Shown: positions 1 to 64,000 of the stretch, one piece after another | Numbering within the stretch: position 1 is the stretch's first letter | Layout: the number at the start of each line of letters is the position of its first letter | Assembly: GCF_030127125.1 (NCBI RefSeq) | Contig: NZ_CP126156.1 | Coordinates: 2,356,001-2,420,000, forward strand | Direction: 5' to 3' | Length of the DNA stretch: 64,000 bases | Origin: Halobaculum litoreum | GTDB taxonomy: Archaea > Halobacteriota > Halobacteria > Halobacteriales > Haloferacaceae | Notes under the pieces: generated by a model | The model's input: the letters and a program-made list of their open reading frames with translations, nothing else | What the model was told of the DNA's origin: nothing | Database searches by the model: none | Made by a program: the position numbers and the translations under genes

Positions 1-495
1 GTCGTCGTCGCGCTCGCCGTCGTCGACCTCGTCGCCGGCGACGTGTTCCGCGCGACCATCGTGCTCGTCGTCGGCTTGGTCCTGATCGGGTTCGTCCCGG
101 ACGCGGTGATCCGCCCGCGCCTCGCCGGCGGCGCGACCGACCTCCCCGTCTCCGTCTACTTCATCGGCTTCGTCGGCGGCCTGCTCACCCTCGGCGCCAT
201 CGGCTTCGTCGTCGGCCCGCTGGTCGTCGCGCTGCTGGCCGAGACGGTCAGCCTCCTCTCGGCCAACGGCGTCACCACCCAACAGCAGTTACCCGGGTCG
301 TCGACGCCCGCGGCCGACGCGGGCTCCCGGCCGGGCGCCGGGGGCGGTCGCGACGCGCGCCCCGGCCGCGACCCGGACCCCCTCGGCGACGGGGGCGAGG
401 ACCGCGCCGGCGCGGGGACGGCGTCGGACACCGAGTCGGAGCCGGACACGACCTCGGAGCCGGACGCCGACGCGGACGACGACGCTACTCGCTGA
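1..495 (+). CDS. AI-2E family transporter, C-terminal part (5' end outside window)
   Basis: The frame is open from the first base, so the N-terminus lies upstream. The visible 164 residues start in a hydrophobic segment and contain the family's closing pattern: a membrane stretch around VYFIGFVGGLLTLGAIGF followed by VVGPLVVALLAE, typical of the last transmembrane helices of AI-2E/PerM-type permeases. The last 70 residues are an acidic, Pro/Gly/Asp-rich hydrophilic tail that is probably cytoplasmic. Substrates of archaeal members are unknown; the AI-2 name is inherited from bacterial homologues. The stop codon overlaps the convergent rhodanese gene by 11 nt. Confidence 0.75.
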   Translation, partial: VVVALAVVDLVAGDVFRATIVLVVGLVLIGFVPDAVIRPRLAGGATDLPVSVYFIGFVGGLLTLGAIGFVVGPLVVALLAETVSLLSANGVTTQQQLPGSSTPAADAGSRPGAGGGRDARPGRDPDPLGDGGEDRAGAGTASDTESEPDTTSEPDADADDDATR

Positions 496-1267
496 CGGTC
501 TCGCCGCCGCGCCGCTCCCACTCGGTGAGGCTCCCCTCGTAGAACAGCACGTCCCCGTAGCCGAGGTGCCGGAGCACGAGGTACGTGTGGCTGATCCGGC
601 GGGCGGTGTTGCAGTAGAGGAGCACCTCACGGTCCGGCGTGATCCCGTGGTCCGCGAGGATCGCCGTCAGCTCCTCGCGGGGCTTCAGCCCGCGCGTGTC
701 GGCGTCGACCAGCTCGAGCCAGTCGAGGTTGACCGCGCCGGGGAGGTGGCCCGCGGCGTACTCGTCGGGGTCGCGCGTGTCGACGATCACGGTGTCGCCG
801 TCGAGTCGCGCCTCGACGCCGGCGAAGTCGACGAGCGGCGAGCGCCGCGGCTCGCGCGGCTCGTACGCCGTCGGCGCCGGGTCGGGCGCCTCCCGCTCGG
901 TGGGGTGTTCGCGGCTCCACGCGCTGTAGTCGCCGTCGAGGACGCGGAGCCTCGCGGGGTCGTGGCCGTACAGCTCCGCGGTCACGAGGAAGCGCGCCGC
1001 GAACACGCCGTGTTCGTCGTCGTAGGCGACGAGGTCGTCGTCGGCGTCGACGCCGGCGGCCGACAGCAGCTCGCTCCAGCGCTCGGCGCCGGGGAGCATC
1101 CCCTCGTCGCCCGCGCTCGACCGGAACTCGTCGAACGGGACCGACACCGCGCCCGGCAGGTGCCCGATGCCGTCGTACTCCCACCCGTCGCGGACGTCGA
1201 CCACGCGGACGTCGGGGTCGTCGAGGCGCTCGGCCAGCCACGCCGCGGAGACGAACGTGTCGCTCAT
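485..1267 (-). CDS. Tandem-domain rhodanese (thiosulfate/3-mercaptopyruvate sulfurtransferase), 260 aa
   Basis: Sulfurtransferase that moves sulfane sulfur from thiosulfate or mercaptopyruvate to a thiophilic acceptor via a cysteine persulfide in the cytoplasm. Two rhodanese domains are visible: an N-terminal one with the VVDVRDGWEYDGIGHLPGA pattern and an Asp where the catalytic Cys would be (VAYDDEHG), and a C-terminal one with the active-site loop CNTARR (Cys219). The start was placed at MSDTF because the upstream extension is arginine-rich non-coding sequence. It is transcribed divergently from a second rhodanese at 1521, a common haloarchaeal pairing. The donor cannot be decided from sequence. 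Confidence 0.9.
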   Translation of the reverse strand: MSDTFVSAAWLAERLDDPDVRVVDVRDGWEYDGIGHLPGAVSVPFDEFRSSAGDEGMLPGAERWSELLSAAGVDADDDLVAYDDEHGVFAARFLVTAELYGHDPARLRVLDGDYSAWSREHPTEREAPDPAPTAYEPREPRRSPLVDFAGVEARLDGDTVIVDTRDPDEYAAGHLPGAVNLDWLELVDADTRGLKPREELTAILADHGITPDREVLLYCNTARRISHTYLVLRHLGYGDVLFYEGSLTEWERRGGETVSE

Positions 1268-1484
1268 GCCCCGCCGTTCACGCCGGGCGGGCAAAAGCCC
1301 GCCCGAGTCGGCGAGGTCGGCAGCGCGTCCGGAGCGGTGGCAACATCTTCCGGCTCCGTCGCGCGACCGCTCCGGCGCCCCGAGGGCGTGTCGTCGTCGC
1401 GAGGGGCTGTCGACCCCGCGCCCCGGATCCGGCGGCAACATCGTCCGGTTCGACGGACGATTGGCCGCCTCTGCCGCGGCTGGC

Positions 1485-1494
1485 GGATTAATAC
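1485..1494 (+). promoter_or_regulatory. TATA-like box of the second rhodanese gene
   Basis: GGATTAATAC lies about 30 nt upstream of the ATG at 1521, in an otherwise GC-rich spacer. The spacing fits a leaderless or near-leaderless haloarchaeal transcript. Confidence 0.55.
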
Positions 1495-1520
1495 GGCGAG
1501 CGCGCGTACACCCTCACGCA

Positions 1521-2390
1521 ATGACAGACTACGCGAAGGACGTGCTCGTCGACGCCGACTGGGTGGAAGCCCACCTCGACGAGTTCCAGTCCGACGACCC
1601 GGCGTACCGACTGGTCGAAGTGGACGTGGACACGGAGGCGTACGACTCCGGCCACGCGCCCGGCGCGATCGGCTTCAACTGGGAGACCGACCTCCAGGAC
1701 CAGACCCAGCGCGACGTGCTCACGAAGGCGGACTTCGAGGCGCTCAACGCCGAGCACGGCATCGCGAACGACTCGACGGTCGTCCTCTACGGCGACAACT
1801 CGAACTGGTTCGCGGCGTACACCTACTGGCAGTACAAGTACTACGGCCACGACGACGTGAAGCTGCTCGACGGCGGCCGCGAGTACTGGATCGAGAACGA
1901 CTACCCGACCACCGAGGCGGAGCCGTCGTTCCCGGCGACCGAGTACACGGCCGAGGAGCCCGACGAGTCGATCCGCGCGTACCGCGACGACGTGGACGCC
2001 GCCATCGACGCGGGCGTCCCGCTCGTCGACGTGCGCTCGCCCGAGGAGTACAGCGGCGAGATCCTCGCCCCGCCGGGCCTGCAGGAGACCGCCCAGCGCG
2101 GCGGCCACATCCCCGGCGCGCGCAACATCTCGTGGGCGTCCGTCACCAACGACGACGGGACGTTCAAGACGAAGGCGGAGCTCGAGGACCTCTACGCCGA
2201 CGTGCTCGCCGAGGGCGACGACGAGATCGTCGCGTACTGCCGCATCGGCGAGCGCTCCTCGGTCGCGTGGTTCGCGCTCCACGAACTCGTGGGCGCCGAC
2301 CAGACCGTCAACTACGACGGCTCGTGGACCGAGTGGGGCAACCTCGTCCGCGCGCCGATCGTGAAGGGCAGCGAGCCCGGCGGCGACTGA
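1521..2390 (+). CDS. Tandem-domain rhodanese (sulfurtransferase), 289 aa
   Basis: Second double-rhodanese protein. The N-terminal domain is catalytically degenerate, with YGDNSN at the active-loop position. The C-terminal domain has the classic six-residue active loop CRIGERSS with the nucleophile at Cys240, and the flanking VDVRSPEEYSGE motif. Length and architecture match archaeal thiosulfate sulfurtransferases. The ATG at 1521 follows a good TATA-like box; the longer open frame upstream has non-coding composition. It forms a head-to-head pair with the gene at 485-1267, so the 253-bp spacer probably holds both promoters. Confidence 0.92.
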   Translation: MTDYAKDVLVDADWVEAHLDEFQSDDPAYRLVEVDVDTEAYDSGHAPGAIGFNWETDLQDQTQRDVLTKADFEALNAEHGIANDSTVVLYGDNSNWFAAYTYWQYKYYGHDDVKLLDGGREYWIENDYPTTEAEPSFPATEYTAEEPDESIRAYRDDVDAAIDAGVPLVDVRSPEEYSGEILAPPGLQETAQRGGHIPGARNISWASVTNDDGTFKTKAELEDLYADVLAEGDDEIVAYCRIGERSSVAWFALHELVGADQTVNYDGSWTEWGNLVRAPIVKGSEPGGD

Positions 2391-2427
2391 GTCGGCCGAC
2401 CGCGACGACCTCACCGTTCTTTCGACG

Positions 2428-4058
2428 CTACCCGCCCAGCACCGCCGCCGCGATCCGCGGCGTGAGGAACGCCTCGATGGCGGCTGCGACCACCAGCAGG
2501 ACCCCGATCCCGACGAGCACCCACGCCGCGCGCTCCAGCTCCCCGGCGACGCGCTCGGCGTCCGTCTCCCCGCGCACCGCCCGCCAGCCGACGCCGCCGA
2601 GGTGGAGGCCGAGCCCGCCGGCGACGGCGATGACGGGCAGTTCGAGCACGCCGTGGGGCGCGACGAGCGCGAGGAACGCCGTCCGGTCGAACACGCCCGC
2701 GAGCGCCCCGACGAGCACGCCGTTGAACGCCAGCCCGGAGACGGCGGGGAGCCCGAACGCGAGCCCGCCGTACGCGAGGCCGGCGCTCACGACCCAGTTG
2801 TTCGCCGCGATGGTGACGAACGGGCCGACCGCGACCGCGCCGAACACCCCCGCCACGTCCGCCGGCCCCTCGGCGGTGACGCCGTACGGCGCCGTCGTCG
2901 CGTAGCCGACGGCGATGCCGGCGACGAGCACGCCGAGCGCCGCCGCGACGGCCGGCGCGTGGCCCCGGCAGAAGCCGACCAACTCGCGCCAGCCGAGGCC
3001 CAACCCCGCACGGACACGGGCCGTCGCCGGCCGTCGCTCCGCCGACCCGGATCCGGATCCGGACCCGGCCCCGGACCCGGCCGACGTCGTCCCGTCGACG
3101 CCGGCGTACAGCGCGGTCGCGGCCGCGTCGAGGAACGGGGCGACCACCAGCGGGAGGACGATGCCGCCGAGGCTGCCGGCGCCGGCCGCGTTCGCGAGCG
3201 CGACGGCGACGACGGCGGCAACGTACCCGCCGAGGGCGACGAGCGCGAAGCCGACGGCGTGGGCCGGGTGGCGCCGGACGAACCCGAGGCTCGCGCGGAT
3301 CGCCCCCACGCGCCGCGGCCGTCGACGACCGCGGCCGACTCCGCGAACGCGAGGAGGAACGACGCGAGGAGCACGACCACCACGCCGAGGCCGACGGCCG
3401 CGACCGTCAGCAGGACGACCAGTGCCGCGGCGGCGCTCGGGTCCCCGGCGAGCACCGCCGGCGATGCCGCGAGGTTCAGCCCGACGAACAGCGGGACGCC
3501 GACCGCGAGGACCGCGACGACGACGCGCACGAGCGAGATGGCGAGGAACGTCCGCCAGCGGCCGGCGGTCCGGACGCCGTCGGCCAGCGGCGGGCGGCCG
3601 TCGAGCCCGGCCCAGACGGTGCCGTACGTGACCGCCTTCGACACGCCGCCGGCGAGGAAGCCGACGACGACGGCGCCGAGGACGCCGCCGGCGAGCGCGG
3701 CGACGACGGTCGGCGTGACGGCGTTCGCGACCGCCGCCTCGACCCCGGCGGGGAGCGCGTCCGGCACCGCGGGCGTCCCGGGGTCGCCCGCGCCGGCGGC
3801 GCCGGCCCCGCCCTCGGCCTCGCGGGCGGCGTTCTGGAGGTCGACGACCGCGCGGACGATCGGTTCGAGCCGGCCGGTCGCGGCGAGCGAGCCGAGCGCG
3901 ACCGCCAGTCCGACGACGACGGGGACGCGGGCGGCGGTCGTCAGGCCGAGCGCGAGCAGGTACGCGGGGACGACGGCGGCGGGACGGTCGCGGAGGAGGC
4001 GACCGGCGGCGCCGAGCGCCGCCGAGACGGACCGCGACCCGTCGGAGGGACGTGACAC
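2428..4058 (-). CDS. SpoIIM-type multi-pass membrane protein, interrupted by one frameshift
   Basis: Membrane protein of about 543 residues once one frameshift is bridged. The N-terminal half, from the GTG at 4058, contains several hydrophobic helices (for example around VVPAYLLALGLTTAARVPVV). The C-terminal half has the stage II sporulation protein M (SpoIIM/DUF95) pattern with NNWVVSAGLAYGGLAFGLPA and HGVLELPVIAVAGGLGLHLG. The halves are in different frames and join near 3309, where one missing C restores a smooth junction (GRGAVGAIRASLGFVRRHP). In archaea SpoIIM proteins are integral membrane proteins of unknown role and have no link to sporulation. The break is probably a sequence error because both sides retain intact, protein-like sequence. 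Confidence 0.75.
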
Positions 4059-4149
4059 ACCTCCGGTCTTCCGGGCGGGCGCCGTAAGCGTGTCGTCGGC
4101 GCGGACGGCGGGCGCGGGATTGAAGCGGCACACCGGTGTACGTTCGCCC

Positions 4150-4779
4150 ATGGACGCAGCCACCTTCTCCGACGAGTTCCGCGACGACAACGAGACGCCG
4201 CTGTCGCGGCTCGGCTCCTCGAAGTCGCTGTACGCGCTCACGGGCGGCGAGATGGACGCCGACGCCGTTCGCGCGGCCGTCGCCGCCGAGTTCGCGCTCG
4301 CGGGCCGCACGTTCGAGGCGTGGAGCGCCGACGAGGCGAACGGCGACGCCGCGGCGCTGTTCGGCGACGTCGCCGAGGACGCCCGCGACCACCGGGAGGT
4401 GGCGGACCCGGACGCCGACCCGGCGGACGACGCGCTCCACGACTACCCGGAGTACGACGGCCTCGCGGCCCTCGACGGGACGGCCGAACGCGCCGGCGGC
4501 CTCTACGGCCGGCTCGTCGTCGCCCACACCCGCGCCGAGCAGACGGTCGGCTTCTTCGTCGGCGACGCCGACCCCGCGTCCTCGAACGACTTCCGGGGCG
4601 TCCGCGACGACCTCGCGGCCCGGCTCGACGACGCGCTCGCGCTCCTCGAGGCGGTCTGTGACGGCGACGACGACTGGGCGAGCGCCCGCGAGGCGGCCGA
4701 CGCGGTCGTCGAGACGGCGTACGCCGACTACGTCGAGACGCTGGAGTCGATGGGCGTCAAGCCGAAGAACGTCTGCTGA
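4150..4779 (+). CDS. Rubrerythrin-like / haloarchaeal antitermination-like protein, 209 aa
   Basis: Soluble, alpha-helical protein that I recognise as a conserved haloarchaeal family annotated either as rubrerythrin-like or as a transcription antitermination factor; neither role has been shown here. The N-terminus has FRDDNETPLSRLGSSKSLYA, and the helical core contains EAWSADEANGDAAALF and the conserved C-terminal end SMGVKPKNVC. A full ferritin-like di-iron set (two ExxH motifs) is not evident, so iron binding is doubtful. Its ATG is 91 bp from the divergent SpoIIM-like gene. Confidence 0.65.
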   Translation: MDAATFSDEFRDDNETPLSRLGSSKSLYALTGGEMDADAVRAAVAAEFALAGRTFEAWSADEANGDAAALFGDVAEDARDHREVADPDADPADDALHDYPEYDGLAALDGTAERAGGLYGRLVVAHTRAEQTVGFFVGDADPASSNDFRGVRDDLAARLDDALALLEAVCDGDDDWASAREAADAVVETAYADYVETLESMGVKPKNVC

Positions 4780-4806
4780 GGCCGCTCCCGGGGGGTCTTC
4801 GGGCCG

Positions 4807-5955
4807 TCAGAACAGCGGCTCCACTCCCTCGGCGTCCCAGATCCCTCCCGAGAGGTCGGCGCGCTCGGCGATGGCGGCGACGTTGCGCTGTGCCTCGACG
4901 GCGGCGGCGCGCAGTTCGCGGAGCCGGGGCGCCTCGGTCACGCCGCCGAGGAGGACCACCGCCGCGAGGTGGTCGGTGTCGCGAAGCGGGTAGTCGCCGC
5001 CGCGCACCTCCGGCGTCCCGGTCGTCTCCTCCAGCCACGCGCGGGCGTCCTCGACGCCCTTGCGCGAGAGGGTCTCGGGCGGGCCGCTGACGACGACCAG
5101 CGCGCGCTCGACGTCCCGAAGCTCACACGGCAGCGTGAGGTTCCCGAGCGCCGCCCGCCGGACGGTGGCGCTCACCCGCGTCGTCGTCTCCAGCGGGTCC
5201 TCCGAGACGGGTTTGCGGCCGCCGAAGATCCCCCGCTTGCGCTCGAGCGGCGCGGTCGCGTAGCCGAGCGACGCCACGCCGCCGCTCCGGCCGAGCGTGT
5301 TGATGATCTCGCTGGCGTCGACGACCTTCTCCGGGCTCGGATCGGTCGCCTCGCCCGCGGAGAACAGCACGCCGAGCCGGCGCGCGATCGCCTCGTTGAC
5401 GCGGGTGTAGCCCCCCGCGAGGCTCTCGCCCGACTCGCGCCCGGCGGCGTTGTCGTACAGCAGGGTGGCGTCGGCGTGCTCGACGACCGTCTGGAGCGAC
5501 CGCGCGGCGTTGAGCGTGTAGATGCCGCCCTCGTCGCGCGCGGGGAGCACCCCGAGCGCGAACACCGGCTCCTCGTAGATCCGGCGCAGTTCCCGGCAGA
5601 TGACGGGCGCGCCGCCCGACCCCGTCCCGCCGCCGAGCGCGGCGACGACGAGGAACGCGTCCACGTCGCTCGTCGGGATCGCGTCGACGGCGTCGCGCAC
5701 CTCGTCGATGTCGTCGCGCGCCAACTCGGCGCCGAGTTCGTTGTCCGCGCCCGCGCCGTGCCCCTTCACGCGGTCGCCGCCGATCAACACCCGGTTCTGT
5801 GGCGGCACCTCCCGGAGGCCGAGCAGGTCCGCGCGCGCGGTGTTGACCGCCACCGCGTCGACGACGACGTCCTCGCGACTGTCGCGTTCGTAGCGGAGGA
5901 GTGCGTCCGTGATCTTCCCGCCGGCCTGGCCGACGGCGACGACTGCGACTCTCAT
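4807..5955 (-). CDS. cetZ: CetZ tubulin/FtsZ-superfamily cytoskeletal GTPase, 382 aa
   Basis: Cytoskeletal GTPase of the archaeal CetZ group, which controls cell shape and motility in haloarchaea rather than cytokinesis, the job of FtsZ1/2. Visible features are the N-terminal nucleotide loop GQAGGKI (residues 9-15), the tubulin signature GGGTGSG (108-114), and the NTARADL segment typical of CetZ. Unlike FtsZ it lacks a long C-terminal linker and ends in EGVEPLF. The copy number and subgroup (CetZ1 versus others) cannot be determined from this window. It overlaps no neighbour and has its own promoter. Confidence 0.9.
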
Positions 5956-5980
5956 GGCGCGAGCGTGGTGCCGCCCCCTG

Positions 5981-5987
5981 ATAAATC
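5981..5987 (-). promoter_or_regulatory. TATA-like box of cetZ
   Basis: On the minus strand this reads GATTTAT, centred about 29 nt upstream of the cetZ ATG at 5955, fitting a leaderless start. Confidence 0.55.
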
Positions 5988-5997
5988 GGGGCGCCGT

Positions 5998-6267
5998 TCA
6001 GACGCCGGGGACGTCCGACCGGTACTCGCTGATGCAGTCGACGGCGGCCTCGGCGTGGTCGGCCGCCTCCCCGCCGGCGTCGCCGGCGGCGTCGCGGATC
6101 GTGTGGATCCGTTTCGCCATCCAGCCGTGGTCGGGGCCGGCGTCGGCGTCGGCTGCCTCCGCCAGCGCGTCGGCGACGCGCGCGAGGCGCTCGGCGGCCT
6201 CGCCGTCGGCGGCGTCGGCGGCCCGTCGGAGGTGCGCGCTCGCGTCCGCCAGCAGTTGTCGTGTCAT
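5998..6267 (-). CDS. Small helical haloarchaeal protein of unknown function, 89 aa
   Basis: Short Ala/Asp-rich helical protein (starts [18 protein letters not shown], ends [10 protein letters not shown]). It resembles small four-helix hypothetical proteins widespread in haloarchaea, possibly a DUF7553-type family, but I cannot name it with certainty. The start was chosen at 6267 because residues upstream in the longer frame are Arg/Ser-rich shadow sequence. There is no membrane segment or cysteine. It lies 42 bp upstream of cetZ on the same strand but cetZ has its own TATA box, so co-transcription is only possible. Confidence 0.6.
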
Positions 6268-6390
6268 ACCGCCCGATTCTCCGCTTCGGGAGGTAGGCGT
6301 TTCGGCGGTCGCGAACGTCGCCGGCGTCGGTGACACGAGTGCAGCGCTCGGCGGCGCCCGCGCACCTTGCGGCGGAGCGGTTCCGTGGCG

Positions 6391-6438
6391 CGCCGCCGTC
6401 GCTCGCGGTCTCGTTCGTTCGCTCCGCTCGCTCGTTCG
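6391..6438 (+). repeat. 48-bp direct repeat, copy A
   Basis: Begins CGCCGCCGTCGCTCGCGGTC and ends in a run of CGCTC/CGTTC units. It matches copy B (6473-6520) at 44 of 48 positions, with starts 82 bp apart. It is built of the GCTCGCTCCGCTCGCTCG-type units often seen between haloarchaeal genes. Confidence 0.85.
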
Positions 6439-6472
6439 TGGCACCCTTCGATGGGCGGCGCGCCCACGAGCA

Positions 6473-6520
6473 CGCCGCCGTCGCTCGCGGTCTCTCTCGC
6501 TCGCGCCGCTCGCTCGTTCG
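6473..6520 (+). repeat. 48-bp direct repeat, copy B
   Basis: Second copy, with the first 22 bases identical to copy A and four substitutions after that. It ends 39 bp before the uvrB ATG, so it may sit in or next to the uvrB promoter. Confidence 0.85.
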
Positions 6521-6559
6521 ACCGCGCTCGTCAAGTGCCTCCCACCCCACACACCGTCA

Positions 6560-8641
6560 ATGAGCGAATCCGAGGGGCCCCTCTCGCCGGACCGTCCCGA
6601 GGCCGAGAAGCCGTTCCGGGTGGACGCCCCGTTCGACCCCGCGGGCGACCAGCCCGAGGCGATCCGCCGGCTCGTCGACGGCTACGAGTCCGGGATGACC
6701 GAGCAGACGCTGCTCGGCGTCACGGGCTCCGGGAAGACGAACACCGTCTCGTGGGTCGTCGAGGAGTTGGACACGCCCACCCTCGTCATCGCCCACAACA
6801 AGACGCTCGCCGCGCAGCTGTACGAGGAGTTCCGCAACCTCTTTCCCGACAACGCGGTCGAGTACTTCGTCTCCTACTACAACTACTACCAGCCGGAGGC
6901 GTACGTCGAGCAGACGGACACGTACATCGACAAGGAGATGTCCATCAACGACGAGATCGACCGCCTCAGGCACTCCGCGACGCGGTCGCTGCTCACGCGC
7001 GACGACGTAATCGTCGTCGCCTCCGTCTCGGCCATCTACGGGCTCGGCGACCCCACCAACTACCGCGGGATGGCGCTCGAACTGGAGGTCGGTCAAGAGA
7101 TCGGTCGCGACGACCTGCTGAAGCAGTTGGTCGACCTCAACTACGAGCGCAACGACGTCGACTTCCAGCAGGGGACGTTCCGCGTGCGCGGCGACACCGT
7201 CGAGGTGTTCCCGATGTACGGCCGCCACGCCGTCCGGATCGAGCTGTGGGGCGACGAGATCGACCGCATGCGCAAGGTCGACGTGGTGAACGGCGAGGTC
7301 GTCAGCGAGGAGCCGGCGGCACTGATCCACCCCGCCGAGCACTACTCCCTGCCCGAGGAGCAGATCGATCAGGCCGTCTCGGAGATCCGGGAGTTGATGC
7401 AACAGCGCGTCTCGTACTTCGAGCGCCAAGGGGATCTGGTCGCCGCCCAGCGCATCGAGGAGCGCACGACCTTCGACATCGAGATGTTGCAGGAGACGGG
7501 CTACTGCTCGGGGATCGAGAACTACTCGGTCCACCTCTCGGATCGGGAGTCCGGAGACGCGCCGTACACGCTGCTCGACTACTTCCCCGACGACTTCCTC
7601 ACGGTGATCGACGAGTCCCACCAGACGCTCCCCCAGATCAAAGGGCAGTTCGAGGGCGACAAGTCCCGCAAGGACTCGCTGGTCGGCAACGGGTTCCGGC
7701 TCCCGACGGCGTACGACAACCGCCCGCTCACCTTCGAGGAGTTCGTCGAGAAGACCGACCGCCGGCTGTACGTCTCGGCGACCCCCGGCGACTACGAGCG
7801 CGACAACTCCGAGCGGATCGTCGAACAGATCGTCCGCCCCACGCACCTCGTCGACCCCGAGGTGACCATCGAGCCGGCCGAGGGGCAGGTCGACGACCTG
7901 ATGGACCGCATCGACGACCGCATCGAGCGCGGCGAGCGCACCCTCGTCACCACGCTCACCAAGCGCATGGCCGAGGACCTCACCGAGTACCTCGAGGAGG
8001 CCGGCGTCGAGGTGGCGTACATGCACGACGAGACGGACACGCTGGAGCGCCACGAGATCATCCGCTCGCTCCGTCTAGGCGAGATCGACGTGCTCGTCGG
8101 CATCAACCTCCTGCGCGAGGGGCTGGACATCCCCGAGGTGAGCCTCGTCGCCATCCTCGACGCCGACCAGGAGGGGTTCCTCCGATCGGAGACGACGCTC
8201 GTCCAGACGATGGGGCGGGCGGCCCGCAACGTCGACGGCGAGGTGATCCTGTACGCCGACGAGGTCACCGGGGCGATGGAGTCGGCGATCGACGAGACGC
8301 GCCGCCGCCGCGAGATCCAGCGCGAGTTCAACGAGGAGCACGGCTACGAGCCGCAGACGATCGACAAGGAGATCGGCGAGACGAACCTCCCCGGGTCGAA
8401 GACGGACACCTCCGGGCTCTCCGGCGACGACGTCGCCGACGAGGAGGAGGCGCAAGCGCGGATCCAGGCGCTCGAGGAGCGCATGGAGGAAGCCGCGAGC
8501 AACCTCGAGTTCGAGTTGGCCGCGGACATCCGCGACCGGATGCGGGAGCTCCGCCGGGAGTTCGACGTCGACCCGGAGGCGGTCGGGATCGAACCGCCCG
8601 CCGAGGACGCCGAGGGGATCGACCCCGGCGAGGAGTTCTGA
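6560..8641 (+). CDS. uvrB: UvrB, excinuclease ABC subunit B, 693 aa
   Basis: Damage-recognition helicase-like subunit of bacterial-type nucleotide excision repair, which acts with UvrA and UvrC; haloarchaea acquired this system from bacteria. Residues 53-60 are the Walker A motif GVTGSGKT. The beta-hairpin [10 protein letters not shown] that clamps damaged DNA, the DESH box in VIDESHQTL, and helicase motif VI in TMGRAARN are all present. The C-terminus carries a UVR domain ([20 protein letters not shown]) that contacts UvrC. Length is normal. uvrA and uvrC are not in this window. A repeat pair lies immediately upstream. Confidence 0.98.
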
Positions 8642-8684
8642 GGACCGCGCTCGGCGGGACGAGGGTCGCGGGCGCGTCGGCGCG

Positions 8685-10088
8685 TCAGTCCGCCGAGGCC
8701 GTCTCGCCCGCGGACTCGGCGGCCCGCTCGTGGAGGCCGTCGGCCGTCGAGTACCGGAAGTAGCCGACCAGCCCCGCGGCGGCGACGACGTTCGACACCG
8801 TCACGGCCCAGAAGGGACCGAGCGCGCCCCAGCCGAGCACGAACGCGCCGACCGCGGCGACCGGGACGCGGACGGCCCAGTACTGCAGCATCGTCGAGTA
8901 CATGCTCACGTCCGTCCGGCCGGCGCCGTTGAAGCCGGCCTCGACCGTCCAGATGGTGCCGAGCGCCCAGTAGCCGAGCGCGAGGATCTGGAGGTACGCG
9001 ACGGACAGCCCCAGCGCCTCGCCCTCGATCCCGGGCACGAACAGTCCGGCGATCGCGGTCGGGAAGAGGTACTGGACGACCCCGATCGCCCCCAGCCCGA
9101 CCGCGCCGACGCCGACGCCGAGCCACGTCGCGCGGGTGGCGCGGGCGGGCTGGTTCGCGCCGAGGTTCTGCCCGACGAGCGTCGTGCCGGCCGAGCCGAT
9201 GGCGGCGGCGGGGACGAACACCACCGTCGCGACCCGCGCCCCGATGGTGTACGCCGTCAAGGCGGCGGCGCCGCCGGTCACCGACACGATGGCGACGACG
9301 ACGAGGCGGGCCACCTGTCGGGCGATCCCCTGCCCGGTCTTGGGCGCGCCGACGGCGACCAACTCGCGGAACTCCGCGACGTCGAGCGAGACGGCGTCGA
9401 GGTGGAAGGTGAACCCCCGGCGTCCCCACACCGCGGCGGCGATCATGACGACCGCGCCGACGCCGAAGCCGATCGCCGTCGCGTAGGCGGCGCCGGCGAT
9501 CCCGTACCCCGGGATCGGGCCGTAGCCGAAGATGAGGACGGGATCGAGACCGATGCTGATGCCGATCGACAGGAGATTGACGAACAGCGGCGTCCGGGAG
9601 TCGCCCGCGCCGATGAAGCCGTACTCGAACACGTCGCTGACGGCCGAGACGGTGAACGCGCCGGTCATCGCCACGAGGTACACTCCGGCGAGGCGCGCCA
9701 CGTTCGCGCCGGGGTCGAACAGGCCGACGAGTTGCCGCCCGACCGCGACCGTGACGCCGAGCAACAGGAGCATGACCGCGACGGCGGCGACGAGCGCGTG
9801 GAACACGGCGCGGCTCGCCCCGCGCTCGTCGTCGTTGCCGACGCGCTGGGAGACGAGGACGTGCTCGCCGGTGAACACGCCGCCGGCCACCGCGACGACG
9901 AGGCCGACCAGCGGGGCGACGAGCCCGACGGCGGCGACCGCGTCGCCGCTGTACCGCCCCAGCCAGAGCACGTCGACGATGCTCTGGGCGGTCAGCGCGA
10001 GCTGCTGGGCGACGATCGGCACCGAGAGGAACGCGAGCGCGCGCCCAAGCGGCCCGTCCGTGATCTCCTCGGACGACACGTCGAGCAT
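8685..10088 (-). CDS. MATE family multidrug efflux transporter, 467 aa
   Basis: Integral membrane exporter expected to expel cationic or organic compounds using a Na+ or H+ gradient. It has the usual two MatE repeats and about 12 hydrophobic segments; the N-terminal QQLALTAQSIVDVLWLG and the central APKTGQGIARQVARL and GTTLVGQNLGA segments are family landmarks. The N-terminus is short (MLDVSSEEITDGPLGRAL) and the C-terminal tail acidic. An AT-rich promoter with a palindrome lies just upstream, so local repression is plausible. Substrate unknown. Confidence 0.92.
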   Translation of the reverse strand: MLDVSSEEITDGPLGRALAFLSVPIVAQQLALTAQSIVDVLWLGRYSGDAVAAVGLVAPLVGLVVAVAGGVFTGEHVLVSQRVGNDDERGASRAVFHALVAAVAVMLLLLGVTVAVGRQLVGLFDPGANVARLAGVYLVAMTGAFTVSAVSDVFEYGFIGAGDSRTPLFVNLLSIGISIGLDPVLIFGYGPIPGYGIAGAAYATAIGFGVGAVVMIAAAVWGRRGFTFHLDAVSLDVAEFRELVAVGAPKTGQGIARQVARLVVVAIVSVTGGAAALTAYTIGARVATVVFVPAAAIGSAGTTLVGQNLGANQPARATRATWLGVGVGAVGLGAIGVVQYLFPTAIAGLFVPGIEGEALGLSVAYLQILALGYWALGTIWTVEAGFNGAGRTDVSMYSTMLQYWAVRVPVAAVGAFVLGWGALGPFWAVTVSNVVAAAGLVGYFRYSTADGLHERAAESAGETASAD

Positions 10089-10094
10089 CGTGAT

Positions 10095-10107
10095 ATGATT
10101 TTATCAT
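10095..10107. promoter_or_regulatory. Palindrome between the TATA box and start codon of the MATE gene (candidate operator)
   Basis: ATGAT-TTT-ATCAT, a perfect 5-bp inverted repeat with a 3-nt spacer. It lies 7 nt upstream of the MATE start codon and overlaps the predicted transcription start. A protein bound here would block initiation. No regulator gene is adjacent. Confidence 0.45.
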
Positions 10108-10117
10108 CTAAATCGTT

Positions 10118-10127
10118 GATTAAATAC
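10118..10127 (-). promoter_or_regulatory. TATA-like box of the MATE exporter gene
   Basis: Minus strand GTATTTAATC, 30-39 nt upstream of the start codon at 10088, in the most AT-rich stretch of the area. Confidence 0.55.
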
Positions 10128-10239
10128 GTATCGATCCGAGCGGCCGTCACGGCCGACCTCGCCGCCGACCTCGCGGTCGGCGCCGCCCCCGGCCGACTCC
10201 GGACCGCACGCTTTTGCCCCCCGGGACGAAGACTGAGGT

Positions 10240-11178
10240 ATGAGTAGTCGGCGGCGGAAGCCCGACTGGCTGAAGATGCGCCCGCCGTCCGGCCGGCGCT
10301 TCACCGAGATCAAGTCCACGCTGCGCGACCACGACCTCCACACGGTCTGCGAGGAGGCCAACTGCCCCAACCTCGGGGAGTGTTGGTCCGGGCGCGACGG
10401 GCCGGGGACGGCGACGTTCATGCTCATGGGGGACCGCTGCTCGCGCGGCTGCAACTTCTGTGACGTCGAGACCGGCGGCATGGAGCCGCTCGACCCCGAC
10501 GAGCCCGCCAACGTCGCCGAGGCGGTGACCGAGATCGGGCTGGAGTACGTCGTGCTCACCTCCGTCGACCGCGACGACCTCGCCGACGGGGGTTCGCGCC
10601 ACTTCGCGGAGACGATCCGCGAGATCAAGCGCCGCGACCCCGAGACGCTCGTCGAGGTACTGATCCCGGATTTCGGCGGCGACCCCGACGCGGTCGACCG
10701 GATCGTCGACGCCGAACCGGACGTCATCGCCCACAACGTCGAGACCGTCGAGCGCCTCCAGTGGCCCGTCCGCGACCGCCGCGCCACCTACGCCCAGACG
10801 CTCGACGTGCTGGAGCGCGTCGACCGCGAGTCCGACGTCCACACGAAGACCAGCGTCATGCTCGGGCTCGGAGAGTACGACCACGAGGTGTACCGCACCC
10901 TGCGGGACCTCCGCAACGTCGGCGTCGACATCGTCACCCTCGGACAGTACCTCCAGCCGTCGCGCTCGCACCTCGACGTGTTCGAGTACGTCCACCCGGA
11001 CGCGTTCGACACGTGGAAACGCGTCGCCGAGGCGGAGCTCGGCTTCCTCTACTGCGCCTCGGGACCGATGGTCCGCTCGTCGTACAAGGCGGGCGAGTTC
11101 TTCGTCGAGGCCCTGCTCCGGGACGGGGCCAGCGTCGAGGAGGCCCGCGAGGCGGCCCGCGCGGCCGACTGGCCGGCG
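10240..11178 (+). CDS. lipA: Lipoyl synthase LipA (about 313 aa; no stop codon before the next gene)
   Basis: Radical-SAM enzyme that inserts two sulfur atoms into octanoyl groups on lipoyl domains, here probably those of the E2 protein encoded downstream. Both iron-sulfur sets are present: CEEANCPNLGEC (Cys37, 42, 48; auxiliary cluster) and CSRGCNFC (Cys67, 71, 74; SAM cluster). Homology fades after residue ~310 (EEAREAARAADWP). The frame then stays open without a stop through the AT-richer spacer and into pdhA at 11437. A lost stop or a frameshift in the C-rich stretch near 11195 is likely, so the end given is approximate; one alternative frame stops at 11303. Confidence 0.9.
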
Positions 11179-11436
11179 CCGCCGCCGCCCAGTCCCCCTC
11201 GACGCCGGCGCCGGCGTCCCCGCCTGCATCAACGATTGTCAAGGATCGGTGGCGGTTTCCGCCAGTTCACGGAAAATATCGCCGAACACCGGACGACAAC
11301 TGACCGTTCGGCCGGGGATGGCCGCTCGGGTTCGACGGTGTGCCAGTTCTTGGCAGTATTTCTGGTCACAGTAAACTATTTACGAAAACACTATCACGCG
11401 GGGCGGACAGCGTTCGCGTATGCGAAGGTGGGTACT
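11179..11436. other. Spacer between lipA and pdhA with promoter-like AT-rich sequence
   Basis: Composition drops in GC from about 11235. AAACTATTTACG near 11372-11383 is a plausible TATA region for pdhA, with a leader of roughly 30 nt. The lipA frame is open throughout but the translation looks non-coding. Confidence 0.5.
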
Positions 11437-12552
11437 ATGAGTACGCTCGAGCGCGACCCCCGCGACGGGATGGTCCAGGTCCTCGACGAGGACGGCGGCG
11501 TCGTCGGCGACGTGCCGGAGCTGTCGGACGACGAGTTCGTCGCGATGTACCGCCACATGAAGCTCGCCCGCCACTTCGACGAGCGGGCGGTGTCCCTCCA
11601 GCGACAGGGGCGGATGGGGACGTACCCGCCGCTGTCGGGACAGGAGGGCGCGCAGGTCGGCTCGGCGATGGCGCTGGCCGAGGACGACTGGCTCGTCCCC
11701 TCCTACCGGGAGCACGGCGCCGCGATGGTCCGCGGCCTCCCGCTGAAGGAGACGCTGCTGTACTGGATGGGCGACGAGCGCGGGAGCCTCATCCCCGAGG
11801 ACGCGAACGTGTTCACCCCCGCCGTGCCCATCGCCAGCCAGATCCCGCACGCGACCGGGATGGCGTGGGCGGACAAACTCAAGAACGACGGCGAGACGGA
11901 CACCGGGTTCATCTGCTACTTCGGCGACGGCGCCACGAGCGAGGGCGACTTCCACGAGGGGTTGAACTTCGCGGGCGTGTTCGACACGCCGACGGTGTTC
12001 TTCTGCAACAACAACCAGTGGGCCATCTCGGTGCCGCGCGAGCGGCAGACCGCCAGCGAGACGCTGGCCCAGAAGGCCATCGCCTACGGCTTCGAAGGCG
12101 TGCAGGTCGACGGGATGGACCCGCTGGCGGTGTACAAGTCGACCACCGAGGCGCTGGAGAAGGCGAAAGACCCCGGCGAGGGCGAACTGCGCCCGACGCT
12201 GATCGAGGCGGTCCAGTACCGCTTCGGCGCACACACGACCGCCGACGACCCGACCGTCTACCGCGAGGACGAGGAGGTGGAGAAGTGGAAGGCCAAAGAC
12301 CCCATCCCGCGGCTGGAGAAGTTCCTGCGGAACCAGGGGATCCTCGACGACGAGCGCGTCGCCGAGGTCGAGGAGTCCGTCCGCGAGGAGGTCGCGGCCG
12401 CCATCGACGCGGCGGAGTCGACCGTCCGGGCGGACCCGTCGACGATGTTCGACCACGTGTTCGCGGAGCAGACGCCGGAGATCCGGCGGCAGGCCGAGGA
12501 GTTCGCGCGACTGCGCGAGACGTACGGCGACGAGGCGTTCCTGGAGGAGTGA
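11437..12552 (+). CDS. pdhA: 2-oxoacid (pyruvate-type) dehydrogenase E1 component, alpha subunit, 371 aa
   Basis: Thiamine-diphosphate-dependent subunit that decarboxylates a 2-oxoacid and works as an alpha2beta2 tetramer with the E1 beta product encoded next. The ThDP-binding motif runs from GDGATSEGDFHEGLNFA to the NNNQWAIS end, and the phosphorylation-loop region YRFGAHTTADDPTVYR is present. The start at MSTLERDPRDGM was chosen over the in-frame lipA extension because the intervening sequence is non-coding. The next gene follows after 4 nt. In haloarchaea the true substrate of such complexes (pyruvate or branched-chain 2-oxoacids) is unsettled because ferredoxin-dependent oxidoreductases do the main flux. 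Confidence 0.92.
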   Translation: MSTLERDPRDGMVQVLDEDGGVVGDVPELSDDEFVAMYRHMKLARHFDERAVSLQRQGRMGTYPPLSGQEGAQVGSAMALAEDDWLVPSYREHGAAMVRGLPLKETLLYWMGDERGSLIPEDANVFTPAVPIASQIPHATGMAWADKLKNDGETDTGFICYFGDGATSEGDFHEGLNFAGVFDTPTVFFCNNNQWAISVPRERQTASETLAQKAIAYGFEGVQVDGMDPLAVYKSTTEALEKAKDPGEGELRPTLIEAVQYRFGAHTTADDPTVYREDEEVEKWKAKDPIPRLEKFLRNQGILDDERVAEVEESVREEVAAAIDAAESTVRADPSTMFDHVFAEQTPEIRRQAEEFARLRETYGDEAFLEE

Positions 12553-12556
12553 CACC

Positions 12557-13558
12557 ATGAGCACACAAGAACAAGAAGCCACGCAGAACCTGACGCTGGT
12601 ACAGTCGGTGCGCGACGCGCTCGCGACCGAGATGGAGTTGGACGACGACGTGCTCGTGATGGGCGAGGACGTCGGCAAGAACGGCGGCGTGTTCCGCGCC
12701 ACCGAGGGCCTGTACAACGAGTTCGGCGAACACCGGGTCGTCGACACGCCGCTGGCGGAGTCCGGCATCATCGGCACCGCCGTCGGGATGGCCGCGATGG
12801 GGCTGAAGCCGGTGCCGGAGATCCAGTTCTCCGGGTTCGCCTACCCCGGTTTCGACCAGATCGTGAGCCACATGGCCCGCCTGCGCACCCGGTCGCGCAG
12901 TCGCTACACGCTCCCGATGGTGCTCCGGATGCCGTACGGCGGCGGGATCCGCGCGCCCGAACACCACTCCGAGTCGAAGGAGGCGTTCTACGCCCACGAG
13001 GCCGGCCTGAAGGTGGTCATCCCCTCGACGCCGTACGACACGAAGGGGCTGCTCATCTCGGCGATCCGCGACCCCGACCCGGTCGTGTTCATGGAGCCGA
13101 AGCTCATCTACCGCGCGTTCCGCGGCGAGGTGCCCGAGGGCGACTACGAGGTGCCGATCGGCGAGGCCGTCACCCGCCGCGAGGGGGCCGACGTCTCGGT
13201 GTTCACCTACGGCGCGATGACCCGACCCTCGCTGGAGGCGGCCGAGGAGCTGGCCGAGGAGGGCATCGACGCGGAGGTCGTCGACCTCCGCACCGTCTCG
13301 CCGCTGGACCGGGAGTCCATCGTCGAGTCGTTCAAGAAGACCGGCCGCGCGTGCGTCGTCCACGAGGCGCCCAAGACGGGCGGCCTCGCCGGCGAGATCA
13401 CCGCGACCCTCCAGGAGGAGGCGCTGCTGTACCAGGAGGCGCCGGTCTCGCGCGTGACGGGCTACGACGTGCCGTACCCGCTGTACGCGCTGGAGGACTA
13501 CTACATGCCGAACGCGGCCCGAGTCGCCGACGGTATCAAAGAGGCGGTCGAGTTCTGA
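12557..13558 (+). CDS. pdhB: 2-oxoacid (pyruvate-type) dehydrogenase E1 component, beta subunit, 333 aa
   Basis: Partner of the E1 alpha subunit; completes the ThDP site and binds E2. Family landmarks are VLVMGEDVGKNGGVF, the conserved RMPYGGGIRAPEHHSES loop and the C-terminal transketolase domain (VVDLRTVSPLDRESI). It lies 4 nt after pdhA and 2 nt before pdhC, so the three are co-transcribed. Length is normal and no defect was seen. Confidence 0.95.
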   Translation: MSTQEQEATQNLTLVQSVRDALATEMELDDDVLVMGEDVGKNGGVFRATEGLYNEFGEHRVVDTPLAESGIIGTAVGMAAMGLKPVPEIQFSGFAYPGFDQIVSHMARLRTRSRSRYTLPMVLRMPYGGGIRAPEHHSESKEAFYAHEAGLKVVIPSTPYDTKGLLISAIRDPDPVVFMEPKLIYRAFRGEVPEGDYEVPIGEAVTRREGADVSVFTYGAMTRPSLEAAEELAEEGIDAEVVDLRTVSPLDRESIVESFKKTGRACVVHEAPKTGGLAGEITATLQEEALLYQEAPVSRVTGYDVPYPLYALEDYYMPNAARVADGIKEAVEF

Positions 13559-13560
13559 CC

Positions 13561-15124
13561 ATGGCCGAGAAGGAGTTCAAACTCCCCGACGTCGGCGAAG
13601 GCGTCGCCGAGGGGGAGCTCGTCAACTGGCTGGTCGCGCCGGGCGACACGGTCACGGAGGACCAGCCGGTCGCCGAGGTCGAGACGGACAAGGCGCTCGT
13701 CGAGGTGCCGTCCCCGTACAACGGGACGGTGAAGCAACTGCACGTCGAGGAGGGACAGATGGTCCCCGTCGGCGACGTGATCATCACGTACACGGTCGAC
13801 GGCGACGACGACGAGGCCGAGCCGGCGGCCGCGGAGGCGGCCGACTCCGAGCCCGAACCGGAGGCGGAGGCGGCGGCCGACACGACGGTCGACGCCGACG
13901 AGGCGCCCGCGCCGTCGAGCGGTCGCGTGTTCGCGCCGCCCTCCGCACGCCGCCTCGCCCGCGAGCTCGGCGTCGACATCGGCGCGGTCGAGGGAGCGGC
14001 CCCGGCGGCCGCGTCACCGAGGGCGACGTGCGCGCGCACGCCGAGTCCGACGACGGAACGGACGGGGACGCCGAGGAGTCCTCGGGCCCGAAGCAGGTCG
14101 ACATCGGCTCGAAGAAGTCGGCCGTCTCGAAGAAGGGCGCCTCCGACGCCGCCGCGGCGGGTGGCGTCGGCGCGGCGCCGTCCTCGGTCGAGGCCGCGGG
14201 TCGCGACCGCACGCTCGCGGTGCCGGCGACCCGCAAGGCCGCCACGGACGCGGGCGTCGACCTGAACGACGTGCCGACGGAGGAGACCCGCGACGGCGAG
14301 GCGTTCGTCTCGACCGAGCAGGTCCGACAGTACGCGCAGGCCGTGAAGGACGCGAAGGCGGCCGAAGCCGAGGACACCGGCGCGCCCGCCCCGCCGCCGC
14401 GGCGGGCAACGGCGCGGCCGCGAGCCGGGAGCCGGAGTCGGTGCCGTACCGGGGCGTCCGGCGCACCATCGGCGAGCAGATGTCGCAGTCGAAGTACACG
14501 GCGCCGCACGTCACCCACCACGACACCGCCGTCGTCGACGAGCTGGTCGACACGCGCGCCGAGCTGAAGGCCCACGCCGCCGAGCGCGACGTGAAGCTCA
14601 GCTACATGCCGTTCGTGATGAAGGCGCTCGTGGCCGGGCTCAAGGAGTTCCCGACGCTCAACTCCGAACTCCGCGAAGAGGAGGAGGAGATCCTCCTGAA
14701 GAAGGAGTACAACCTCGGCATCGCCGTCGCGACCGACGCGGGGCTGATGGTGCCGGTCGTGAAGAACGTCGACGAGAAGTCGATCCTCCGACTCGCCGAC
14801 GAGGTGAACGATCTGGCCACCCGCGCCCGCGAGCGCAAGGTCACCCGCGAGGAGATGCAGGGCGGCACGTTCACGATCACCAACTTCGGCGCCATCGGCG
14901 GCGAGTACGCCACCCCGATCATCAACTACCCCGAGACGGCGATCATGGGGCTGGGCGCCATCGACGAGCGCCCGGTCGCCGAGGACGGCGAGGTGCGCGC
15001 CGCGCACACGCTCCCGCTGTCGCTGTCGATCGACCACCGCGTCATCGACGGCGCCGAGGCCGGCCGGTTCACGAACTACGTGATGGAGCGGCTGGAGAAC
15101 CCGTCGCTGCTGTTGTTGGACTGA
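13561..15124 (+). CDS. pdhC: Dihydrolipoamide acyltransferase (E2), broken by two frameshifts
   Basis: Core acyltransferase of the complex, carrying the acyl group on a swinging lipoyl arm. Three domains appear in three frames: an N-terminal lipoyl domain with the modified lysine in VETDKALVEV, followed by an acidic linker; a peripheral subunit-binding domain split by the first shift (FAPPSARRLARELGVDI then VTEGDVRAHA) and a second such region (LAVPATRKAATDAGVDL); and the catalytic domain from VPYRGVRRTIGEQM to the active-site SIDHRVIDGA. Shift 1 is in GGG at 13992-13994 and shift 2 in CCCC at 14389-14392; adding one base at each restores a full protein of about 521 residues. Both look like homopolymer miscalls. 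No E3 (lpdA) follows. Confidence 0.9.
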
Positions 15125-15247
15125 GGTCGCGGGACTCCCCACCCCGCGCGGCTCCGCCCCCTCCGGCTTCTGGCCCCCGACTCGCGCCCGCCGAGCACCC
15201 GCCGCGTCCGCCGTGGCGCGCGGCCGCTCGGGACGGGGGCCGGCGAC

Positions 15248-16060
15248 TCAGGACTCGTGGACGTGCCCGCACTCGGGGCACTTGACCTCCTCGCCGCGCA
15301 CCTCCGCGCTCGCCTCGCGGACGTCGCGCATCACCGAGGAGATCTTGTCCTCGGCGGCCAGCTCCTCCTCGACGGCGAGGTCCGCGCCCTCCACTTCGAG
15401 CAGGAACTTCGCGACCTCCGTCGACTCGTACATCACGTCGTCGAGGTCCTCGGCGGTGAAGAAGCCCGACATCGCGCCGTAGAGGAACGTCGCGCCCGCC
15501 TTGCGCACCTTCTCCTCGAACGCCGCCCGCGCCTGGTTCACCGCCTGCGGCGTGTAGGTGTCCGTCATGAACGGCACGAGCCGCGGGAGGTTCTCGCCGA
15601 TCTTCGTCATCTCGACGCCCGTCTCCGTCCGGAAGTCCGCACACAGCCGCGCGATCGCCCACTCGCGGGCGGTGACGTACGTCCGGTCGCGGAGGAACTC
15701 GTTGACCCGGTCGTACTCCGCGCGCTCCATCTTCTGGAAGCGGTCGTACTTCGCGACGTCGTCGGGGACGTCCGCGTCGACGCCCGGCACGTCGGCGCCG
15801 ACGTCCGGTCCCGGCACCGACCCCGCCGTCTCCCCGCCGGCATCCGCGTCCGCCTGCGTGTCCGTGTCCGTCTCCGCTTCTGCCTCCGTGTCCGTGTCCG
15901 TCTCCGCTTCTGCCTCCGTGTCCGCCCCGCCGTCGCGGTCGTCGTCGGTCGTCACCGCCTCGTCCCCGGCGGCCGGTCGCTCGTCGTCGGGGGCGGCGTC
16001 CCCGGACTCCCCCGCGTCGACGAGTTCCTCGCCGCCGTCGGCCGCCGTGTCGTCGGTCAT
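15248..16060 (-). CDS. Conserved haloarchaeal protein (DUF5806-like) with acidic repeat region and C-terminal zinc knuckle, 270 aa
   Basis: Unknown function. The first ~105 residues are low-complexity and acidic and include a perfect duplicated decapeptide EAEAETDTDT. The folded part starts near VAKYDRFQKMERAEYDRV and includes REWAIARLCADFRTETGVEM and TKIGENLPRLVPFMTDTYTP, which I recognise as a strongly conserved haloarchaeal family (DUF5806, from memory). The end has CPECGHVHES, half of a zinc-ribbon motif with a following His. A nucleic-acid or ribosome-linked role is possible but not shown. It is convergent with pdhC and has its own TATA box. Confidence 0.7.
   Translation of the reverse strand: MTDDTAADGGEELVDAGESGDAAPDDERPAAGDEAVTTDDDRDGGADTEAEAETDTDTEAEAETDTDTQADADAGGETAGSVPGPDVGADVPGVDADVPDDVAKYDRFQKMERAEYDRVNEFLRDRTYVTAREWAIARLCADFRTETGVEMTKIGENLPRLVPFMTDTYTPQAVNQARAAFEEKVRKAGATFLYGAMSGFFTAEDLDDVMYESTEVAKFLLEVEGADLAVEEELAAEDKISSVMRDVREASAEVRGEEVKCPECGHVHES
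15858..15917. repeat. 30-bp perfect tandem duplication inside the DUF5806-like gene
   Basis: Two head-to-tail copies of a 30-bp unit starting GTGTCCGTGTCCGTCTCCGC, encoding EAEAETDTDT on the minus strand. It extends the acidic, disordered N-terminal region in frame. Confidence 0.9.
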
Positions 16061-16083
16061 GCGCGCCCGTAGCCGAGCGACCG

Positions 16084-16090
16084 ATAAAAA
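16084..16090 (-). promoter_or_regulatory. TATA-like box of the DUF5806-like gene
   Basis: Minus strand TTTTTAT, centred 27 nt upstream of the ATG at 16060. Confidence 0.6.
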
Positions 16091-16254
16091 GCCGTTCCCG
16101 TCCGTCCGACGCGCGGCGGACGCCGGCGGTCCGGTCGGCGCCGTCGGTCGTCGTCGAGCGTCGTCGAGCGCCGTCGAGCGCGGCGACCGCCGTCCCGTCC
16201 GTCGGTCGCGGCGGCGGCGGCACGCTTTTGTCCGGGCCTACCGACGGTCGGCGC

Positions 16255-16623
16255 ATGAAGGTACTGCTGGGTGTCGGCGGGAGCGAGGACTCCCTCCGTG
16301 CGTTGGAGGACACCGTCGAGCGGGCGCGGGCCGCCGGCGACGACCTCACCGTCGCGGTCGTCGAGAACCCCCGCTCCGAGCGCACGCCCGAGGAGGTGGA
16401 GGAGCGCGTCCGCGCGGTCCTCGGCGACGCCGGCATCGACGCCGACGTCCGCCGCGTCGACGGCGACGCCGGGAGCCAGATCGTCGACATCGCCGAGGAC
16501 GAGGGGTTCGACATGATCGCCCTCGGCGGCGGCGAGACGAGCCCGATGGGGAAGATCAACCTCGGCAGCATCGCCCAGTTCGTCCTGCTGAACTCACACG
16601 TCTCCGTGAAACTGGTCCGATGA
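16255..16623 (+). CDS. Universal stress protein (UspA family), 122 aa
   Basis: Small single-domain UspA-type protein (starts MKVLLGVGGSEDSLRALEDT). The region DMIALGGGETSPMGKINLGSIAQFVL matches the family's nucleotide-binding G-2x-G-9x-G pattern in degenerate form. Members bind ATP or act in stress signalling; the particular role is unknown. A CTTTTG box lies 29 nt upstream of the ATG. Its TGA overlaps the ATG of the next gene (ATGA), so the pair is translationally coupled. Confidence 0.85.
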   Translation: MKVLLGVGGSEDSLRALEDTVERARAAGDDLTVAVVENPRSERTPEEVEERVRAVLGDAGIDADVRRVDGDAGSQIVDIAEDEGFDMIALGGGETSPMGKINLGSIAQFVLLNSHVSVKLVR

Positions 16624-17180
16624 CCGGGGACCGCATGTACCCCGAGGAGCCGGCGGGCCCGTTCGACCCGCCGCCGCTGTCGTTCGTCGACCGCGACGAC
16701 CGCACCATCGAGATCCGACCGTACCCGCCCGACGCCGAGGGCGAGGCGGGGGAAGCCGAGTTCGAGGCGCTCGTGGAGATGTACACCGCGTTCGACCCCG
16801 CCGACCGCGCACAGGGGATCCCGCCGAGCCGCGAGGCGGACGTGCGCTCGTGGCTGGAGACGATCCTCGGCGGCGAGGGGTACAACGTCGTCGCGTGGGA
16901 CGGCGACGCGGTCGCCGGGCACGCCACCCTCGTGGAGGACGGCGAGGCGTACGAGCTCGCGATCTTCGTCCTGCAGAAGTACCAGGGCTCGGGCATCGGC
17001 ACCCACCTGATGAAGGCCTTGCTCGGCCACGGCGCCGCCAACGGCGTCGAGCACGTGTGGCTCACCGTCGAGCGGTGGAACCGCGCGGCGGTCGGCCTGT
17101 ACAAGAAGGTCGGCTTCGAGACGAGCGACGCCGAGTCGTTCGAGCTGGAGATGACCGCGCAGTTGGCGAAGCCGGAGTAG
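16620..17180 (+). CDS. GNAT family N-acetyltransferase, 186 aa
   Basis: Acetyl-CoA-dependent acetyltransferase. The acetyl-CoA binding signature QKYQGSGIGTHLMKAL (motif A, Q/RxxGxG/A) and the C-terminal NRAAVGLYKKVGFE are clear. The substrate cannot be predicted. The N-terminal 50 residues are Pro/Asp-rich. The start at 16620 overlaps the stop of the universal stress gene, so the two form one operon, which suggests a stress-linked modification role (inference). Confidence 0.88.
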   Translation: MTGDRMYPEEPAGPFDPPPLSFVDRDDRTIEIRPYPPDAEGEAGEAEFEALVEMYTAFDPADRAQGIPPSREADVRSWLETILGGEGYNVVAWDGDAVAGHATLVEDGEAYELAIFVLQKYQGSGIGTHLMKALLGHGAANGVEHVWLTVERWNRAAVGLYKKVGFETSDAESFELEMTAQLAKPE

Positions 17181-17214
17181 CACGCGACGCGCCACCCCGA
17201 CCGTCGCCGCCAGC

Positions 17215-17661
17215 TCAGACGGACAGGACCGGCTGACTCGCGTACAACAACACGTACTCGGCGGCCTTCTCCAGCACCTCCCCCGGCTCGCCCGTGAGCG
17301 GTTCGCGCGGGATGACGAGGAAGTCCGCGTCGACGTCCTCGGCGGTGTCGAGCACGACCGAGCCGGGGTGGGTGGTCTTGCGCTTCGTCGAGAAGCCGTA
17401 GGCGATCGAGGAGGAGACGGGGACGCCCTCGGCCTCGGCGAGCTCGCGGACCGAGTCGGTGAACGCCTCGGTGTCCTCGGCGACCTCCGACTCGTCGACG
17501 GCGGCCTCCTCGATGGCGCGGACGACCTCCTCGCCGAGCACGTACACCGCGTGGACCGCGGCGTCGTAGACGTCGGCGACGGCGACCGCGTACTCGACCG
17601 CCTCCAGTGACTCGTCGCTCCCGTCCACCGGGACCAGCACGCGTTCGACGGTCAGGCTCAT
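17215..17661 (-). CDS. Universal stress protein (UspA family), 148 aa
   Basis: Second UspA-like protein, convergent with the Usp-GNAT operon. The start MSLTVERVLVPVDGSDESLEAVEYA is the canonical Usp opening. The nucleotide-loop region is atypical: FLVIPREPLTGEPGEVLEKAAEYVLLYASQPVLSV lacks the usual HGRSG pattern, so ATP binding is doubtful. A longer in-frame upstream extension is Arg/Pro-rich and was rejected. The two Usp proteins are only distantly similar, so this is not a recent tandem duplication. Confidence 0.85.
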   Translation of the reverse strand: MSLTVERVLVPVDGSDESLEAVEYAVAVADVYDAAVHAVYVLGEEVVRAIEEAAVDESEVAEDTEAFTDSVRELAEAEGVPVSSSIAYGFSTKRKTTHPGSVVLDTAEDVDADFLVIPREPLTGEPGEVLEKAAEYVLLYASQPVLSV

Positions 17662-17829
17662 ACGCGTGCCTGCGTCGGAGGGCGTGAAAGGTGTTCCCCT
17701 CGGGCGACTCCCCGCTCGGGGCGCCCTCACGCGGTTCGGGCGGCGCGGCCGCCCGCCCGCCGTCGTGCCGTGACCCCCTTCGGGTGGAGCGCCGGCGACC
17801 CGGGACCTGTTCCCGGCCGCCGCCGCGGC

Positions 17830-19635
17830 TCACTCGAGCGCCGACAGCGAGAACTCGAACGCCGCGACCGGCACCTCCATGTCGCGCTCCACCAGCACCG
17901 CCGGGTGGAGTTCGCCGACCACGCCGACCGACTCGCCGTCGACGACGACCGCGGCGACCCGGCCGTCGAGGAAGCTCGGGTGGGTGGTCGCGGGCGTCTC
18001 CACGTCGGCGTCGAAGTCGTCGCAGACGGCCTGCACGCGCGCCTTCGCGTCCTCGTAGGTGGCGTCCGTCCGGGCGAGCACGCCCGCGACGCGGTAGTCC
18101 TCGGCGACCCGGGTGTTCACGTCGTCGTCGCGGTGGGCGACGAAGCCGACCTCCGCGAGGTCCTGCGGGTACGTCCGGTGGGTGTTGTTCTCCAGCACCT
18201 GCACCAGCGAGGGGAGCGCCCACGTCCGCAGTTGGGTGTAGTCCTCGCTGTACGGGCTGGTGATCACGGCGGCCGGCTCCGCCCCGAGCGGCGCCTCGGA
18301 CAGGTCCGCGCCGGGGTCGCGCTCGTCGAGGCGCATCCGGTCGTAGTTCTCCGCCCCGGAGGTCATGTGGAAGTTCAGCATGTCCTCGAAGCCGAGGCCG
18401 ACGAGGCTCGTGCGCACCGCACGCTCCAGCCGCGAGCGCTCGTGGCGCCCGCCGATTGTGCCGATGTCGGGGTAGCTGGGCTCCAACTCGTTGAAGCCGT
18501 ACGCCCGGCCCACGTCGTCGACGAGGTCGAGCGGGTGGAGCACGTCGACGCGGTACGGGGGCACCGTCACGTCGTACACCGTCTCCTCCTCGCCGAGCGA
18601 GTAGGCGGCGTCCATCCCGGAGCGCTCGAACAGGTCGACGACCTCGTCGCGCTCCACCTCCACGCCGAGCATCGTCTCGATGCGGTCGTGCGTGACGGAC
18701 TTCTCGTCGGTGTCGAAGTCCGGCCGGAGCAGCTCGGGCCCGTACTCGTCGGGGTACGTCGCGCCGTCCGCGTAGTCCACCTGCACCTCCTCGACGGTGC
18801 CGCCGCGCGCGGAGAGGGCGTAACAGAGGATGACGCACATCTTGTCGATGGTCCACTGGTCGGTGCCGGTCAGCTCGATGAACAGGTCGCGGGAGCCGGC
18901 GTCGACCTCGGTGCGCGACCCGTTGATGACGGGCGGGAACGAGAACAGCCCCAGCTCGTCGTAGATCGCGGGGTAGCGGTCCAGATCCTCGACCAGCTCC
19001 GCGTACGTGTCGCCGGTCGGGTGGTCCGTGAGCACCTGCGCGGGCGTCATGTCGGTGTTCGCGTCCAGTGGGACGAAGCGGTCGCCCTCGGGGTCGACGC
19101 CGCGGTAGGTGACGGTCTTCTCGGTCGCGCCCAGATCCGAGGAGGCGGCGTTGATGGTGCCCGACGGCTCGGACTCCTCGGTGAGCGCCTGCCCCTTCAG
19201 CATCGTGAGGTCGTGGACGCCGATGGCGCCCTTCGCGCGGCCCCGCCCCATCGTCGCGTGCAGCTTCTCCTGCAGTTGGATGAGCGAGTCGAGCCCCGAC
19301 TCGTCGAGGTTCACGCCGCGCACGACGGCGCCGGTGACGTAGGGGCGCTCGTCGGGCACCGAGGGGTCGACTTCGATGGTCCAGTCGGCGTCGTTCGTCT
19401 CGGGGACGTACACGCCGCGGTCGGCGCCGTACTGGTAGCGCAGCGAGCGCGCCACCCCCTCGACCGACAGGCGGTCGAGGCGGTCCGGGCCGAACTCGAA
19501 CTGGAGGAGGCCGTCCTCGGTGTCGCCCTCGTACTCGAGGCCGAGCGCGAACAGGTCCTGCTTGAACTCCTCGTCGGTCTTGTCCTCGCCGGTCAGGCCG
19601 CGCAGCTCGTCCGTGTCGATGTCGACGACTGGCAT
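17830..19635 (-). CDS. pheT: Phenylalanyl-tRNA synthetase beta subunit, 601 aa
   Basis: Large subunit of the alpha2beta2 class II synthetase that charges tRNA-Phe; the beta subunit binds tRNA and carries editing. Archaeal-type organisation: the start MPVVDIDTDELRGLTG, a B3/B4 editing domain around GAIGVHDL and FVPLDANTDMTPAQVL, and a B5 and catalytic-like core (PPYRVDVLHPLDLVDDVGRA). Length is typical of archaea and shorter than bacterial PheT, which has an extra C-terminal anticodon domain. The start overlaps the pheS stop by one base (TGATG), so translation is coupled. Confidence 0.97.
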   Translation of the reverse strand: MPVVDIDTDELRGLTGEDKTDEEFKQDLFALGLEYEGDTEDGLLQFEFGPDRLDRLSVEGVARSLRYQYGADRGVYVPETNDADWTIEVDPSVPDERPYVTGAVVRGVNLDESGLDSLIQLQEKLHATMGRGRAKGAIGVHDLTMLKGQALTEESEPSGTINAASSDLGATEKTVTYRGVDPEGDRFVPLDANTDMTPAQVLTDHPTGDTYAELVEDLDRYPAIYDELGLFSFPPVINGSRTEVDAGSRDLFIELTGTDQWTIDKMCVILCYALSARGGTVEEVQVDYADGATYPDEYGPELLRPDFDTDEKSVTHDRIETMLGVEVERDEVVDLFERSGMDAAYSLGEEETVYDVTVPPYRVDVLHPLDLVDDVGRAYGFNELEPSYPDIGTIGGRHERSRLERAVRTSLVGLGFEDMLNFHMTSGAENYDRMRLDERDPGADLSEAPLGAEPAAVITSPYSEDYTQLRTWALPSLVQVLENNTHRTYPQDLAEVGFVAHRDDDVNTRVAEDYRVAGVLARTDATYEDAKARVQAVCDDFDADVETPATTHPSFLDGRVAAVVVDGESVGVVGELHPAVLVERDMEVPVAAFEFSLSALE

Positions 19636-21131
19636 CAGTAGGTCACCTCCGCGTTCCGCAGGAACTCCAGATCCGCGAGCGTGCCGTGCAGGTCGCGGAT
19701 GTCCTCGGCGCCGGTCGTGAGCATGGCGAGCCGCTCCAAGGCGAGCCCCCACGCCATCACGTCACAGTCGATCCCGAGCGGTTCGAGCACCTCGTCGCGG
19801 AACATCCCCGAGTTGCCGATCTCGATCTCCTCGCCCGTCTCGGGGTGTTCGCCGAACAGCTCGAAGCTCGGCTCCGTGTAGGGGTTGTAGTGCGGCTTGA
19901 ACCGGATCTCCTCGATGCCGAACTGGCGGTAGAACTCCTCGAAGGTGCCCATCAGGTCGCGCACGGAGAGGTCCTCGGCCATCACCCACCCCTCGATCTG
20001 GTAGAACTCCAGCAGGTGGGTCGCGTCGAGCGTGTCGTTGCGGTACGCCTTCTGCACCGAGAAGTAGCGCTGTGGCGGCTCTAAGTCGGCGTCGGCGTAC
20101 CCCGAGAGGTAGCGCATCGACAGCGACGTGGTGTGCCCGCACAGGGCGATGGCGCGCGCGAAGTCCTCCGACCACGGCGAGTGGTAGCCGTCGCCGTCCT
20201 CGCCGACGCCCTCGCGGTGGGCGTGCTCGACGCGGTCGACGAGCCCCTCGGGGAGGTCGCGCACGGGCGGCACGTCCAGCGCGAAGCGGTCCCAGTGGGT
20301 GCGCGCCGGGTGGTCCTGCGGCATGAACAGGCAGTCGTTGATCCAGAAGTCCGCGTCGGCGTGCGGGCCGTCCATCTCCTGGAAGCCCATGCCGACGAGC
20401 ACGTCCTTCACGCGCTCGGCGGCGCCGCGGAGGACGTGCTCGCGGCCGCCCTCGACGGCGGGCGCGTCGGCCTCGACGTTGTACTCGGTGAACTCGACGT
20501 CTTCCCACTCGCCGCTGGTGAGCAGTTCGGGGGTGAGGCGGTCGACGGTCTCGGCGGCCTCGACGCCCTCCATCAGCGCCGTGACGCCCGCGTCGGTGAG
20601 CGTCACCGAGCGGACGGTCGTCTCGTCGACGTCAACCAGCCCGCGGCTCTCCAGCCGGTCGAGCAGGCCCGCGTCCTCGACTACCTCGCCGGCCGCGAGC
20701 GCGTCGAGCGCGGCGGCTTCCTCGTCGGCGTCGGGGTCGGCGTCCGCGTCGGCACTCACCTCGCCGCCGTCGACGACGCCGTACCCCTTGCGGGCGTAGT
20801 TGGCGAGCGCGATGTCGACCTCGGGCCCCTCCAGCCCGCTGGCGCCGATGGCCTCGCCCATCCCCACCGTGCCGCCGGCGTCGCGGGCCGCGCGGAACAG
20901 GCGGACCTCCGGCAGCCCGGCCTCGCGGTACGTCTCGCCCTCGTCGGTGAGCGTCGCCGACTCCTCGACGCGCTCGTCGACGGCGACGAGCCCCTCGTCG
21001 CGGAGGTCGAAGGCCGCGCGGGTGACCGTCTCGGGCTTCAGGTCCGTCTCCTCGGCGAGCTGTTCGATCGGCTTCGCGTCGGTCGCGCTGGCGGCCTCCA
21101 GCAACGCGACCTGCGCCTGTGGGAATCGCAT
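19635..21131 (-). CDS. pheS: Phenylalanyl-tRNA synthetase alpha subunit, 498 aa
   Basis: Catalytic subunit. The N-terminal 200 residues hold repeated winged-helix modules (LAEETDLKPETVTRAAFDL; a second and third copy follow) used for tRNA binding in archaeal/eukaryotic enzymes. Class II motifs are visible: motif 2 region RYFSVQKAYRNDTLDATHLL and motif 3 GLALERLAML with the family arginine. A short acidic insertion (SADADADPDADEE) separates the HTH modules. It is first in the pheS-pheT operon and divergent from the DUF5518 gene at 21266. Confidence 0.97.
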   Translation of the reverse strand: MRFPQAQVALLEAASATDAKPIEQLAEETDLKPETVTRAAFDLRDEGLVAVDERVEESATLTDEGETYREAGLPEVRLFRAARDAGGTVGMGEAIGASGLEGPEVDIALANYARKGYGVVDGGEVSADADADPDADEEAAALDALAAGEVVEDAGLLDRLESRGLVDVDETTVRSVTLTDAGVTALMEGVEAAETVDRLTPELLTSGEWEDVEFTEYNVEADAPAVEGGREHVLRGAAERVKDVLVGMGFQEMDGPHADADFWINDCLFMPQDHPARTHWDRFALDVPPVRDLPEGLVDRVEHAHREGVGEDGDGYHSPWSEDFARAIALCGHTTSLSMRYLSGYADADLEPPQRYFSVQKAYRNDTLDATHLLEFYQIEGWVMAEDLSVRDLMGTFEEFYRQFGIEEIRFKPHYNPYTEPSFELFGEHPETGEEIEIGNSGMFRDEVLEPLGIDCDVMAWGLALERLAMLTTGAEDIRDLHGTLADLEFLRNAEVTY

Positions 21132-21232
21132 TCGATTGTGTACGCGTCCGTCCGGTCGGGGGTTAGTCGTGTCGTTCCGGACCGCGGCTCCGTGTCGCCC
21201 CGCCGTGCGGCCTGTTCGCTCCCGCCCCGACG

Positions 21233-21242
21233 GTATTTATTC
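21233..21242 (+). promoter_or_regulatory. TATA-like box of the DUF5518 gene
   Basis: GTATTTATTC lies about 28 nt upstream of the ATG at 21266; typical leaderless spacing. Confidence 0.6.
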
Positions 21243-21265
21243 CCCCGCCGCACGATACTGTTCGT

Positions 21266-21742
21266 ATGGCTACATCCTCACCCGGAACCCTCAAACACGC
21301 CGTCATCGGGGCGGTCGTGTCGCTCGTGACGTTCTTCCTGCCGTTCTCCCCGGCCATCGGCGGGGCCGTCGCCGGCTACCTCCACGGCCCCGACCGCACC
21401 GAGGGCGCGAAGGTGGGCGGCCTCTCGGGCCTGCTCGCGGCGGTCCCCGGCGCCGTGCTGGCGACGCTGATCGCGTCGGTGTTCGTCATCGTCGGCCCCG
21501 GACAGCGCTCGAGCCTGCTCGTCGCGTTCGGCGTGTTCTTCGTCGCGCTGCTGCTCGCGGCGCTGTACGGCGGCGCGCTCGGCGCGGTCGGCGGCTTCGT
21601 CGGCGCGCTCCTCAACGAGGAGTTCGCCTCGCCCGACCGCGTCGATCCCGCGGAACTGCGCGACGACGACGTCGACGAGGCCGCACCCCGCTCGGAGCTG
21701 ACCGAGTTCGACGACTCCGCCGACGACACCAATCGCGCCTGA
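21266..21742 (+). CDS. DUF5518-type membrane protein, 158 aa
   Basis: Small integral membrane protein with four hydrophobic segments, including Gly-rich helices (SPAIGGAVAGYLHG and LAALYGGALGAVGGFVGALL), and an acidic cytoplasmic tail (ELRDDDVDEAAPRSELTEFD). I recognise the GGxxAGYL-G pattern as the haloarchaeal DUF5518 family; its function is unknown. A pyrimidine tract follows the stop codon. Confidence 0.75.
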   Translation: MATSSPGTLKHAVIGAVVSLVTFFLPFSPAIGGAVAGYLHGPDRTEGAKVGGLSGLLAAVPGAVLATLIASVFVIVGPGQRSSLLVAFGVFFVALLLAALYGGALGAVGGFVGALLNEEFASPDRVDPAELRDDDVDEAAPRSELTEFDDSADDTNRA

Positions 21743-21753
21743 CCGTCTCCCCA

Positions 21754-21797
21754 CCTCTCCCCTCTCTCCTCTCTTCCTCTCCTCTTCTCCCTTCCCC
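21754..21797. repeat. 44-nt uninterrupted pyrimidine tract between convergent genes
   Basis: C and T only on the plus strand, from just after the DUF5518 stop to before the end of the FAD oxidoreductase gene. It could aid transcription termination of the plus-strand gene or form unusual DNA structure. It may also simply be composition bias. Confidence 0.7.
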
Positions 21798-21833
21798 GCT
21801 CCTTCGACCGCTTCCGTCCGTTCCTCGACCCGC

Positions 21834-22991
21834 TCACGCGACGTTCCGCTCGACGAGCGACTCGCCCGTCTCGAACCGCTCGCGCGACAGCGGCGACACG
21901 TCGACCGTCGACGACGCGCCGTCGAGCACCAGCTCCGCGACGGCCGTCGCCGTCGCCGGCGCGTGCTGGAAGCCGTGGCCGGAGAACCCCGCGGCGGTGA
22001 CGACGCCCGGCACCGACTCCTCGACGATGGCGTGGTGGTCCGGCGTCACCGCGTACAGCCCGGCCCACCCGCCCGCGAGGCGGCTCTCGGGGCCGAAGTA
22101 GTCGGCGAACGCGCCGACGCGCTCGACCGCCTCGACGGCCCAGTCGGTGTCCGGTTTCTCCGAGCAGCGGTCCGGGTCGGTCACGACCGGGTCCGTCGCC
22201 GCGAAGTGGCCCCCGACGAGCGCGCGGCCGTCGCGCTCGGGCCGGAAGTGGGCGGTCGTGTCGGCGTCGACGACCAGCGGGTCGGTCTCCGGGACCGGGC
22301 GCTCGGGCTCGACGACGGCGGTCTGCCGGCGGTGCGGCACGATCGGCAGGTCGTAGCCGGCCGTCTCGGCCAACCGCGGCGCCCACGCGCCGGCGGCGTT
22401 GACGACGGCGTCCGCCGCGACCGCCTCGCCGGCGCCGGCCGCGAGCGCGACCCGGACGCCGGACTCGCGCGGGTCGAGCGCCGCGACGGGCGTGTTCGTC
22501 CGGATCTCGACCCCCGCCTCGCGGGCGGCGCCGGCGTACCCCTGGAGCGCGAGGTGGGGGTCCGCGAAGCTGTCCGTCGGGCAGTACGTGCCGGCGACGA
22601 ACTCGTCGGGGCGCAGCCCCGGACAGATCTCGGCGGCCTCGTCGGGGTCGACGAGCCGGCTGTCGACGCCGAACTCCGCCTGCATCGCCACCTGGTCGGC
22701 GAAGGCGTCGGCGGTGTCCTCCTCGCGCGTACAGAACAGGTAGCCCGTCCGCCGGCGGTCGATGTCGACGCCGAACCGCTCGGCGAACGCGTCCCACACC
22801 TCGATGGACGCGACCGAGCACGCGACGTTGACGCGGGTGGAGAACTGCGCGCGGATGCCGCCGAGCGCGCGGTCGGTGCTGCCGGCGCCCAGACGCCCCC
22901 GTTCGAGGAGCGTCACGTCGGCGCCGCGGACGGCGAGTTCGTACGCGCTCGCGACCCCGACGATGCCTCCCCCGACCACGACGACGTGCAT
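21834..22991 (-). CDS. FAD-dependent oxidoreductase, D-amino-acid/sarcosine oxidase (DAO) family, 385 aa
   Basis: Oxidises a secondary or D-amine with FAD as cofactor. The N-terminal dinucleotide-binding motif is VVVGGGIVGVASAYELAVRG, followed by LLERGRLGAGSTDRALGGIR, typical of DAO enzymes. The C-terminus holds the conserved FSGHGFQHAPATATAVAELV loop that closes over FAD. The substrate (sarcosine, proline, glycine or other) cannot be told. It is divergent from an ornithine-cyclodeaminase-family gene 121 bp away; a shared amino-acid pathway is a reasonable inference. Confidence 0.9.
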   Translation of the reverse strand: MHVVVVGGGIVGVASAYELAVRGADVTLLERGRLGAGSTDRALGGIRAQFSTRVNVACSVASIEVWDAFAERFGVDIDRRRTGYLFCTREEDTADAFADQVAMQAEFGVDSRLVDPDEAAEICPGLRPDEFVAGTYCPTDSFADPHLALQGYAGAAREAGVEIRTNTPVAALDPRESGVRVALAAGAGEAVAADAVVNAAGAWAPRLAETAGYDLPIVPHRRQTAVVEPERPVPETDPLVVDADTTAHFRPERDGRALVGGHFAATDPVVTDPDRCSEKPDTDWAVEAVERVGAFADYFGPESRLAGGWAGLYAVTPDHHAIVEESVPGVVTAAGFSGHGFQHAPATATAVAELVLDGASSTVDVSPLSRERFETGESLVERNVA

Positions 22992-23112
22992 GACGTGTGG
23001 TGTGTAAACATGGGACTTGGGTGTTCGGGCTGTGCGGCGGGGGCGTCCCGGGCGGGGTCGCCCGCCGGGCGTGCGAGGAAACACGGAAGTCGTGCCGCCT
23101 CGACCCACGGCC

Positions 23113-24087
23113 ATGCACGTCTTCGACGACGACGCGGTCGCCTCGCTGCTGTCGCTCGACGATCTGCTCGGGGTCGTCGAGACCGCCTTCCTGAAGCAGG
23201 GCCGCGGCGAGGTCGAACGCCCCGAACGCCCGCACTTCCCGGTCGGCGAGGGGCTCGACGGGCGCGCCGAGCCCGCGGGCACCGGACTGGCGATGCCGGC
23301 GTACGTCCACGGCGACCCGACGTACGCGACGAAGCTCGCCTCCGTGTTCCCCGGCAACGCCGACGCGGACCGCCCGACCGTCCAGGCGCAGGTGGTGCTC
23401 ACCGACGCCGCGAACGGCGCGCCGCTGGCGCTGTTCGCCGGCGAGCGCATCACGAACGCCCGGACGGGCTGTATCGGCGGGCTCGCCGCCCGGGACCTCG
23501 CCCGGGGGTCGGGGCCGGTCGACCTCGCGGTGATCGGTGCCGGCCGGCAGGCCCGGTGGCAGACCCGCGCGATCGCGGCCGCCCGGGGGTCGAACGCGCC
23601 CGGGTCTTCTCGCCGACGCCCGCCTCGCGCGAGGGCTGTGCGGCGGCCCTCCGCGATCGGGGTCGACGCCGCGGCGGTCGCCTCGCCCGCGGCGGCCGTC
23701 CGCGACGCCGACGTGGTCGTCACCGCGACGACCAGCGAGACGCCCGTCCTCTCGGGCGAGGACCTCGCCGCGGGCGCGCTCGTCGTCGCCGTCGGCGCCT
23801 ACGAGGCCGGGATGTGCGAACTCGACCGGGCGACGTTCGAACGCGCCGCGCGCGTGTTCGCCGACGTGCCCGAGGAGGTGGCGGGCATCGGCGACGTGCG
23901 CGACAACGGGGTCGACCCGGCGCGACTCGCTCCGCTCTCGGACGTGTTCGCGGGGGCGGCCGGCCGGGAGGCCGACGACGACGTGATCGTCGTGGAGAGC
24001 GTCGGCTCGGCGGTGTTGGACACGGCGACGGCGACCCACCTGTGGGCCGCGGCGACGGACGCGGACGGCGTCGCGGTCGAGTTCTGA
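23113..24087 (+). CDS. Ornithine cyclodeaminase / alanine dehydrogenase family protein, with two compensating frameshifts
   Basis: NAD(P)-dependent enzyme of the OCD/mu-crystallin family. The N-terminal substrate half (MPAYVHGDPTYATKLASVFPGN and ANGAPLALFAGERITNARTG) and the Rossmann start VAVIGAGRQARWQTRAIAAAR are typical. Between 23585 and 23662 the reading leaves frame: the correct peptide (ERARVFSPTPASREGCAAAL) lies in another frame, entered at a G5 run and left at a G4 run. The sequence then resumes DAAAVASPAAAVRDADVVVT. Without correction the open frame survives but about 25 residues are scrambled. Substrate unknown (ornithine, alanine or a Delta1-pyrroline compound). Confidence 0.85.
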   Translation: MHVFDDDAVASLLSLDDLLGVVETAFLKQGRGEVERPERPHFPVGEGLDGRAEPAGTGLAMPAYVHGDPTYATKLASVFPGNADADRPTVQAQVVLTDAANGAPLALFAGERITNARTGCIGGLAARDLARGSGPVDLAVIGAGRQARWQTRAIAAARGSNAPGSSRRRPPRARAVRRPSAIGVDAAAVASPAAAVRDADVVVTATTSETPVLSGEDLAAGALVVAVGAYEAGMCELDRATFERAARVFADVPEEVAGIGDVRDNGVDPARLAPLSDVFAGAAGREADDDVIVVESVGSAVLDTATATHLWAAATDADGVAVEF

Positions 24088-24133
24088 ACGGCGCGAGCGG
24101 GCGGCCGGACGGCGGGCCGGCGGCGTCGCCCTC

Positions 24134-24283
24134 TCAGTCCACGGTGCGCTGGATGGTCGTGATCGTGAGCCCGTACGCGGAGCCGCAGTCGTCGCAGACG
24201 GCGACGGTGCTCACTTCGACGTCGCCGCCGCGCGTGAAGTCGGACACCTCCGCGCCGCAGGCGCACTGGAACGTGTACTCCAT
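24134..24283 (-). CDS. Small zinc-ribbon protein, 49 aa
   Basis: Reads from ATG at 24283 to TGA at 24134: MEYTFQCACGAEVSDF, then a basic/Gly turn, then STVAVCDDCGSAYGLTITT and a short end. Four cysteines form a CxC...CxxC zinc ribbon (Cys7, 9, 30, 33). Function unknown; haloarchaea encode many such one-domain zinc microproteins. No signal or membrane segment. It sits alone between the OCD-like gene and endA. Confidence 0.75.
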   Translation of the reverse strand: MEYTFQCACGAEVSDFTRGGDVEVSTVAVCDDCGSAYGLTITTIQRTVD

Positions 24284-24382
24284 TCGATAGCCGACTCTCG
24301 CGTTGAGTCAATACGTCTTTTGGTTGAAACGCGGCCGGCCGCCGGACGCACCCCCGGCCGCGGTGCCGGGGTCACGCCGCCG

Positions 24383-25420
24383 TCAGGGCGTCAGCCGGCC
24401 GACGGTCAGGTACTCGACGTCCGCCCCGTCGGCGAGCGCGAACACCATCTCCTTGCGGACGCCGCCGGCGAGGCGGACGTCGAGCGCCAGCTCGCGCGGG
24501 TGGAACCGGTGGTCGGGGGTGACGACCCGCACGAGTCGCTCGGAGTGCGGGAGGTCGGCGACCGACTCCACGGCGTCGTACGTCCGGAAGTCCGCGCCGA
24601 ACTTGTAGCCCGTCTTCGGGACGACGCCGCGGTCCCGGAGCCGACGGTACACCGCGAGGCGGCGGTCGAAGCGGTCGCCCTCCACGGCACGCCCGCGGTC
24701 GACGACGGCCTCGGGGTCGAGGTCGACCGCCCCGCGTGCGGCCAGGTCCGCCGCCTCCAGCAGCGACAGCTGGAGCGCGTCCACGTCGGCGTCGTCGCGC
24801 CCCGAGACGGGCTGGCCGTAGAACGCCGACTCGTAGAGGGCGGCGGGCGGGCTCCAGCAGACGACGCGGTCGTCGAGCAGGTCCGCGTCGAGGCCGCTCG
24901 GGAGGTCGTAGGCGGTACGGCCGTCGAAGCCGCCGCCCGCGGCGCACGCGAAGTACGACACCTCGCTCTCCTCGTCGACGACCGCCAGCGTCGCGCCCGC
25001 GAGGTCGGCCGCCGCGAGCTCCTCGCGCTCGCCGACCACCCGGACGCGGTGGGCGACCGGCCCGCCGGGCTTCTCCCCGCGCTCGAACACGAGCACGTCG
25101 GCGCCCTCGGCGGCGGCGCCCCCGGCGCCCGGCCACCCGTCGCGGGCGGGCGCGAGGTAGAACCCCCGCTCGCGCAGGTCGGTGTACACGAGGAACCGGG
25201 CGGCGAACCCCGCCTCGCTCGCGACGCTGTCGCGGAAGAACGCCCGGAAGCCCATCCCCGAGACCGCCTCGAGGTCGCCGCGGTACAGCAGGTGGGCGGC
25301 CTCCACGCGGGCGAGCGTGACGTCGGGCCCGTCGGCGCGGCCGTACCCCCGTGCGTCGTGGAACCGCTGGCGGGCGTCGCCCCGGGCGCGGACGACGTCG
25401 CCGTCGAGTGTCGCGTTCAT
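24383..25420 (-). CDS. endA: tRNA-splicing endonuclease EndA, 345 aa
   Basis: Cuts both ends of introns at bulge-helix-bulge motifs in pre-tRNA and pre-rRNA. It is the long, internally duplicated alpha2 form: the N-terminal half is a degenerate structural copy, and the C-terminal half has the catalytic triad, Tyr281 (GYKFGADFRTY), His292 (LPHSERLV) and Lys323 (VRKEMVFA). The spacing matches the Archaeoglobus enzyme. The start MNATLDGDVVRARGDARQRF was chosen at 25420; the longer upstream frame is Arg/Pro-rich. It is followed upstream by the zinc-finger gene on the same strand, with 82 bp between. Confidence 0.95.
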   Translation of the reverse strand: MNATLDGDVVRARGDARQRFHDARGYGRADGPDVTLARVEAAHLLYRGDLEAVSGMGFRAFFRDSVASEAGFAARFLVYTDLRERGFYLAPARDGWPGAGGAAAEGADVLVFERGEKPGGPVAHRVRVVGEREELAAADLAGATLAVVDEESEVSYFACAAGGGFDGRTAYDLPSGLDADLLDDRVVCWSPPAALYESAFYGQPVSGRDDADVDALQLSLLEAADLAARGAVDLDPEAVVDRGRAVEGDRFDRRLAVYRRLRDRGVVPKTGYKFGADFRTYDAVESVADLPHSERLVRVVTPDHRFHPRELALDVRLAGGVRKEMVFALADGADVEYLTVGRLTP

Positions 25421-25502
25421 CCTGTGTACCGCCGGGAGGTTCGGGTATAGGGGCTGTGGTCCGGCGAGACGGTCGGTCGCGTGCCGGCGTCGCCGTCGGC
25501 GT

Positions 25503-26279
25503 TCACGGCCCCGGTTCGGGGTCGGCGGGGCGGTCCAGTTCGCAGGTCCCGTCCAGACACCGGGTCGCGGTCGCGGTGTCGAACCGCGGGAGCCCGCACG
25601 CACACTCCCCGGCGAACGTGCCCGCCGGCACCGAGAACGCCGTCTCGCAGTCGGGGTAGCCGTCGCAGCCGAGGAACGCCCGGCCGCGGTGCTCCCTGAC
25701 GCGCAGGTCGCGCCCGCAGTCCGGGCAGTCGAACCGCCGGTCCAGCACGTCGCGGACGGCGTCGGTCAGCGAGTCGCACGCGTAGTCGACACACAGGTCG
25801 AGCGACGCGCCGCGCTCGACGGTCATCACGGGGAGCCCGCAGTCGTCGCACGTCCGGTCGTCGTGGACCGTCGCCCCCGACGGGAGGCCGTAGCCGTCCC
25901 CGCAGCCGAGACACACCACGTCGCCGCCGGCGCGCACGAGCGCCGCGCCACAGTCGGGGTCGGGACACTCGCCGACCGGCACCCCCGCGTCGGTGACGGG
26001 GAACTCGACGACGTCGCCGGCGTCGTGCGAGCGCACCGCGAGGGTGCGGCCGGCGTCGTGGGCGGTGACCGCGAAGCCGCGGTCGTCGGCCTCGACGGTG
26101 AGGGAGTCGGCGCGCGTGAGCCACGCGACGGGCTGGTAGCCGGAGCGGTCGTGGACGAGCAGGGTGCGGTCGGGCTTCGCGAGGACGACGACGCGCCCGC
26201 GCTGGAGCCGTTCGTCGCCGGTCGTCGTCTCGAAGCGCGTCGTACAGTCGCCCGCGAGGAGGGTACAGGTCGCTGGCAC
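25503..26279 (-). CDS. NucS N-terminal-like / topoisomerase-type C4 zinc-finger protein, 258 aa
   Basis: The N-terminal 60 residues (LAGDCTTRFE, VLAKPDRTLLVHDRSGYQPVA) resemble the OB-like N-terminal domain of the endonuclease NucS/DUF91 family. No nuclease catalytic domain follows. The rest is a series of cysteine clusters: CPDPDCGAALV...CLGC, CDDCG, CPDCGRDLRV...FLGCDGYPDCETAF (a topoisomerase I C-terminal zinc finger, with the characteristic xGCxxYPxC) and a last CACG...C. This points to single-strand DNA or RNA binding. The start is GTG. Its neighbour is endA, but functional linkage is unproven. Confidence 0.6.
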   Translation of the reverse strand: MPATCTLLAGDCTTRFETTTGDERLQRGRVVVLAKPDRTLLVHDRSGYQPVAWLTRADSLTVEADDRGFAVTAHDAGRTLAVRSHDAGDVVEFPVTDAGVPVGECPDPDCGAALVRAGGDVVCLGCGDGYGLPSGATVHDDRTCDDCGLPVMTVERGASLDLCVDYACDSLTDAVRDVLDRRFDCPDCGRDLRVREHRGRAFLGCDGYPDCETAFSVPAGTFAGECACGLPRFDTATATRCLDGTCELDRPADPEPGP

Positions 26280-26373
26280 GGGGCGAGTGGTCGCACTCTC
26301 CTACTTGGACCCTCGGCCCGCGCGCCTCCCGGCGGGCCGGAACGTCCATCCCGCCGGAGCGGCACGGTGGGGT

Positions 26374-27213
26374 ATGTCCGAGTCATCCGACGGCGACGCC
26401 GACGCCTCCGGCGGCACCGACGCGCCCGACGCCACCGCGGGGGCGGACACGACCGACGCCCCCGGCGACGCGTCGTCCTCGGCGCCCGGCACCGAGCAGG
26501 CGGTCGCGGCCGACGCCGCGCCGGTCGTCGTCTGTTTCGACATGGACGGCGTGCTCGTCGACTCCGAGGACTACTGGCACGCCGCCGAGCGCGAGGAGAT
26601 CTTCCCGGCGGTGCTCGACGGCGCCCACCCCGACCTCGACGAGGTGACGGGGATGTACTACGGGGAGATCTACGACTACCTCGCCGAGCACTACGACACG
26701 ACCGTGAGCAAGGCCGAGTTCATGGCGCTGTACGACGAGACCGCCCGCACCGTCTACGGCGAGCGCGTCGCGCTCCTCGACGGCGTCGCCGACTTCGTCG
26801 CGAGCCTCCGCGGCGAGGGCGTCCCGGTCGGACTCGTCTCCTCGTCGCCGCGCGACTGGATCGCGACCGTGGTCGACCGCTTCGATCTGGCGTTCGACGT
26901 GGTCGCCCCCGCCGAGGAGTTCGACGGCCCCGGGAAGCCCGACCCGGGGCTGTTCGAGGCGGCGATCGCGGAGCTGGGCGGCGTGCCGAGCCGCGCGGTC
27001 GCGGTCGAGGACTCCGAGAACGGCGTGCTCGCGGCGTCCCGGGCGGGCGCGTACACGATCGCCGTCCGCGGCGACCACAACGCCGACACCGACCTGTCGG
27101 CGGCCGACGAGGTGGTCGACCGCGACGACCCCGCGGCGCTGTTCGCGGCGGTGCGTCAGTCGACGCTGACGATCCGCGAGTCCGCCTCCGGCAGCAACGG
27201 CAGGTCGGGGTAG
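26374..27213 (+). CDS. HAD-family phosphatase (beta-phosphoglucomutase-like), 279 aa
   Basis: Haloacid-dehalogenase hydrolase with motif I FDMDGVLVDSEDYW (nucleophile Asp and acid Asp), motif II LVSSSPRDW, and motif III/IV region GKPDPGLFE with VEDSENGVLAASRAGA. The helical cap between motifs I and II indicates subfamily I. The first ~50 residues are an acidic low-complexity leader (SSDGDADASGGTD) unusual for the family, so an internal start near residue 48 is possible. Substrate unknown. The 3' end overlaps the convergent helicase gene by 58 bp. Confidence 0.85.
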   Translation: MSESSDGDADASGGTDAPDATAGADTTDAPGDASSSAPGTEQAVAADAAPVVVCFDMDGVLVDSEDYWHAAEREEIFPAVLDGAHPDLDEVTGMYYGEIYDYLAEHYDTTVSKAEFMALYDETARTVYGERVALLDGVADFVASLRGEGVPVGLVSSSPRDWIATVVDRFDLAFDVVAPAEEFDGPGKPDPGLFEAAIAELGGVPSRAVAVEDSENGVLAASRAGAYTIAVRGDHNADTDLSAADEVVDRDDPAALFAAVRQSTLTIRESASGSNGRSG

Positions 27214-29498
27214 ACGACCTCCACCTCGTAGCGCATCTCCGCCTCGCCGGGCGCGCCGAACACGCCGACCGGGACGGTCGTCTCGTCGGTGAAGTACAGC
27301 GTCTTCTCGGTCATCTCCACGCCGTTGGCCGTCACGCGGATCCCCGCGCGGGCGTTCCCCCCGACGTTGCGCACCGTCACCTCGCACATCTCGTTGTCGG
27401 CGGTGCCGATCGACTCGGGGAACGACCCCCACTCGACGACGGCGTTCGGGAGGTCCGCCGCCTGCCGGATCACGCGCTCGGCGACGCCCTCGGACAGCCC
27501 CGCCCGCGTGAGGCGGTCGACGCCCGCCGACACCACGTCCGCCGGGGTCGTGAGGCCGCCGGAGGCGAGGCGCTCGGCGCGCCCCTCGCCGACGCCCTCG
27601 ATGGCGGTGAGGCCGACGGCCTCGCGTTTGACGCCGTGTTCGACGCGCGCCTCGACGCGGCGGACGAGGTTGGCGGCGCGCGGCCCCGCGACCGCGTCGG
27701 CGAACTCCCGCAGCGCCGCCAGCAGGCGCAGGGCGTTCTGCTCGATGATCCACGCGTCCGAGCGCAGGTCCGACGGGGTGGAGCCGCGGACCGCGGCGTG
27801 GAGGATGGCGAGCACCTTCCGGTTGCCGCCCTCGAGGCTCGTGTCGATCCCGTCGAGCACGCGGTCGACGGCGTCGGCCTCGGCCGAGCGCGCCGAGGCG
27901 GAGTCGAACTCGGCGGCCGCGGCGACCGTGTGGAGTACGCTGTTCTCGTCGATCGACCGCCGCTCGCCCAACTGCGCGAACCGCTCGGCCGTCTCCATGC
28001 GGAGGTAGTACTTCGAGGCGAGGCGGCCGAGCGTCGTCGCCTCGATGCCGAGCGTCTCGTCGGTCTCGACGAACCCGCGGTCCACGAGCGACTCGACCGT
28101 CTCGCGCACCCGGTCGCGGACGCCCTCGAAGTCGTACTCCTCGGGCTTGGTGCCGGCGCGCACGTAGTAGAACGTCGTCTCCAGCCACGACATCACGTCG
28201 TCCAGCCCGGAGATGGTGCCCAGCGCGATCTCGGCGTTGAGGTGGGAGTCGAGGTCCTCGGCGAGACGCGACTCGATCTCTTTGCCCTCGCGGAGCAGCT
28301 TTCGGTACTTGTCGGCGTCCGAGCGGTCGCAGACGACCCACCCGTACCCCACGTCGTCGTACCCCGGCCGGCCCGCGCGGCCGAGCATCTGGAGCACGTC
28401 CAGCGGGCTGATGTCCACCTCGCCCTCCAGCGGGTCGTGGTGTTTCGTGTCGCGGATGACGACACAGCGGGCGGGGAGGTTCACGCCCCACGCGAGCGTC
28501 GAGGTGGAGAAGAGGAGCTGGATCTTCCCCTCCTTGAACCACCGTTCCACGTGGTCCTTGTCGTTCTTCGAGAGCCCGGCGTGGTGGAAGGCGACGCCGT
28601 CGACGACGGAGTGGCGGAGGGTGTCGTTGTCCAGCTCCTTGGCGGCGTTGTGGAAGTCGTACTCGCCGCGCGCGCCCATCGGCAGGTCGCGCTCGGCGAC
28701 CTCGTCGCGGGCCTTCTTCGCGGCCATCACCGTGTCCTGCCGGGAGGAGACGAACACGAGCGCCTGCCCCTCCTCGCGGATGTGCGGCTCCGCGAGGTCG
28801 AGCGTGCGGTACAGCCGGCGGTACTTGTCGGCGAAGGAGTTGTCGCCGTGGGTGTACGTCTTCACGCCGGTCTCGAGGTCGACGGGCCGGTAGTCGTCGC
28901 CGAACTCGAAGGTGGTCTCCGGCGGCGCGTCGAGCCACTCGGCGACGTCGGCGACGTTGGGCATCGTCGCCGACAGCGCGACCACGCGGGGGTCACAGAT
29001 GCGGCGCAGGCGCGAGACGGTCACCTCCAGCACCGCGCCGCGTTTGTCGGAGTCGAGCAGGTGGACCTCGTCGATGACACAGCAGTCGACGTCGTTGATG
29101 AAGTCGTAGCGGGCCGACTCGTGTTTCCGCGTCGCGGAGTCGGTCTTCTCGGGCGTCATCACGAGGATGTCGGCGCGCTCGGCGCGGCGGGGGTTGAGGT
29201 CGCGCTCGCCGGTGACGACGTACACCGAGTAGCCCAGGTCCTCGAAGCGCTCCCACTCGGCCTCCTTCTCGTTGGTGAGCGCGCGCAGGGGGGCGATGAA
29301 CAGCGCGGTGCCGCCCGTCTTCAGCGTCTCACAGATCGCCAACTCCGCGAGCGCGGTCTTGCCGGAGGCGGTCGGGGCGGCCGCGACGACGTTCTCGTCG
29401 CGGTCGAGGATGGCCGGCAGCGCCTCCCGCTGCATGCGGTTGAACTCCTCGAACCCGAACGCGTCGGCGAACTCCGGAACGGCGTCTGCGACTTTCAT
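27156..29498 (-). CDS. Ski2/Hel308-family DEVH-box helicase, 780 aa
   Basis: Superfamily 2 helicase. The N-terminus has Q-motif residues and motif I AAPTASGKTALAELAI, motif II DEVH (VIDEVHLLDSDKRG), motif III SATMPN and motif VI QMLGRAGRPGYD. After the RecA domains come a winged-helix/ratchet region and a helix-hairpin-helix (LTAIEGVGEGRAERLASGG), then an extra C-terminal beta-rich segment of about 100 residues (VTVRNVGGNARAGIRVTANG) not found in classic Hel308. It probably remodels stalled replication forks or recombination intermediates. It could be the haloarchaeal Hel308a paralogue; I cannot confirm which. Confidence 0.88.
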   Translation of the reverse strand: MKVADAVPEFADAFGFEEFNRMQREALPAILDRDENVVAAAPTASGKTALAELAICETLKTGGTALFIAPLRALTNEKEAEWERFEDLGYSVYVVTGERDLNPRRAERADILVMTPEKTDSATRKHESARYDFINDVDCCVIDEVHLLDSDKRGAVLEVTVSRLRRICDPRVVALSATMPNVADVAEWLDAPPETTFEFGDDYRPVDLETGVKTYTHGDNSFADKYRRLYRTLDLAEPHIREEGQALVFVSSRQDTVMAAKKARDEVAERDLPMGARGEYDFHNAAKELDNDTLRHSVVDGVAFHHAGLSKNDKDHVERWFKEGKIQLLFSTSTLAWGVNLPARCVVIRDTKHHDPLEGEVDISPLDVLQMLGRAGRPGYDDVGYGWVVCDRSDADKYRKLLREGKEIESRLAEDLDSHLNAEIALGTISGLDDVMSWLETTFYYVRAGTKPEEYDFEGVRDRVRETVESLVDRGFVETDETLGIEATTLGRLASKYYLRMETAERFAQLGERRSIDENSVLHTVAAAAEFDSASARSAEADAVDRVLDGIDTSLEGGNRKVLAILHAAVRGSTPSDLRSDAWIIEQNALRLLAALREFADAVAGPRAANLVRRVEARVEHGVKREAVGLTAIEGVGEGRAERLASGGLTTPADVVSAGVDRLTRAGLSEGVAERVIRQAADLPNAVVEWGSFPESIGTADNEMCEVTVRNVGGNARAGIRVTANGVEMTEKTLYFTDETTVPVGVFGAPGEAEMRYEVEVVYPDLPLLPEADSRIVSVD

Positions 29499-29741
29499 GA
29501 GAGATTGGGTGGGGTGGGTGTCCGGTGGCGCGGTCCGTCTGTCCCGCGACGCTGGGCCGGTCGGGACCGCGCCGGCGACTAGGAGTAGGTCGGGGCGCTT
29601 CCGCGGATGAACCTTTCCCTCCGCGTCGGTCGGTTCGTGCGGAGCCCGGGGCTCGCGTGTCGGCGACGACGGACGGCGTCGACCGTCTCGCGGACCTCGC
29701 GGACGCCACCGCGGAGTCGGGCCGGCGCTCGCCGCCCCGGT

Positions 29742-30842
29742 CTACTCGCCGAACCCGTCCTCCCAGCGGAACGTCCCGTCGCGCTGGACGACCTCGCCGT
29801 CGACCAGCATGCGCGAGTCCTCGGACATGTCCGTGATCATGTCGACGTGGACCGCCGAGTCGTTGCCCGACTCGCCCTCCGGCAGGCAGGAGTCGTACGC
29901 CCGGCCCACCGCGAGGTGGACCGTGTCCCCCATCTTCTCGTCGAACAGGATCGAGTCGGTGAAGCGGTCGATGCCGCGGTTCATCCCGATCCCCAGTTCG
30001 CCGAGGCGCCGGGCGCCCTCGTCGGTGTCGAGCACGTCGGCGATGGCGGCCTCGCCCTGCGCGGCGGAGAAGTCGACGACCTCGCCGCCCTCGAACGTCA
30101 GCGACACGTCCCGCACGCGCCGGGCGTCGATGGTCATCGGCACGTCGAAGAACACCTCGCCCTCGGTGGCGTGCGGCGCCGTGAACACCTCGCCGGAGGG
30201 GAGGTTGTGGGAGTCGTACGCGACCGACGCGGCGGAGTTGACGGCGGTCCGGCCCTCGATGGACATCGTGAGGTCGGTGCGCTCCTTCTCGATGCGGACC
30301 TCGCTCCCCTCGTCGAGGATCTCCTTCATCTTCGCCATCTCCCCGGCCAACGACTCCCAGTCGCGGAGGACGGCGTCGTACACGAAGTCCTGGTACTCCT
30401 CGTAGGCCATCCCGGCCTGCTGGGCCAGCGAGCGGGTCGGGTGGACCGTCGACACCCAGTCGGTGTCCATCCGGGCCTCTCGGGTCGCCGTGGTCGCCTT
30501 CCGCGCGGCCGTCCGGCGGTCGCCGTCCACGTCCGCGAGGGCGGTCGTGTTGCGCCCGCCGCCGACGCGGAGGTACACGTCCGCGGCCTCCAGCATCGCC
30601 AGTTTCGGCTCGCTGTGGGCGAACTCGCGGTCGTCGTCGCCCGCGCGGAGGAACGCGCGGCCGACCTCGCTGGAGCCGTACGTCGTGAGGAGGGTGGCGT
30701 CGCGCTTGCCCAACTCCTCGGCGACCGCGACCGCCAGATCGTGAGCGCCCTCGGCAACGTCCAGCACCACCTGGTCGCCCGCCTCGACGCGGGCGCTCCA
30801 GTCGACGAGTACCTCGGCGTGCTCGCGCACTCTGTCGTCCAT
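29742..30842 (-). CDS. Aminopeptidase, M29 (thermophilic aminopeptidase) family, 366 aa
   Basis: Metallo-aminopeptidase; the family removes N-terminal residues with two Co2+ or Zn2+ ions. Landmarks are the metal-site segment SGEVFTAPHATEGEV, the conserved GIGMNRGIDRFTDSILFDEKM helix, GDTVHLAVGRAYDSCLPEGE, and HVDMITDM near the end. Length is a little below the usual ~400. No signal peptide, so cytoplasmic. The ATG follows a 146-bp spacer with the divergent gnd. Confidence 0.88.
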   Translation of the reverse strand: MDDRVREHAEVLVDWSARVEAGDQVVLDVAEGAHDLAVAVAEELGKRDATLLTTYGSSEVGRAFLRAGDDDREFAHSEPKLAMLEAADVYLRVGGGRNTTALADVDGDRRTAARKATTATREARMDTDWVSTVHPTRSLAQQAGMAYEEYQDFVYDAVLRDWESLAGEMAKMKEILDEGSEVRIEKERTDLTMSIEGRTAVNSAASVAYDSHNLPSGEVFTAPHATEGEVFFDVPMTIDARRVRDVSLTFEGGEVVDFSAAQGEAAIADVLDTDEGARRLGELGIGMNRGIDRFTDSILFDEKMGDTVHLAVGRAYDSCLPEGESGNDSAVHVDMITDMSEDSRMLVDGEVVQRDGTFRWEDGFGE

Positions 30843-30988
30843 ATCGGTCGTCCGACTGCGGGGCGCGTAAGTGCGGCGCTTCCCCGCCCGCGTCGCCGGC
30901 GGACTGCGCGTGCGGTCGTCGCCTCGGCGCCCGATCCGCCGACACCGCACACCGCAACGCCTACGCCCCGCGTCGCCGACGCGCCGGT

Positions 30989-31966
30989 ATGAGCATGCAA
31001 CTCGGCGTGATCGGGCTGGGGCGGATGGGTCGCATCGTCGTCGACCGCGTCCTCGACGCCGGTCACGACGTCGTCGCGTTCGACCTCTCGGCGGAGGCGA
31101 CCGCCGCCGCCGCGGAGGCCGGCGCCGAGCCCGCCGACTCCGTCGCGGACCTGTACGAGCGACTGAGCGAGGGCGAGCGGAGCGAGCCCTCGAACCGAAC
31201 GGGGAGCGAAGCGACCCGTGAGGACGACGGGAGCGACGCCGACGAGGGCGTCCGCATCTGGCTGATGGTCCCCGCCGGCGACGCGGTCGACGCCACGCTC
31301 GACGACCTCGAACCGCACCTCACGGACGACGACGTGGTCGTCGACGGCGGCAACTCCCACTTCGAGGACTCCGTGCGCCGCGCCGAGGCGACCGACGCGG
31401 CGTACCTCGACTGCGGCACCTCCGGCGGCCCCGCCGGCGCGGAACTCGGCTTCTCGCTGATGGTCGGCGGTCCCGCGTGGGCGTACGAGGAACTGACGCC
31501 GGTGTTCGACGCCGTCGCCACCGGCCCCGCGGGGCACGACCGCATGGGCGAGGCCGGGTCGGGCCACTACGTGAAGATGGTCCACAACGGCGTCGAGTAC
31601 GCGCTGATGCAGGCCTACGGGGAAGGATTCGAACTGCTCCACGAGGGCCGCTACGACCTCGACCTCGAGGCCGTCGCGCGGACGTGGAACAACGGCGCGG
31701 TGATCCGGTCGTGGCTGCTGGAACTGTGCGAGGAGGCGTTCCGCGAGGAGGGGAACGACCTCGGCGACGTGGCCGACCGCGTCGAGGGCGGGTCGACGGG
31801 CACGTGGACGGTGCAGGAGGCGCTCGAACAGGAGGTGCCCGTGCCGCTCATCTACCAGGCGCTGGCCGAGCGCTTCGACTCGCGCCGCGAGCGGTTCGGT
31901 CGCCGCCTCGCCAGCCGCCTGCGCTACGGCTTCGGGCGCCACGACGTCCCGCGGAACGGCGAGTAA
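30989..31966 (+). CDS. gnd: 6-phosphogluconate dehydrogenase (decarboxylating), 325 aa
   Basis: Oxidatively decarboxylates 6-phosphogluconate to ribulose 5-phosphate, the haloarchaeal route to pentoses. The Rossmann start MQLGVIGLGRMGRIVVDRVL, GGNSHFEDSVRRA, the catalytic GSGHYVKMVHNGVEYALMQ and the helical domain WNNGAVIRSWLLELCEEAF are all present; it belongs to the short, likely NAD+-type class of about 300 residues. This copy is about 25 residues longer because of an insertion near residues 60-82 (LSEGERSEPSNRTGSEATRE), which reads as translated haloarchaeal intergenic repeat DNA. Confidence 0.95.
   Translation: MSMQLGVIGLGRMGRIVVDRVLDAGHDVVAFDLSAEATAAAAEAGAEPADSVADLYERLSEGERSEPSNRTGSEATREDDGSDADEGVRIWLMVPAGDAVDATLDDLEPHLTDDDVVVDGGNSHFEDSVRRAEATDAAYLDCGTSGGPAGAELGFSLMVGGPAWAYEELTPVFDAVATGPAGHDRMGEAGSGHYVKMVHNGVEYALMQAYGEGFELLHEGRYDLDLEAVARTWNNGAVIRSWLLELCEEAFREEGNDLGDVADRVEGGSTGTWTVQEALEQEVPVPLIYQALAERFDSRRERFGRRLASRLRYGFGRHDVPRNGE
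31160..31245 (+). repeat. GAGCGGAGCGAG-type repeat inside gnd
   Basis: The stretch contains GAGCGAGGGCGAGCGGAGCG and GGGGAGCGAAGCGACCCG, the reverse-complement style of the units in the uvrB upstream repeats (CGCTCCGCTCGCTCG). It stays in frame and encodes a hydrophilic insertion in a loop between two Rossmann elements. Confidence 0.55.
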
Positions 31967-32080
31967 CGCGCTCCCGCGGCCGCGGACGGGGGCGAACACG
32001 TTCGCAGTCTCGCGATTCGACGTTCCCGGCGTCGCTCGACAATCACAACCCTTGTTACCCCCCGCTTCATAGGCGCGAGC

Positions 32081-32665
32081 ATGGTAGACCCCGTGGCAAT
32101 CGGGTTCGGCGCGGGCCTCGTGCTGGTCTTCGTCGCCCTGCACTTCGCCCGCGGCACGGGCTGGGAGGCCACCGCGGACATCTCCGAGGAGGTCATCGAG
32201 CGGCGCGCCTCCACCGTCGAGGAGACGGAGTTCCCCGAGCCGGGCAGCCGTGCCGTCGGCGGCGGGAGCGTCCCCGCCGGCGCCATCGCGACCGGCGACG
32301 AGGACGGCGAACTGGAGGGCGGCGCGGCCGCCGAGGAGGAGACGAGCCCCGCCGACATCCCCGAGGACGAAGTCGAGTACTTCGAGGTCGAGTACGCGAA
32401 GGAGGGCGACACCATCGAGGTCGCCAACAACCAGACCGTGCTGGAGGCCGGCGAGGACAACGGCTGGGACCTCCCGTACGCCTGCCGGCAGGGGCAGTGT
32501 GTCTCCTGTGCCGGGCAGATCACCTCCGGCGGCAACTCCGAGGAGTACGTCACGCACGACGACCAGCAGATGCTCGACGACGCCGAGCTCGACGAGGGGT
32601 ACACCCTCACCTGCGTCGCCTACCCGAAGGCCGACTTCACCATCGAGACCGGCGAAGCGCCGTAA
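32081..32665 (+). CDS. Membrane-anchored [2Fe-2S] ferredoxin, 194 aa
   Basis: Plant-type ferredoxin with an N-terminal membrane helix. Residues 5-22 (VAIGFGAGLVLVFVALHF) are hydrophobic; a flexible acidic linker of about 70 residues follows. The ferredoxin domain (VEYFEVEYAKEGDTIEV) carries the cluster ligands Cys135, Cys140, Cys143 and Cys178 in ACRQGQCVSC and LTCVAYP. The soluble haloarchaeal ferredoxin has no anchor, so this one probably serves a membrane-bound redox partner. A CTTGTTAC box lies 28 nt upstream of the ATG. Confidence 0.92.
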   Translation: MVDPVAIGFGAGLVLVFVALHFARGTGWEATADISEEVIERRASTVEETEFPEPGSRAVGGGSVPAGAIATGDEDGELEGGAAAEEETSPADIPEDEVEYFEVEYAKEGDTIEVANNQTVLEAGEDNGWDLPYACRQGQCVSCAGQITSGGNSEEYVTHDDQQMLDDAELDEGYTLTCVAYPKADFTIETGEAP

Positions 32666-32751
32666 CACGGCGCGCGCCGTCGCCACGGTTCTCCCCGTCC
32701 GTTCGTCCCCGACAGCGACCGCCCCCCGCTCGCGCCGGCTCGGGTTCCGAA

Positions 32752-32760
32752 GGCTTATTC
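32752..32760 (+). promoter_or_regulatory. TATA-like box of the tRNA-Arg gene
   Basis: GGCTTATTC, centred about 30 nt upstream of the mature 5' end at 32786; usual distance for an archaeal tRNA promoter. Confidence 0.55.
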
Positions 32761-32785
32761 GCCGGGGTGCGGTAGGTGTCGCCGA

Positions 32786-32858
32786 GGGCGGCTAGTTCAG
32801 CGGACAGAACGCTTGGTTCCGGACCAAGAGGTCGGGGGTTCAAATCCCTCGCCGCCCG
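32786..32858 (+). tRNA. tRNA-Arg, anticodon CCG
   Basis: Cloverleaf read by eye. The acceptor stem pairs GGGCGGC (32786-32792) with GCCGCCC (32851-32857), and G32858 is the discriminator. The D arm is GTTC...GAAC. The anticodon stem is CTTGG/CCAAG around loop TTCCGGA, giving anticodon CCG (32819-32821), which reads CGG. The T arm has loop TTCAAAT. CCA is not encoded, and no intron is present. Confidence 0.95.
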
Positions 32859-32870
32859 TGTTCTCCCCGA

Positions 32871-33533
32871 TCACGCGCTCGCGCCCGGCAGCGCCGCGAG
32901 CGTCTCCACCTCGTGGGTCGGCTCCTCCCCCTCGAGGTCGTACCCCTCGCGGTGGTCGCGCCACACGAACGCCGAGTCGACGCCGGCGGCGGCCGCGGCG
33001 GCCACGTCGACCCGGCTGTCGCCGACGTACAGCGCGTTCCGCGTCCCCAGGTCCGCGAGCGCGCGCTCGAGGTAGTGGGGGTCGGGCTTGCGCCGGGCGA
33101 CCCCCGCCACCGTCGGGTCGCGGCCGTACGCCGTCGCGAACAGCTCCCCGAGGCCGTGTGCGTCGACGACCGCCTCGACGGTCGCGTGCTGGTTGTTGCT
33201 CACGAGGCCGAGGCGCGCGCCGTCGCCCAGCGACTCCAGCGCGTCGACGTCGTCGTACAGCGCCTTCCCGCCCGCGGCGAGCACCGCCCGCTGGATGGCC
33301 GCCGAGCGCGCCTCGCGTTCGGCGATCACCGCCTCGGGGTCGAGGTCGTACGGGGCGCACGCGTCGGCGAACTCGTCGACGCGCGTCCACGCGAACGCCT
33401 CCACGTGCTCGTCGGCCGGCTCGACGTCGAACGCCGCGAACGCCTCGCGGGCGGCCCGCCGGAACACGTCGGCGTCGCTGCGGTGGACCAGTACCCCGTC
33501 CATGTCGAACACGACCGCGTCGTAGTCGGTCAC
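32871..33533 (-). CDS. HAD-family hydrolase, 220 aa
   Basis: Haloacid-dehalogenase phosphatase with motif I VVFDMDGVLVHRSDADVF, motif II LVSNNQHAT, and RRKPDPHYLERAL with YVGDSRVDVAAAAAAG. The cap domain is helical. The start codon is GTG at 33533. Substrate unknown; phosphoglycolate-type substrates are common in this subgroup. Adjacent to but convergent with the tRNA gene. Confidence 0.87.
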   Translation of the reverse strand: MTDYDAVVFDMDGVLVHRSDADVFRRAAREAFAAFDVEPADEHVEAFAWTRVDEFADACAPYDLDPEAVIAEREARSAAIQRAVLAAGGKALYDDVDALESLGDGARLGLVSNNQHATVEAVVDAHGLGELFATAYGRDPTVAGVARRKPDPHYLERALADLGTRNALYVGDSRVDVAAAAAAGVDSAFVWRDHREGYDLEGEEPTHEVETLAALPGASA

Positions 33534-33609
33534 TGGTGAGCGAGGAGGGCCGCCGCGCGAAAAACGTTCGGGCGACCGTGCGCCCGTGTGACGGCGGCGG
33601 GTCGTCGGG

Positions 33610-34653
33610 TCACTCCCAGGGCTTGACGAGCACTTTCACCGCCTCGCGCTCGTCCATCATGCGGTACCCCTCCGGGACGCCGTCGAGCCCGACCGTCTCG
33701 GTGAAGATCGGCGCCGGGTCGAGCGTCCCCTGCAACACGTCGGCCATCAGTTCCTCGGCGTACGCCCGGACGGGGGCGACCCCGCCGCGCAGCGCGACGT
33801 TGTCGCCGAAGAACGGGAACAGGTCGACGCCGCCGTCCATCCCGTGGGGGACGCCGACGTAGCCGACCGTGCCGCCGGGACGGGCGACGTCCACCGCGGT
33901 CTCCATCGCCGAGGCCGCGCCCACACACTCCAGCACGTGGTTCGCGCCGCCGTCGGTGATGTCGAGCACCTCGTTCGCCGCGGCCTCGCCGCGCTCGGCG
34001 ACGGTGTGGGTGGCGCCGAACGACTCGGCGATCGCCAGCCGGTCCTCGTGGTGGCCGACGGCGACGATGCGCTCGGCGCCCAGCCGTCGCGCGGCGGCGA
34101 CGCCGCACAGCCCAACGGCGCCGTCGCCGACGACGACGGCGTCCTCGCCGGCCTCGACCCCGGCCGACAGCGCGGCGTGGTGGCCCGTCCCCATCACGTC
34201 GGTGAGCGGGAGCAGCGACTCCAGCGCCGCCTCGTCGTCGGCGTAGCGGTCGGGCACGCGCACGAGCGTGCCGTCGGCGTGCGTCGAGCGGACGAACTCG
34301 CCCTGTGCGCCGCCGTTGGCGCCGCCCCACGAGTCGCGGTTCACACAGGAGGTGTGGAGCCCCTTGCGACAGAACTCACACGACCCGCAGGAGATGGCGA
34401 ACGGCGCGAGCACCCGGTCGCCCGGGTCGACCGAGCGGACGGCCTCGCCGACTTCCTCGACGACGCCCATCGGCTCGTGACCGACGCCGGTGCCCGCCTC
34501 CCGGTCGCTCTCCCCGCGGTAGAACCACAGGTCAGACCCGCAGACGGCGGTGTGGGTGACGCGGACGATGGCGTCGGTCGGTTCCTCGATCTCGGGTTTG
34601 TCGACCTCCTCGACCCGGACGTCCCCGGGGCCGTGGAACACGGCTGCGCGCAT
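33610..34653 (-). CDS. Zinc-dependent medium-chain alcohol dehydrogenase, 347 aa
   Basis: NAD(P)-dependent dehydrogenase of the MDR superfamily. Catalytic-zinc ligands are visible: Cys in TAVCGSDLWFYRG and the His-Glu pair in VGHEPMGVVEEVG. A structural-zinc lobe with four Cys is present (ISCGSCEFCRKGLHTSCVNRDSW). The Rossmann motif is VVVGDGAVGLCGVAAARRLGA. Substrate unknown; it may be a 2,3-butanediol- or sorbitol-type enzyme. It starts ATG at 34653, with no gene on the same strand close upstream. Confidence 0.9.
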   Translation of the reverse strand: MRAAVFHGPGDVRVEEVDKPEIEEPTDAIVRVTHTAVCGSDLWFYRGESDREAGTGVGHEPMGVVEEVGEAVRSVDPGDRVLAPFAISCGSCEFCRKGLHTSCVNRDSWGGANGGAQGEFVRSTHADGTLVRVPDRYADDEAALESLLPLTDVMGTGHHAALSAGVEAGEDAVVVGDGAVGLCGVAAARRLGAERIVAVGHHEDRLAIAESFGATHTVAERGEAAANEVLDITDGGANHVLECVGAASAMETAVDVARPGGTVGYVGVPHGMDGGVDLFPFFGDNVALRGGVAPVRAYAEELMADVLQGTLDPAPIFTETVGLDGVPEGYRMMDEREAVKVLVKPWE

Positions 34654-34825
34654 ACGCCCCCCACCGCGGCCGGCGGGATAAAGGGACGACGCGCGGCAGG
34701 ACCGGCCGGGTTCGCCCGCTACGACGACGGCCGGCGCGAGGACCGCGAACGCACGGCCCGTCGGCGGGCGGGGAAGCGCCGGGGGAAGAGCGGCCGAACG
34801 GGAAGCGGCGGGCGAACGGTGTCGC

Positions 34826-35011
34826 TCAGGCGGGGACGGGGTCGACCCGGCGGACCGTGACGACGGCGCCGCAGTCGGGGCACACGAGCGCCTCGCGGCC
34901 GACGTCGGCGCGGACGAGCCAGTCGCCGGTCGGCGGGGCGGCGTGCCAACAGTCGGGACAGTAGAGGACGGTCTTCGGGGGCGGACGTGTCGTCGTGGAC
35001 GCGGGGATCAT
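34826..35011 (-). CDS. Small zinc-ribbon protein, 61 aa
   Basis: Short haloarchaeal protein with two CxxC pairs, VLYCPDCWHAAP and ALVCPDCGAVVTV, forming a zinc ribbon; between them is PTGDWLVRADVGRE. Unknown function. The ATG at 35011 follows a 17-residue proline-rich stretch. It lies upstream of the alcohol dehydrogenase on the same strand with 172 bp between. Confidence 0.65.
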   Translation of the reverse strand: MIPASTTTRPPPKTVLYCPDCWHAAPPTGDWLVRADVGREALVCPDCGAVVTVRRVDPVPA

Positions 35012-35082
35012 GCCGTCTACAGGGCGTCCCGGGGCTTAAGCACCGCTCCGGAGGGCTCGGGGGGCGTCCGACCGACGGGGTG

Positions 35083-36593
35083 TCACAGGCGGCCGCTCGG
35101 CGAGAACACCCCGTCTGGGTCCCACCGCCGCTTCGTCTCCCGGAGCCAGTCGTAGTTGGCGGCGTACACCCCCCGGGCCGCGTCGTCGCCGCGTTCGGTG
35201 CCCGAGAAGTTCGGGAGCTCGCCCGTCACGGTGCCGACATCGCGGGCGCGGGCGGCCGACTCGCGGGCCCACGCGAGGTGTGCGTCGTCGTCGTCGGGGT
35301 CGCTCCAGCACGCCTCGAAGTTGAGCACGACCTCGGCGTCCCGCTCGGGGACGGCGGTGTCGGCGGGGTCGATGTCGGCGACGGCGCCGCCCAGCGGCCA
35401 GACGACGACGGTGTCGCGGTCGCCGGGGAGCGCGGCCATCCGCTCGGCCGTCAGCTCGACGAGGTCGTCGGTGAACGCCTCGACCGCCACGGACCGCCAG
35501 TAGTAGCGGTCGCCGGCGGGCGAGCCGCCGCCGAGGTACGCCTGCACCTCGGGGTACGGGCGGCGGTCGGCGCGCTCGAACAGCGGGGCCGCGTCGCCGA
35601 CCTCGCGGAACGGCGCCAGCGCCCGCTCGCCCGCGTCGGGGGCGCCGCCGTGGACGCCGAGCACGCACAGCGCGAGGTCGCCGACGCGGTCGTCGGGGAA
35701 CGCCGGCTCGTCGGGGACGCGAGCGACGTACGGGGAGACGTTCGTCTCCCGTGGCGCCTCGCGCACCAGCGCGCGGTACTCGTGCAGCAGGGCCGCGATG
35801 TCGGCGGCGCCGTCGACGGGGAACCACACGTCACACATCGCCACCTCGTCGGGGACGGGGACGAGGTCGAACGCGAGTTCGACGGCGACGCCGAACTCGC
35901 CGCCGGCTCCCCGCACCGCGCGGAACAGCTCCGGGTTCGCCGCCGGGCTCGCCGTGACGCGCTCGCCGGCGGCGGTCACGAGGTCGACGCGGGCGAGCCG
36001 GTCGCAGGCGAGGCCGTGGGCCCGCGAGAGGTAGCCCGTCCCGCCGCCGAGCGTCAGCCCCGTCACGCCCACCTCCGGGGCGACGCCCTGCGGCGTCGCG
36101 AGCCCGTGGGCCGTCGTCGCGGCGTCCAACTCCCCGACGGTGACGCCCGGTTCGACGGTCGCCGTCCGCGCGTCGGGGTCCACCGCGATCCCGCGCATCG
36201 CGCCGACGCCGCACACGAGGACGCCGTCGCCGGTCGACGTGCCGGTCGCGGAGTGGCCGCCCGAACGGGTCGCGATCCCGAGCCCCGTCTCGCGGGCCGT
36301 CCCGACGACGCGGGCGACGCCGGCCGCCGTCGTCGGGTACGCCACGGCCGCGGGGGACGCGGCGGTCAGTCCGTTCCAGACGCGCCGGGCCTCGTCGTAC
36401 CGCGCGTCGGCGGGCGTCACGACATCACCCGGGAACAGCGTCCGCCACTCGCCCGTCGCCCCCGCGTCACGGGGGCGCCGTCGCCGTCGAGCGCGTCGGC
36501 CAGCGCCCCGAGGGCGTCCGCGTGGGTCGACGCGACCGCGGCGGCGTCCGCGCGCCCGAACGGCTCGCCGCCCGTCGGTGATTCCTGACTCAT
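35083..36593 (-). CDS. FAD-linked (berberine-bridge type) oxidoreductase, broken by one frameshift
   Basis: Flavin oxidase of the FAD_binding_4/BBE superfamily. In the downstream frame are the FAD pyrophosphate-binding segment IATRSGGHSATGTSTGDG, the VEPGVTVGELDAATTAHGLA block, GVTGLTLGGGTGYLSRAHGL, and the C-terminal BBE signature YAANYDWLRETKRRWDPDGVF. The N-terminal ~45 residues (MSQESPTGGEPFGRADAAAV) lie in another frame and join near 36461-36475, in C5/G5 runs, where one base is missing. The corrected protein is about 503 residues. It oxidises an unknown alcohol, sugar or phenolic substrate. Confidence 0.82.
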
Positions 36594-36714
36594 ACCACCC
36601 GGTCGGGGCGCGGCGGGGAAAACCCATCGCGGCCCGGTCGCTCCGGCGCCCGCTCCGCCGGCCGCGACGCGGGACAACACAACGGCTTTCGGCGCGGCAC
36701 CCCCAGCGACGCGC

Positions 36715-37107
36715 ATGGATCGAGGGCGGGCGCTGGCGTACGCGCGGGTGGGGGTGGCGTACCCCGTCGCCACCGTCGTCGTCGCGGCCGGGGGCGCCCG
36801 CCTGCTCGGGTGGGACGTCGGCCTCGTCGTCCTCGCGCTGTCGATGGTCGCGGCGGCGGGGCTGGTGACCGTGTTCGCGGGCGAGACCGGCGGGATGCGC
36901 CCCAGCGAGGCGGACGCGGGCCGCGAGCAGCACCGCGGCTTCCTCGGCCTCGACGACGGCGCGGGCTTCCTCGCGGGCACGTCCGGCGAGCGCGCGACGG
37001 GCGTCGCGCGGAGCCGCCGGGCGCGCCTCCGCGTGTACGCCGCCGGGCTGTTCGTGCTCTGCGTCGCGCTCGTCTTCCTGCTCGGCGGCGCGGTGCCCGT
37101 GCCGTAG
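36715..37107 (+). CDS. Small membrane protein of unknown function, 130 aa
   Basis: Three hydrophobic segments: residues ~12-26 (GVAYPVATVVVAAGG), 31-53 (LGWDVGLVVLALSMVAAAGL) and a C-terminal one (YAAGLFVLCVALVFLLGGAV). The middle hydrophilic loop contains HRGFLGLDDGAGFLAGTSGE. No family recognised. A GCTTTC box is 28 nt upstream of the ATG. It is convergent with the thermosome gene. Confidence 0.6.
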   Translation: MDRGRALAYARVGVAYPVATVVVAAGGARLLGWDVGLVVLALSMVAAAGLVTVFAGETGGMRPSEADAGREQHRGFLGLDDGAGFLAGTSGERATGVARSRRARLRVYAAGLFVLCVALVFLLGGAVPVP

Positions 37108-37267
37108 TCGGCGGCCGTGCCCGCGGCGGGCGACCGTTCTCGCGGCGACCCGCGGCGACACACGGCAGTCGCTGTCCGGTCGCGGTCGTCGAAAAATCGA
37201 AGTCGGTCGGGGAGCGGTGCGTGTCGGCGTCGAGGGTGGTGTGGGTGGGTGTGGCGCTAACCGAACT

Positions 37268-38950
37268 TCACATCGCGCCGCCCATACCGCCCATACCGCC
37301 CATACCGCCCATGCCGCCGCCGCCCGGGGGCATCTCGTCGTCGCCGCCGTCGTCGGAGCCGCCGCCCTTCAGGTCGCCGGCCGCGATGACGTCGTCGATG
37401 CGGAGGATCATCGTCGCCGCCTCGGTGGCGGACTCGATGGCCTGCGTCTTGACGCGACGCGGCTCGACGACGCCCTCCGCCTCCATGTCGATCACGTCGC
37501 CGGAGTAGGCGTCGAGGCCCGCGCCGAACTCGCCGCCGTCGTGGCGGGCGCGCAGGTCGACCAGCGAGTCGATCGGGTCGAGCCCGGCGTTCTCGGCGAG
37601 CGTGCGCGGGATGACCTCCAGCGCGTCGGCGAACGCCTCGACGGCCAGCTGCTCGCGGCCGCCGACGGAGTCGGCGAAGTCACGCAGCTGCAGCGCCAGC
37701 TCGGTCTCGGGCGCGCCGCCGCCGGGCAGCACCTCGCCGTCCTGCAGCGTCGTGCGGACGACGCCCAGCGAGTCCTCGATGGCGCGCTCGACCTCGTCGA
37801 CGACGTGCTCGGTGCCGCCGCGGAGGACGAGCGTGACCGAGCGGGCGTCCTCGACGTCCTCGACGAAGATGCGCTCGTCGCCGCCGATGTCCTTCTGGGC
37901 GACGGAGCCGGCGAAGCCGAGGTCCTCCTCGGTGATGTCGTCGAGGTTGGCGACGACGCGGCCGCCCGTCGAGCGGGCGAGCCGCTTGAGGTCGGAGTCC
38001 TTCGCGCGGCGGACGGCGAGGATGCCCTCCTGCGCGAGGTAGTGCTGGGCCATGTCGTCGATGCCGTCGCCGACGAAGACGACGTCCGTGCCGACGGCGG
38101 TCAGCTTGTCGACCATCTCCTTGAGCTGCTTCTCCTCCTGGTCGAGGAACTGCTGGAGCTGGTCGGGGTCGGTGACGTTGACCTCGGCGTCGATCTCCGT
38201 CTCCTTCACCTCGATGGCGCCGTCGAACAGCGCGACGTTGGCGTCCTCGACGGCGAAGGGCATGTTCTCGTCGACGCGCTCCTTGTCGACGATGACGCCC
38301 TCGATGAGCTCGGAGTTGCCGATGGAGCCGCCGACGACCGTCTCGACGGAGACGTTGTCGGTGTCGATGGTGCCGTCGTCGTCGCGGACGGCGAGCACGG
38401 CGTCGACGACTAGCTTCGCGAGCGTGTCGCGCGCGGACTCGGCGCCCTTGCCCGTCATCGCCGTCGCGGCGATCTTCTCGAGGGTGTCGCGGTCGTCCGC
38501 GGTGACCTCGATGGCGTTCTCCGAGAGGACCTCCTTGGCCTTCTCGGCGGCCTGTCGGTACCCCTGCGCGATGGTCGTCGGGTGGACCTCCGAGTCGATG
38601 AGCTCCTCGGCCTGGTCGAGCAGCTCACCGGCGATGACGACGGCGGTCGTCGTGCCGTCGCCGACCTCGTCCTCCTGTGTCTCGGAGACCTCGACGATCA
38701 TGTTCGCCGCGGGGTGGTCGATGTCCATCTCCTTCAGGATGGTCACGCCGTCGTTCGTGACGACGACGCCGCCCGAGGAGTCCACGAGCATCTTGTCCAT
38801 CCCTTTCGGGCCGAGCGTCGTGCGGACCGACTCCGCGACCGCCTTCCCCGCCGTGATGTTCATCGACTGCGCGTCCTTTCCGGACGTGCGCTGGCTGTCC
38901 TCCGAGAGTACGATCATGGGCTGGTTGCCCATCCGCTGGCGCTGAGACAT
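37268..38950 (-). CDS. ths: Thermosome subunit (group II chaperonin), 560 aa
   Basis: ATP-driven protein-folding chamber subunit of the CCT/TCP-1 type. Landmarks are [39 protein letters not shown], the ATP-site [27 protein letters not shown] and, at the C-terminus, four GGM repeats ending in GGAM. Haloarchaea have two or three paralogues; I cannot say which this is. A strong TATA box lies close upstream, and an inverted repeat next to a second TATA sits 110 bp upstream, fitting heat-shock control. Confidence 0.96.
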
Positions 38951-38975
38951 GAGTCACTCCGTGATTGTTTCCGAT

Positions 38976-38987
38976 TCTATAAAAAAG
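38976..38987 (-). promoter_or_regulatory. TATA-like box of the thermosome gene
   Basis: Minus strand ACTTTTTTATAG, centred about 32 nt upstream of the ATG at 38950; the best TATA match in the window. Confidence 0.7.
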
Positions 38988-39046
38988 TTGTGGCGGCGGT
39001 TCGTCACACGGTCGCACGACGCCGCTGGTGGCGTATGTGAGGCGTT

Positions 39047-39066
39047 ACCATAGATGGTTTATATAC
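39047..39066. promoter_or_regulatory. Inverted repeat next to TATA sequence, upstream of the thermosome gene
   Basis: ACCAT-AG-ATGGT (39047-39058) followed at once by TTATATAC. On the minus strand TATA is upstream of the inverted repeat and directed to the thermosome gene; on the plus strand the order is reversed. It could be an operator with a second thermosome promoter or belong to an unannotated RNA. Confidence 0.4.
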
Positions 39067-39153
39067 TGTCTTCGGGGCGACCGGACGCGACGTCGACGCC
39101 GCGCCGTCGTGCCCCGCGACCCGCGACCGGGTCGCGATCCGGCGGCTCGACGC

Positions 39154-39708
39154 TCAGAAGTCGGTGACGCGCGACTGGATCCGGCCGTCGTCGACCGCGC
39201 GGTCGTCGTCTCGCAGGTACTCGGCGACCTCGTCGGGCGAGATCTCCGTGCGCGCGTCCGCGAACGCCAACTCCGTCAACGACAGCGGCTCCCCCTCGCG
39301 CATCTTCCGGCGGACCTCGGCGACGCTCAACGCGTGGAACGTCACGTCGAGGTCGACGGTCGCCGCGCGCTCCTCGCCCGCCTCCGCGAGGTTGATCCCC
39401 TCGGACAGCACCGTCTCGAAGTCGATCTCGGTGTCGCCGACCCCGCGGTACAGGAACGCCACCGCCGACACGAGCGCGTCGAACGCCGCGGTCCCCTCGC
39501 GGTCGAGGCGGTCCGCGAACACCAACTCCCGGTCCGTCTCGGCGAGCCCCTCCACCAACACCTCGAAGTCGTACAGCGCGGCGTGCAGTCTGTCGCGGAT
39601 GCGCGCCCGCGCGTTGCGCTCGGACTGCACGCTCGCGAACTCGGTCTCCCCGCGCAGGTACCGCCGGTCGGCGGGGGTCAAGATCCCCCGTTCGCGGTCG
39701 TCGTTCAT
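39154..39708 (-). CDS. Uncharacterised haloarchaeal protein divergent from the second PCNA, 184 aa
   Basis: No domain named with certainty. The N-terminal ~50 residues (RGILTPADRRYLRGETEF, then ERNARARIRDRLHAALYDFE) form a highly charged segment with the RGILTPADRxYLRGE pattern that, from memory, recurs in many haloarchaeal proteins of unknown function. The rest is helical and acidic, with TEISPDEVAEYLRD near the end. There is no Cys, signal or membrane helix. It could be a small DNA-binding regulator, because its start codon overlaps one of two near-palindromic sites that flank its TATA box. Start at 39708; an upstream in-frame ATG at 39750 would cross the palindromes. Confidence 0.6.
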   Translation of the reverse strand: MNDDRERGILTPADRRYLRGETEFASVQSERNARARIRDRLHAALYDFEVLVEGLAETDRELVFADRLDREGTAAFDALVSAVAFLYRGVGDTEIDFETVLSEGINLAEAGEERAATVDLDVTFHALSVAEVRRKMREGEPLSLTELAFADARTEISPDEVAEYLRDDDRAVDDGRIQSRVTDF

Positions 39709-39726
39709 ACTCCGATTCGGGGTATG
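39706..39726. promoter_or_regulatory. Near-palindromic site 1, overlapping the start codon of the 39154-39708 gene
   Basis: Half-sites CATACTCCGA and TCGGGGTATG around a central T; 9 of 10 base pairs match. The first three bases are the complement of that gene's ATG. The same 5' half-site recurs 42 bp further on (site 2). Confidence 0.65.
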
Positions 39727-39736
39727 AACTCGGAAC

Positions 39737-39743
39737 ACATATA
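39737..39743 (-). promoter_or_regulatory. TATA-like box of the 39154-39708 gene
   Basis: Minus strand TATATGT-type sequence between the two palindromes, about 32 nt upstream of the ATG at 39708. The predicted start site falls inside palindrome 1. Confidence 0.45.
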
Positions 39744-39747
39744 GACT

Positions 39748-39768
39748 CATACTCCGATTCGAGGTATC
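39748..39768. promoter_or_regulatory. Near-palindromic site 2, upstream of both divergent genes
   Basis: CATACTCCGA, central T, TCGAGGTATC: the same left half-site as site 1, with a less perfect right half. Its centre is 42 bp from that of site 1, four helical turns, so both sites face the same side of the DNA. Confidence 0.65.
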
Positions 39769-39783
39769 TACTAGAACGGGCAC

Positions 39784-39794
39784 AAAAATACTTA
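39784..39794 (+). promoter_or_regulatory. TATA-like box of the second PCNA gene
   Basis: AAAAATACTTA, about 31 nt upstream of the ATG at 39820. It starts 15 bp beyond palindrome 2, so a protein bound there could also affect this promoter. Confidence 0.5.
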
Positions 39795-39819
39795 CTTGCC
39801 GACAGGTCCGCGATCGGGT

Positions 39820-40647
39820 ATGGTCGACGACACCTCCGCGAGCGGTGCCGCACAGCCCGAGGGTACTACGGAGTCGCTTCACGACACCGCGGACGCGCCG
39901 GTCCGGGTGCGCGTGCGCCCGGACGCGCTCCGCCCGTTGCTGTCGGCCGTCGGCGCGCTCGTCGACGAGTGTCGGCTGGCGTTCGCCGCCGACGGCCTGC
40001 GCGCGGCGGCGATGGACCCGGCGACGGTCGCGGCCGTCGAGGTCGAGTTGGACGCCGACGCGACGGAGTCGTACACCGCCGACGGCACCGTCGTCGGCGT
40101 CGACGTGGACCGGCTCGAGGAGGTGCTCGCGATGGCCGACGGCGACGAGGTGGCGACGCTCGCCCTCGACCCCGAGGCGTACCGGCTCCACGTCCACGTC
40201 GGGGAGGTGGAGTACGCGCTCGGGCTGTTCGACCCCGAGAGCGTCCGCGGCCCGGGCGACGTCGACGCGCTCGGCTTCGAGCACACCGCGGCGCTGACGC
40301 TCCCCGGCGAGACGGTCGGGCGGTTCGTCCGCGCCGCGGGGATGGTCGCCGACCACCTCACGCTCGCGGTCGACCCGAGCGAGGAGGCGTTCGTCGCCGC
40401 GGCCGACGGCGACACCGACGACGTGCGCTTCGTCGTCCCGCGCGAGGACACGACCGCGTTCGAGGCCGGCGAGGCGCGGTCGCTGTTCTCGCTGTCGTAT
40501 CTGGAGTGCGTCGAGCGCCCGGTCCCCTCGGGGACGGACGTGCGCGTCACGCTCGGCGAGGAGGCGCCGTTGGGTGTCGCCTACGACGTCGCGGACGGCG
40601 GGGGCCACGTCGAGGCGTTCGTGGCGCCGCGGCTCCAGGCGGTGTGA
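39820..40647 (+). CDS. Divergent PCNA paralogue (second sliding clamp), 275 aa
   Basis: Clear homologue of the canonical clamp at 59512-60255 over its whole length. Shared blocks include LVDEC near the start, DGxxxGVxxxRLEEVLAMA, the DTDDV turn, LFSLSYLECV against [10 protein letters not shown], and APRLQAV against APRIQSD at the end. Differences: a 26-residue acidic N-terminal extension (MVDDTSASGAAQPEGTTESL and on); no lysine at all, where the canonical clamp has seven (inner-ring positions now Arg or neutral); and a changed interdomain connecting loop (ESVRGPGDVDALGFEH in place of [15 protein letters not shown]), where partner proteins dock. It may form a homotrimer, mix with PCNA1 or act as a modulator. 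Haloarchaea usually have a single PCNA. Confidence 0.85.
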   Translation: MVDDTSASGAAQPEGTTESLHDTADAPVRVRVRPDALRPLLSAVGALVDECRLAFAADGLRAAAMDPATVAAVEVELDADATESYTADGTVVGVDVDRLEEVLAMADGDEVATLALDPEAYRLHVHVGEVEYALGLFDPESVRGPGDVDALGFEHTAALTLPGETVGRFVRAAGMVADHLTLAVDPSEEAFVAAADGDTDDVRFVVPREDTTAFEAGEARSLFSLSYLECVERPVPSGTDVRVTLGEEAPLGVAYDVADGGGHVEAFVAPRLQAV

Positions 40648-40676
40648 GGACCGGGATCGAAGAACCGAGCCGGGCG

Positions 40677-41240
40677 CTACCGCGACTCCTCGGCGCCGCC
40701 GGTGGGCGGCGAGAGGTCGGGTGCGCCGTGGAGTTCGTTGTGCTTGCGCTCGAGGAACGAGTAGACGGCGCCGTGGGGCGCGCCGTCGAGGATCATCCCG
40801 GCGGCGCGGCGGACGGCCTTCACCTCCTCGGGCTGGCCGATGATGCCGAGGGTGGTGCCCTTGATGACGACCTCCGCGCCCGAGAGGTCCTCCATCAGCT
40901 CGCGGGTGCGGCCGTTCTCGCCGATGAGGCGGCCCTTCTGGCGCTGGAGGTCGTTCTTGTTGCGGGTCTTCGACGCGAGGTCGACCAACTCGAACCGGCG
41001 CAGGTCGTGCTCCAACAGCGACAGCGCCGACTCGGGGGTGAACCCCCGGCCGATGGCGCGGACGATGTCGGGCGCGACCATGCCGGCGACGGGGTCGCCG
41101 ACGCTGTCGATGCCGACCGACCCCGACTCCGAGTCGATGTCGAGGCGCACCTCGGCTCGCTCTTCGATCTCCCGCATCGTCTCACCGCCCGCACCGATGA
41201 GCACGCCGATGCGGTCCTGCGGAACCTTCACGTGCTGCAT
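40677..41240 (-). CDS. KH-domain RNA-binding protein (archaeal Dim2/Pno1-like), 187 aa
   Basis: Ribosome-biogenesis protein with two KH domains. KH1 has the GxxG loop in VLIGAGGETMREIEERAEV; KH2 has RLIGENGRTRELMEDLSGAEVVIKG. Eukaryotic homologue Dim2/Pno1 helps the Rio kinase and Nob1 mature 18S rRNA, and the gene sits in an eIF1A-Rio1-KH cluster here as in many archaea. TATA-like GGTTAAGCG lies 26-34 nt upstream, so it can also be expressed alone. Confidence 0.92.
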   Translation of the reverse strand: MQHVKVPQDRIGVLIGAGGETMREIEERAEVRLDIDSESGSVGIDSVGDPVAGMVAPDIVRAIGRGFTPESALSLLEHDLRRFELVDLASKTRNKNDLQRQKGRLIGENGRTRELMEDLSGAEVVIKGTTLGIIGQPEEVKAVRRAAGMILDGAPHGAVYSFLERKHNELHGAPDLSPPTGGAEESR

Positions 41241-41265
41241 TACACCCGGACTTTCCGCCCCACGC

Positions 41266-41274
41266 GGTTAAGCG
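41266..41274 (-). promoter_or_regulatory. TATA-like box of the KH-domain gene
   Basis: Minus strand CGCTTAACC, 26-34 nt upstream of the ATG at 41240, within the 138-bp spacer after rio1. Confidence 0.5.
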
Positions 41275-41378
41275 TTCGCTCGGCGAGGCGCCGCGACAGG
41301 CGTCCACACGGCCGCTCCGCGCCCGTCGGCGCTCGCTCGCCCGCGACGGGGTCGATCCCCCGACCACGGCGCCCGCGG

Positions 41379-42290
41379 CTACTCCGTGTCCGGGTTCGGG
41401 TCCGTCGCCGGCTCCGGCTCCGCGGACGGCTCCGGCTCCGGCGTCGTCACGTACGCGCGGAGGTCCTCGCCCGTCACGTCGAGCCCCTGCCGCGAGAAGA
41501 AGCTCGCCACGTTCGTACAGTCGCGTTCGAGGAACTCCTCGGCGTTCGGGTGGTGGACCGTCACCGCCTGCCCGAGGTCGATGATCACGAGTTCCCCCTC
41601 GTGGATGATCATGTTGTACTCCGAGAGGTCGCCGTGGACGAGCCCCGCCGAGTACAGCCGGCGCATGTACTCGCGCACCACCTCGTAGGCGGTCTCGGGG
41701 TTCTCCACGTCCACCTCCGCGAGGCGCCGGGCGCGGTCGTCGGCGTGCCCCACGAGTTCCATCACGAGGACGTTGCGCTGGACGGCGATCGGTTCGGGCA
41801 CCCGCACGCCGGCCTTCCGGGCGCGCGAGAGGTTGGCGAACTCCTTGCGCACCCACGCGAGGACGACCTTCTTCTTGTCCGAGCCGATGCCCTCGAACCG
41901 CGGGTCGCCCTCGAGGTACTCGCGCATGTGCCGGAAGTTAGAGGTGTTGATGCGGTACACCTTCGTCGCCACCTCCCGGTCGTCGGCGCCGAGCGCCTCG
42001 TACACGTTCGCCTCCTTGCCCGTCGAGATTGGGCCGCCGAAGGCGACGATGTGGCCGTCGCGGGTGAGTTTGTACAGCGCCGCGAGGGTGGCGTCGTCGA
42101 ACACCGACGCCTCGACTTTGAACTGCTCGGTGTTCTTGACGCGCTTGCGGAACTCGTCGAACTCGTCGTCCTGCCGGCGCGCGATGCGGTCGGCCTCGGT
42201 CTGGGCGATGTCCTCGAGGTCGAGGTCCTCCCACTCGTCGCCGGGCGTCTCCGCCTCGTCGGGTTCGACGAACCCGAACTCTCCGGTCAT
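41379..42290 (-). CDS. rio1: RIO1-type serine/threonine protein kinase, 303 aa
   Basis: Atypical kinase/ATPase for 30S subunit maturation. It has the RIO P-loop ISTGKEANVYEA with catalytic-site Lys in VATKVYRINTSNFRHM, the catalytic loop LVHGDLSEYNMIIHEG, and the metal-binding IIDLGQAVTVHHP. The N-terminal ~55 residues are acidic; the C-terminal tail has a PEPEPSAEPEP repeat. It is co-directional with eIF1A (81-bp spacing) and the KH gene, matching the conserved archaeal order. Confidence 0.95.
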   Translation of the reverse strand: MTGEFGFVEPDEAETPGDEWEDLDLEDIAQTEADRIARRQDDEFDEFRKRVKNTEQFKVEASVFDDATLAALYKLTRDGHIVAFGGPISTGKEANVYEALGADDREVATKVYRINTSNFRHMREYLEGDPRFEGIGSDKKKVVLAWVRKEFANLSRARKAGVRVPEPIAVQRNVLVMELVGHADDRARRLAEVDVENPETAYEVVREYMRRLYSAGLVHGDLSEYNMIIHEGELVIIDLGQAVTVHHPNAEEFLERDCTNVASFFSRQGLDVTGEDLRAYVTTPEPEPSAEPEPATDPNPDTE

Positions 42291-42371
42291 CTACGGCGGG
42301 CTACGCGCTCGGGCGTGAAAAGCACCGGCACCCGCGCCCGCCGGCCGGGCCGGCCGCACTCGGCGGCGGCG

Positions 42372-42662
42372 TCAGGCGATGTGGCCTTCCTCGCGGAGTT
42401 GGTCGGCCTCCTGACTCTCGTAGCGGTGTTCGATGTCGGCCTTCTCGTCTTGCCAGTCCCACGGGCTCACGAGGACGATGTCCCCCTCGCGGATCCACGT
42501 GCGCTTCTGCATGCGCCCGGGGATCCGCGCGGTCCGGCGGGTGCCGTCGGCACACCGCACCTTCACGCGGTTGGCGCCGAGCATCTCCGTCACCTCGGCG
42601 AACACCTCGTCGTCGTCGGGCATCCTGAGGTCCGTGCGACCCTGCGCGTCGCCGTCGCTCAT
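42372..42662 (-). CDS. eif1A: Translation initiation factor aIF1A, 96 aa
   Basis: Binds the A site of the 30S subunit and helps mRNA scanning and tRNA positioning. The OB-fold carries the conserved [21 protein letters not shown] and the C-terminal [20 protein letters not shown]. Normal length. First gene of the eIF1A-rio1-KH cluster. Confidence 0.96.
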
Positions 42663-42684
42663 ACTCCTGTGTTCTCGGGTCCGA

Positions 42685-42695
42685 CAGTTAAGTTC
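42685..42695 (-). promoter_or_regulatory. TATA-like box of eif1A
   Basis: Minus strand GAACTTAACTG, about 28 nt upstream of the ATG at 42662. Confidence 0.5.
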
Positions 42696-42772
42696 GGCGG
42701 GCGCGACGACCGGCGGCGGCGCGCGCGCACCGAACCCGCCGACCTTTTCACCTCGACCCGGAACGACCGAGT

Positions 42773-42952
42773 ATGATCGACAGACTCGGCACGGCGGGGA
42801 TCGTCGGCGCGCTGCTGCTGCTCGCGGGGCTCGTGCTCGTCGCGTGGTCGTCGCCGGTCGTCGCCGTCGGCATCGCGCTGGTGCTCGCGGGCACCGGCCT
42901 CGTGGTGAAGGGACTGGCGACCAGCCTGATGAAGCAGTTCGGCTTCGCGTAA
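42773..42952 (+). CDS. Small two-helix membrane protein, 59 aa
   Basis: Reads [20 protein letters not shown], then two hydrophobic helices ([13 protein letters not shown] and [12 protein letters not shown]) and a short basic end ([14 protein letters not shown]). I recognise it as a haloarchaeal DUF7470-type membrane protein, from memory. A CCTTTTCA box begins about 29 nt upstream. It is convergent with tyrS at 11 bp distance. Confidence 0.65.
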
Positions 42953-42962
42953 GCGACCGCCC

Positions 42963-43979
42963 TTACTCCGCGTCCAGTTCCGCGAGCACCTCGCGGCCGG
43001 GCGCGATCAGCTCGTTCAGGTAGTCGGCGAGCGCGCCCTTCGCGTCCGCGGGGTGGAGTTCGCCCGACTCCAGATCGTCGGCGAGCGACGCGTAGTCGTC
43101 GTAGGTGAGGTCCCCGCCGTACTGCTCGGGGCGCTCGACGACGACGGTGTCGAACCGCGGGAACACGGAGTACTCGAACATCTCCAGCACGGGGTTCTCG
43201 CGCTCGTTGCCGTCGTCGTCCGGCTCCGGGTCGCGCGTCGGCGGACAGAACGCACCGTTGATCTTGTCGTCGATGTCGTCGGCGGAGTCCTCCATCGAGA
43301 TGGTCGTGCCCGAGGAGGAGGACATCTTGCCGACGCCGGTGTCCAGGTCCGCGAGGATCGGCGTGTGGAGGCACGGCCGCGCCTCGTAGTCGTGGTCGCT
43401 CTCGCCGTCCATCCCCGGCACCTGCTCGCGGTGGAGCATGTGGACCTTGCGCTGGTCGAGGCCGCCGACCGCGAGGTCCAAGTCGAGGTAGACGATGTCG
43501 AGCGCCTGCATCAGCGGGTAGACGACGTGGCTCACCTTCGCGGTCTCCCCGCCCTGGATCTCGGCCATCGCGCGCTGGGCGCGGTTGAGCGTCGTCGACA
43601 CCTCCAGTTCGTGGGTGTCGAGCACGTACTCCTCGTCGAGTTGGAACGACGAGCCGTACACGAACTCCGTCGCGTCGGGGTCGAGCCCGTACGCGAGGAA
43701 CTGGTCGCGCATCCGCTCTGCCGTCTCGCGGATCTCCGCGAACGTCCCCTTGTCGTTGAGGTACGCGTGGACGTCCGCCAGCAGGACGACGACCTCGAAC
43801 CCCGCCTCCTGCAGGTCGATGAGCTTCGTCGCCGTCAGCATGTGCCCGATGTGGAGGACGCCGGACGGCTCGTAGCCGACGTACACCCGTTTGCCCTCGG
43901 GGTCTTCGGCCAACGCGCGTACTTCCTCCTCGGTGACCACCTCGGTCGCGTTCCGGGTGATCAACTCGTAGGCGTCCAT
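42963..43979 (-). CDS. tyrS: Tyrosyl-tRNA synthetase, 338 aa
   Basis: Class I synthetase that charges tRNA-Tyr. The HIGH motif is in PSGVLHIGHMLTATKL, the KMSKS-type loop is VGKMSSSSG, and the tyrosine pocket shows YVGYEPSG. Length and C-terminal helices match archaeal/eukaryotic TyrRS, without the bacterial S4 domain. Start chosen at MDAYELITRNATE (43979); longer upstream frames are non-coding. Confidence 0.96.
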   Translation of the reverse strand: MDAYELITRNATEVVTEEEVRALAEDPEGKRVYVGYEPSGVLHIGHMLTATKLIDLQEAGFEVVVLLADVHAYLNDKGTFAEIRETAERMRDQFLAYGLDPDATEFVYGSSFQLDEEYVLDTHELEVSTTLNRAQRAMAEIQGGETAKVSHVVYPLMQALDIVYLDLDLAVGGLDQRKVHMLHREQVPGMDGESDHDYEARPCLHTPILADLDTGVGKMSSSSGTTISMEDSADDIDDKINGAFCPPTRDPEPDDDGNERENPVLEMFEYSVFPRFDTVVVERPEQYGGDLTYDDYASLADDLESGELHPADAKGALADYLNELIAPGREVLAELDAE

Positions 43980-44248
43980 ACCCCACGGTTTCGCGTGCGC
44001 CGAGTATGTCTTTCGGATGTGTGTGGTGCCGCCACTCCCGCGTCGTCGCGTCCGAAGGCGCCGCGTGTCGAGTAGTAACACGGGGCTATCCGAACGGTCG
44101 GCGCGGTTACTCGGCACGTAGCTAAGGCCGCGGCCGACCTCCGATCGGTCGTGCCATGTCCTCCGCCAACGCCGACCGCGAGTGCCGGTCCCGGCGGCGC
44201 CCCGCCGTCGTCCCGACGTCCCTCCGTCCCCCCGTCCGCCGTGCGACG

Positions 44249-44506
44249 ATGACCGTGCGGGCGGTCGCCTTCTGGGCCGCGGTCCTGCTCCCGTTCGCCT
44301 CGCTGGTCGTCGTGTTCGCCGGCCCGGTCTCGCGCCTCGACTTCCTCGTCCTCCTCGGCCTGCTCTCGGCGAACGTGGTCGCGCTGTACCTCGGCCACGG
44401 CTACCCGGCCGAACGGCTGGCGGAGGGGGACGGTGCGGCAGCCGACGGCGTCGTCGCGGACGGCGCCGACGCGGTGTCCGGCCGGACCGGGGAGGGGTCC
44501 GACTGA
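44249..44506 (+). CDS. Small membrane protein of unknown function, 85 aa
   Basis: Begins MTVRAVAFWAAVLLPFASLV; two membrane helices (VAFWAAVLLPFASLVVVFAG and FLVLLGLLSANVVALYLGHG) and an Ala/Asp-rich tail. No family recognised. An in-frame ATG at 44156 would add 31 Arg-rich residues; I prefer 44249 because the extension is non-coding in composition. Convergent with orc1. Confidence 0.6.
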   Translation: MTVRAVAFWAAVLLPFASLVVVFAGPVSRLDFLVLLGLLSANVVALYLGHGYPAERLAEGDGAAADGVVADGADAVSGRTGEGSD

Positions 44507-44516
44507 GGCCGACGGG

Positions 44517-45647
44517 CTACCCCTCGATCCGCTCCAGCACCGCCTCGGGGTCGTAAGCCAGCGAGATCGACCGGGAGCGTCCCCGTCCCTCGACGTCGGC
44601 GTACTCCGTCTCGACGAGTCCCAACTGTTCGAGTTTGTTGACGATCTCCGAGTACCGGGTGTAGCCGAGGTCGGTGCGGTCGCGGAACGCCTCGTACACC
44701 GAGCCCGCCTGCTCGCCGTCGTGCTCCGCGAGCACCCGCACGAGCGCGAGCTCCGACTCCGACAGGCCGCGGAGGCTGCGCGACAGGTGGACGTACTTCG
44801 ACTTGTCGTACGCCTTCTCGACGTCCTCCACGTTGATCGCCCGGGAAGCGCGCATCTCGGCGTTCAGCCCGGCGCGCCGCAGCAGGTCGATCCCGACGCG
44901 GAGGTCGCCCGACTCGGCGGTCAACTCGGCCACGCGGTCCAGCTCCGGGGCGCCGATGACGCCCTCGTGGAACCCCCGGTCCGCCCGTTCGCGGAGGATG
45001 TCGACGATCTCGTCGACGTCGTACGTCGGGAAGTACACCTCCTCGGGGCGGAACACCGACTGGACGCGCGTGTCCAACTCCTCGATCACCGACAGCGACA
45101 GGTCCGAGGAGACGCAGATGACGCCCACCTTCGCGCCGGCGTGGGCCTCGTGGGCCCGCAGCAGCGAGTAGAGGGCGTCCGACGCCTCGTTCTCGTAGAA
45201 CAGGTAGTTCACGTCGTCGAGCGCGACGACGAGCACCTCGTCGTCCTCGACGAGGCGGTCGGCGATCTGGCCGAACAGCTTCTTGAACGAGATGCCCGAG
45301 GACGGCGGCTCGTAGTCGAAGATGCCCTCGAAAACGCGCGAGAACACCGCGTACCGCGTCGAGTCCACCTGACAGTTCACGCGGACGGTCCTGACGTCGG
45401 TCTGCGCCCGCAGCTCCGAGAACAGCTTCTGGACGGAGGTGGTCTTGCCCGTCCCGGGCGGCCCGCGGACGACGGTGTTGAGCGGGCGCGACCCCCGCGC
45501 GGCCGGCCGGAGCGCGTACTTCAGCGACTCCAACTGGCTCTCGCGGTGGCGGAACGTCTCGGGGACGTAGTCGATCTCGAAGACGTGCTCGTCGCGGAAG
45601 ACGGACTCGTCCCACGACAGCATGTCGTCTTCGGGGTCCCCGGCCAT
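44517..45647 (-). CDS. orc1: Orc1/Cdc6-type replication initiator, 376 aa
   Basis: Binds replication origins and loads MCM. The AAA+ core has Walker A GPPGTGKTTSVQ and the Walker B/Cdc6 pattern VALDDVNYLFYENEA; sensor and lid follow (DLRVGIDLLRRAG). A C-terminal winged helix (YTRYSEIVNKLEQLGLVE) binds DNA. Haloarchaea have several paralogues, and I cannot tell which this is. No origin-recognition boxes of the usual kind were seen nearby, and the 299-bp spacer upstream appears ordinary. Confidence 0.94.
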   Translation of the reverse strand: MAGDPEDDMLSWDESVFRDEHVFEIDYVPETFRHRESQLESLKYALRPAARGSRPLNTVVRGPPGTGKTTSVQKLFSELRAQTDVRTVRVNCQVDSTRYAVFSRVFEGIFDYEPPSSGISFKKLFGQIADRLVEDDEVLVVALDDVNYLFYENEASDALYSLLRAHEAHAGAKVGVICVSSDLSLSVIEELDTRVQSVFRPEEVYFPTYDVDEIVDILRERADRGFHEGVIGAPELDRVAELTAESGDLRVGIDLLRRAGLNAEMRASRAINVEDVEKAYDKSKYVHLSRSLRGLSESELALVRVLAEHDGEQAGSVYEAFRDRTDLGYTRYSEIVNKLEQLGLVETEYADVEGRGRSRSISLAYDPEAVLERIEG

Positions 45648-45946
45648 GATACCGGACCTTCGCGTGTCCGACCACTTAATCGTTCCCCGGCGGCGGGGTG
45701 AAAGTGAACGGCTCGCGGAGACCGCGAACGCGGGGCGCTCGCGGCCGATACGGTTTCAGTATCGCCGTGCTCGGTCGCGGACGTCCGGGCGGTAGTGGTC
45801 GGGGGGATCCGGCGGGGCGAACGTGTCGCCGACGCCGACCGACGGGCGAACGCCGGCACCGGTCGCCGCGTTCGGTCGCTGAATCCGGCTTAATCCGGGG
45901 CACGCGTCGGGCGGCTTGAGGTGGGGCGGGAGGCTCGGACGGAGCG
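45648..45946. other. 299-bp divergent spacer between orc1 and the response-regulator gene
   Basis: Holds TATA-like CACTTAATCG near 45675-45684 for orc1 (minus strand) and GGCTTAATCC at 45888-45897 possibly for the plus-strand gene. No origin-type repeat or AT-rich unwinding element was found. Confidence 0.55.
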
Positions 45947-46588
45947 ATGACGGAGGGCATCGACGACGAGGGGGGAACCGACGGCCCGGCCGAGCGGGGA
46001 CGCCCCCGCGTCCTCGTGGCCGAGGACGAGGCGGACGTGCGCGAACTGTACGCGGACCGGCTCGCGACCGACTACGACGTGATCACGGCGGCCGACGGCG
46101 AGGCGACGCTCGCGGCGCTCGACGACTCGGTCGACGTCGTGTTCCTCGACCGGCGGCTGCCGGGGATCCACGGCGACGACACGCTCGAACTGATCCGCGG
46201 GTCCGGCGTCGGCGTCCGCGTCGCCGCCGTCACCGGCGTCGGCGCGGACGCGGACCTCGTCGACCTCCCGGTCGACGCCTACCTCGAGAAGCCGGTCGAC
46301 GCGTGCCGGCTCCGGGAGACGGTCGACCGGCTCGTGCGCGTCGCCCGCTACGACGACGGGGTGCGTCGCTACTACGCCCTCTCCCAGAAACAGGCCGCCC
46401 TCGACGGCGCTCCCGGCGTCTCCGAGGCGGACCCCGCGTACCGGGAACTGGTTCGGCGCCGCGGCACGCTCCGGCGCGGCATCGAGGACCTCCGCGGCGG
46501 CCTCGACGACGCCGACTACGAACTCCTCTTTCGCGGCCTCGACGACGGCGACGCCGGTCACGACGAGCCGAGGGACCTGTACGCCTGA
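45947..46588 (+). CDS. Response regulator with receiver and HalX domains, 213 aa
   Basis: Two-component output protein. The receiver has Glu26-Asp27 (LVAEDEADVREL), phosphoacceptor Asp68 in VVFLDRRLPG, Thr96 in VTG and Lys115 in YLEKPVD. Residues ~135-185 (RRYYALSQKQAALDGAPGVS) match HalX, a helical haloarchaeal dimer-type domain. There is no DNA-binding domain, so it probably acts through protein contact. A partner kinase is not adjacent. Confidence 0.88.
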   Translation: MTEGIDDEGGTDGPAERGRPRVLVAEDEADVRELYADRLATDYDVITAADGEATLAALDDSVDVVFLDRRLPGIHGDDTLELIRGSGVGVRVAAVTGVGADADLVDLPVDAYLEKPVDACRLRETVDRLVRVARYDDGVRRYYALSQKQAALDGAPGVSEADPAYRELVRRRGTLRRGIEDLRGGLDDADYELLFRGLDDGDAGHDEPRDLYA

Positions 46589-46599
46589 CCGGCCGGCCC

Positions 46600-48578
46600 T
46601 CAGAACTTCTCCAACAGCCCCTCGTAGAACCCCGGGTCCGACGACTCGGTGGCGAGCTTCTCGACGATCAGCTCCGGCGTCGACCGCGCGAGGTGGTCCT
46701 TCCGCGGCGAGCGGTTCACGACCAACTCCCCGTCCGCCAGCCCCACGGCCTCGATCCCGTCCACGGCCACGTCGACGTCGGCGGCCTCGCGGATCTGGCG
46801 GGCGAGGTGGGAGACGAACACGCCGGTCGCGCCCTGCTCGGCGAGCGCCTCGAGGATGCCGGCGATGATCTTCGCGGACGCCCCGGGCTCGGTGATCGAC
46901 TCCAGCTCGTCGACGAGGACGAGCCGCCCGCTCGCGCCCGAGACGAGGTCGCCGAAGTCGCGCAGCGTCGACTCGAACGCGCCGGCGTCGAGCGTCCCCT
47001 GCGACTTCGCGTAGTAGTGCAGCTCCGAGACGCGACCCACCCGCGCCGACGCGGCCGGGACGGGGAGCCCCATGTGCGCGAGCGTGACGATCAGCGCGAC
47101 GAGGTCGAGCGTCGAGGTCTTCCCGCCGGAGTTGACGCCCGACAGCAGGGTGACGCCCTCGACGGCGTAGTCGACGGGCTCGGCCTCGTCGAACGACACG
47201 TCGAGCAGGGGCGAGCGGCCGCCCTCGATGGCGAACCCGGTCCCCTCGTCGTCGATCTCGGGGACGACGCAGTCGAAGTCGCGGGCGAACCGCGCGACCG
47301 CCAACTCCACGTCGAGTTCGAGCGCGTCGGCGATCAGGTCGTCGGCCGGCTCCCGCAGGTCCGCGAGGTCGGCGGCCAGCCCGGACTTCAGCTTCGCCGC
47401 GCGGCGGTCGCGGGCGGCCTTCAGCTCGGTGCGGAGGCGGTTCAGCGGCTCCTCGTTGTGCTCGGTCGGGAAGGTGGGCTCGCCCGCGAACACACGCTCG
47501 GCGAAGTCCGCCTCCCCCGGCTGTAGCTGGAGGGCGTCGACGAAGTGTTCGCGCGCCTTCCGGATCGCGGCGTCGTACTCGTCGGCAAGCTCCCGCGAGA
47601 GGAGGCTGTCGACGCGGGCGCCCTGCTCGACCAGCGAGAGGAAGTCGGTGCCCTCGATGGTGACGTCCTGCTCGCGGATGGCGTCGCGCAGGTGGTCGTT
47701 CGCCACGCTCGCGGCGGTGCTGGCGGCGGCGTCGAGGTCGTCGACGGCGTCGGTGAGCCGGCGCAGTTCGTCGTCGCCGCGGGGGTGCCGTCGTCGTCGA
47801 GCCGCGACAGCGCGTCGCGCAGCGCCGCGGGGTCCAGCGCCGGGTCCATCCCGGCGGCCTCGTGGACGTCCAGCGCCGCCAGCAGCTCGGCGCGGTTCTC
47901 GGCGAAGAACGCGAGCAGGCGCTCGGGGACGACCTCCTCGTGGCGCTCCTCGGGGTCGGGGATCACCCGGACGTCGCCGTCGACGTCGACGCCGGCGAAC
48001 GACTCGTCGAGCGCGACGACCGTGCTGTACGACCGGGCCAACTCCGCGAGGTCGCGGGCGTCCTCGACGACCTCGACGGACAACTCGGGGAACGCGTCCT
48101 TCGCCTCGGCGTAGCGCTCGGCGTCGGCGGTCGCCAGCGCCCGCTCGCGCACCCGCAGCCCGCGCGGCTCGGTCGGCTGGTCGACGCCCCGCAGCGCCTC
48201 GACCACCGCCTCGTTCGGCTCGCGTTCGACGGCGTCGGCGGCCCACTCGCGCACCTCCGCGATCCGGGACTCGGTCGCCGACGGGTACAGCGTCCGGAGG
48301 CGCTTCTCGGCGTAGCCGGTGACGGCGCGCTCCTGCAACAGGCCGAGCGCGTCCTCGTACACCTCGCGGGCGCGGTCGGTCGCCAGCCAGCCGCCGGGGT
48401 CGTCGTGGCGCCGCCGGATGGCGCCGCGGGCGATGGCGGCGGCCCGACCCTCCGTGAGCCCGGGGGCGCGGGCCAGCGTCGCCACGTCGCCGCGGCGGAG
48501 GGCGTCCGCGGCGCCGTCGAGGTCGGCGAGCGTCTCGGCCGTCTTCTCGCCGACGCCCGGGACCGACGTGAACTCCAT
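46600..48578 (-). CDS. MutS-like DNA-binding ATPase (MutS5/MutS2 type), broken by one frameshift
   Basis: Divergent MutS-family protein of about 659 residues after bridging one shift. The N-terminus has a helix-hairpin-helix (MEFTSVPGVGEKTAETLADL, then LARAPGLTEGRAAAIARGAI). The C-terminal ATPase has Walker A in LLSGVNSGGKTSTLDLVALI, Walker B LVLVDELESITEPGASAKII and the VFVSHLA switch. No mismatch-recognition domain (Phe-x-Glu) is present, so a role in recombination or ribosome rescue, as for MutS2, is more likely than repair. The shift is in a G5 run at 47781-47785; adding one base joins both parts. Confidence 0.85.
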
Positions 48579-48743
48579 TCGGGGCACGGTAGCGTGGCGG
48601 GGGTCAAAACCGTTCCTCCGACGGCGGGCGCACGCGGCGGGCCCGGGGCCCGCGCGGGGGAACGGCGCGTCCGAGCGACCGCGTCCCGACCGCACCCTGC
48701 CCGTGACGCGGGGCTTTTCACCGGGCGCCCCGTCGCTGGGGCC

Positions 48744-49641
48744 ATGAACGACGACGTGGCGGCGAAGGCGGCGGCCGCGCGCGAGTCGCTGGCCGAGCGC
48801 GACGGCGTCCTCGTCGCCTTCTCCGGCGGCGTCGACTCGTCCGTGGTCGCGGCGCTGGCGCGCGACGCGCTCGGCGACGACGCGGTCGCGTGCACCGCCA
48901 AGAGCGAGACGCTCCCCGCCGAGGAGCTGGACGACGCGACCCGCGTTGCCGAGGACATCGGCATCGACCACGCGATCGTCGAGTTCTCCGAGCTCGACGA
49001 CCCGGACTTCGTCGCCAACGGCGACGACCGCTGTTACCACTGCCGGACGATGCGGCTCTCGCGGATGTACGACGCCGCCCGCGAGCGCGACATCGCCACC
49101 GTCTGCGACGGGACGAACGCCTCCGACCCCGGCGAGGGCCACCGCCCCGGCCTGCAGGCCGTCGAGGAGTTGGCCGTGGTGTCGCCGCTGTTGGCCGCCG
49201 GGATCACGAAGGAGGAGGTCCGCGAGATCGCCGACCACTACGGGCTCGACGTGGCGGACAAGCCCTCGATGGCGTGCCTCTCCTCGCGCATCCCGACGGG
49301 CCTCGAAGTGACCGAGGAGCGCCTCACCCGCATCGAGCAGGCCGAACGACTCCTGCGTACGTGGGGTTTCTCGCAGTTCCGCGTCCGCGACCACGACGGC
49401 CTCGCGCGCATCGAGGTCGGCACCGACGAGTTGGAGACGGCGCTCGACCCCGACTTCGTCGCCGCCGCCCGCGACCACATGCTCGACCTCGGCTTCGACC
49501 ACGTGACGCTGGATCTGGAGGGGTACGCGACCGGCAGCGTGAGTCCCGCCGGGGGGGACGGACGACGGCGAGGAGAAGACGGTCGACTACGACGGCGAAC
49601 CGGTCGTCGACGACGTGTTCGCCCGCGAGTACCCGTCGTAG
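48744..49641 (+). CDS. larE: LarE-type ATP-dependent sacrificial sulfur transferase, frameshifted near its end
   Basis: PP-loop enzyme that adenylates and sulfurates pyridinium dicarboxylate to build the nickel-pincer cofactor. The PP-loop is LVAFSGGVDSSVVAAL. KPSMACLSSRIPTG holds the Cys that donates sulfur in LarE, with RCYHCRTM as a further Cys pair. In frame, the last ~28 residues are lost: a G7 run at 49551-49557 should probably be G6, giving AGGTDDGEEKTVDYDGEPVV and a stop at 49641. No larA, larB or larC is in the window, so the target cofactor use is unknown. Confidence 0.88.
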
Positions 49642-49688
49642 CCCCCCGCCTCGTCTCCCCTCGCCTCGTCCTCCCCCCCGCGCGCCGC

Positions 49689-50348
49689 TCAGTAGTTCTC
49701 CTGGCTCGTCGCCTCCGCGAGGAACGAGGTGACGTTCTCGCGCACCAGCGCGGCCGCCCGCGCCCCGTCGCCGGGCGCGCCGTCGACGCGCACCTCGTTC
49801 ACCGCGCAGTTGCCCTGCTCCTGGTCGAGCACCGCCGCGACCACGTCGAGCCCCTTCAGCTCGCCCGTCACGGCGTACAGCGGACCGCCGTGGGCGACGA
49901 CCGCGACCGTCTCGTCGGCGCCGACCGCCGCGCGGAGGTCGGCGAACGCCGCCGTGACCCGGCCCCACATGTCGAGCAGCGACTCCCCGCTCTCGGGGGT
50001 CGTCTCGGCGGCCGCGTAGCCGACCTCCGAGAGCGTGTACTCCGGGTACGTGCCGAACAGCTCCCCGTAGCGCAGCCCCTGCATCCGCCCGAAGTCGCGT
50101 TCGCGCCACCGGGCGTCGAACGCCGGCTCGACGCCGGTCGCCCGCGAGACGGCTCGGGCCGTCTCGGCCGCCCGCTCGAGGTCCGAGGCGACGACCCGGT
50201 CGACCGCGTACTCGTCGGCGAGGTAGTCGGCGAGCGCGGCGGCCTGCTCGCGCCCCCGGTCGGTCAACTCGGTCGGCGCCCAGCCCTGCACGCGTCGGTC
50301 GCGGTTCCACGGCGTCTCGCCGTGGCGACACAGGAGGATCGTTCCCAT
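49689..50348 (-). CDS. Histidine phosphatase family protein (phosphoglycerate mutase-like), 219 aa
   Basis: Two-histidine phosphatase. The RHG motif is LLCRHGETPWN with the nucleophile His near residue 8, and the second His is VVAHGGPLYAV. It resembles cofactor-dependent phosphoglycerate mutases and cobalamin/alpha-ribazole phosphatases; the exact substrate is unclear. ATG at 50348. Confidence 0.86.
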   Translation of the reverse strand: MGTILLCRHGETPWNRDRRVQGWAPTELTDRGREQAAALADYLADEYAVDRVVASDLERAAETARAVSRATGVEPAFDARWRERDFGRMQGLRYGELFGTYPEYTLSEVGYAAAETTPESGESLLDMWGRVTAAFADLRAAVGADETVAVVAHGGPLYAVTGELKGLDVVAAVLDQEQGNCAVNEVRVDGAPGDGARAAALVRENVTSFLAEATSQENY

Positions 50349-50445
50349 CGGGCGTGGGTGGGTCGGGGGACGGCAAAAGGGTACCTCGGGGAGCGGCGAC
50401 GCGTCCCCGCGGGCACGGCCGGCGACGCGGTCGCGGGCGCCGCGG

Positions 50446-51741
50446 CTAGTTCCCCGTCCAGCGCAACAGCGCCAGCGTCCCCTCGAACAACACGATCATC
50501 GTCGCGCCGACGATGATGGGCGCCATCCCGGTCGGGTCCGGCGAGACGATGAACGCCAGCCCGACGAACGCCGACCAGAACAGCAGCCGGCGGTCCTCCA
50601 TCCACTCGCGGGTCACCAGCCCCATCATGATCGCGAGCTGGATGAACAGCGGGATCTGGAACACGATCGCCATGTACCCCATCAGCAGGAGGATGAGGTT
50701 GAACGTCTCCCGGAGGCTGAACGCGAGGACGGCGCTGTCCTCGGTGTAGCTGATGAAGTAGTCGAAGATGACCGGGAGGACGATGAAGTGCGCGAACGCG
50801 ACGCCGACCAGCCCGAGGATCAGGCTCGTCGGGACGGCCGCGAGGTAGTAGCGGCGCTCGTGGGGGTACAGCCCGGGCTTCATGAAGCGGTACGTCTCGT
50901 AGACGAACACGGGCAGACCGACGAGCAGCCCCGCCAGCGACGCCACCTTCAGCTTCGTGAGGAGGAACTCCAGCGGGCCGTACACCCGCGGGCGGTTGTC
51001 CTCGAAGCCGACGTGGGCGTCCCACAGGAACTGGATGATCTCCTCGGCGCTGGGCACCGCCGGCGACACCGTCCCGATGAGCAGCACCGCGACGACGACG
51101 ACGCCGGCGACCGCGAACACGACGCCGAGCCGGCGCATCATCTCCTCGATGTGCTCGGTCAACGGCATCTCCTGGTCGGAGTCGGGCCCGCCGCCCTCGC
51201 CGCCGAGGTGGCCCATCCCCTCGTTCACGGCGGCCATCCCCTTCTGGGCGGCCGTCATCGCCCCCTCGCCGTTCGTCGCCACGTCGGCGTCGTCGGGGCG
51301 GTCGCCCGCGGTCGGCTCCGGCACCGGCTGGTCGGGCTCCGGGGGCACCGTCACCTGCTCGCCGTCGATCCCCGTCGGCTCGGCCGGCTCGTACTCGTCC
51401 GCTTCCGAGCCGTCCGGATCGTCCGCTTCCGAGCCGTCGGGGTCGTCGGCCTCGTCGGTCGACGCCGACGCGACGGCGTCGTCGACGTGCACGAACTCGG
51501 CTCCGTCGTCGGCGTCTTCGTTCGCGTCGTCGGCTTCCGCGTCGGCCTCGGCTTCCGCATCGGCGTCGTCCTCAGCTTCGGCGTCGGCCGACGGCTCCGG
51601 CGCGGGGTCGGTGCCGGGGTACTCGAACGCCTCCTCGTCGTCCCCGTCGCTCGCGCCGTCGTCGGCGGGTCCGGACCCGTCGGTGTCGCCGTCGTCGGCG
51701 TCCACCGGGTCGTCCTCCGGCGGGTCCGGGTCCGGGGTCAT
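50446..51741 (-). CDS. tatCo: TatC (TatCo type) with long acidic N-terminal domain, 431 aa
   Basis: Core membrane receptor of the twin-arginine translocase, the main secretion route in haloarchaea. The TatC domain starts near residue 191 (EMPLTEHIEEMMRRLGVVF); six hydrophobic segments and the conserved FLLTKLKVASLAGL, PVFVYETYRFMKPGLYPHER and FVSPDP-type loop follow. The first ~190 residues are an acidic, probably unfolded cytoplasmic extension with repeated DPDGSEAD. It is divergent from the tandem TatC gene (tatCt) with 126 bp between. tatA is not in this window. Confidence 0.93.
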   Translation of the reverse strand: MTPDPDPPEDDPVDADDGDTDGSGPADDGASDGDDEEAFEYPGTDPAPEPSADAEAEDDADAEAEADAEADDANEDADDGAEFVHVDDAVASASTDEADDPDGSEADDPDGSEADEYEPAEPTGIDGEQVTVPPEPDQPVPEPTAGDRPDDADVATNGEGAMTAAQKGMAAVNEGMGHLGGEGGGPDSDQEMPLTEHIEEMMRRLGVVFAVAGVVVVAVLLIGTVSPAVPSAEEIIQFLWDAHVGFEDNRPRVYGPLEFLLTKLKVASLAGLLVGLPVFVYETYRFMKPGLYPHERRYYLAAVPTSLILGLVGVAFAHFIVLPVIFDYFISYTEDSAVLAFSLRETFNLILLLMGYMAIVFQIPLFIQLAIMMGLVTREWMEDRRLLFWSAFVGLAFIVSPDPTGMAPIIVGATMIVLFEGTLALLRWTGN

Positions 51742-51751
51742 TGGGTTGGGT

Positions 51752-51772
51752 TCACCTCCGACGCGTTATAGG
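51752..51772 (-). promoter_or_regulatory. Promoter and ribosome-binding site of tatCo
   Basis: TATA-like CTATAACGC at 51764-51772 about 27 nt upstream of the ATG, and GGAGGTGAA at 51752-51759, a good Shine-Dalgarno about 10 nt upstream. This is one of the few genes here with a clear Shine-Dalgarno sequence. Confidence 0.5.
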
Positions 51773-51867
51773 CCTTTTCTGATTGGTCGGCGCGCGTCCC
51801 CGCCGCCGCCGACGCGGCCGTCCCCTCGTTGAAAAGGTTGATAACCGGGAAGCCGCTCCTCTCGGCT

Positions 51868-54648
51868 ATGTCAAGCGCGCTCGATGAGGACACCCAACGG
51901 GCGCTGGCGGACGGCCGCGAGACCGCCGGCGCGATGCTGCGGTCCGCACAGAAGGACCTCCAGAAGGTGTTCATCGTCTTCCTCGTCGGGTTCATGGGGA
52001 CGTTCTACGCCCTCCGGCTGTACGTCTGGGACTTCCTCAAGAACGTCACGCGGGCCCGGCTCAGCGAGTCGGCCGGGCAGGAAGTCGAGATCATCGCCCA
52101 GACGCCGTTCGACGTGATCCTCCTCCAGGCGAAGATCGGACTGATCGTCGGGATCGTGTTCGCGATCCCGCCGTTCCTCTACTTCTCGCGGGACGCGCTC
52201 CGCGACCGGGGGCTGTGGCCGCAGACCCCCGTCGCACGCTGGAAGATCGCCCTCATCGCCCTCCTCGCCGTCGGTCTGTTCGTCGTCGGCGTCGCCTACG
52301 GCTACCTCGTGTTCTTCCCGTTCATGTTCGCGTTCCTCGCGAACAACGCCCTCTCCGCGGGGATCCAGCCCACCTACTCCATCGTGAAGTGGGCGCAGTT
52401 CATCGCCCTCCTGACGTTCTCGTTCGGCTTCGCCGCCCAGATGCCGCTGTTGATCACGGCGCTGTCGTACGCCGAGATCGTCCCCTACGAGACGTTCCGC
52501 GAGAAGTGGCGCCACGCCGTCGTCGCCATCTTCGTGTTCGGCGCGGTGTTCTCGCCGCCGGACCCGTTCACCCAGATCATGTGGGCGGCGCCGCTGCTGT
52601 TGCTGTACGCCGCGTCGCTGTACCTCGCGAAGGTGGTCGTCACCGCGCGCCGCGGCAGCGAGCGCATCGACCTCGCGGCGACCGCGCGCCTCCGCTGGAA
52701 CGCGCTCGCCGGCGTCGCCGTCGGCGTCGCCGCCGCCGTCTTCCTGTTCTACACCCGGGGCGGCGCCGCCGCGGTCAACGGCGTCGCCGGCGCCGTCACC
52801 GACTACCGGTTCGCGACGGGCCTCCCGACGCCCGTGCTCGTCGGCATCGCCGCCGCCGCGGGCGTCGTCGCGGCCGTCGTCGCGCTCGCGTACTTCGTGT
52901 ACGCCGAACTCGACGCGTCGACCGCCCTCGTCGGCGACCCCGGCGACCCCGACGCCATCGACCTGACGGCGCTCGACGCCGCCGGCGTGCGCGCGGCGCC
53001 GCCGGAGGCGTTCGAGGGGATGACCGAGGACGAGGCGCTGGAGGCCGCCTCCGTCGCGATGGACGCGGACGACCCGGAGAAGGCGCGGGCGATCCTCGAC
53101 CGGTTCGACGACGCCGCCGCCGAGGGCGTCGCCGACGCCGACGACGGCGACGCCGGCGCGTCCGGCGCCGACTCCGCCGCCCCGACCGGGCCCGCCCGGG
53201 ACCTGTTCGCCGGCGACGCCGGCGTGGTCCGCGCGACCCGCCGCGGGGTCGGCTTCGTGGACTGGCGCGGCCGGCTCGGCTCGCTGTGGAACGTCCTCCT
53301 CGGTATCGCGGCCGTCGTCGGCGCGGTCGGCTACGTCCTCGTCGAGCGGCCGGCGCTGGCCGACTCGGTCCTGACGGAGTACGGGACGAGTTCGGCGGCG
53401 ATCCTCGGGAGCCTCGGCGTGAGCGGTACGGCCGCGCTCGCGGCGTTCGTCGCCGGCGGCCTCTCGCTGGCGGCGCTGTTGGGCCTCCTGCTGGCCGTCT
53501 ACTTCGCCTACGTCGCCGGCACCGACCCGACCGCCGTCGACGCCGAGGCGCTCACGGCCGACCAGGTGCGGCGCGCCCCGGACGCCGTGTTCGCGGGCGT
53601 CTCCGAGCGCCGGGCGAACTTCCTCGCCGACCGCGCCGCCTCCGCGGGCGACTCCGAGAAGGCGCGAGCGGTGCTCGACCGCTACGACGACTACCAGTCC
53701 GCGCAGGCGGCCGCCGAGGCGGCCGGCGGGGCGGGCGGCGCGTCGGTGCCCGGCGCGGCCGACGACGCCGGCGACCGGGCCTCCCGGGCGGGCGGCACGT
53801 TCCTCGAGGGGCTCACCGGCGGCGAGCGCGACGAGGACGACATCGGCGGCTACTACGACGACCTCGCGTTCGTCGCCGCCTCGCTGCGCTCGCGGCTGTT
53901 CGTCCTCGTCTCCGTGTTCGGGGTGACGCTGGCCGGCGTGTTCGCGTTCCTCTACCTCGGCGGGATCGGGACGGTGCGCGAGAACTTCGTGAACCGGATC
54001 CCCGCGGAGGTGGTCGGCCCGAACGCCGAGAACTTCGGCGTCATCGTGCTCCACCCGGTCGAGGCGCTGATCTTCGAGGTGAAGATCTCCACCATCGCCG
54101 GCGTCGTCGCGGTGCTCCCGTTCGCGGCGTACTACGCGTGGCCCGCGCTCCGGGACCGCGGCTTCGTCCGCGGCCGCCGGCAGGTCGTCTTCGGGTGGGT
54201 CGCCGCCCTGCTGGCGGGGTTCCTCGGCGGCCTCGCGCTCGGCTACAACGTGATCGCCCCGGCGGTCATCTCGTGGCTCGTCGGCGACGCGCTGGCGGCG
54301 GGGATGGTGATCAGCTACCGGATCAGCGACTTCGCGTGGCTGGTGTTCTTCACCACCCTCGGGATCGGCTTCCTCGCCGACGTGCCCGTGCTCATGGTGT
54401 TGCTCAACACCGCGGGGGTCTCCTACCGGGCGATGCGGTCGCGCTGGCGGGAGGTGACCGTCGGCATCATGCTCGCGGCGGCGCTGTTCACGCCCGCCGA
54501 CGTGTTCACGATGTTCCTCGTGACGATCCCGCTGATGGCCGCCTACGGGATCGGGCTGTTGATCCTGTGGGTGCTCACGCTCGGCGGCCGCCGCGACCTC
54601 GGGAAACCGACGGTCGACCTCGTGCGCGACTCGAAGCCCGGGGCGTGA
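51868..54648 (+). CDS. tatCt: TatCt: tandem-fused double TatC protein, 926 aa
   Basis: Two TatC domains in one chain, the haloarchaeal TatCt architecture of about 14 transmembrane helices. Domain 1 runs from residue ~30 (LQKVFIVFLVGFMGTFYALR; PPFLYFSRDALRDRGLW; FFPFMFAFL) to ~275, and domain 2 from ~665 (LRSRLFVLVSVFGVTLAGVF; YYAWPALRDRGFVRGRRQV; TPADVFTMFLV) to the end. Between are two further membrane segments and twin acidic helical repeats (DDPEKARAILDRFDD and DSEKARAVLDRYDDYQ). Start chosen at MSSALDEDTQRALADG, 28 nt after TTGATAAC. It interacts with TatCo and TatA proteins in known haloarchaea. Confidence 0.95.
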   Translation: MSSALDEDTQRALADGRETAGAMLRSAQKDLQKVFIVFLVGFMGTFYALRLYVWDFLKNVTRARLSESAGQEVEIIAQTPFDVILLQAKIGLIVGIVFAIPPFLYFSRDALRDRGLWPQTPVARWKIALIALLAVGLFVVGVAYGYLVFFPFMFAFLANNALSAGIQPTYSIVKWAQFIALLTFSFGFAAQMPLLITALSYAEIVPYETFREKWRHAVVAIFVFGAVFSPPDPFTQIMWAAPLLLLYAASLYLAKVVVTARRGSERIDLAATARLRWNALAGVAVGVAAAVFLFYTRGGAAAVNGVAGAVTDYRFATGLPTPVLVGIAAAAGVVAAVVALAYFVYAELDASTALVGDPGDPDAIDLTALDAAGVRAAPPEAFEGMTEDEALEAASVAMDADDPEKARAILDRFDDAAAEGVADADDGDAGASGADSAAPTGPARDLFAGDAGVVRATRRGVGFVDWRGRLGSLWNVLLGIAAVVGAVGYVLVERPALADSVLTEYGTSSAAILGSLGVSGTAALAAFVAGGLSLAALLGLLLAVYFAYVAGTDPTAVDAEALTADQVRRAPDAVFAGVSERRANFLADRAASAGDSEKARAVLDRYDDYQSAQAAAEAAGGAGGASVPGAADDAGDRASRAGGTFLEGLTGGERDEDDIGGYYDDLAFVAASLRSRLFVLVSVFGVTLAGVFAFLYLGGIGTVRENFVNRIPAEVVGPNAENFGVIVLHPVEALIFEVKISTIAGVVAVLPFAAYYAWPALRDRGFVRGRRQVVFGWVAALLAGFLGGLALGYNVIAPAVISWLVGDALAAGMVISYRISDFAWLVFFTTLGIGFLADVPVLMVLLNTAGVSYRAMRSRWREVTVGIMLAAALFTPADVFTMFLVTIPLMAAYGIGLLILWVLTLGGRRDLGKPTVDLVRDSKPGA

Positions 54649-54754
54649 CGACGCCGGCGGCGCCCGCCCCGGGGGGTCGCGCGCCACCCGGGCGTCGGAC
54701 TTCTCGTCGTGCTCGTGTGAGAAGATTCAACCCCGCCTCCACGTATCCTCGGGT

Positions 54755-54977
54755 ATGCCCAAGATAAGCGTCGAGATGCCCGGGGGAGCTGCTCGCCGAC
54801 CTGGACGAGCACGTCGGCGACGACGGCAAGTTCGTGAACCGAAGCGACGCGATCCGCGCGTCGGTGCGCAAGACGCTGGACGTCCTCGACGAGATCGACG
54901 CCCGTCACGGCCGGCTGGACGACGCGAGCGACGCGAGCGACGCCCGCGGCGACGGGGGCGACGGGGACGACGAATGA
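54755..54977 (+). CDS. Ribbon-helix-helix (CopG-type) DNA-binding protein with a one-base frameshift
   Basis: Reading MPKISVEMPGELLADLDEHV, then DGKFVNRSDAIRASVRKTLD, a typical ribbon-helix-helix regulator of about 73 residues with an acidic tail. In the given sequence a G5 run at 54782-54786 has one base too many, which throws the rest into an Arg-rich frame. With G4 the frame reaches the TGA at 54977, and that stop overlaps the next ATG (ATGA), strong support for the correction. It probably represses or tunes the transporter that follows. Confidence 0.8.
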
Positions 54978-55693
54978 GCGGCGCCACGGCGACCGGCGAG
55001 CCGCCCCGTCTGGACGTGCCGCTGGCGGCGGTCGTCCTCACGGCGCTGTTCGTCGCGGCGCTCGTCACCGCGCAGGTCATCTCCGCGAAGCTGCTCGCGG
55101 TGACGCTCCCCGTGCTCGGCGCCGTCACCGCGCCCGGCGGGACCTTGGCGTACGCGGTCACGTTCTTCGCGTCGGACTGCCTCTCGGAACTGTACGGGAA
55201 GGCGTACGCCCGCCGCGTCGTCAACGTCGCCTTCGCGATGAACTTCGTCCTGTTGGCGCTGGTGTTCGCGACCATCGCGACGCCCGCCGCGCAGGGGTCG
55301 GTCGACCCCGCGGCGTTCGAGACGGTGCTGGGCCTCTCGGGCAACATCGTGCTGGGCTCGCTCGTCGCGTACGTGCTGAGCCAGAACTGGGACGTGATCG
55401 CGTTCCACCGCATCCGCGAGTTCACCGACGGCGACGCGCTGTGGCTACGCAACGTCGGCTCGACGGCGACGAGCCAACTCATCGACACCGTCGTGTTCAC
55501 CGTCGTCGCGTTCGCCGTCGCACCCGCCGTCTTCGGCATCGGGCCGGCGCTCCCGACCTCGGTGCTCCTGTCGCTGATCGGCGGGCAGTACGTCCTGAAA
55601 CTGCTCATCGCGCTGGTCGACACGCCGCTCGTGTACGCCGCCGTCGCGCTCGTCCGCCGCGACGGAGACGAGGCGGCAGGTGTGAGCGCCTGA
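54974..55693 (+). CDS. yhhQ: YhhQ/DUF165 queuosine-precursor transporter, 239 aa
   Basis: Membrane importer of the 7-cyano-7-deazaguanine (preQ0) family. Six or seven hydrophobic segments; the conserved family parts ALVTAQVISAKLLAV, FFASDCLSELYGKAYARRVV and LWLRNVGSTATSQLIDTVVF are present. In archaea preQ0 serves archaeosine in tRNA, so it may salvage the base. Start overlaps the RHH gene stop, so translation is coupled. Confidence 0.92.
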   Translation: MSGATATGEPPRLDVPLAAVVLTALFVAALVTAQVISAKLLAVTLPVLGAVTAPGGTLAYAVTFFASDCLSELYGKAYARRVVNVAFAMNFVLLALVFATIATPAAQGSVDPAAFETVLGLSGNIVLGSLVAYVLSQNWDVIAFHRIREFTDGDALWLRNVGSTATSQLIDTVVFTVVAFAVAPAVFGIGPALPTSVLLSLIGGQYVLKLLIALVDTPLVYAAVALVRRDGDEAAGVSA

Positions 55694-55723
55694 GGCGCCC
55701 GAAAAACGGTTCTCTCGCTCCGC

Positions 55724-56530
55724 TCAGTCGACGCGCTCGGCGAACCCGAACCGCGGTTTCACGTCGTCGACGACGACCTCCACCGTCTCGCCGGCCTCCG
55801 CGCCGGGGACGAACAGCGTGTACCCCTCGACGCGGGCGACGCCGTCGCCCTCGTCGCCGGTGTCGGTCACCTCGACCTCGAGCCGCTGGCCCTCCCGGAC
55901 CGGCGCGTCCGTCCGCCCGCGGGCGATGAGGTAGCGCTCGGAGGAGCGCTTCCGGGACGCCTCGGGAGTGTACGCCCGGACGTACTGGAACTGCTCGGCC
56001 ACGTCGTCGCGGAAGTCTGCGAGGTCGGGACCGTCGAACACCTTCACGACGAACGAGCCGCCCGGTTTCAGGAGTTCCAGCGCCGTGTCGAACGCCTGCC
56101 GACAGAGGTGGATCGAGCGGGCGTGGTCGAGCTGGTACTCGCCGGTCATGTTCGGCGCCATGTCGGAGATCACGACGTCGACGGGGCGCTCCGGCTCGGC
56201 GTCGCTCTCCTCCGGTCGCGGGTCGACGCCGAGCGCCTTCCGGAGGTAGTAGCGCGTGCGCTCCTCGGTCATGTCGCCGCGGACGGTATCGACGTGCGGG
56301 TGGTCGAGGTCGTCGATGCGCTGGAGGTCGACGCCGACGACGCGGCCCGCCTCGGTCACCTCCTCGGCGGCGATCTGGAGCCAGCCGCCCGGCGCCGCGC
56401 CGAGGTCGACGACCGTGTCGCCGCGGTCGAACAGGTCCACCTCCTCGTCGATCTGGCGGAGCTTGTAGGCGGAACGGGCGCGGTACCCCTCCTGTTTCGC
56501 CCGGTTGTAGAAATCGTCCTTGCGAGCCAT
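55724..56530 (-). CDS. rlmE: 23S rRNA (uridine-2'-O)-methyltransferase RlmE (FtsJ), with C-terminal TRAM domain, 268 aa
   Basis: SAM-dependent 2'-O-methyltransferase. The K-D-K-E tetrad is visible: Lys in SAYKLRQIDEE, Asp in VVISDMAPNMTG, Lys in SFVVKVFDGPDL and Glu in SSERYLIARG. SAM binding is at VVDLGAAPGGWLQIA. Unlike bacterial RlmE it ends in a TRAM domain (EGQRLEVEVTDTGDEGDG), an archaeal feature for RNA binding. Divergent from the methylase gene. Confidence 0.95.
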   Translation of the reverse strand: MARKDDFYNRAKQEGYRARSAYKLRQIDEEVDLFDRGDTVVDLGAAPGGWLQIAAEEVTEAGRVVGVDLQRIDDLDHPHVDTVRGDMTEERTRYYLRKALGVDPRPEESDAEPERPVDVVISDMAPNMTGEYQLDHARSIHLCRQAFDTALELLKPGGSFVVKVFDGPDLADFRDDVAEQFQYVRAYTPEASRKRSSERYLIARGRTDAPVREGQRLEVEVTDTGDEGDGVARVEGYTLFVPGAEAGETVEVVVDDVKPRFGFAERVD

Positions 56531-56560
56531 GGTCAGTTGCCGGTGTTACCCGGCTGAAAC

Positions 56561-56570
56561 GGATAAAACG
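56561..56570 (-). promoter_or_regulatory. TATA-like box of rlmE
   Basis: Minus strand CGTTTTATCC, 31-40 nt upstream of the ATG at 56530. Confidence 0.5.
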
Positions 56571-56603
56571 CGCGTTCGCCCGCTCCCGACGCGCCGCGTG
56601 AGA

Positions 56604-56613
56604 GCGCTTAAGA
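56604..56613 (+). promoter_or_regulatory. TATA-like box of the DNA methylase gene
   Basis: GCGCTTAAGA, 29-38 nt upstream of the ATG at 56642. Confidence 0.5.
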
Positions 56614-56641
56614 AGCGGCGGGCGAGAGAGCAACTACCTGC

Positions 56642-57511
56642 ATGGTCGAGCCGATCCTGAAGTGGGCCGGGGGAAAGCGTCAACTCCTCTCCGAGATCAC
56701 GGCGCAGTTCCCCGTCACGTTCGACCGGTATCACGAGCCGTTCGTCGGCGGCGGCGCGGTGTTCTTCCACCTCGAGCCGGACGCCGGCTCCCTCAACGAC
56801 CTCAACGACCGACTGGTGACGCTGTACGAGGTGATCCGCGACCGCGACCCCGAGGAGCTGATCGCGGAGAACCGGACCCACGAGCACGACGAGGACTACT
56901 ACTACGACGCCCGCGACGAGTTCAACGAGTTGCACGAGGTCGCGGACAAGACCGCCGACGAGCGACTGCGCGAGGCGTCGCTGTTCGTCTACCTCAACCG
57001 GACGTGTTTCAACGGCCTCTACCGCGAGAACAACAGCGGCGAGTTCAACGTCCCCGTCGGCCGGTACGCCAACCCCGACTGGGTACAGGCCGACCGCATC
57101 CGCGCGCTCCACGAGGTGTTGCAGGACACGACCGTCCACAACGAGGACTTCGAGTACGTCCGCGACGAGGCGACCGCCGGGGACCTCGTCTACTTCGACC
57201 CGCCGTACGAGCCGGTGTCGACGACGGCGAACTTCAACGACTACCACGCCGACGGGTTCGACAAGGACGACCAGAAGCGACTGCGCGATCTCGCGGTCGC
57301 CCTCGACGACGCGGGCGTGTCGGTCGTCCTCTCGAACTCGCCGCCGGTCGCCGAGTTGTACGAGGAGTACGACCGGTTCGAGGTGAACGTCGTGCAGGCG
57401 ACGCGGGCGATCAACAGCGACGCCGACAACCGCGGCGAGGTCGCCGAGGTGCTGATCACGAACGTCACTGACGCGGAGAAGCGGCGCACAACGCTCTCGG
57501 AGTACAACTGA
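56642..57511 (+). CDS. Orphan DNA adenine methyltransferase (Dam/D12 class), 289 aa
   Basis: N6-adenine DNA methylase. The N-terminal signature WAGGKRQLL, SAM-binding FVGGGAVFFH and catalytic DPPY (YFDPPYEPVS) motifs are all clear, in the alpha-class order. The NRTCFNGLYRENNSGEFNVP segment is also family-specific. No restriction endonuclease is adjacent, so it is probably a solitary methylase for regulation or repair marking. Its target is unknown; Dam-family enzymes often recognise GATC. Confidence 0.93.
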   Translation: MVEPILKWAGGKRQLLSEITAQFPVTFDRYHEPFVGGGAVFFHLEPDAGSLNDLNDRLVTLYEVIRDRDPEELIAENRTHEHDEDYYYDARDEFNELHEVADKTADERLREASLFVYLNRTCFNGLYRENNSGEFNVPVGRYANPDWVQADRIRALHEVLQDTTVHNEDFEYVRDEATAGDLVYFDPPYEPVSTTANFNDYHADGFDKDDQKRLRDLAVALDDAGVSVVLSNSPPVAELYEEYDRFEVNVVQATRAINSDADNRGEVAEVLITNVTDAEKRRTTLSEYN

Positions 57512-57576
57512 CGGCGTCGGATCCGGGGAAGTTCGGCACCGAAGTCCCCGTCTCAGTCCTGTTCGATCGCGGCGCC

Positions 57577-59319
57577 CTACACCTCGTCGGTCCCGGTCTC
57601 GTCAGTCGATGTGCCGTGGGCACTCGCCTCGCCGGCGTCTCCCTTGCCCTCCTCCTCGACCGGCGCGTTCGGTGCGTGTCGCTTCACGCTGTTGACGGCG
57701 TCGAGAGCCTTCGACCGGGAGGTGTACCCCTCGCCGGACGTTCCGAGGATCGTCCCGTTGCGGTGACGCAGCCGCCAGCGGAACTCGCCGCCGGCGTCCT
57801 CGTACACCTCGACGGCCGCGGTGGCCATCGTGAGGCGGTCGGCGGCGGGGGTGTACTTCCGGACGCGCTCGATCGCGTCTTTCAGTTTCGACCGAGAGCT
57901 GTACCCCTCGCCCGAGTCCGCGATGGTCTCTCCGTTGGTGGCGACGAGTCGCCAGCGGTGGCCGCCGGCGGCGTCCTCGAACGTCTCGAACCGGATCCCG
58001 GAGTCGGCGTCGACGGCGGCGTCTCCGACCACCTCCTGGACGCGGTCGGCCGCTCGGCGGGCGTTCGACCGACTGGCGTAGCCCTCACCGGAGTCGCCGA
58101 GGACGTTCCCGTTGCGGTGGACGAGTCGCCAGCGGAACTCGCCGGCCGCGTCCTCGTACACCTCGATCCCCGCCGGATCGAACTCCAGGTAGTCGGCGGG
58201 GCCGATGGCCGAGCGGACCGACTCGATGCCGTCCCTCGCCGAGGATTTCGACGAGAACCCGCGGGTCGCCGCCGCGATGGTCTCCCCGTTGTCGTGGTTG
58301 AGCCGCCAGCGGTACTCGTCGTCGGCGTCGCGGTAGAGCCGGAACCGGGCGCTCGGCTCCTCGGCGACGGGGTCGGCGACCGGCTCGGGGTCCTCCTCGT
58401 CGCGCTGCCAGACGACCGCCGCGCCCAGCGAGTTGCGCTTGACGCTGCGCATCCCGCGGCGGGCGGTCCGGTCGCTGGAGTAGCTCTCGCCGGAGGTGGC
58501 GATGATGTTCCCGTTGCGATGGACGAGCCGCCAGCGCCACTTCCCCGCCTTGTCGCGGTACACGTCGAACGTCGCCGAGCTCTTCGAGAGCGCGTTGACG
58601 TGGGACGCCGCCGCGTTGAGGTCGTCGCGTACCGACGCCGTCTCCTCTCGCGCGGCTGCGGTCTCCGCGGACGCGGCACGGACCTCCTCGCGAGCCTCCT
58701 CGGTCGCACGCTTGGCTTCCTCCGTCTCCGCTCGCGACTCGTCGACCTCGGATTCGAGGGCGTCGATCCGGTCGTCGCGCTCGGCGACCGCCGCCTCCAG
58801 CTCCTCGATGCGGCGGTCGTCGGCCTCGTCGTCGGCGCGGGCGTCGGCCAGCTGGTCCTCGACAGCCTGTCGAGCACGACTCTGACCGACCGAGATCGGT
58901 GCGAGCGCGCCCGAGAGGGTGATGAGCGCCAGCCCGAGGGTGTACACCCCAACGACTCCCTGGGCGGTCCCCGACCCGAGCGCCCACTGTCCGGGGAAGA
59001 CAGTCATGAACCACACCATCGCGGCCAGACAGACGAGGAGGCCGACGTACACCAGCCGCTTGGCGGTCCGGTGGAACGACTGCCCGACGACGAGTCCGGC
59101 GAAGGCGGTCGCGAGTCCCACCCCGGAGAGGAGGTACGCGGTCCCGCGGGTCCCGGTTTGGCCCGCGCCCATCGACGTGAGAAACACCGCCATCCCCACG
59201 ACCGCGACGACGGTCCCGGCGACGAACAGCCAGTACCCGTACACCTCGTCGGTGGTGAACGGCTCTCCGAACCGCTTTCGATACGTCGACGCGAGCATAC
59301 CCGCTTCTGATTCACTCAT
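57577..59319 (-). CDS. Four-helix membrane protein with coiled coil and five DUF1508 (YegP) repeats, 580 aa
   Basis: Unusual architecture. Four hydrophobic segments at residues ~28-50, 59-81, 88-110 and 120-142 anchor it. A charged coiled coil covers ~150-245 (EELEAAVAERDDRIDALESE). Then five repeats of about 55 residues each read like DUF1508: FDVYRDKAGKWRWRLVHRNG, FRLYRDADDEYRWRLNHDNG, IEVYEDAAGEFRWRLVHRNG, FETFEDAAGGHRWRLVATNG and VEVYEDAGGEFRWRLRHRNG, each followed by a SGEGYSSRS-like turn and an amphipathic helix. Function unknown. The first ATG (59319) lies only about 13 nt from a TATA sequence (59332-59339), so the second ATG at 59298 fits better as the real start. Confidence 0.8.
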   Translation of the reverse strand: MSESEAGMLASTYRKRFGEPFTTDEVYGYWLFVAGTVVAVVGMAVFLTSMGAGQTGTRGTAYLLSGVGLATAFAGLVVGQSFHRTAKRLVYVGLLVCLAAMVWFMTVFPGQWALGSGTAQGVVGVYTLGLALITLSGALAPISVGQSRARQAVEDQLADARADDEADDRRIEELEAAVAERDDRIDALESEVDESRAETEEAKRATEEAREEVRAASAETAAAREETASVRDDLNAAASHVNALSKSSATFDVYRDKAGKWRWRLVHRNGNIIATSGESYSSDRTARRGMRSVKRNSLGAAVVWQRDEEDPEPVADPVAEEPSARFRLYRDADDEYRWRLNHDNGETIAAATRGFSSKSSARDGIESVRSAIGPADYLEFDPAGIEVYEDAAGEFRWRLVHRNGNVLGDSGEGYASRSNARRAADRVQEVVGDAAVDADSGIRFETFEDAAGGHRWRLVATNGETIADSGEGYSSRSKLKDAIERVRKYTPAADRLTMATAAVEVYEDAGGEFRWRLRHRNGTILGTSGEGYTSRSKALDAVNSVKRHAPNAPVEEEGKGDAGEASAHGTSTDETGTDEV

Positions 59320-59331
59320 GTTACCAAGTAC

Positions 59332-59339
59332 CTATATAC
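59332..59339 (-). promoter_or_regulatory. TATA-like box of the DUF1508 gene, flanked by an inverted repeat
   Basis: Minus strand GTATATAG. Arms AAGTAC (59326-59331) and GTACTT (59361-59366) are reverse complements, 29 bp apart. The box is 13 nt from ATG 59319 and 34 nt from ATG 59298, which favours the latter start. Confidence 0.4.
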
Positions 59340-59478
59340 GACAGATGGGTTTCAAACTATGTACTTCTCGATTGAATGCCGTCTTCTTGACTGATCGGCG
59401 ACTCGGGCCGTGACGTCGCCGTCGGTCTCAGCGACTTCGGCCACCGAGGTCGCTCGGAGCCGGAGTGGGAACCGCGGG

Positions 59479-59487
59479 TATTTTTAT
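59479..59487 (+). promoter_or_regulatory. TATA-like box of pcn
   Basis: TATTTTTAT, centred 29 nt upstream of the ATG at 59512; leaderless spacing. Confidence 0.6.
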
Positions 59488-59511
59488 GGGCACACCCGTA
59501 GCCCGCGATAT

Positions 59512-60255
59512 ATGTTCAAGGCCATCGTGAGCGCCTCCACCCTCCGGGACGCGCTCGATTCGGTGAGCGTGTTGGTCGACGAGTGTAAGATCCGGCTCAA
59601 CGAGGACGAGCTGGCGATCCGCGCCGTCGACCCGGCCAACGTCGGCATGGTCGACCTCACGCTCGAGGCCGCGGCGTTCGAGTCCTACGAGGCCGACGGA
59701 GGGGTCATCGGCGTCAACCTCAATCGCCTGGAGGACATCGCCGGCATGGCGAACTCCGGCGACCTCGTCCAGCTCGAACTCGACGAGGAGACCCGCAAGC
59801 TCCACATCCAGATCGACGGCCTCAGCTACACGCTCGCGCTCATCGACCCCGACTCCATCCGCCAGGAGCCGGACATCCCGGACCTCGACTTACCCGCCGA
59901 GATCGTCGTCGAGGGCGCCCAGATCGACCGCGGGATCAAGGCCGCCGACATGGTATCCGACCACATCCGCCTGCGCGTCGACGGCGCCGAGGAGGCGTTC
60001 TTCATCGAGGCCGAGGGCGACACCGACGACGTCGACCTCCGCCTCGACCGCGAGGACCTCATCGACCTGCAGTCGGGCCCGGCGGACTCGCTGTTCAGCC
60101 TCGACTACCTCAAGGACATGAACAAGGCCATCCCGAGCGACGCGGAGGTCCGCGTCGAACTCGGCGAGGAGTTCCCCGTCAAGCTCCACTACGAGTTCGC
60201 CGAGGGGATGGGGCAGGTGACGTACATGCTCGCGCCGCGCATCCAGAGCGACTGA
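59512..60255 (+). CDS. pcn: PCNA sliding clamp (canonical), 247 aa
   Basis: Homotrimeric replication clamp that tethers DNA polymerase, ligase, Fen1 and others. Family landmarks: start [20 protein letters not shown], the [20 protein letters not shown] block, interdomain connecting loop [18 protein letters not shown] and the C-terminal [19 protein letters not shown]. Seven lysines are present. It has a clear TATA box. The HAD gene follows at 39 bp with its own CTTTTG box. Confidence 0.98.
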
Positions 60256-60294
60256 GCACCCGCCGCTTTTGTCGCGTCGCCGCGATCGGCCGTC

Positions 60295-60948
60295 GTGTCC
60301 ACCGCCTGGTTCTTCGACTGTGACGGGACGCTCGTGGAGTTCACCGCCCCGTACGACGAGATCTTCTGCGACACGTGCGCCGCCGTCGGCGTCGCCCGCG
60401 ACGACGCTCGCTCGCTGTTCGAGTCGTACAACGACGCCTTCTTCGACGCCTTCGGCGCGTTCCACCCCGAGCCGTACCGCGAGGGGATGGCGGGGGCGCT
60501 GGCGGCGGCCGGCCTCGACGTCGACGTCGACGCGGCGTCGCTGGCGGCGTCGTTGTGCGAGACGGAGGCGGCGGCGACGACGGTCCGCGAGGGGACCCGC
60601 GCGACGCTGGACGCGCTGGCGGACGACGGCGTCGCGCTCGGGGTGTTGACGAACGGGGTGGCGGCCCAGCAGCGCCGGAAGCTGACCCGGCACGGCCTGT
60701 TCGACCTGTTCGACGCCTACGTCCCCAGCTACGAGGTGGGGGCCCACAAGCCCGACCCCGAGCCGTTCGCCGTCGCGCGCGACCGACTGCCGGCCGACGA
60801 GCACGTGTACGTCGGCGACTCGCGGGACCACGACGTCGTCCCCGCCCGCGAGGCCGGGTTCCGGGCGGTTCACGTCGACCACGACGCGGACCCGGGCGTC
60901 GTCACCGTCCGCGACCCCGGCGCCGTGGGCGACCTGTTCGTCCGGTAG
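60295..60948 (+). CDS. HAD-family hydrolase, 217 aa
   Basis: Haloacid-dehalogenase-type phosphatase with motif I WFFDCDGTLVEF, a helical cap, motif II GVLTNGVAAQQRRKL, and GAHKPDPEPFAVARDRL with YVGDSRDHDVVPAREAG. GTG start; a CTTTTG box is 28 nt upstream. Substrate unknown. Confidence 0.86.
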   Translation: MSTAWFFDCDGTLVEFTAPYDEIFCDTCAAVGVARDDARSLFESYNDAFFDAFGAFHPEPYREGMAGALAAAGLDVDVDAASLAASLCETEAAATTVREGTRATLDALADDGVALGVLTNGVAAQQRRKLTRHGLFDLFDAYVPSYEVGAHKPDPEPFAVARDRLPADEHVYVGDSRDHDVVPAREAGFRAVHVDHDADPGVVTVRDPGAVGDLFVR

Positions 60949-60978
60949 TCCGCGAGTCCCCACCGGGCTCGCCCGCCG

Positions 60979-62385
60979 TCAGTCGTCGGCGGTCGCCGTC
61001 CGCCCGCCGAACGCGGCGCCCCGCCCCAGCACGTACACCACGGGCACGAGCAGCACCGCGCCGGCGACGAACGGCGACCAGTACGCGAGCACGTACGCCG
61101 ACGCCGCCACCGGCGGGCCGACGGTCCGCCCGAGGCTCCCCGCGCCCTGCGTGACGCCGAACGCCGCGCCCTGCGTCTCGTCGCTGGCGCGGTCGGAGAC
61201 GAGCGTGGACAGCGAGACGTTCAGCGAGCCGTTGCCGAACGACAGCAGCGCCCCGACCCCGAACAGCGCGACGGTCGGCCCCGTCAGGATCGGCCCCGTC
61301 AACAGCCCCTCGCCGGGGTCGCCCGGCAGCGGGAGGAGCGCGCCCACCTCGGGCGTGAACGGGAGCAACGCCAGCGCCGTCGCGAGCGCGGTGCCGCCGA
61401 TCACCGCGAGCCGGACCGCGCCGAGGCGGCGTTCGAGCGGCCCGACGAGCGCGCCCTGGTTGATCGTGCCGAGGACGCCGATGTACGTGAGGAAGACGGC
61501 GGCGGCGGTCGCGTCGTAGCCGTAGAAGTCGGCGGCGAACGGGATGAACATCACCTGGATGCCCGCGAACGCGACCGAGGTGACGAAGTAGGAGGCCACG
61601 AGCGGCCGGAGCGCGTCGTCCGCGAGGGCGGTGCGGAACTGGTCGATCAGCGACCCGCTCCGGGCGCCGCTCGCGCGGCTCCGGTCGGGCTCTTTCAGCA
61701 CGGCCAGAGCGGCCCCGAACGCGAGGAAGGAGAGCCCCGCGGCGGTGAAACTCGGCAGGGTGAACCGCGTCGTGGGCACGAACGCCGGCAGCAGCGAGTC
61801 GGCGGCTGCCACGACCGGGTCGCTGGCGGCGACGCCGCCGAGGGCGGGACCGAACACGAACCCCAGCGAGAACGCCGCGCCGACCAACCCGAGCGCGCCC
61901 GCCCGGCGCTCGCGCGGGGTGACGTCGGCGATGTACGCCTGCGCGGCGGAGATGTTGCCGCCGGCGGCGCCCGCGAGCGTCCGCGAGATCAACAGCGTGG
62001 CGACCGCGGCGCCGGTGCCGGCGATCGCGCCGATCTCGGTGGCGAAGCCGAACACGAGCCACGCGACGCCGGCCATCGCGACCGAGAAGGCGATCACCGG
62101 GCGGCGCCCGCGCTCGTCGGAGATGCGGCCGAGCGTCGGCGCCGCGAGGAACTGCGCCAGCGAGTAGGAGGCGGCCGTCAGCCCGATGAACACGTCCGAG
62201 ACGCCGAACGAGCGCACGTAGAACGGGAGGATCGGGATGACGACGCCGAAGCCGAGCAGGTCGAGGAAGACGACGCCGATGACGACCGCGACGGCGCGCC
62301 GGGAGCCGCCCGCGCGGTCGCCGTCGGTCGACGACCCGGCCGCCGCCGCGTCGTCGGCGTCCGGATCGTCGGGCGAAGTGGTCAC
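60979..62385 (-). CDS. MFS transporter (drug exporter, TetA-like), 468 aa
   Basis: Twelve-helix major-facilitator exporter. Motif A-like GRISDERGRRPVIAF follows helix 2, and GLVGAAFSLGFVFGPALGG (motif C-like, antiporter) follows in helix 5. The N-terminus is a 28-residue acidic leader (TTSPDDPDADDAAAAG) before FLDLLGFGVVIPILPFYVRS. GTG start. Substrate unknown; likely proton-driven export of a hydrophobic compound. Confidence 0.9.
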   Translation of the reverse strand: MTTSPDDPDADDAAAAGSSTDGDRAGGSRRAVAVVIGVVFLDLLGFGVVIPILPFYVRSFGVSDVFIGLTAASYSLAQFLAAPTLGRISDERGRRPVIAFSVAMAGVAWLVFGFATEIGAIAGTGAAVATLLISRTLAGAAGGNISAAQAYIADVTPRERRAGALGLVGAAFSLGFVFGPALGGVAASDPVVAAADSLLPAFVPTTRFTLPSFTAAGLSFLAFGAALAVLKEPDRSRASGARSGSLIDQFRTALADDALRPLVASYFVTSVAFAGIQVMFIPFAADFYGYDATAAAVFLTYIGVLGTINQGALVGPLERRLGAVRLAVIGGTALATALALLPFTPEVGALLPLPGDPGEGLLTGPILTGPTVALFGVGALLSFGNGSLNVSLSTLVSDRASDETQGAAFGVTQGAGSLGRTVGPPVAASAYVLAYWSPFVAGAVLLVPVVYVLGRGAAFGGRTATADD

Positions 62386-62480
62386 GGCGGACGGTCGGCG
62401 TGGGGGAACTTAGCGGTCGTGGTCGGGGCCCGCCACTCGACGGAGAAGACACTTACCGCGCCGCCGAGGACCCGCCGGCG

Positions 62481-63233
62481 ATGCCCTCCGATCGCACCGC
62501 GCTCGTGGTCGTCCTCGTCGGCCTCCTCCTGCTGCCGGGACCGGCGTACGCGTTCGCGCTCGACGCCGCCGACGGGCCCGAGCGGCACCGCTCCCCGACC
62601 GGCTACGCGGCGACCGAGATCGCCGTCGGGAACGACTCGGTGCTCGCCGAGCGGTACGCGTCGTCGCTCACGTTCCGCCCCGAGTCGTTCCGGTACCGCC
62701 ACGTCCGCAACGACTTCCGCGCGCCCAACCGGACGCGCGAGACGCTGGAGACCGCGATGGCGACCGGCTCCGCGACGGTGGACTCGGACGCAGTCGCCGC
62801 CGACGTCCGGCAACTCCGCCGCAACTACACGTTCCTCTCGGCCGAGTACGACACCTACCACACGTTCGCGCTGGCCGACGGGGAGGTGACGACGACCGTC
62901 GCCAACGAGTCCGACGTCGCGGCGGCCGTGCGTGCGGAATTGGTCGTGTCGTACGATGACCTCCCGCCCGCCGAACGGCGGACCTTCCGGAAGATCCGCA
63001 ACGCGACCGAATCCGAGGCGGCGTACGACTACCGCCCGTGGAACGACGAGCCGGTTCCCGAGGAGCCGATCGTCGAGCGCGACGGGACGCACTACGCCGT
63101 CGAGGTCGTCTCCCACACGGACGACTTCTCGTTCCCCGACGGGCTCTTCCTCGGATTGGTCGGCAGCGGCGTCGGGGTGGTCGCGGTGCTGGCGGGGGTG
63201 GGGACGCTCGGGTACAATCGCTGGCGGGCCTGA
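62481..63233 (+). CDS. Exported protein with signal peptide and C-terminal membrane anchor, 250 aa
   Basis: Residues 1-25 (MPSDRTALVVVLVGLLLLPG, ending PAYAFA) form a Sec-type signal; a single membrane helix lies at the end (LFLGLVGSGVGVVAVLAGVG) with basic residues after it, so the body faces outside. The extracellular part has YAATEIAVGNDSVLAERYAS and an Arg-rich middle. There is no known domain and no cysteine. A CTTACC box is 28 nt upstream of the ATG. Confidence 0.6.
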   Translation: MPSDRTALVVVLVGLLLLPGPAYAFALDAADGPERHRSPTGYAATEIAVGNDSVLAERYASSLTFRPESFRYRHVRNDFRAPNRTRETLETAMATGSATVDSDAVAADVRQLRRNYTFLSAEYDTYHTFALADGEVTTTVANESDVAAAVRAELVVSYDDLPPAERRTFRKIRNATESEAAYDYRPWNDEPVPEEPIVERDGTHYAVEVVSHTDDFSFPDGLFLGLVGSGVGVVAVLAGVGTLGYNRWRA

Positions 63234-63256
63234 CGACGCCGTCCGCGGCGGCGGGA

Positions 63257-63844
63257 TCAGCCGTGACGCTCGATGACGCGTTTGGCGGCCTGCGCCTTCT
63301 CCTTCCAGCCGTAGCCGGCCTCGTACACGTGTCGCTTGCTGTCGACGAGCTGTTCGGGCGAGGACTCCTCGAAGCCGCCGCGGTCCCACGTCCCGGAGGC
63401 GTGGAGCCAGTCGATCACGTTCTGGCGCGTCTCCTGCCACGAGAGGCCGACCATCTCGTACCACGCGACCATCGCGAACACGCTGTTGTCGTGACAGCCG
63501 GGGTAGCTCCCCTTCCGGTAGATGGTCGCCATCGGCTCGCGGGTCGGCTCCGAGACCTCCTCGCGGTAGCGTTCGGCGGTGAGCAGACGGAGCGTGTCGC
63601 CGTCCTCCTCGACGCGTCCCTCGCGCCGGAGGAGGTCCAGCGCCGCGCGGTGGAGCCCCGACCACTCGTCGTGGACGGCGTGTTGGAGCGCGGACTCGGT
63701 GACGGCGCCGTCGACGAGGACGGTGAGCACGTCGGTGTACGCCTTCTCGACGTGGTGCCACTCGGTCCCCTCGAAGTCGCAGTCGGCGTCGTGGAGGCTG
63801 TTCGTGGTGCGACAGCCGGGGCAGGGGTACGCGAACCGGGGCAC
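63257..63844 (-). CDS. Conserved haloarchaeal protein with N-terminal zinc knuckle, 195 aa
   Basis: Starts GTG (MPRFAYPCPGCRTTNSLHDADC) with a CxxC...C pattern suggesting a zinc site. The middle has winged-helix-like helices (HAVHDEWSGLHRAALDLLRR, TLRLLTAERYREEVSE) and the end EAGYGWKEKAQAAKRVIERH. It looks like a haloarchaeal-specific family (perhaps DUF7474, from memory). Function unknown; convergent with the exported protein. Confidence 0.6.
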   Translation of the reverse strand: MPRFAYPCPGCRTTNSLHDADCDFEGTEWHHVEKAYTDVLTVLVDGAVTESALQHAVHDEWSGLHRAALDLLRREGRVEEDGDTLRLLTAERYREEVSEPTREPMATIYRKGSYPGCHDNSVFAMVAWYEMVGLSWQETRQNVIDWLHASGTWDRGGFEESSPEQLVDSKRHVYEAGYGWKEKAQAAKRVIERHG

Positions 63845-63902
63845 GGTCGTCCGTGTGTTGGGGGAGTCGACGGCTTAGGTGTCGTGGTTCGTCGCGCCGG
63901 GC

Positions 63903-64000
63903 TCAGTCGTCGCCGGCGTCGACGGGGAGCGTGCTCACGTCGCGCACGTCGGCCGCGCGCTCGCCGACGAGGCCGGCCGTCAGCGCGTCGCGGACCGCGG
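63903..64000 (-). CDS. C-terminal end of an unidentified protein (cut by window edge)
   Basis: The last 31 residues before TGA at 63903 are visible: AVRDALTAGLVGERAADVRD then VSTLPVDAGDD. Too short to identify. An acidic haloarchaeal C-terminus is evident. Confidence 0.55.
   Translation of the reverse strand, partial: AVRDALTAGLVGERAADVRDVSTLPVDAGDD

What the first reader, a model, noticed from the sequence alone, without database searches (positions are those of the whole stretch)
39154..40647. A second, lysine-free PCNA with its own divergent partner gene
The gene at 39820 aligns with canonical PCNA (59512-60255) end to end, but has a 26-residue acidic N-terminal extension, no lysine at all (the canonical protein has seven), and a rewritten interdomain loop where client proteins bind. 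Haloarchaea normally carry one PCNA. It is not a broken copy: the frame is intact and the core blocks (LVDEC, DTDDV, LFSLSYL, APRLQ) are kept. Its neighbour, an unnamed 184-aa protein, is transcribed divergently from a promoter flanked by near-palindromes. This may be a regulated alternative or decoy clamp.
Basis: partly seen in the sequence, partly recalled or inferred. Interest (0 to 1): 0.75.

Follow-up and report, generated by a model that had tools for sequence, protein, structure and literature searches.

The report
Second DNA clamp with tethered regulator
This salt-loving archaeon has a second DNA sliding clamp that is always encoded back to back with an unnamed protein that looks like its self-controlling regulator and ends in a clamp-docking tag; the pair recurs in at least 24 haloarchaeal genera and suggests a so far undescribed way of tying a clamp to the control of its own gene.

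Summary
Window 39820-40647 (+) is an intact, lysine-free PCNA paralogue, 43% identical to the canonical PCNA at 59512-60255. Its divergent 184-aa neighbour (39154-39708, -) has no Pfam, NCBIfam, PHROGs or PADLOC name. All 48 neighbour orthologues fetched (24 genera, 10 families) have a divergent PCNA2 next door; 44 of 394 sampled Halobacteriales genomes carry the intact pair. Three conserved features tie the genes together. (1) Two palindromes (TAAYC-N7-GRTTA type) lie 41-43 bp apart in 47 of 47 measurable promoters, one overlapping the neighbour's start codon; many paralogues of the neighbour without a PCNA carry the same palindrome over their own start, so the family is probably DNA-binding and self-regulating. 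(2) The neighbour ends in an invariant tail with Qxx[VM]Tx[FY] (48/48), resembling the PIP boxes of this genome's FEN1 (QTGLDDWT) and PolD (QGSIADFM). (3) The two gene trees co-vary beyond species history. PCNA2 keeps its trimer salt bridge, is mostly under purifying selection, and has a rewritten PIP pocket. A regulated alternative clamp is supported; a decoy is not shown. DNA binding, clamp binding and the trigger are inferred, not tested.

The parts
39820..40647 (+). PCNA2: second, lysine-free sliding clamp, 275 aa
   Evidence: ORF and translation; PCNA_N over cut-off; AF2 model pLDDT 87, best PDB match H. volcanii PCNA 3IFV, TM 0.85-0.97, 41% identity; orthologue clade
40222..40290 (+). 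Interdomain connector loop of PCNA2 (residues 135-157), rewritten relative to canonical PCNA (Glu119 to Pro in 41/47 orthologues)
   Evidence: alignment to the canonical protein
39154..39708 (-). Neighbour gene: 184-aa unnamed family, predicted self-regulating DNA-binding protein with a clamp-docking tail
   Evidence: no library match above cut-off
39157..39195 (-). Invariant C-terminal tail VDDGRIQSRVTDF, PIP-box-like (Qxx-h-xx-F)
   Evidence: Q, T, V/M and F/Y each 48 of 48 after a variable linker
39707..39725 (.). Palindrome 1, overlapping the neighbour's start codon
39749..39767 (.). Palindrome 2, between the TATA-like boxes of the two genes, 42 bp from palindrome 1
39738..39744 (-). TATA-like box (CTATATG) of the neighbour, between the two palindromes
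   Evidence: read directly from the sequence; position inferred
39784..39794 (+). TATA-like box (AAAAATACTTA) of PCNA2
   Evidence: read from the sequence; conserved in the aligned intergenic regions; position inferred
59512..60255 (+). Canonical PCNA, for comparison

Best explanation
The two genes form a self-contained module: an alternative sliding clamp (PCNA2) and its dedicated, self-regulating, clamp-docking DNA-binding protein. The regulator binds two palindromes 42-43 bp apart (about four helical turns, same face of the DNA), which cover its own promoter and flank that of PCNA2; it thus represses itself and controls PCNA2. Its C-terminal PIP-like tail docks into a clamp, most likely PCNA2, whose PIP pocket has been rewritten, so that promoter occupancy is coupled to the amount or DNA-loaded state of the clamp. 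Shown here: gene pairing, conserved palindrome pair and spacing, invariant tail, co-varying trees, mostly purifying selection, intact clamp fold and trimer salt bridge, palindromes essentially private to the module. Inferred: that the neighbour binds the palindromes, that the tail binds a clamp and which one, the direction of regulation, and the trigger.
For: Pairing in all 48 orthologue loci, always divergent; perfect co-occurrence in the genus, 5 with both and 6 with neither. Palindrome pair in 47/47 measurable loci with spacing 41-43 bp, found almost only at this promoter within genomes. Paralogues of the neighbour carry the same palindrome over their own start codon (28 of 50 with at least 5 of 8 pairs), which points to the neighbour family itself as the binder. 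Invariant Qxx[VM]Tx[FY] C-terminus, like FEN1 QTGLDDWT and DP2 QGSIADFM of the same genome. Trees co-vary, partial r 0.70 after controlling for PCNA1, 0 of 2000 permutations. R72-D172 trimer ion pair invariant in 47/47, pocket residues M46, M239 and E119 changed. dN/dS mostly 0.16-0.36.
Against: No DNA-binding domain is recognised with confidence: a winged-helix hit is below cut-off (E 0.009), and the AlphaFold model of the neighbour failed (pLDDT 45). The tail lacks the second aromatic of the textbook PIP box and has Val where Leu/Ile/Met is usual. Neither DNA binding nor clamp binding was tested. The paralogue palindromes are not phylogenetically independent and the choice among start codons inflates their count somewhat.
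Confidence: 0.6

Rival explanations
1. The neighbour is a clamp-binding inhibitor or accessory factor (TIP-like, or a DNA-processing factor), not the regulator. Both genes are controlled by another protein that binds the palindromes.
For: PIP-like tail; no recognised DNA-binding domain; small clamp-binding inhibitors exist in archaea that carry two PCNAs (TIP, PMC4929162).
Against: The same palindrome type sits over the start codons of neighbour-family paralogues that have no PCNA next door, and within genomes it is found almost only at such genes; an unrelated regulator would not be expected to follow this protein family.
Confidence: 0.2
2. PCNA2 is a decoy or poison subunit: it forms mixed trimers with PCNA1 or titrates clients, and the neighbour merely keeps it off.
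For: Trimer-interface ion pair kept, so mixing with PCNA1 is possible; altered pocket.
Against: The pore position of Lys205 stays basic (Arg in 39/47) and the client-facing P-R of the APR/SPR motif is invariant, as expected of a working ring rather than a poison; no positive evidence for a decoy.
Confidence: 0.1
3. The pair is a selfish or virus-derived cassette: a viral clamp plus its regulator carried along by mobile elements.
For: Patchy distribution in many chromosomal contexts, one copy on a 359-kb replicon; haloviruses carry PCNAs.
Against: No neighbour in 50,697 phage records or in IMG/VR; viral PCNAs fall outside the PCNA2 clade.
Confidence: 0.08
4. PCNA2 is a decaying duplicate.
For: It evolves faster than PCNA1; one pair gives dN/dS 0.73, one genome has broken copies of both genes (G334).
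Against: Mostly dN/dS 0.16-0.36, 47 intact orthologues, conserved interface, promoter and partner; the split from PCNA1 is older than the genera.
Confidence: 0.02

Closest known systems
Haloferax volcanii PCNA (3HI8/3IFV), the canonical haloarchaeal clamp
   Same: Fold (TM 0.85-0.97), trimer ion pair R72-D172, pore Lys205 position kept basic as Arg, APR/SPR C-terminal motif
   Different: 43% identity, separate clade, changed PIP pocket and connector loop, 0-5 lysines against 5-10, faster evolution, dedicated partner gene
Thermococcus kodakarensis PCNA2 (TK0582) and TIP
   Same: A second, dispensable euryarchaeal PCNA, and a small clamp-binding protein (PMC3984812, PMC4929162)
   Different: There the second clamp is thought to be recently acquired by lateral transfer (PMC7776575) and TIP carries a putative N-terminal PIP motif; here an old lineage with a divergent, operator-flanked partner bearing a C-terminal tail. 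Homology of TIP and the neighbour was not tested
Extra haloarchaeal PCNAs of Lynch et al. 2012 (PMC3404096)
   Same: Four duplicated PCNAs in haloarchaea were noted, origin called unclear for three
   Different: No partner gene, promoter element or tail was described in the passages read; whether those copies belong to this module was not tested
Phage T4 gp45 clamp with gp33/gp55
   Same: Transcription-associated proteins with clamp-binding motifs near their C-termini (PMC7892883); a works-like analogy only
   Different: gp33 and gp55 contact RNA polymerase and serve late-gene activation; here the partner appears to be a local operator-binding protein; no homology claimed

Membership tests
PCNA sliding clamp | PCNA_N and PCNA_C domains | tested here: met
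   PCNA_N 29.5 bits over cut-off 20.3; PCNA_C 20.0 bits, just under its cut-off 23; NCBIfam PRK01115 subfamily 199 bits against cut-off 207
PCNA sliding clamp | Two-domain clamp fold | tested here: met
   AF2 pLDDT 86.9, best match 3IFV, TM 0.85 (query) and 0.97 (target)
PCNA sliding clamp | Subunit interface for a ring | tested here: met
   R72-D172 ion pair invariant in 47/47; a multimer could not be modelled
PCNA sliding clamp | Basic residues lining the pore | tested here: inconclusive
   K205 to Arg in 39/47, K143 to Arg in 22/47 but Asp in 11/47; the haloarchaeal pore is weakly basic anyway (PMC2737543)
PCNA sliding clamp | Encircles DNA and raises polymerase processivity | not testable with these tools
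   needs biochemistry
PIP-box protein (the neighbour) | QxxhxxaA motif at a terminus | tested here: inconclusive
   Qxx[VM]Tx[FY] in 48/48, aromatic last residue in 46/48, second aromatic missing; FEN1 and DP2 of the same genome also have only one aromatic
PIP-box protein (the neighbour) | Physical binding to PCNA | not testable with these tools
   not modelled, not assayed
Archaeal autoregulatory DNA-binding protein (the neighbour) | Recognisable DNA-binding domain | tested here: inconclusive
   wHTH model PF24410 at E 0.009, 16.7 bits against cut-off 23; AF2 model unreliable
Archaeal autoregulatory DNA-binding protein (the neighbour) | Conserved operator at its own promoter, shared across the protein family | tested here: met
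   47/47 module promoters and 28 of 50 paralogues at the same position
Known anti-phage defence system | PADLOC model hit | tested here: not met
   no hit for either protein

The most novel reading that the evidence does not exclude
A cellular clamp-sensing gene switch: a PIP-tailed repressor that reads the level or DNA-loaded state of a dedicated second PCNA (or of PCNA1) and thereby turns on an alternative clamp when replication is disturbed, a cellular counterpart in spirit to the clamp-coupled transcription of phage T4.
Probability: 0.3. Interest if true: 0.9.

Novelty: new variant of a known kind. Interest (0 to 1): 0.73.

Why it matters
Most euryarchaea are described as using one homotrimeric PCNA. 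Here an old, widespread second clamp lineage travels with a dedicated protein that probably both controls its promoter and docks on a clamp. If true, it makes testable how cells deploy an alternative clamp and whether clamp state can feed directly into transcription outside phage T4. It also gives a predicted function to a widespread unnamed haloarchaeal protein family whose members look like start-codon autoregulators.

Tried and rejected
Decaying duplicate: rejected on intact frames, dN/dS, interface and promoter conservation. A broad regulon sharing the palindrome (for instance a damage response): not seen, sites are essentially private to the module and to paralogues. Virus origin of the pair: no neighbour in phages or IMG/VR. 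A third conserved partner gene: none. Neighbour fold by AlphaFold: failed because only two sequences could be used (pLDDT 45), so no fold search was run on it. Extra neighbour-family sequences from viral contigs to deepen that alignment: none found. Family libraries for the neighbour: nothing above cut-off. PDB profile search for the neighbour: nothing. Acidic extension and zero lysine as defining features: not conserved across the family.

Full report
What is there. PCNA2 (39820-40647, +) is 275 aa, lysine-free, and 43% identical to the canonical PCNA (59512-60255) of the same window. The genome has exactly these two PCNA-like frames. The neighbour (39154-39708, -) is 184 aa and divergent. 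The closest named genome with the pair is Halobaculum saliterrae (L003). In Halomicrococcus gelatinilyticus the public annotation calls the pair 'DNA polymerase sliding clamp' and 'hypothetical protein'.

Pairing. Within the genus, PCNA2 and a neighbour orthologue of at least 84% identity occur together in 5 genomes and are absent together in 6. Across the family (171 genomes), nine further neighbour orthologues of 57-67% identity appear, then a gap down to paralogues of 44% or less. All nine have a divergent PCNA-like gene next door; none of the paralogue loci fetched in that search does. In 394 Halobacteriales genomes a profile search gives 44 intact neighbour orthologues that match to the last residue, again separated by a gap from paralogues whose match ends earlier. 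All have a divergent PCNA2 next door. G334 has broken copies of both genes, and L079 has a frame break in PCNA2 in an 81%-complete genome. By hand count of the table, 111 of 394 genomes have two or more PCNA-like frames, and these include all 45 module genomes (G334 counted). The module spans 24 genera and 10 families, and no third gene is conserved with it.

Promoter. The first 14 intergenic regions align and show two palindromes. Over 47 loci (the start call of L086 is uncertain) palindrome centres peak at -8 and -51 from the neighbour's ATG, with spacing 43 bp in 31 loci, 42 in 14 and 41 in 2; the outer TA..TA is invariant or nearly so, and the consensus is TAAYC-N7-GRTTA. In the window one palindrome overlaps the neighbour's start codon and the other lies between the two TATA-like boxes. 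In its own genome the motif is found only here, apart from one 3-mismatch site. In 16 other genomes (14 of them with the module) exact sites are few; those with the AT-rich centre of the consensus are mostly at the module or at paralogue starts. Fifty paralogues without a PCNA link were examined: 28 have at least 5 of 8 pairs at the same -8 position, many reading TAATC-N7-GATTATG, e.g. L140 with 8 of 8. The simplest reading is that this protein family binds such palindromes and regulates itself. These counts are not phylogenetically independent, and choosing among several start codons inflates them somewhat.

The tail. After a variable, mostly acidic linker the neighbour ends in DDGR[IV]Q[SA]x[VM]Tx[FY]: Q 48/48, T 48/48, V or M 48/48, F or Y 48/48, and the aromatic is the last residue in 46/48. 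In the same genome FEN1 ends QTGLDDWT and PolD DP2 ends QGSIADFM, so PIP boxes with one aromatic are normal here, as was also noted for H. volcanii polymerases (PMC2737543). The paralogues whose tails were printed lack it.

The clamp. The AlphaFold model is confident except for the N-terminal 21 residues and matches H. volcanii PCNA. The trimer ion pair R72-D172 is invariant in 47/47. Pore Lys205 becomes Arg in 39/47. PIP-pocket residues change: Met46 to Ala or Ser in 28/47, Met239 to Leu, Val or Phe in 39/47, connector-loop Glu119 to Pro in 41/47. Lysines number 0-5 (zero in 26/47) against 5-10 in PCNA1. dN/dS is mostly 0.16-0.36, with one pair at 0.73, against 0.02-0.13 for PCNA1 and 0.10-0.26 for the neighbour. 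In the quick tree 42 of 45 PCNA2s form one starred clade, and all 45 lie on one side of a branch once two long rows are removed (support 81, not starred). Neighbour and PCNA2 distances co-vary (Mantel r 0.69, 0 of 2000 permutations), also after controlling for PCNA1 (partial r 0.70, 0 of 2000; 22 genomes). Co-transfer as well as co-adaptation would give this.

Mechanism. Best reading: a regulated alternative clamp with a self-repressing, clamp-docking regulator. Palindrome 1 overlaps the neighbour's start, where binding should block transcription; palindrome 2 lies upstream of both TATA-like boxes and could repress or activate PCNA2. The PIP-like tail would couple this to clamp level or loading. 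Which clamp it binds and what triggers release are open. In G391 the canonical PCNA gene lies directly downstream of the neighbour (L091), so PCNA1 is also a possible partner.

Known background. Extra haloarchaeal PCNAs were noted by Lynch et al. 2012 (PMC3404096); a 2020 review says that among euryarchaea only T. kodakarensis carries two (PMC7776575). I found no paper describing the partner, the palindromes or the tail in the open-access library searched; subscription literature was not searchable.

Noticed in passing
L042, L045, L137-L176 and others (paralogues of the neighbour): A wide, unnamed haloarchaeal protein family (relatives at E 1e-15 or better in 216 of 394 genomes), many members with a TAATC-N7-GATTA palindrome over their own start codon; looks like a large family of autoregulators.
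   Followed up: partly
L111, about 254-523 (-), running across the record start (Haloferax volcanii plasmid pHV2, NC_001375): An approximately 200-aa member of the neighbour's family (MSLDERARGILSPADRRYL...) that is absent from the gene table used here.
   Followed up: partly
L018, L020, L021 (genome G002): Three copies, identical in translation, of another very divergent PCNA-like frame in one Halobaculum-related genome, not linked to the module.
   Followed up: no
L019 (genome G004): A third PCNA in a genome that also carries the module; it groups with a viral contig PCNA (L108), probably a provirus clamp.
   Followed up: no
L091, 1085-3383 (genome G391): The canonical PCNA gene lies directly downstream of the neighbour, so PCNA2, neighbour and PCNA1 are contiguous.
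   Followed up: no
L100 (genome G334): Both module genes are broken together in one genome, suggesting joint loss.
   Followed up: no
G000:C1:2171731-2176764: The PolD large-subunit gene of this genome matches its family in two pieces of one open frame with an insert of about 1.5 kb, which looks like an intein.
   Followed up: no

Follow-up and report, generated by a model that had tools for sequence, protein, structure and literature searches.

A paired operator suggests a self-repressing regulator, from an unnamed haloarchaeal family, with a link to an accessory sliding clamp

A divergent gene pair and its two palindromes

Two divergent genes share a short intergenic region in the window analysed here, a 64,000-nt stretch of the Halobaculum litoreum genome (contig NZ_CP126156.1, positions 2,356,001 to 2,420,000). 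Positions below are those of the window.

39154-39708, minus strand: gene of the 184-aa candidate regulator, a member of an unnamed haloarchaeal family, with orthologs found by protein search
39157-39177, minus strand: residues 178-184, QSRVTDF, a PIP-box-like tail at the disordered C-terminus
39589-39630, minus strand: residues 27-40 (VQSERNARARIRDR), start of the long second helix (AlphaFold2 helix 27-54) with S29-x-R31-N32, the proposed recognition element
39706-39726: operator site 1, CATACTCCGATTCGGGGTATG, which covers the start codon of the 184-aa gene together with its predicted transcription start
39709-39819: intergenic region between the 184-aa gene and PCNA2
39738-39744, minus strand: CATATAG, TATA box of the 184-aa gene between both sites, its promoter assignment inferred from position
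39748-39768: operator site 2, CATACTCCGATTCGAGGTATC, lying upstream of the TATA box that serves the regulator gene, with 15 bp between it and the promoter element of PCNA2
39784-39794, plus strand: AAAAATACTTA, BRE/TATA-like element of the PCNA2 promoter, some 31 bp ahead of the ATG
39820-40647, plus strand: PCNA2, an accessory sliding clamp, the divergent partner in every module locus

Both sites are 21-bp near-palindromes, spaced 42 bp apart on either side of the TATA box of the 184-aa gene. They are copies of a 26-nt direct repeat with 88% identity, and the inverted repeat at site 1 reaches 13 nt, with 12 of 13 paired. CAT at 39706-39708, the start codon of the minus-strand gene, lies inside site 1. 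The usual archaeal TATA-to-start distance would also put the transcription start in site 1, a few nt before the ATG, and the BRE of this promoter would reach into the edge of site 2. With as many as 3 mismatches allowed, the 3.04-Mb genome has the 21-mer at only these two places, and its reversed control finds no match there; a strict single-site search missed site 2, in which the inner half-site base deviates. An earlier sequence-only reading had described this geometry, with one palindrome on each side of the TATA box, site 1 on the start codon and four helical turns between the two, and had raised the question of further copies in the genome. The arrangement holds in every element: the inverted and direct repeats bear out the palindromes at 39706-39768, CATATAG and CAT lie where the arrangement places them, orthologous loci keep 42 or 43 bp, and the genome holds, at up to 3 mismatches, no copies beyond the two.

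PCNA2 is a member of the PCNA family, so named because a canonical PCNA is encoded about 20 kb away in the same window (59527-60249). Its N-terminal domain is recognized by Pfam (PCNA_N above cut-off, PCNA_C slightly below), and it matches the H. volcanii PCNA structure 3hi8 with E 8e-53 and an NCBIfam sliding-clamp subfamily with E 7e-59, below that family's cut-off. The segments that make up the PIP pocket of known clamps, namely the interdomain loop and a C-terminal [SA]PR segment, are kept in PCNA2 proteins, and the loop sequence is often unlike that of the canonical clamp. The canonical PCNA of the window shares 43% identity with PCNA2, and its sequence is close to that of the H. volcanii PCNA whose structure has been solved.

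Conservation and exclusivity of the paired motif

Both sites accompany the 184-aa gene throughout the orthologs examined. A protein search of 148 genomes of the family returned 13 orthologs at 57-89% identity, among many paralogs near 40%, and all 13 have a divergent PCNA2 gene and both palindromes. A second genome collection yielded 17 orthologs, all with PCNA2, and one 40% paralog; the orthologs come from Halobaculum, Halorubrum, Haladaptatus, Halorubellus, Halolamina, Halobacterium, Halobium, Halovivax, Halopiger, Natronococcus, Saliphagus, Halorussus, Halosimplex and one metagenome-assembled genome. One further ortholog lies on a Halomicrococcus plasmid. Both sites, each matching at 11 or more of 12 half-site positions, are present in 26/26 distinct protein-identified orthologous loci, each with a divergent second PCNA gene; these loci are related by descent, and their counts are not independent events. 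The spacing is 42 bp in 9 of them and 43 bp in 17. Absence of the motif from orthologous promoters would have refuted the sequence-only reading, and the motif is present in every one.

The position of site 1 is constant. An ATG ends it in 26/26 orthologous loci and in 40/40 distinct loci, the larger set coming partly from a pattern search and the 26 protein-identified loci giving the unbiased figure. On the regulator strand the consensus reads RTAMYY-N7-RRKTAY. In all 40 loci, every half-site of both sites keeps its TA, and much of the flanking sequence is little conserved.

A search blind to the protein finds the paired motif only beside this gene pair. Across 391 haloarchaeal genomes, 31 contain the pair, with one match each, against 1 match for the reversed pattern used as control. 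Spacing 43 accounts for 23 genomes (control 0) and spacing 42 for 8 (control 1). Every one of the 31 matches adjoins both a 184-aa ortholog and PCNA2. As judged from this distribution, the paired motif is a dedicated local operator pair and not a regulon-wide one; the single-site search at up to 2 mismatches (123 places, against 82 for the control) is uninformative for a wider regulon.

The two genes appear to travel together. In the window they sit between a thermosome gene (37268-38950) and a KH-domain gene (40677-41240). Five genomes of the genus have the pair beside the KH-domain gene, and six that lack it have the thermosome and KH-domain genes as direct neighbours. Occupied and empty sites thus indicate a cassette of two genes that are acquired or lost together. 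Reviews describe euryarchaea as having one PCNA, except T. kodakarensis and some methanococci; H. volcanii is counted among those with one, and T. kodakarensis is called the only, or the only well-documented, euryarchaeon with two (PMC3984812, PMC7776575). We found no description of the haloarchaeal PCNA2 or of the 184-aa regulator in the open-access literature, the scope of our search. Given the single-PCNA descriptions in reviews, haloarchaeal PCNA2 appears to be little noticed in that literature. The module adds a second, patchily distributed haloarchaeal clamp, accompanied in each locus of this type that was examined by an apparent regulator of its own and by a precisely defined operator.

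The candidate regulator and its clamp-binding-like tail

The most likely binder of both sites is the 184-aa protein itself, as residues in one of its helices covary with the operator. The AlphaFold2 model (mean pLDDT 82) is all-helical and includes a short helix at 12-18, a long, Arg-rich second helix at 27-54 and a disordered tail at 170-184. Among 57 paralog loci, five have S-x-R-N in common where the long helix begins. The same palindrome lies upstream of the paralog's own gene in four of these five, against 1 of the 52 paralogs without S-x-R-N (Fisher p = 6e-5). The remaining S-x-R-N paralog, L116, is without an exact site. A search of surroundings, where made, found no PCNA2 beside S-x-R-N or KKQKRN paralogs, so it is the protein family and not the clamp that the operator goes with. 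Through this helix-operator correlation, binding of the sites by the protein and a resulting change in expression are putative.

Two features of an autoregulatory operator are present at the locus. The sites are symmetric, overlap the promoter and start of the candidate regulator's own gene, and are conserved with that gene in relatives (26/26 loci, 31/31 matches). The proposal of the sequence-only reading that this is an autoregulated operator gains support from the constant ATG at the end of site 1, from the occurrence of motif pairs at this locus only, and from the paralogs whose shared helix residues go with the same operator upstream of their own genes. Start-codon palindromes show only a modest enrichment over shuffles across all paralogs (p = 0.003), suggestive of start-codon autoregulation across the whole family. 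The family is large, multi-copy and without a Pfam entry above cut-off, and the operator is a first handle on its function.

One group of paralogs and one single paralog show variants of the arrangement. Those with KKQKRN in helix 2 (L024-L029, L119-L123) have, by eye, a palindrome TACAC...GTGTA ending at their own start codon, likely a second operator type of the same regulator family. The S-x-R-N paralog L030 has a perfect GTAATC-N7-GATTAC about 81 nt upstream of the gene match and a weaker site at the start, about 52 bp (five helical turns) from the perfect one.

The C-terminus of the candidate regulator resembles a clamp-binding motif. Q[SA]x[VM]Tx[FY] ends all 40 distinct module regulators, or in two cases nearly ends them, and a motif of this type occurs in the last 40 residues of 0/58 paralogs. 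The haloarchaeal PIP box has been given as QxxLxxFx (PMC7776575). The tail follows the general form Q-x-x-[aliphatic]-x-x-[aromatic], with V or M in the position that L commonly takes in haloarchaeal PIP boxes, and NreA of the same genome, a PCNA partner, has the C-terminus QSSLADWTT. In the AlphaFold2 model, the motif falls in a segment predicted to be exposed and flexible (pLDDT < 50 at residues 170-184). Because PCNA2 keeps the pocket segments, the tail likely binds PCNA2; it may bind the canonical clamp instead, or besides. It offers a direct hypothesis for communication between clamp and regulator.

Proposed control of both genes and its precedents

We propose that both palindromes form a double operator dedicated to the 184-aa protein. 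One dimer would occupy each site on the same face of the DNA, 42-43 bp or four turns apart, bracketing the regulator BRE/TATA. The bound complex would cover the regulator's transcription start and start codon and, by doing so, repress its own gene. The same complex would co-regulate PCNA2, whose promoter lies just downstream of site 2, either by co-repression or by activation from a position beside the BRE, the placement from which GvpE activates in Halobacterium (PMC9501494). A AAAANNCTTA element is recognizable about 17-27 nt past site 2 in most of 38 loci, and its nearly fixed distance argues that site 2 serves both promoters. Co-control of PCNA2, which the sequence-only reading had floated, is therefore likely, favoured both by this near-constant distance and by the conserved divergent pairing. 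The disordered QSRVTDF tail would bind PCNA2 and couple regulator and clamp physically, which could give feedback.

We consider this whole reading, in which a regulator from an unnamed haloarchaeal family represses itself and is coupled to an accessory sliding clamp, to be probably correct. Beyond what had been noticed earlier, it draws on the correlation between helix and operator, on the fact that the sites are paired with PCNA2 exclusively, and on the clamp-binding-like tail. An extension of it is more speculative, and we hold it only tentatively: PCNA2 bound to the regulator's tail might alter the regulator's hold on the paired operator, a clamp-sensing switch. The accessory clamp would then be a ligand of the transcription regulator that controls it as well as a product of that control. 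To our knowledge, such a switch would be the first archaeal transcription control through a PIP-box, exerted by an undescribed haloarchaeal regulator family without a convincing match to a known fold.

The strongest rival has another regulator bind the sites, with the 184-aa protein only a PCNA2 partner, encoded alongside and under the control of these operators. A role at the clamp is suggested by its tail, and searches by sequence and by fold detected no known DNA-binding domain. Pfam assigns it no family at cut-off (the best, PF24410, reaches 16.7 bits against a cut-off of 23), its wHTH and HTH families give no domain at curated cut-offs, and no curated family covers the protein. Foldseek against the PDB and BFVD, together with VIA-align, gave no convincing fold match, and a profile search of PDB sequences gave weak helical matches only. 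A separate regulator would be expected to have further targets, yet the paired motif is restricted to this locus in every genome that has it, and the operator tracks helix residues of the 184-aa family in unlinked paralogs. We therefore regard an outside regulator as unlikely, though it is the rival to be taken most seriously.

A replicative origin is considerably less probable. The palindromes would be iterons or the origin of a former mobile replicon, the 184-aa protein its initiator or copy control and PCNA2 its replication factor. A family relative does lie on the 6.4-kb plasmid pHV2, the module occurs on the Halomicrococcus plasmid, within the genus it is inserted between two genes of the chromosome, and haloviruses also carry pcnA. 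Set against this, each locus has exactly two sites, whose placement relative to two promoters is fixed and which always end in the start codon, and in the Halobaculum loci examined nothing but the two genes lies between the chromosomal neighbours, a replication initiator gene being absent. The pHV2 relative (L081, NC_001375, near 5822-6354) is a 177-aa protein of the H. volcanii plasmid that the plasmid gene table we used does not annotate.

Translational control through an RNA hairpin at the 5' end of the regulator mRNA, to which the start codon within site 1 might point, is very improbable: site 2 lies upstream of the TATA box, outside the regulator transcript, and is equally conserved, and the predicted leader of a few nt would leave most of site 1 untranscribed. 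Chance palindromes or a recent tandem duplication, for which the 88% identity of the site copies over 26 nt might speak, are excluded because the sites are conserved, being kept in every ortholog (26/26 loci) across many genera while their flanks diverged, and with the control pattern matching once in 391 genomes.

Our favoured reading, the autorepressor with its double operator, has partial counterparts among known systems. The GvpE-responsive UAS of gvpA and gvpD in Halobacterium likewise serves haloarchaeal divergent promoters through elements of about 20 nt beside the BRE/TATA of both (PMC9501494). GvpE is a bZIP-like activator whose two elements overlap, whereas here two separate full palindromes lie four turns apart, one on a start codon, and by annotation the candidate protein is no relative of GvpE. 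RepR of PhiH1 and ORF48 of PhiCh1 are compact haloarchaeal repressors with an adjacent gene in opposite orientation, from viruses that carry pcnA (PMC6210493); RepR, however, has 89 aa and sits beside replication genes, whereas the PCNA2 pair is cellular and no relatives of the 184-aa protein were found in phage records or in IMG/VR. In the PhiH1 and PhiCh1 genomes, pcnA lies beside uncharacterized genes. Thermococcus kodakarensis, also a euryarchaeon, has a second, dispensable clamp besides the canonical one in its PCNA1/PCNA2 pair, but no linked regulator has been described for it (PMC3984812). The closest parallels to the tail are the haloarchaeal PIP-box proteins NreA, RFC-B and Hef, which share the short Q-x-x-aliphatic-x-x-aromatic motif, often C-terminal (PMC7776575); these are replication and repair proteins, whereas here the motif stands on a putative transcription regulator.
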